A stretch of 5,980 nt of DNA from assembly GCA_001464165.1 (NCBI GenBank), contig LNEX01000493.1:1-5980 (forward strand), read 5' to 3'. The position numbers and the translations under genes were made by a program. This document shows positions 1-5,980 of this stretch, piece after piece; the first letter of the stretch is position 1; every line of letters begins with the position of its first letter. The notes beneath the pieces were generated by a model. The model was not told where the DNA came from. It ran no database searches and worked only from the letters and a program-made list of their open reading frames with translations. The DNA is from a bacterium Ga0077546. GTDB taxonomy: Bacteria > Cyanobacteriota > Vampirovibrionia > Obscuribacterales > Obscuribacteraceae.

Positions 1-69
1 AGCAGTACAATGCCTGCATACCAGGGGGTAGGTTTGCGCAACAGGCTCGCTGAACCGCCCCCATACCAT
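1..69 (-). CDS. 5' end of a gene leaving the window; possibly a Cas3-like HD N-terminus
   Basis: Read on the minus strand, an ATG at 69-67 opens 23 codons without a stop to the window edge. The peptide contains MVWGRFSEP followed by YPLVCRHC. This recalls the N-termini of CRISPR Cas3 proteins, which often show a WGK(S) stretch followed by a Pro-Leu-rich segment and a metal-binding His in an HC-L-D-like context. The match is from memory and very short, and the Asp that normally follows is not visible. The other two minus-strand frames are also open here, so even the frame is uncertain. In this frame a stop lies shortly upstream, next to the TAA of the 110-829 gene. The gene would lie directly downstream of that gene on the same strand, with a palindromic operator-like site between them. 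No strong Shine-Dalgarno is visible. It could equally be an unrelated protein. Confidence 0.35.
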   Translation of the reverse strand, partial: MVWGRFSEPVAQTYPLVCRHCTA

Positions 70-86
70 TTTTGCCCAGCCAATAG

Positions 87-98
87 TAGACCAGTCTA
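87..98. promoter_or_regulatory. Palindromic operator-like site, copy 1
   Basis: The 12-bp sequence TAGACCAGTCTA is palindromic apart from its centre. It lies between the stop of the 110-829 gene and the ATG at 69 of the next minus-strand gene, 17 bases upstream of that ATG. A second copy is at 943-954. The pattern AGACC-R-GTCT resembles operators of TetR-family repressors (the LmrA/YxaF boxes of Bacillus subtilis are similar, as I recall). Its position would suit repression of the left-edge gene. No regulator gene is visible in this window. Confidence 0.45.
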
Positions 99-109
99 TT
101 ATTTACTCT

Positions 110-829
110 TTAACAAACAATTGGCCCACCGCAGCCACCATGATGGGCGGCCCATATTTCTTCTAAAATAGCGTCATCCTCAAATGTTTTGATGCCGTGC
201 TCTTTGTTTTTGTAAAAGTAATGGTCTTGCTCCGGGCATCGTAGCCACGCTCTAGCAATGTCATATGGGTCTGCATACTGATCTCTTGCAGTGAGGGTTG
301 GTTGATTGGTCGAAACTAAAAGGGCGTCAACTTCTAGCAATGGCTTGCCATCTGCTTTTGTCGGCCAAGCCATTTGCAATAGTCCCGATTTATCCAGCAA
401 TGGCAATTCATCATGAGCATGCCTAATATTGAGATGCTCTGCTCTATCATGGGTGACCTGAGCCCATTTCGCCTTAATCTCATCAGGACAAACCACACCG
501 TCTCTAATTTTTAGACCAACACAGCCCCAAGTATCAGAAACCGCAGAATCACTAACCTTTTGTGATTCAGCCCACCACAGATGCACAGCTTCATTTATCA
601 AATCATTGCTGTCATTGATTGCCGTAACACACGGAACAAGCTTGGCGCGACCTAGCTGCGCCTTCATCGACAGCACCATTGTATAAGTATCAACACGACT
701 ACTAGATTTTCGTCCATAGCGAATAGGAGCGGCAACATCAATTGCTTCATTGACGCGAAGGCGGTCCTCTCTCCAATTTTTGCGAAGATAGTCTTTGCCG
801 TCATCCCAAAACAAAGAGCCGATTATCAA
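110..829 (-). CDS. Conserved hypothetical protein with a gamma-glutamylcyclotransferase-like N-terminal motif
   Basis: A 239-residue soluble protein with no signal peptide or membrane segment. It opens with IIGSLFWDD, which resembles the substrate-binding 'YGSL' loop of gamma-glutamylcyclotransferase/AIG2-like folds, though Tyr is replaced by Ile. A second recognisable stretch, APIRYGRKSSSR followed by TYTMVLS (about residues 34-54), has the look of a conserved family signature that I cannot name. The rest is rich in Trp, His and Asp, and Cys residues stand at 67, 103, 114, 198, 233 and 239. No catalytic residue can be assigned, so the fold suggestion is weak. The TTG at 829-827 is a poor start: an AAGGAG Shine-Dalgarno at 853-858 points instead to an in-frame CTG at 844-842, adding KLGIL before IIGSL and giving 244 residues. 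The gene is divergent from the kinase at 997 and is flanked by two palindromes. Confidence 0.7.
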   Translation of the reverse strand: MIIGSLFWDDGKDYLRKNWREDRLRVNEAIDVAAPIRYGRKSSSRVDTYTMVLSMKAQLGRAKLVPCVTAINDSNDLINEAVHLWWAESQKVSDSAVSDTWGCVGLKIRDGVVCPDEIKAKWAQVTHDRAEHLNIRHAHDELPLLDKSGLLQMAWPTKADGKPLLEVDALLVSTNQPTLTARDQYADPYDIARAWLRCPEQDHYFYKNKEHGIKTFEDDAILEEIWAAHHGGCGGPIVC

Positions 830-852
830 TATTCCTAATTTCAGACTCTTGC

Positions 853-858
853 TCCTTA
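853..858 (-). promoter_or_regulatory. Shine-Dalgarno that favours an upstream CTG start
   Basis: On the minus strand AAGGAG is followed after 7 bases by CTG (844-842), in frame with the gene ending at 110. An in-frame TAA lies just upstream (868-866), so no longer start is possible. The TTG at 829-827 has only an AGGA 3 bases away, which is too close. The CTG-initiated N-terminus, (M)KLGILIIGSL, looks more natural than one starting at IIGSL. Confidence 0.4.
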
Positions 859-942
859 TGCGTACTTACCAGCGTGTGACCTAGTTGATCTAAAAGATGA
901 TGTTACAGCACTGTTCCCTTCTTCGTTTTTGTCGTTTATTAA

Positions 943-954
943 TAGACCGGTCTA
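943..954. promoter_or_regulatory. Palindromic operator-like site, copy 2
   Basis: TAGACCGGTCTA is a perfect 12-bp palindrome in the 167-bp divergent region between the genes at 829 (minus) and 997 (plus), 42 bases upstream of the kinase ATG. Read on the opposite strand, its surroundings match copy 1 over 18 bases with one difference (TAGTAGACC-R-GTCTATTA). It is the kind of site bound by a TetR-family dimer and could govern either divergent gene. The rest of the divergent region is AT-rich and shows no other clear element apart from the -10-like TACAAT at 984-989. Confidence 0.5.
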
Positions 955-983
955 CTAACAGCAACCAATTCTCGCAATTAAGC

Positions 984-989
984 TACAAT
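984..989 (+). promoter_or_regulatory. Possible -10 hexamer for a leaderless kinase transcript
   Basis: TACAAT is one base from the TATAAT consensus and ends 7 bases before the ATG at 997, so a transcript started from it would begin at or next to the start codon. No Shine-Dalgarno lies before this ATG, which agrees with leaderless translation. No convincing -35 box is seen at 17-bp spacing, so the call is tentative. Confidence 0.25.
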
Positions 990-996
990 CGCACCC

Positions 997-2100
997 ATGA
1001 AAACGCCCAAACCACGGATTTTAATTGCCGATTCAGATCAAAAATCAGTCAATTTACTTGATTTGATTTTGAAGCAAGAAGGCTTTGAGACCTTTGTCTG
1101 CAGCGATGGCAACAAAGCCTGGGAATGCTTTGAACGCTACGAACCAGGCATTATCATCGCCGATTGGACACTACCAGAAATAAACGGTGTCGATCTCTGC
1201 CGCAAGCTCAGATCAGACCCACGCGGCCGACACATTTACATAATGTTTTTGACCGCACGCGGACTGAGAGAAAATATCATTGCCGGTATTAATAGCGGTG
1301 CCGACGACTATATGGTCAAACCCTTTTATGCAGAAGAACTCAAAGCACGGGTAAAGTCGGGGGTGCGCATGGTAACGCTGCAGAGGCAGCTACTAGAGCG
1401 CAACATGATGCTAGAAGAATTTGTCTACACAGTCACCCACGACTTGCGCACGCCACTAATAGCCATGGAAATGACAGCGAAGCAGGCCTCCGAAGGCATT
1501 TACGGAGAGTTACCAAATAGTTACCGTAAGATTCTTGATACCACTAGACGTTCGCTCAAAGACCTTCTAGGCATGGTCGACAATTTACTCAGTGTTGCTC
1601 GTTACGAAAGTGGCAAAGTAGCTACAACAAGCAGTGACAGGACTTCGCTGGTAAAACTTTGCCGCGAATGCATGACAGAGCTGACACCCATTTATTCTCG
1701 CAAAGAACTACGAGTCAATCTCGCTAGCAATGTGTCTGAAATTGACTTAGCGATAAACCGACAAGATTTAAAGAGAATAATTCTCAACTTACTCGACAAT
1801 GCCATTAAATTTACACCGGCCAAAGGTGAGATTCGAATATCAGTAGAACTAGCCGCCAACAAGGTCATTGTGCAGGTTCAAGACAGCGGTCAAGGAATAA
1901 AAAAAGAAGAAGCAAAACTACTTTTTGAACGCTTTGCTCGTGCAAAATCAGCCAGGCATGCCCCTGGCACGGGCCTTGGGCTCTATCTCTGCCGCCGCAT
2001 AATAGAAGCCCACGGTGGCGTGGTAGACTGCATTGCTCGACCAAACGGCGGAACAACATTCAGTTTCTTACTGCCTGTCAACTCCCCTAGCCAAAAGTAG
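997..2100 (+). CDS. Receiver-histidine kinase hybrid protein, cytoplasmic
   Basis: A 367-residue two-component signalling protein with the receiver placed before the kinase. The receiver (about 6-125) has the acidic pair D12/D14, the phospho-acceptor D56 (IIADW), T86 and K108 (VKPF), so all catalytic residues are present. A short coiled linker (about 126-140) leads to a HisKA dimerisation domain with the H-box HDLRTPL, H148 being the autophosphorylated residue. The ATP-binding domain (about 250-362) shows the N-box NLLDNAIKF (264-272), G1 DSGQGI (296-301), the F-box LFERF (309-313) and G2 GTGLGL (324-329). There is no transmembrane or PAS/GAF sensor region, so input probably arrives by phosphorylation of the receiver from a partner kinase, or by protein contact. 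The start is supported by the receiver beginning normally at residue 6, though there is no visible ribosome binding site. No output DNA-binding domain is fused. Targets are unknown; the envelope genes follow 93 bp downstream on the same strand. Confidence 0.93.
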   Translation: MKTPKPRILIADSDQKSVNLLDLILKQEGFETFVCSDGNKAWECFERYEPGIIIADWTLPEINGVDLCRKLRSDPRGRHIYIMFLTARGLRENIIAGINSGADDYMVKPFYAEELKARVKSGVRMVTLQRQLLERNMMLEEFVYTVTHDLRTPLIAMEMTAKQASEGIYGELPNSYRKILDTTRRSLKDLLGMVDNLLSVARYESGKVATTSSDRTSLVKLCRECMTELTPIYSRKELRVNLASNVSEIDLAINRQDLKRIILNLLDNAIKFTPAKGEIRISVELAANKVIVQVQDSGQGIKKEEAKLLFERFARAKSARHAPGTGLGLYLCRRIIEAHGGVVDCIARPNGGTTFSFLLPVNSPSQK

Positions 2101-2180
2101 GTCGATTAACCGATAAGAATCGGTAGAAATACCGGTTTAGGAATCACCGAATCATCGTAAAACAAACTTAGCAGGCTTAA

Positions 2181-2186
2181 GAGGAG
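2181..2186 (+). promoter_or_regulatory. Strong ribosome binding site of the chaperone gene
   Basis: GAGGAG stands 7 bases before the ATG at 2194 and fixes that start. It is the clearest plus-strand Shine-Dalgarno in the window. The other plus-strand genes have a weak one or none. Confidence 0.7.
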
Positions 2187-2193
2187 AGCAACC

Positions 2194-3174
2194 ATGACTT
2201 TGGTGCAATTGCAGTCAGAAGGCAAACGCCAGCCAGTAAGCTACGCGAAATGGGCGCAAATATGCGTGCATTCATTTACCCTTGCAATTGCTGCGACTCT
2301 GTCCCTAAGCATAAGTCCAAGTTGGGCTTGGACCCTGACACCAATGAAAATCGAAAAGGAGCTTAAACCTGGCTCAACGATTACAGATGTTCTAGTGGTC
2401 GACAATTCAGGTGCCCTAGACTCTAAACGCTACGAAGTAAAAATAGTTGATTGGTCACTCGATGAAAAAGGTGATTTGAAATACTTCGAACCGGGGATTG
2501 TACCTGGTTCAATTAGTAAAAATTTGATTTGCTCGCCTCTTCAGTTCAAAGCTGCTCCGGGCGAACGCAAGTTGATCCGCTATACACTCACAGTGCCAGC
2601 CGATGCTACGCCTGGTGAACACACCCTCGGCGTGCAAGTACTAGAAGTAGTAATCCCGCCCAAAGATCCGACCACCGGCAAAATCAACGTTGGCGTGGCC
2701 GTAAAATGCGGATTCTTAGGTGCTCTTACAGTGACATGCCCAAAAGGCGAAGCGAAAGCAATAGAACCGCTCGGTCTTGCTTTTGAAGAAACAGCCATAA
2801 AACCAGCCGTCAAAGAGAATAAAAGCGAAATTGCTAGTACAGCAGCTGGCAAAGATGCCGCAAAGGCCGCTGTCGAGCCAAATAAAGAAGAGACAAAAGC
2901 AACCAGCAAAGCTCAAAGTGTCGTCTTAACGGTAGAAAATACCGCTAACATCAGGGCCCGTCCGAACTGGGCTTTTACTATCAACGATGCAACTGGACAA
3001 AAGATATACGAGCAAAAGCCTGAAGAATTCATTGTCTTGAGAGAATCAAAGAGAATGGTTATCTCACCTATAAAAACTCCGCTCAAGCCGGGCAAATACA
3101 AGGTTATCGGCAAACTTGATCAAGGTTTACCTCACCCGGTGCATGAGCTGGAAAAGGAAATCGAAGTGAGATAA
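2194..3174 (+). CDS. Secreted PapD-like (fimbrial-type) periplasmic chaperone with low-complexity insert
   Basis: A 326-residue exported protein. The N-terminal region has a charged stretch, a hydrophobic core (about 24-41) and a likely signal peptidase I site after SWA (residue 45). The mature start WTLTPMKIEKELKPG and the later APGERKLIRYTLTVP (about 121-135) match the strand pattern of the first immunoglobulin-like domain of PapD/FimC-type chaperones, which cap and deliver subunits to an outer-membrane usher. A second beta domain follows: about 173-200 and then about 242-326, ending with a PGKYKV strand. Between them lies a roughly 45-residue Ala/Lys/Glu-rich segment (about 198-242) not seen in classical chaperones, which are about 230 residues when mature. 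I cannot place the conserved Arg of the classical subunit-anchoring cleft. Cysteines occur at 113, 172 and 182 of the precursor. The usher-like gene directly downstream supports the assignment. A distant Ig-like secreted protein of another kind is the alternative. Confidence 0.72.
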   Translation: MTLVQLQSEGKRQPVSYAKWAQICVHSFTLAIAATLSLSISPSWAWTLTPMKIEKELKPGSTITDVLVVDNSGALDSKRYEVKIVDWSLDEKGDLKYFEPGIVPGSISKNLICSPLQFKAAPGERKLIRYTLTVPADATPGEHTLGVQVLEVVIPPKDPTTGKINVGVAVKCGFLGALTVTCPKGEAKAIEPLGLAFEETAIKPAVKENKSEIASTAAGKDAAKAAVEPNKEETKATSKAQSVVLTVENTANIRARPNWAFTINDATGQKIYEQKPEEFIVLRESKRMVISPIKTPLKPGKYKVIGKLDQGLPHPVHELEKEIEVR

Positions 3175-3198
3175 TTTTCTTTTGCGGCGCTGAATTTT

Positions 3199-3303
3199 TT
3201 GAAAGTTTTTTTCTTAACGCTTCTATTAGTATTTATTTTTACTTGCTCTGATGCCAGAGGGCAAGACAAAACGACTCGCGTGTTTGTAGATGACTTCCGT
3301 TAG
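3199..3303 (+). pseudogene. Orphaned signal-peptide exon-like fragment of the usher-like gene (frame-shifted 5' end)
   Basis: From a TTG at 3199 a 34-residue peptide reads (M)KVFFLTLLLVFIFTC, then SDARGQDKTTRVFVDDFR, and stops at TAG 3301-3303. It is a textbook signal peptide: one Lys, a long hydrophobic core, and a plausible AxG cleavage site (ARG, residues 19-21). The residues after it, RVFVDDF, look like the first strand of the usher-like N-terminal domain. The downstream gene is in the next frame and has been open since 3294 (its last upstream stop is TGA 3291-3293). The two frames therefore overlap only at 3294-3300. Joining them at 3297 would give FVDDF-PLEPVCQGLGNQ and an 833-residue precursor. 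The start is uncertain because no Shine-Dalgarno precedes the TTG; the fragment is in the same frame as the chaperone stop at 3172-3174. Confidence 0.6.
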
Positions 3304-3322
3304 AGCCAGTCTGTCAAGGCTT

Positions 3323-3326
3323 AGGA
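3323..3326 (+). promoter_or_regulatory. Possible internal ribosome binding site before GTG 3333
   Basis: AGGA lies 6 bases before the GTG at 3333, so that codon could start translation. The product would lack any signal peptide, which is at odds with an outer-membrane barrel. The bases may simply encode the Gly-Leu-Gly-Asn stretch of the original longer protein. Confidence 0.25.
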
Positions 3327-3332
3327 AATCAG

Positions 3333-5699
3333 GTGTCAATTGACCCAATCAAAAACGAAATCAAAATTACCAGAATACAGGATGGTTCTATAGTAATTTA
3401 CAATACCGCTAGTGGTGACACAACAATCAACAGCCTGCCAGCCAATAGCGCCAAATCACTAATACCAGTTATGTGCGCACCAGGTCAGGTATACCTCCCT
3501 CTCGACATCCTGGCCTACTTGCTGGGAGTAGCAGTGGCACCTGGGGAGGAGCGAATAGATTTCAACAAACAAACACTAGATAGCGCGGAAGTTGTAAAAC
3601 CTGTAATCAGCTGGAAAGACAGGGGTGTTGACTTTCTTGATTATGGACTGGCAGAAGATACAGTTAAACTCAACCCGAGCCTCTCTGGTGGCGCCACCCG
3701 CTATGGAGTCGTACAGAGTATCTTAGCTGGGGGTGGCGGGCACATCGGACCATTGACTATTCGCACCAATAACAAGGTGCAAGGCGGTTCCGGTCGCAAT
3801 TTCCTCACTTTCAATTCGGCCCACTTTCAAATCAGACACAACGCTGCCAAATGGCGTTTCGACGGTGGTGACGCACCCCTCAGTGGTTTTTTTAGCAGAC
3901 AAATTAACGGCTATCCTGCCCGCGGTGGACTGTTTGTCAAAGAAGGTAAAAAATATCAGTTTGCAGCCTTCCAGGGTGCGGCCTTCACCAAAGGTATCCC
4001 AGTCGGCGGCGGCACAGTCAGACTATCCTATCAGCGCTACTTATCAGCCAACGACTTTACCTATAAACCAAACGACAAAGTCGCGCTAAATTTAGGTACT
4101 ATTTTCTTCACTGACCAAAGCAAATTTGTCCAGAACACAAGGCAATATGGCTGCTACGCTACTTTCAACAGTGCATATAAGACCGACCGCACAACTCTCA
4201 ACGCAGAATACTGGATAGGAAACGGCCGACGCTCACCCGAGCACCAAGGATATGCCTATTTAGTCGATGCCTGGGGACAATTCAAAGTCAACAAGCGCCT
4301 CAGTCTTTATGGTGAAATCGATCGCATCAACCCCAATTTCGCCCATCCCCAAATTGGCAACGCTTTTGTCAATCGCCAAGATCTAGTGGTGGGCGTGAAT
4401 ATGCAACCAATCAAAGCAATTCGCATCAACCTCAATGGTTCATTCAACCAGAGTGGCCTCGACTTACCCAAACCATCCTCCACCAGAATCGTCAACGGCT
4501 CACTATCCTGGTCACCCTTTAAGAAAGGACCGAATTTCAATTTTCTTGGCAGTCAAATATTCTTCAGGCCTTCCATTGGTGGCAGTGGAACTTCAAGCAG
4601 TGCGGCTCCCGCCAATACTTCACTGGCGGCCATGACCATTGATCACAACATAATGGGAGCACAAGTAATCACCGGTGTAACCACAACTGTAGGCAGCAGC
4701 CAGGGTTCGCCGGAGAATGTCAGCAACTCGGTAAATTTTTCAGCCAGTCGCTCAATCCCTCGACTTGGACAGCTGCAGTTTATGTCGCAAATTGGTCACT
4801 TTATTTCGCGTGGCACAAATAAGTCGTTCGATATTCGAGCAATCTATACCACCTTGCCAATCTTCAATCGCCTCACCTTAGCCTTTGGACCCGGTTATAG
4901 CAAAGCTGCCGACCACGATCGCTGGACATTTATTGCTGGACTCGGCACAAATATTCCTTACATTGGCGACTATCAAATGAACGTCAATCGCCAACTAGCC
5001 CTAACAACGTCGCAAGGCAGACTGAGTAAGATATTTCGCCTAAACGGCGGTCGCGGCGGTACCGAAATGGGCCTGATTGATACAGGTAAGCCACCTCCCT
5101 TTGGTGCAGTTACAGGCTATGTGCTGGAGAGTGCTGTCTTTCCAGTCAAAGATCCAGCGCATAAACCAAAGCTTGAAGGCCTGACAATTATGCTTGACGA
5201 CCAACCAGGTATTGCTCGCACCACTGGAAGGGACGGCAAATGGTCATTTGACACTATTCCCGTGGGCCGGCATAAAGTTTCAGTGATGCTTAGCAGCGCC
5301 CCAGCAACTCTGGCCATCACTAGCCCAGCAAACTACTATGTAATTGTTGCACCAGGACAAGTAAGCACCCTCAATTTTGCTTTAGCAAAGATGGCTACAA
5401 TAAGCGGCAAAATTACCCTGGCTGAGGATGCAAAAGAATACAAAGACTCGCTCACCAGCGTTCGCGTTCTTCTAGCAGGCAAAGACTTTGATACACTATC
5501 TGCCAGTCATGGCTCTTTCTCCATCACTGATGTTCCCCCGGGGACCTACACGGTGGAGGTCGATCCAGCCTTCTTACATGAAGCCCTCATAGTAGAACCC
5601 AAGTCAAGGGAAGTGACACTGGGATCCGGCGTAAATTTGGCCATGGAAGACTTTAAATTCAAACTCAAACCTCGTGATGTTCAACGTAAAAAATTCTGA
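3333..5699 (+). CDS. Usher-like outer-membrane beta-barrel protein with two C-terminal carboxypeptidase-regulatory-like domains
   Basis: A 788-residue protein as read from GTG 3333, or about 833 if joined to the signal peptide at 3199. Residues 1-100 form a small domain with a VYLPLDILAYLLG motif, like the N-terminal domain of ushers and related envelope proteins. Residues about 120-570 are rich in alternating Tyr/Phe/Gly/Asn strands (for example RLSYQRYL, SLYGEIDRI, INLNGSFNQSG), as expected for a transmembrane beta-barrel. After a Pro/Gly hinge (about 583-592) come two beta-sandwich domains, about 593-685 (GRDGKWSFDTIPVGRHKV) and 687-778 (SHGSFSITDVPPGTYTVEV). Each carries the G-x-F/W-S-F-x-x-[IV]-P-x-G-x-[YH]-x-V hallmark of carboxypeptidase-regulatory/prealbumin-like domains. 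It follows a PapD-like chaperone, and its stop overlaps the next ATG, so an export role for subunits is likely. No plug domain could be assigned. The missing signal peptide is the oddity. Another kind of barrel transporter is the alternative. Confidence 0.75.
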   Translation: MSIDPIKNEIKITRIQDGSIVIYNTASGDTTINSLPANSAKSLIPVMCAPGQVYLPLDILAYLLGVAVAPGEERIDFNKQTLDSAEVVKPVISWKDRGVDFLDYGLAEDTVKLNPSLSGGATRYGVVQSILAGGGGHIGPLTIRTNNKVQGGSGRNFLTFNSAHFQIRHNAAKWRFDGGDAPLSGFFSRQINGYPARGGLFVKEGKKYQFAAFQGAAFTKGIPVGGGTVRLSYQRYLSANDFTYKPNDKVALNLGTIFFTDQSKFVQNTRQYGCYATFNSAYKTDRTTLNAEYWIGNGRRSPEHQGYAYLVDAWGQFKVNKRLSLYGEIDRINPNFAHPQIGNAFVNRQDLVVGVNMQPIKAIRINLNGSFNQSGLDLPKPSSTRIVNGSLSWSPFKKGPNFNFLGSQIFFRPSIGGSGTSSSAAPANTSLAAMTIDHNIMGAQVITGVTTTVGSSQGSPENVSNSVNFSASRSIPRLGQLQFMSQIGHFISRGTNKSFDIRAIYTTLPIFNRLTLAFGPGYSKAADHDRWTFIAGLGTNIPYIGDYQMNVNRQLALTTSQGRLSKIFRLNGGRGGTEMGLIDTGKPPPFGAVTGYVLESAVFPVKDPAHKPKLEGLTIMLDDQPGIARTTGRDGKWSFDTIPVGRHKVSVMLSSAPATLAITSPANYYVIVAPGQVSTLNFALAKMATISGKITLAEDAKEYKDSLTSVRVLLAGKDFDTLSASHGSFSITDVPPGTYTVEVDPAFLHEALIVEPKSREVTLGSGVNLAMEDFKFKLKPRDVQRKKF

Positions 5700-5980
5700 T
5701 GCTTAAAACGTGCTTGATTTCGCTCCTATTTCTCCTGGCACAACCAGTTGCGGCCGCACCGTCCTTAAATTTGCGCAGCGATTTAGACAATACTTCTACC
5801 CTGCAAACCCTGGCAATCGACCAATCCAACATCACCTTCGACACCCATCTAGGAGCGAAAGGAACCGCCATTGTGATCTGGCGGGCCACAGTTCAGGAGA
5901 ACCCTTCGGGAGCTAGCTTCACCATCAAGCGCTCGGTCATTGGCGGCACAGCTAAAGAGCCTATTCAAGCCGGAGTGCGG
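5699..5980 (+). CDS. 5' part of a secreted protein, candidate exported subunit
   Basis: The ATG at 5699-5701 overlaps the TGA (5697-5699) of the usher-like gene by one base (TGATG), the usual sign of translational coupling, and the frame stays open for 94 codons to the window end. The first 20 residues, MLKTCLISLLFLLAQPVAAA, form a classical signal peptide with cleavage near VAA/A. The visible mature part (about 74 residues) has no cysteine and alternates polar and hydrophobic residues (SNITFDTHLG, GTAIVIWRATV, SFTIKRSV), which suggests beta structure. I do not recognise a family. Its place after a chaperone and usher-like gene makes a pilin-like subunit, adhesin or accessory surface protein reasonable, but this rests on context alone. 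No separate Shine-Dalgarno is evident, which fits coupling. Confidence 0.8.
   Translation, partial: MLKTCLISLLFLLAQPVAAAPSLNLRSDLDNTSTLQTLAIDQSNITFDTHLGAKGTAIVIWRATVQENPSGASFTIKRSVIGGTAKEPIQAGVR

Follow-up and report, generated by a model that had tools for sequence, protein, structure and literature searches.

Organization of the locus

The window (the whole stretch of 5,980 nucleotides that was analysed, from an uncultured bacterium) carries a chaperone-like gene, an usher-like gene in two pieces and the beginning of a subunit-like gene. Coordinates are those of the window, and P0001 and P0009 are homologous proteins from the database searches described below.

2194-3174, plus strand: chaperone-like gene, 326 aa, intact; gap-free alignment with P0009, a protein of the same length, at 298/326 identity
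3199-3303, plus strand: 5' part of the usher-like gene, starting with TTG and covering the signal-peptide-like stretch and the beginning of the N-terminal domain; closed by TAG 3301-3303 in the shifted frame; 32/32 identical to P0001 residues 1-32
3294-3297, plus strand: junction; the match to P0001 breaks off with D32 at 3294 and resumes with P51 at 3297, two bases standing against 18 codons
3297-5699, plus strand: main fragment of the usher-like gene; open reading frame from GTG 3333 (788 aa) with the rest of the N-terminal domain, a predicted beta barrel and CarboxypepD_reg-like C-terminal domains; 784/800 identical to P0001 residues 51-850
5699-5980, plus strand: first 94 codons of a secreted subunit-like gene that runs off the window; its ATG overlaps the usher stop codon by one base

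Upstream of this cluster, positions 997-2100 encode a histidine kinase in fusion with a response-regulator receiver (Response_reg, HisKA and HATPase_c by Pfam). On the minus strand, a 239-codon open frame at 110-829 has no Pfam match (E up to 1).

The TTG of the usher-like gene, at 3199, comes shortly after the end of the chaperone-like gene at 3174. The frame that begins at this TTG reads LKVFFLTLLLVFIFTCSDARGQDKTTRVFVDDFR, 34 codons, with TAG 3301-3303 as its stop, and its product starts in the manner of a signal peptide, as judged by eye. The usher-like frame is preceded by TGA 3291-3293 and is open from 3294 to its stop codon at 5697-5699; its first ATG, GTG or TTG is the GTG at 3333, which gives a product of 788 aa. 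These are the two frames between which the original prediction had placed the split, and that part of it stands.

Comparison with homologues

The 788-residue product was searched against about 5.8 billion proteins (E up to 0.001), which gave at least eight homologues, P0001-P0008. The search scored the 7992 candidates sharing most words, and further homologues may exist. P0001, 850 aa long, is the closest relative among the matches listed; it is the representative of 32 member sequences and the one of them that was read, as a protein.

Aligned to the window by tblastn, residues 1-32 of P0001 match 3199-3294 (32/32 identical, E 6.6e-15) and residues 50-850 match 3294-5696 (784/801 identical, E 0), the identity being 784/800 when counted from residue 51. 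Two further matches are at chance level (E 0.78 and 0.98). Both pieces thus fall in order on one protein, an association far beyond chance, and the suggestion that a single gene comprises both the signal-peptide start and the long usher-like frame is borne out by the relatives, in which the two are continuous.

The 18 residues (54 bases) that lead from D32 to P51 in P0001 are represented by two bases in the window, a net difference of 52 bases. Divided by three, 52 leaves a remainder of one, which accounts for the shift of frame. An N-terminal alignment was made of 12 distinct homologues, namely P0001-P0008 and the genes of loci L002, L005, L008 and L009; the gene of L001 corresponds to P0005 and was left out as a duplicate. 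In each of the 12 the gap-free alignment shows exactly 18 residues here. All carry a signal-peptide-like stretch before the domain (by eye), and in all a single reading frame leads from the N-terminal part into the usher part.

Downstream of the junction, 800 codons align with P0001 with neither a stop nor an insertion or deletion, and the differences are mostly conservative. The usher-like part had been described as undamaged, and it is. Codon usage favours the signal-peptide frame over 3199-3294 (best of three) and places the usher frame second of three over 3294-3335; the scoring did not discriminate.

The missing stretch falls inside the PF07833-like N-terminal domain of P0001 (Pfam match at residues 30-131, 28.4 bits, cutoff 24.2). 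Four of the eight homologues were scanned for this domain: P0001 and P0002 score above the cutoff, P0006 (23.8 bits) and P0008 (17.7 bits) below it. The main fragment in the window has no PF07833 match (Pfam, E up to 1). In the model of P0001 the lost residues form three strands (33-35, 41-44 and 47-51), with a local pLDDT of about 73-76.

The chaperone/usher/subunit-like cluster

The window gene is part of a putative chaperone/usher/subunit-like gene cluster that is also found in Obscuribacterales. The usher-like gene is present in 4 of the 53 genomes of the order, and the chaperone-like gene occurs in the same four. The order chaperone-like, usher-like, subunit-like is common to the window, L001 and L002, the chaperone-like gene being the immediate upstream neighbour of the usher-like gene in both L001 and L002. 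The product of 5699-5980 can be aligned with those of the subunit-like genes found downstream of the usher-like gene in L001, L002 and L005. L005 has the usher-like and subunit-like genes, with no chaperone-like gene within its 5.6 kb.

Downstream of its usher-like gene, L001 has four subunit-like genes of 181-212 aa (8551-11198). L002 (3584-4884 and 8531-9624) has two after the usher-like gene and two upstream on the other strand. The four of L001 have no Pfam match (E up to 1); of two scanned from L002 at the same limit, one has Pfam matches, at E 0.1 and 0.2 only. No usher or fimbrial chaperone domain was found in the cluster by Pfam.

The usher-like and chaperone-like genes lie on one strand in the window, L001 and L002. 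Genome G024 (L006, 1-3308) has a distant usher-like gene and a chaperone-like gene on opposite strands, facing each other, and the coordinates on contig 567 of genome G021 suggest the same arrangement.

The chaperone-like protein has, at residues ~201-235, a stretch some 35 residues long that is rich in K, A and E and is gapped in L001, L002 and L006, present in P0009-P0011 and present in a different version in P0012. The protein also has weak matches to the Oerskovia WxL peptidoglycan-domain proteins P0030 and P0033 (E 3.1e-5 and 3.3e-4, ~30% coverage).

Searches beyond these relatives were negative. Genome contigs searched with a single window protein gave 24 pattern matches and viral contigs searched with the alignment gave 32, no relative being among either; plasmids searched with the whole window gave nothing.

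Origin of the split

The usher-like gene at 3199-5699 has, with a probability of roughly 0.93, suffered a loss of 52 bases immediately behind codon 32, by an ordinary break or an assembly fault and not by adoption of a new mode of reading. The parent would have been a chaperone-usher-like outer-membrane gene of the Obscuribacterales kind. The length of the loss is not divisible by three, and a reading begun at TTG 3199 would therefore end after 34 codons; translation could restart at GTG 3333. The restart product would have no signal peptide and would be missing the start of its N-terminal domain, and would be expected to stay in the cytoplasm and do no work in the outer membrane. From the sequence we infer both the membrane role and the non-functionality of this product. 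The lesion appears to be single and recent, because the remaining 800 codons have no stop, insertion or deletion and the upstream chaperone-like gene is gap-free. A recent event or an error had been among the original suggestions, and this part of them holds.

Within this explanation, a recent strain-level deletion that inactivated the gene in the organism itself is rated slightly better than an even bet, by judgement and not by measurement. If a P0001-like parent underwent a simple deletion, both remaining bases must derive from the right-hand side, and the junction then shows no microhomology. Slippage between short repeats usually leaves some, and its absence here is a point against the explanation. 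A repeat search of 3150-3450, which covers the retained DNA, found direct repeats of three families and a single inverted pair, none of them at the junction. A loss driven by repeats in the retained DNA was rejected.

Alternatively, the 52 bases may have been lost in sequencing or assembly, the gene being whole in the organism; this is given a little less than an even chance. The record may be metagenomic, the aligned homologues are all whole and the residual 800 codons resemble a working gene. Assembly errors are a recognised source of apparent pseudogenes, many of which stem from them according to PMC11017572. Against a fault of this type, the retained DNA offers neither a repeat nor a fitting microhomology at the junction, and the two neighbours that were looked at are in good order: the alignment of the chaperone-like gene has no gaps, and the domains of the kinase gene are matched almost over their full length. 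Moreover, single-base errors would be more usual than a 52-base loss such as this one.

Much less probable than either origin of the 52-base loss is that the GTG-started protein of 788 residues functions as a short form, in a different role or by a different export route. Its frame is long and undamaged, and its differences from P0001 are mostly conservative. Two promoter-like matches occur at 3340-3394 where 0.5 are expected, yet both lie downstream of the GTG. None of the 12 aligned homologues starts at the GTG and all 12 have the signal-peptide-like stretch; furthermore, no route is known by which a barrel protein without a signal peptide reaches the outer membrane. The alignment with homologues that had been proposed as a check also found no separate 34-residue gene in any of the 12, and a gene of that kind was rejected, the first 32 residues being the start of P0001. 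In these 12 homologues, then, neither of the observations named beforehand as refuting the split-gene view was made.

Production of the full protein by programmed -1 frameshifting or by bypassing is very improbable. In its favour, the frames do overlap and the downstream frame is undamaged. A run of seven T residues at 3206-3212 even provides, in frame, the heptamer T-TTT-TTC at 3207-3213. This lies within the signal-peptide codons, about 80 bases upstream of the overlap, and is taken as a chance occurrence because the -1 frame is closed by TGA 3291-3293: a slip there would meet this stop and could not reach the usher frame. In the overlap itself, read directly over 3285-3303, no base is repeated four or more times in a row and no slippery heptamer is visible, exactly as had been stated beforehand. 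The overlapping frames are not conserved, all 12 aligned homologues being single-frame and the seven match rows (five genes) from the genomes of the order having no internal stops. The product of recoding would, in addition, have a gutted N-terminal domain, 17 residues short. Nothing was found in support of a recoding mechanism, which the original prediction had left open. Both frameshifting and bypassing were rejected, since the overlap has no slippery site and two frames occur in none of the aligned relatives.

The loss of one base, through error or mutation, was the cause put forward originally, and it fares as badly. Adding one base does join the frames arithmetically. The joined precursor of 833 residues would be 17 residues shorter than P0001, in a stretch that is complete in 12/12 homologues, and the joined reading DFPLEP occurs in none of them. 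With 18 residues in the relatives against two bases in the window, a one-base indel was rejected.

Implications

A false lead is removed, in that the split gene provides no evidence of translational recoding. The split itself is ordinary. The gene cluster is little described and is mildly to moderately interesting: as a by-product of the analysis, the Obscuribacterales are seen to have a chaperone/usher/subunit-like cluster in which Pfam recognises no usher or fimbrial chaperone domain. The open-licence literature, which leaves most subscription journals outside, yielded no paper on fimbriae or ushers in Obscuribacter, on chaperone-usher systems in Melainabacteria, or on a copper amine oxidase N-terminal domain with an usher.

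A bolder reading, for which the odds are poor, is that the Obscuribacterales have an undescribed chaperone-usher-like branch, in which a PF07833-type N-terminal domain takes the place of the classical one in cargo recognition by the usher, and that in the strain of the window a real deletion of recent date has inactivated the usher. If this were true, the surface fibre would be dispensable or under selection to vary.

Comparison with known systems

The usher-like gene is predicted to share with FimD and PapC, the outer-membrane ushers of chaperone-usher pili, the succession of a signal-peptide-like start, an N-terminal domain, a middle part of many strands and C-terminal beta domains. Like theirs, it sits between chaperone-like and subunit-like genes, an adjacency expected of ushers, both neighbouring roles being themselves putative here. 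The usher-like proteins differ in their N-terminal domain, which matches PF07833 (above the cutoff in two of the four scanned), and in having no Pfam usher match: no usher or PapC-type model was found in P0001, P0002, P0006 or P0008 (four of the eight homologues, hmmscan, E up to 0.1), nor in the window fragment (hmmscan, E up to 1). Because the Pfam usher models do not match, the gene is named usher-like and is not filed as an usher.

The model of P0001 is of low confidence (mean pLDDT 59). When it is used for a Foldseek search, the first eight rows are FimD and PapC ushers, with TM-scores of 0.17-0.28 and large rmsd. Porins and receptors are matched as well, which is taken to reflect the barrel shape that they would share with the modelled protein. 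A search of solved structures by sequence gave five weak matches, all to the C-terminal part.

The chaperone-like protein of L001 has a weak NCBIfam match to the fimbrial chaperone TcfA (NF011836) over residues 103-202, at E 2.6e-4 and 20.6 bits, far below the cutoff of 500; the window copy has no such match. TcfA presumably belongs among the alternate-type chaperone-usher systems.

The break is a frameshifting loss of a well-known kind. It resembles pseudogenes made by frameshifting deletion, and equally the spurious pseudogenes of assembly treated in PMC11017572, in that the gene is whole in the relatives seen, carries one disabling change and is otherwise intact. It differs in being a loss of 52 bases, not an indel of one.
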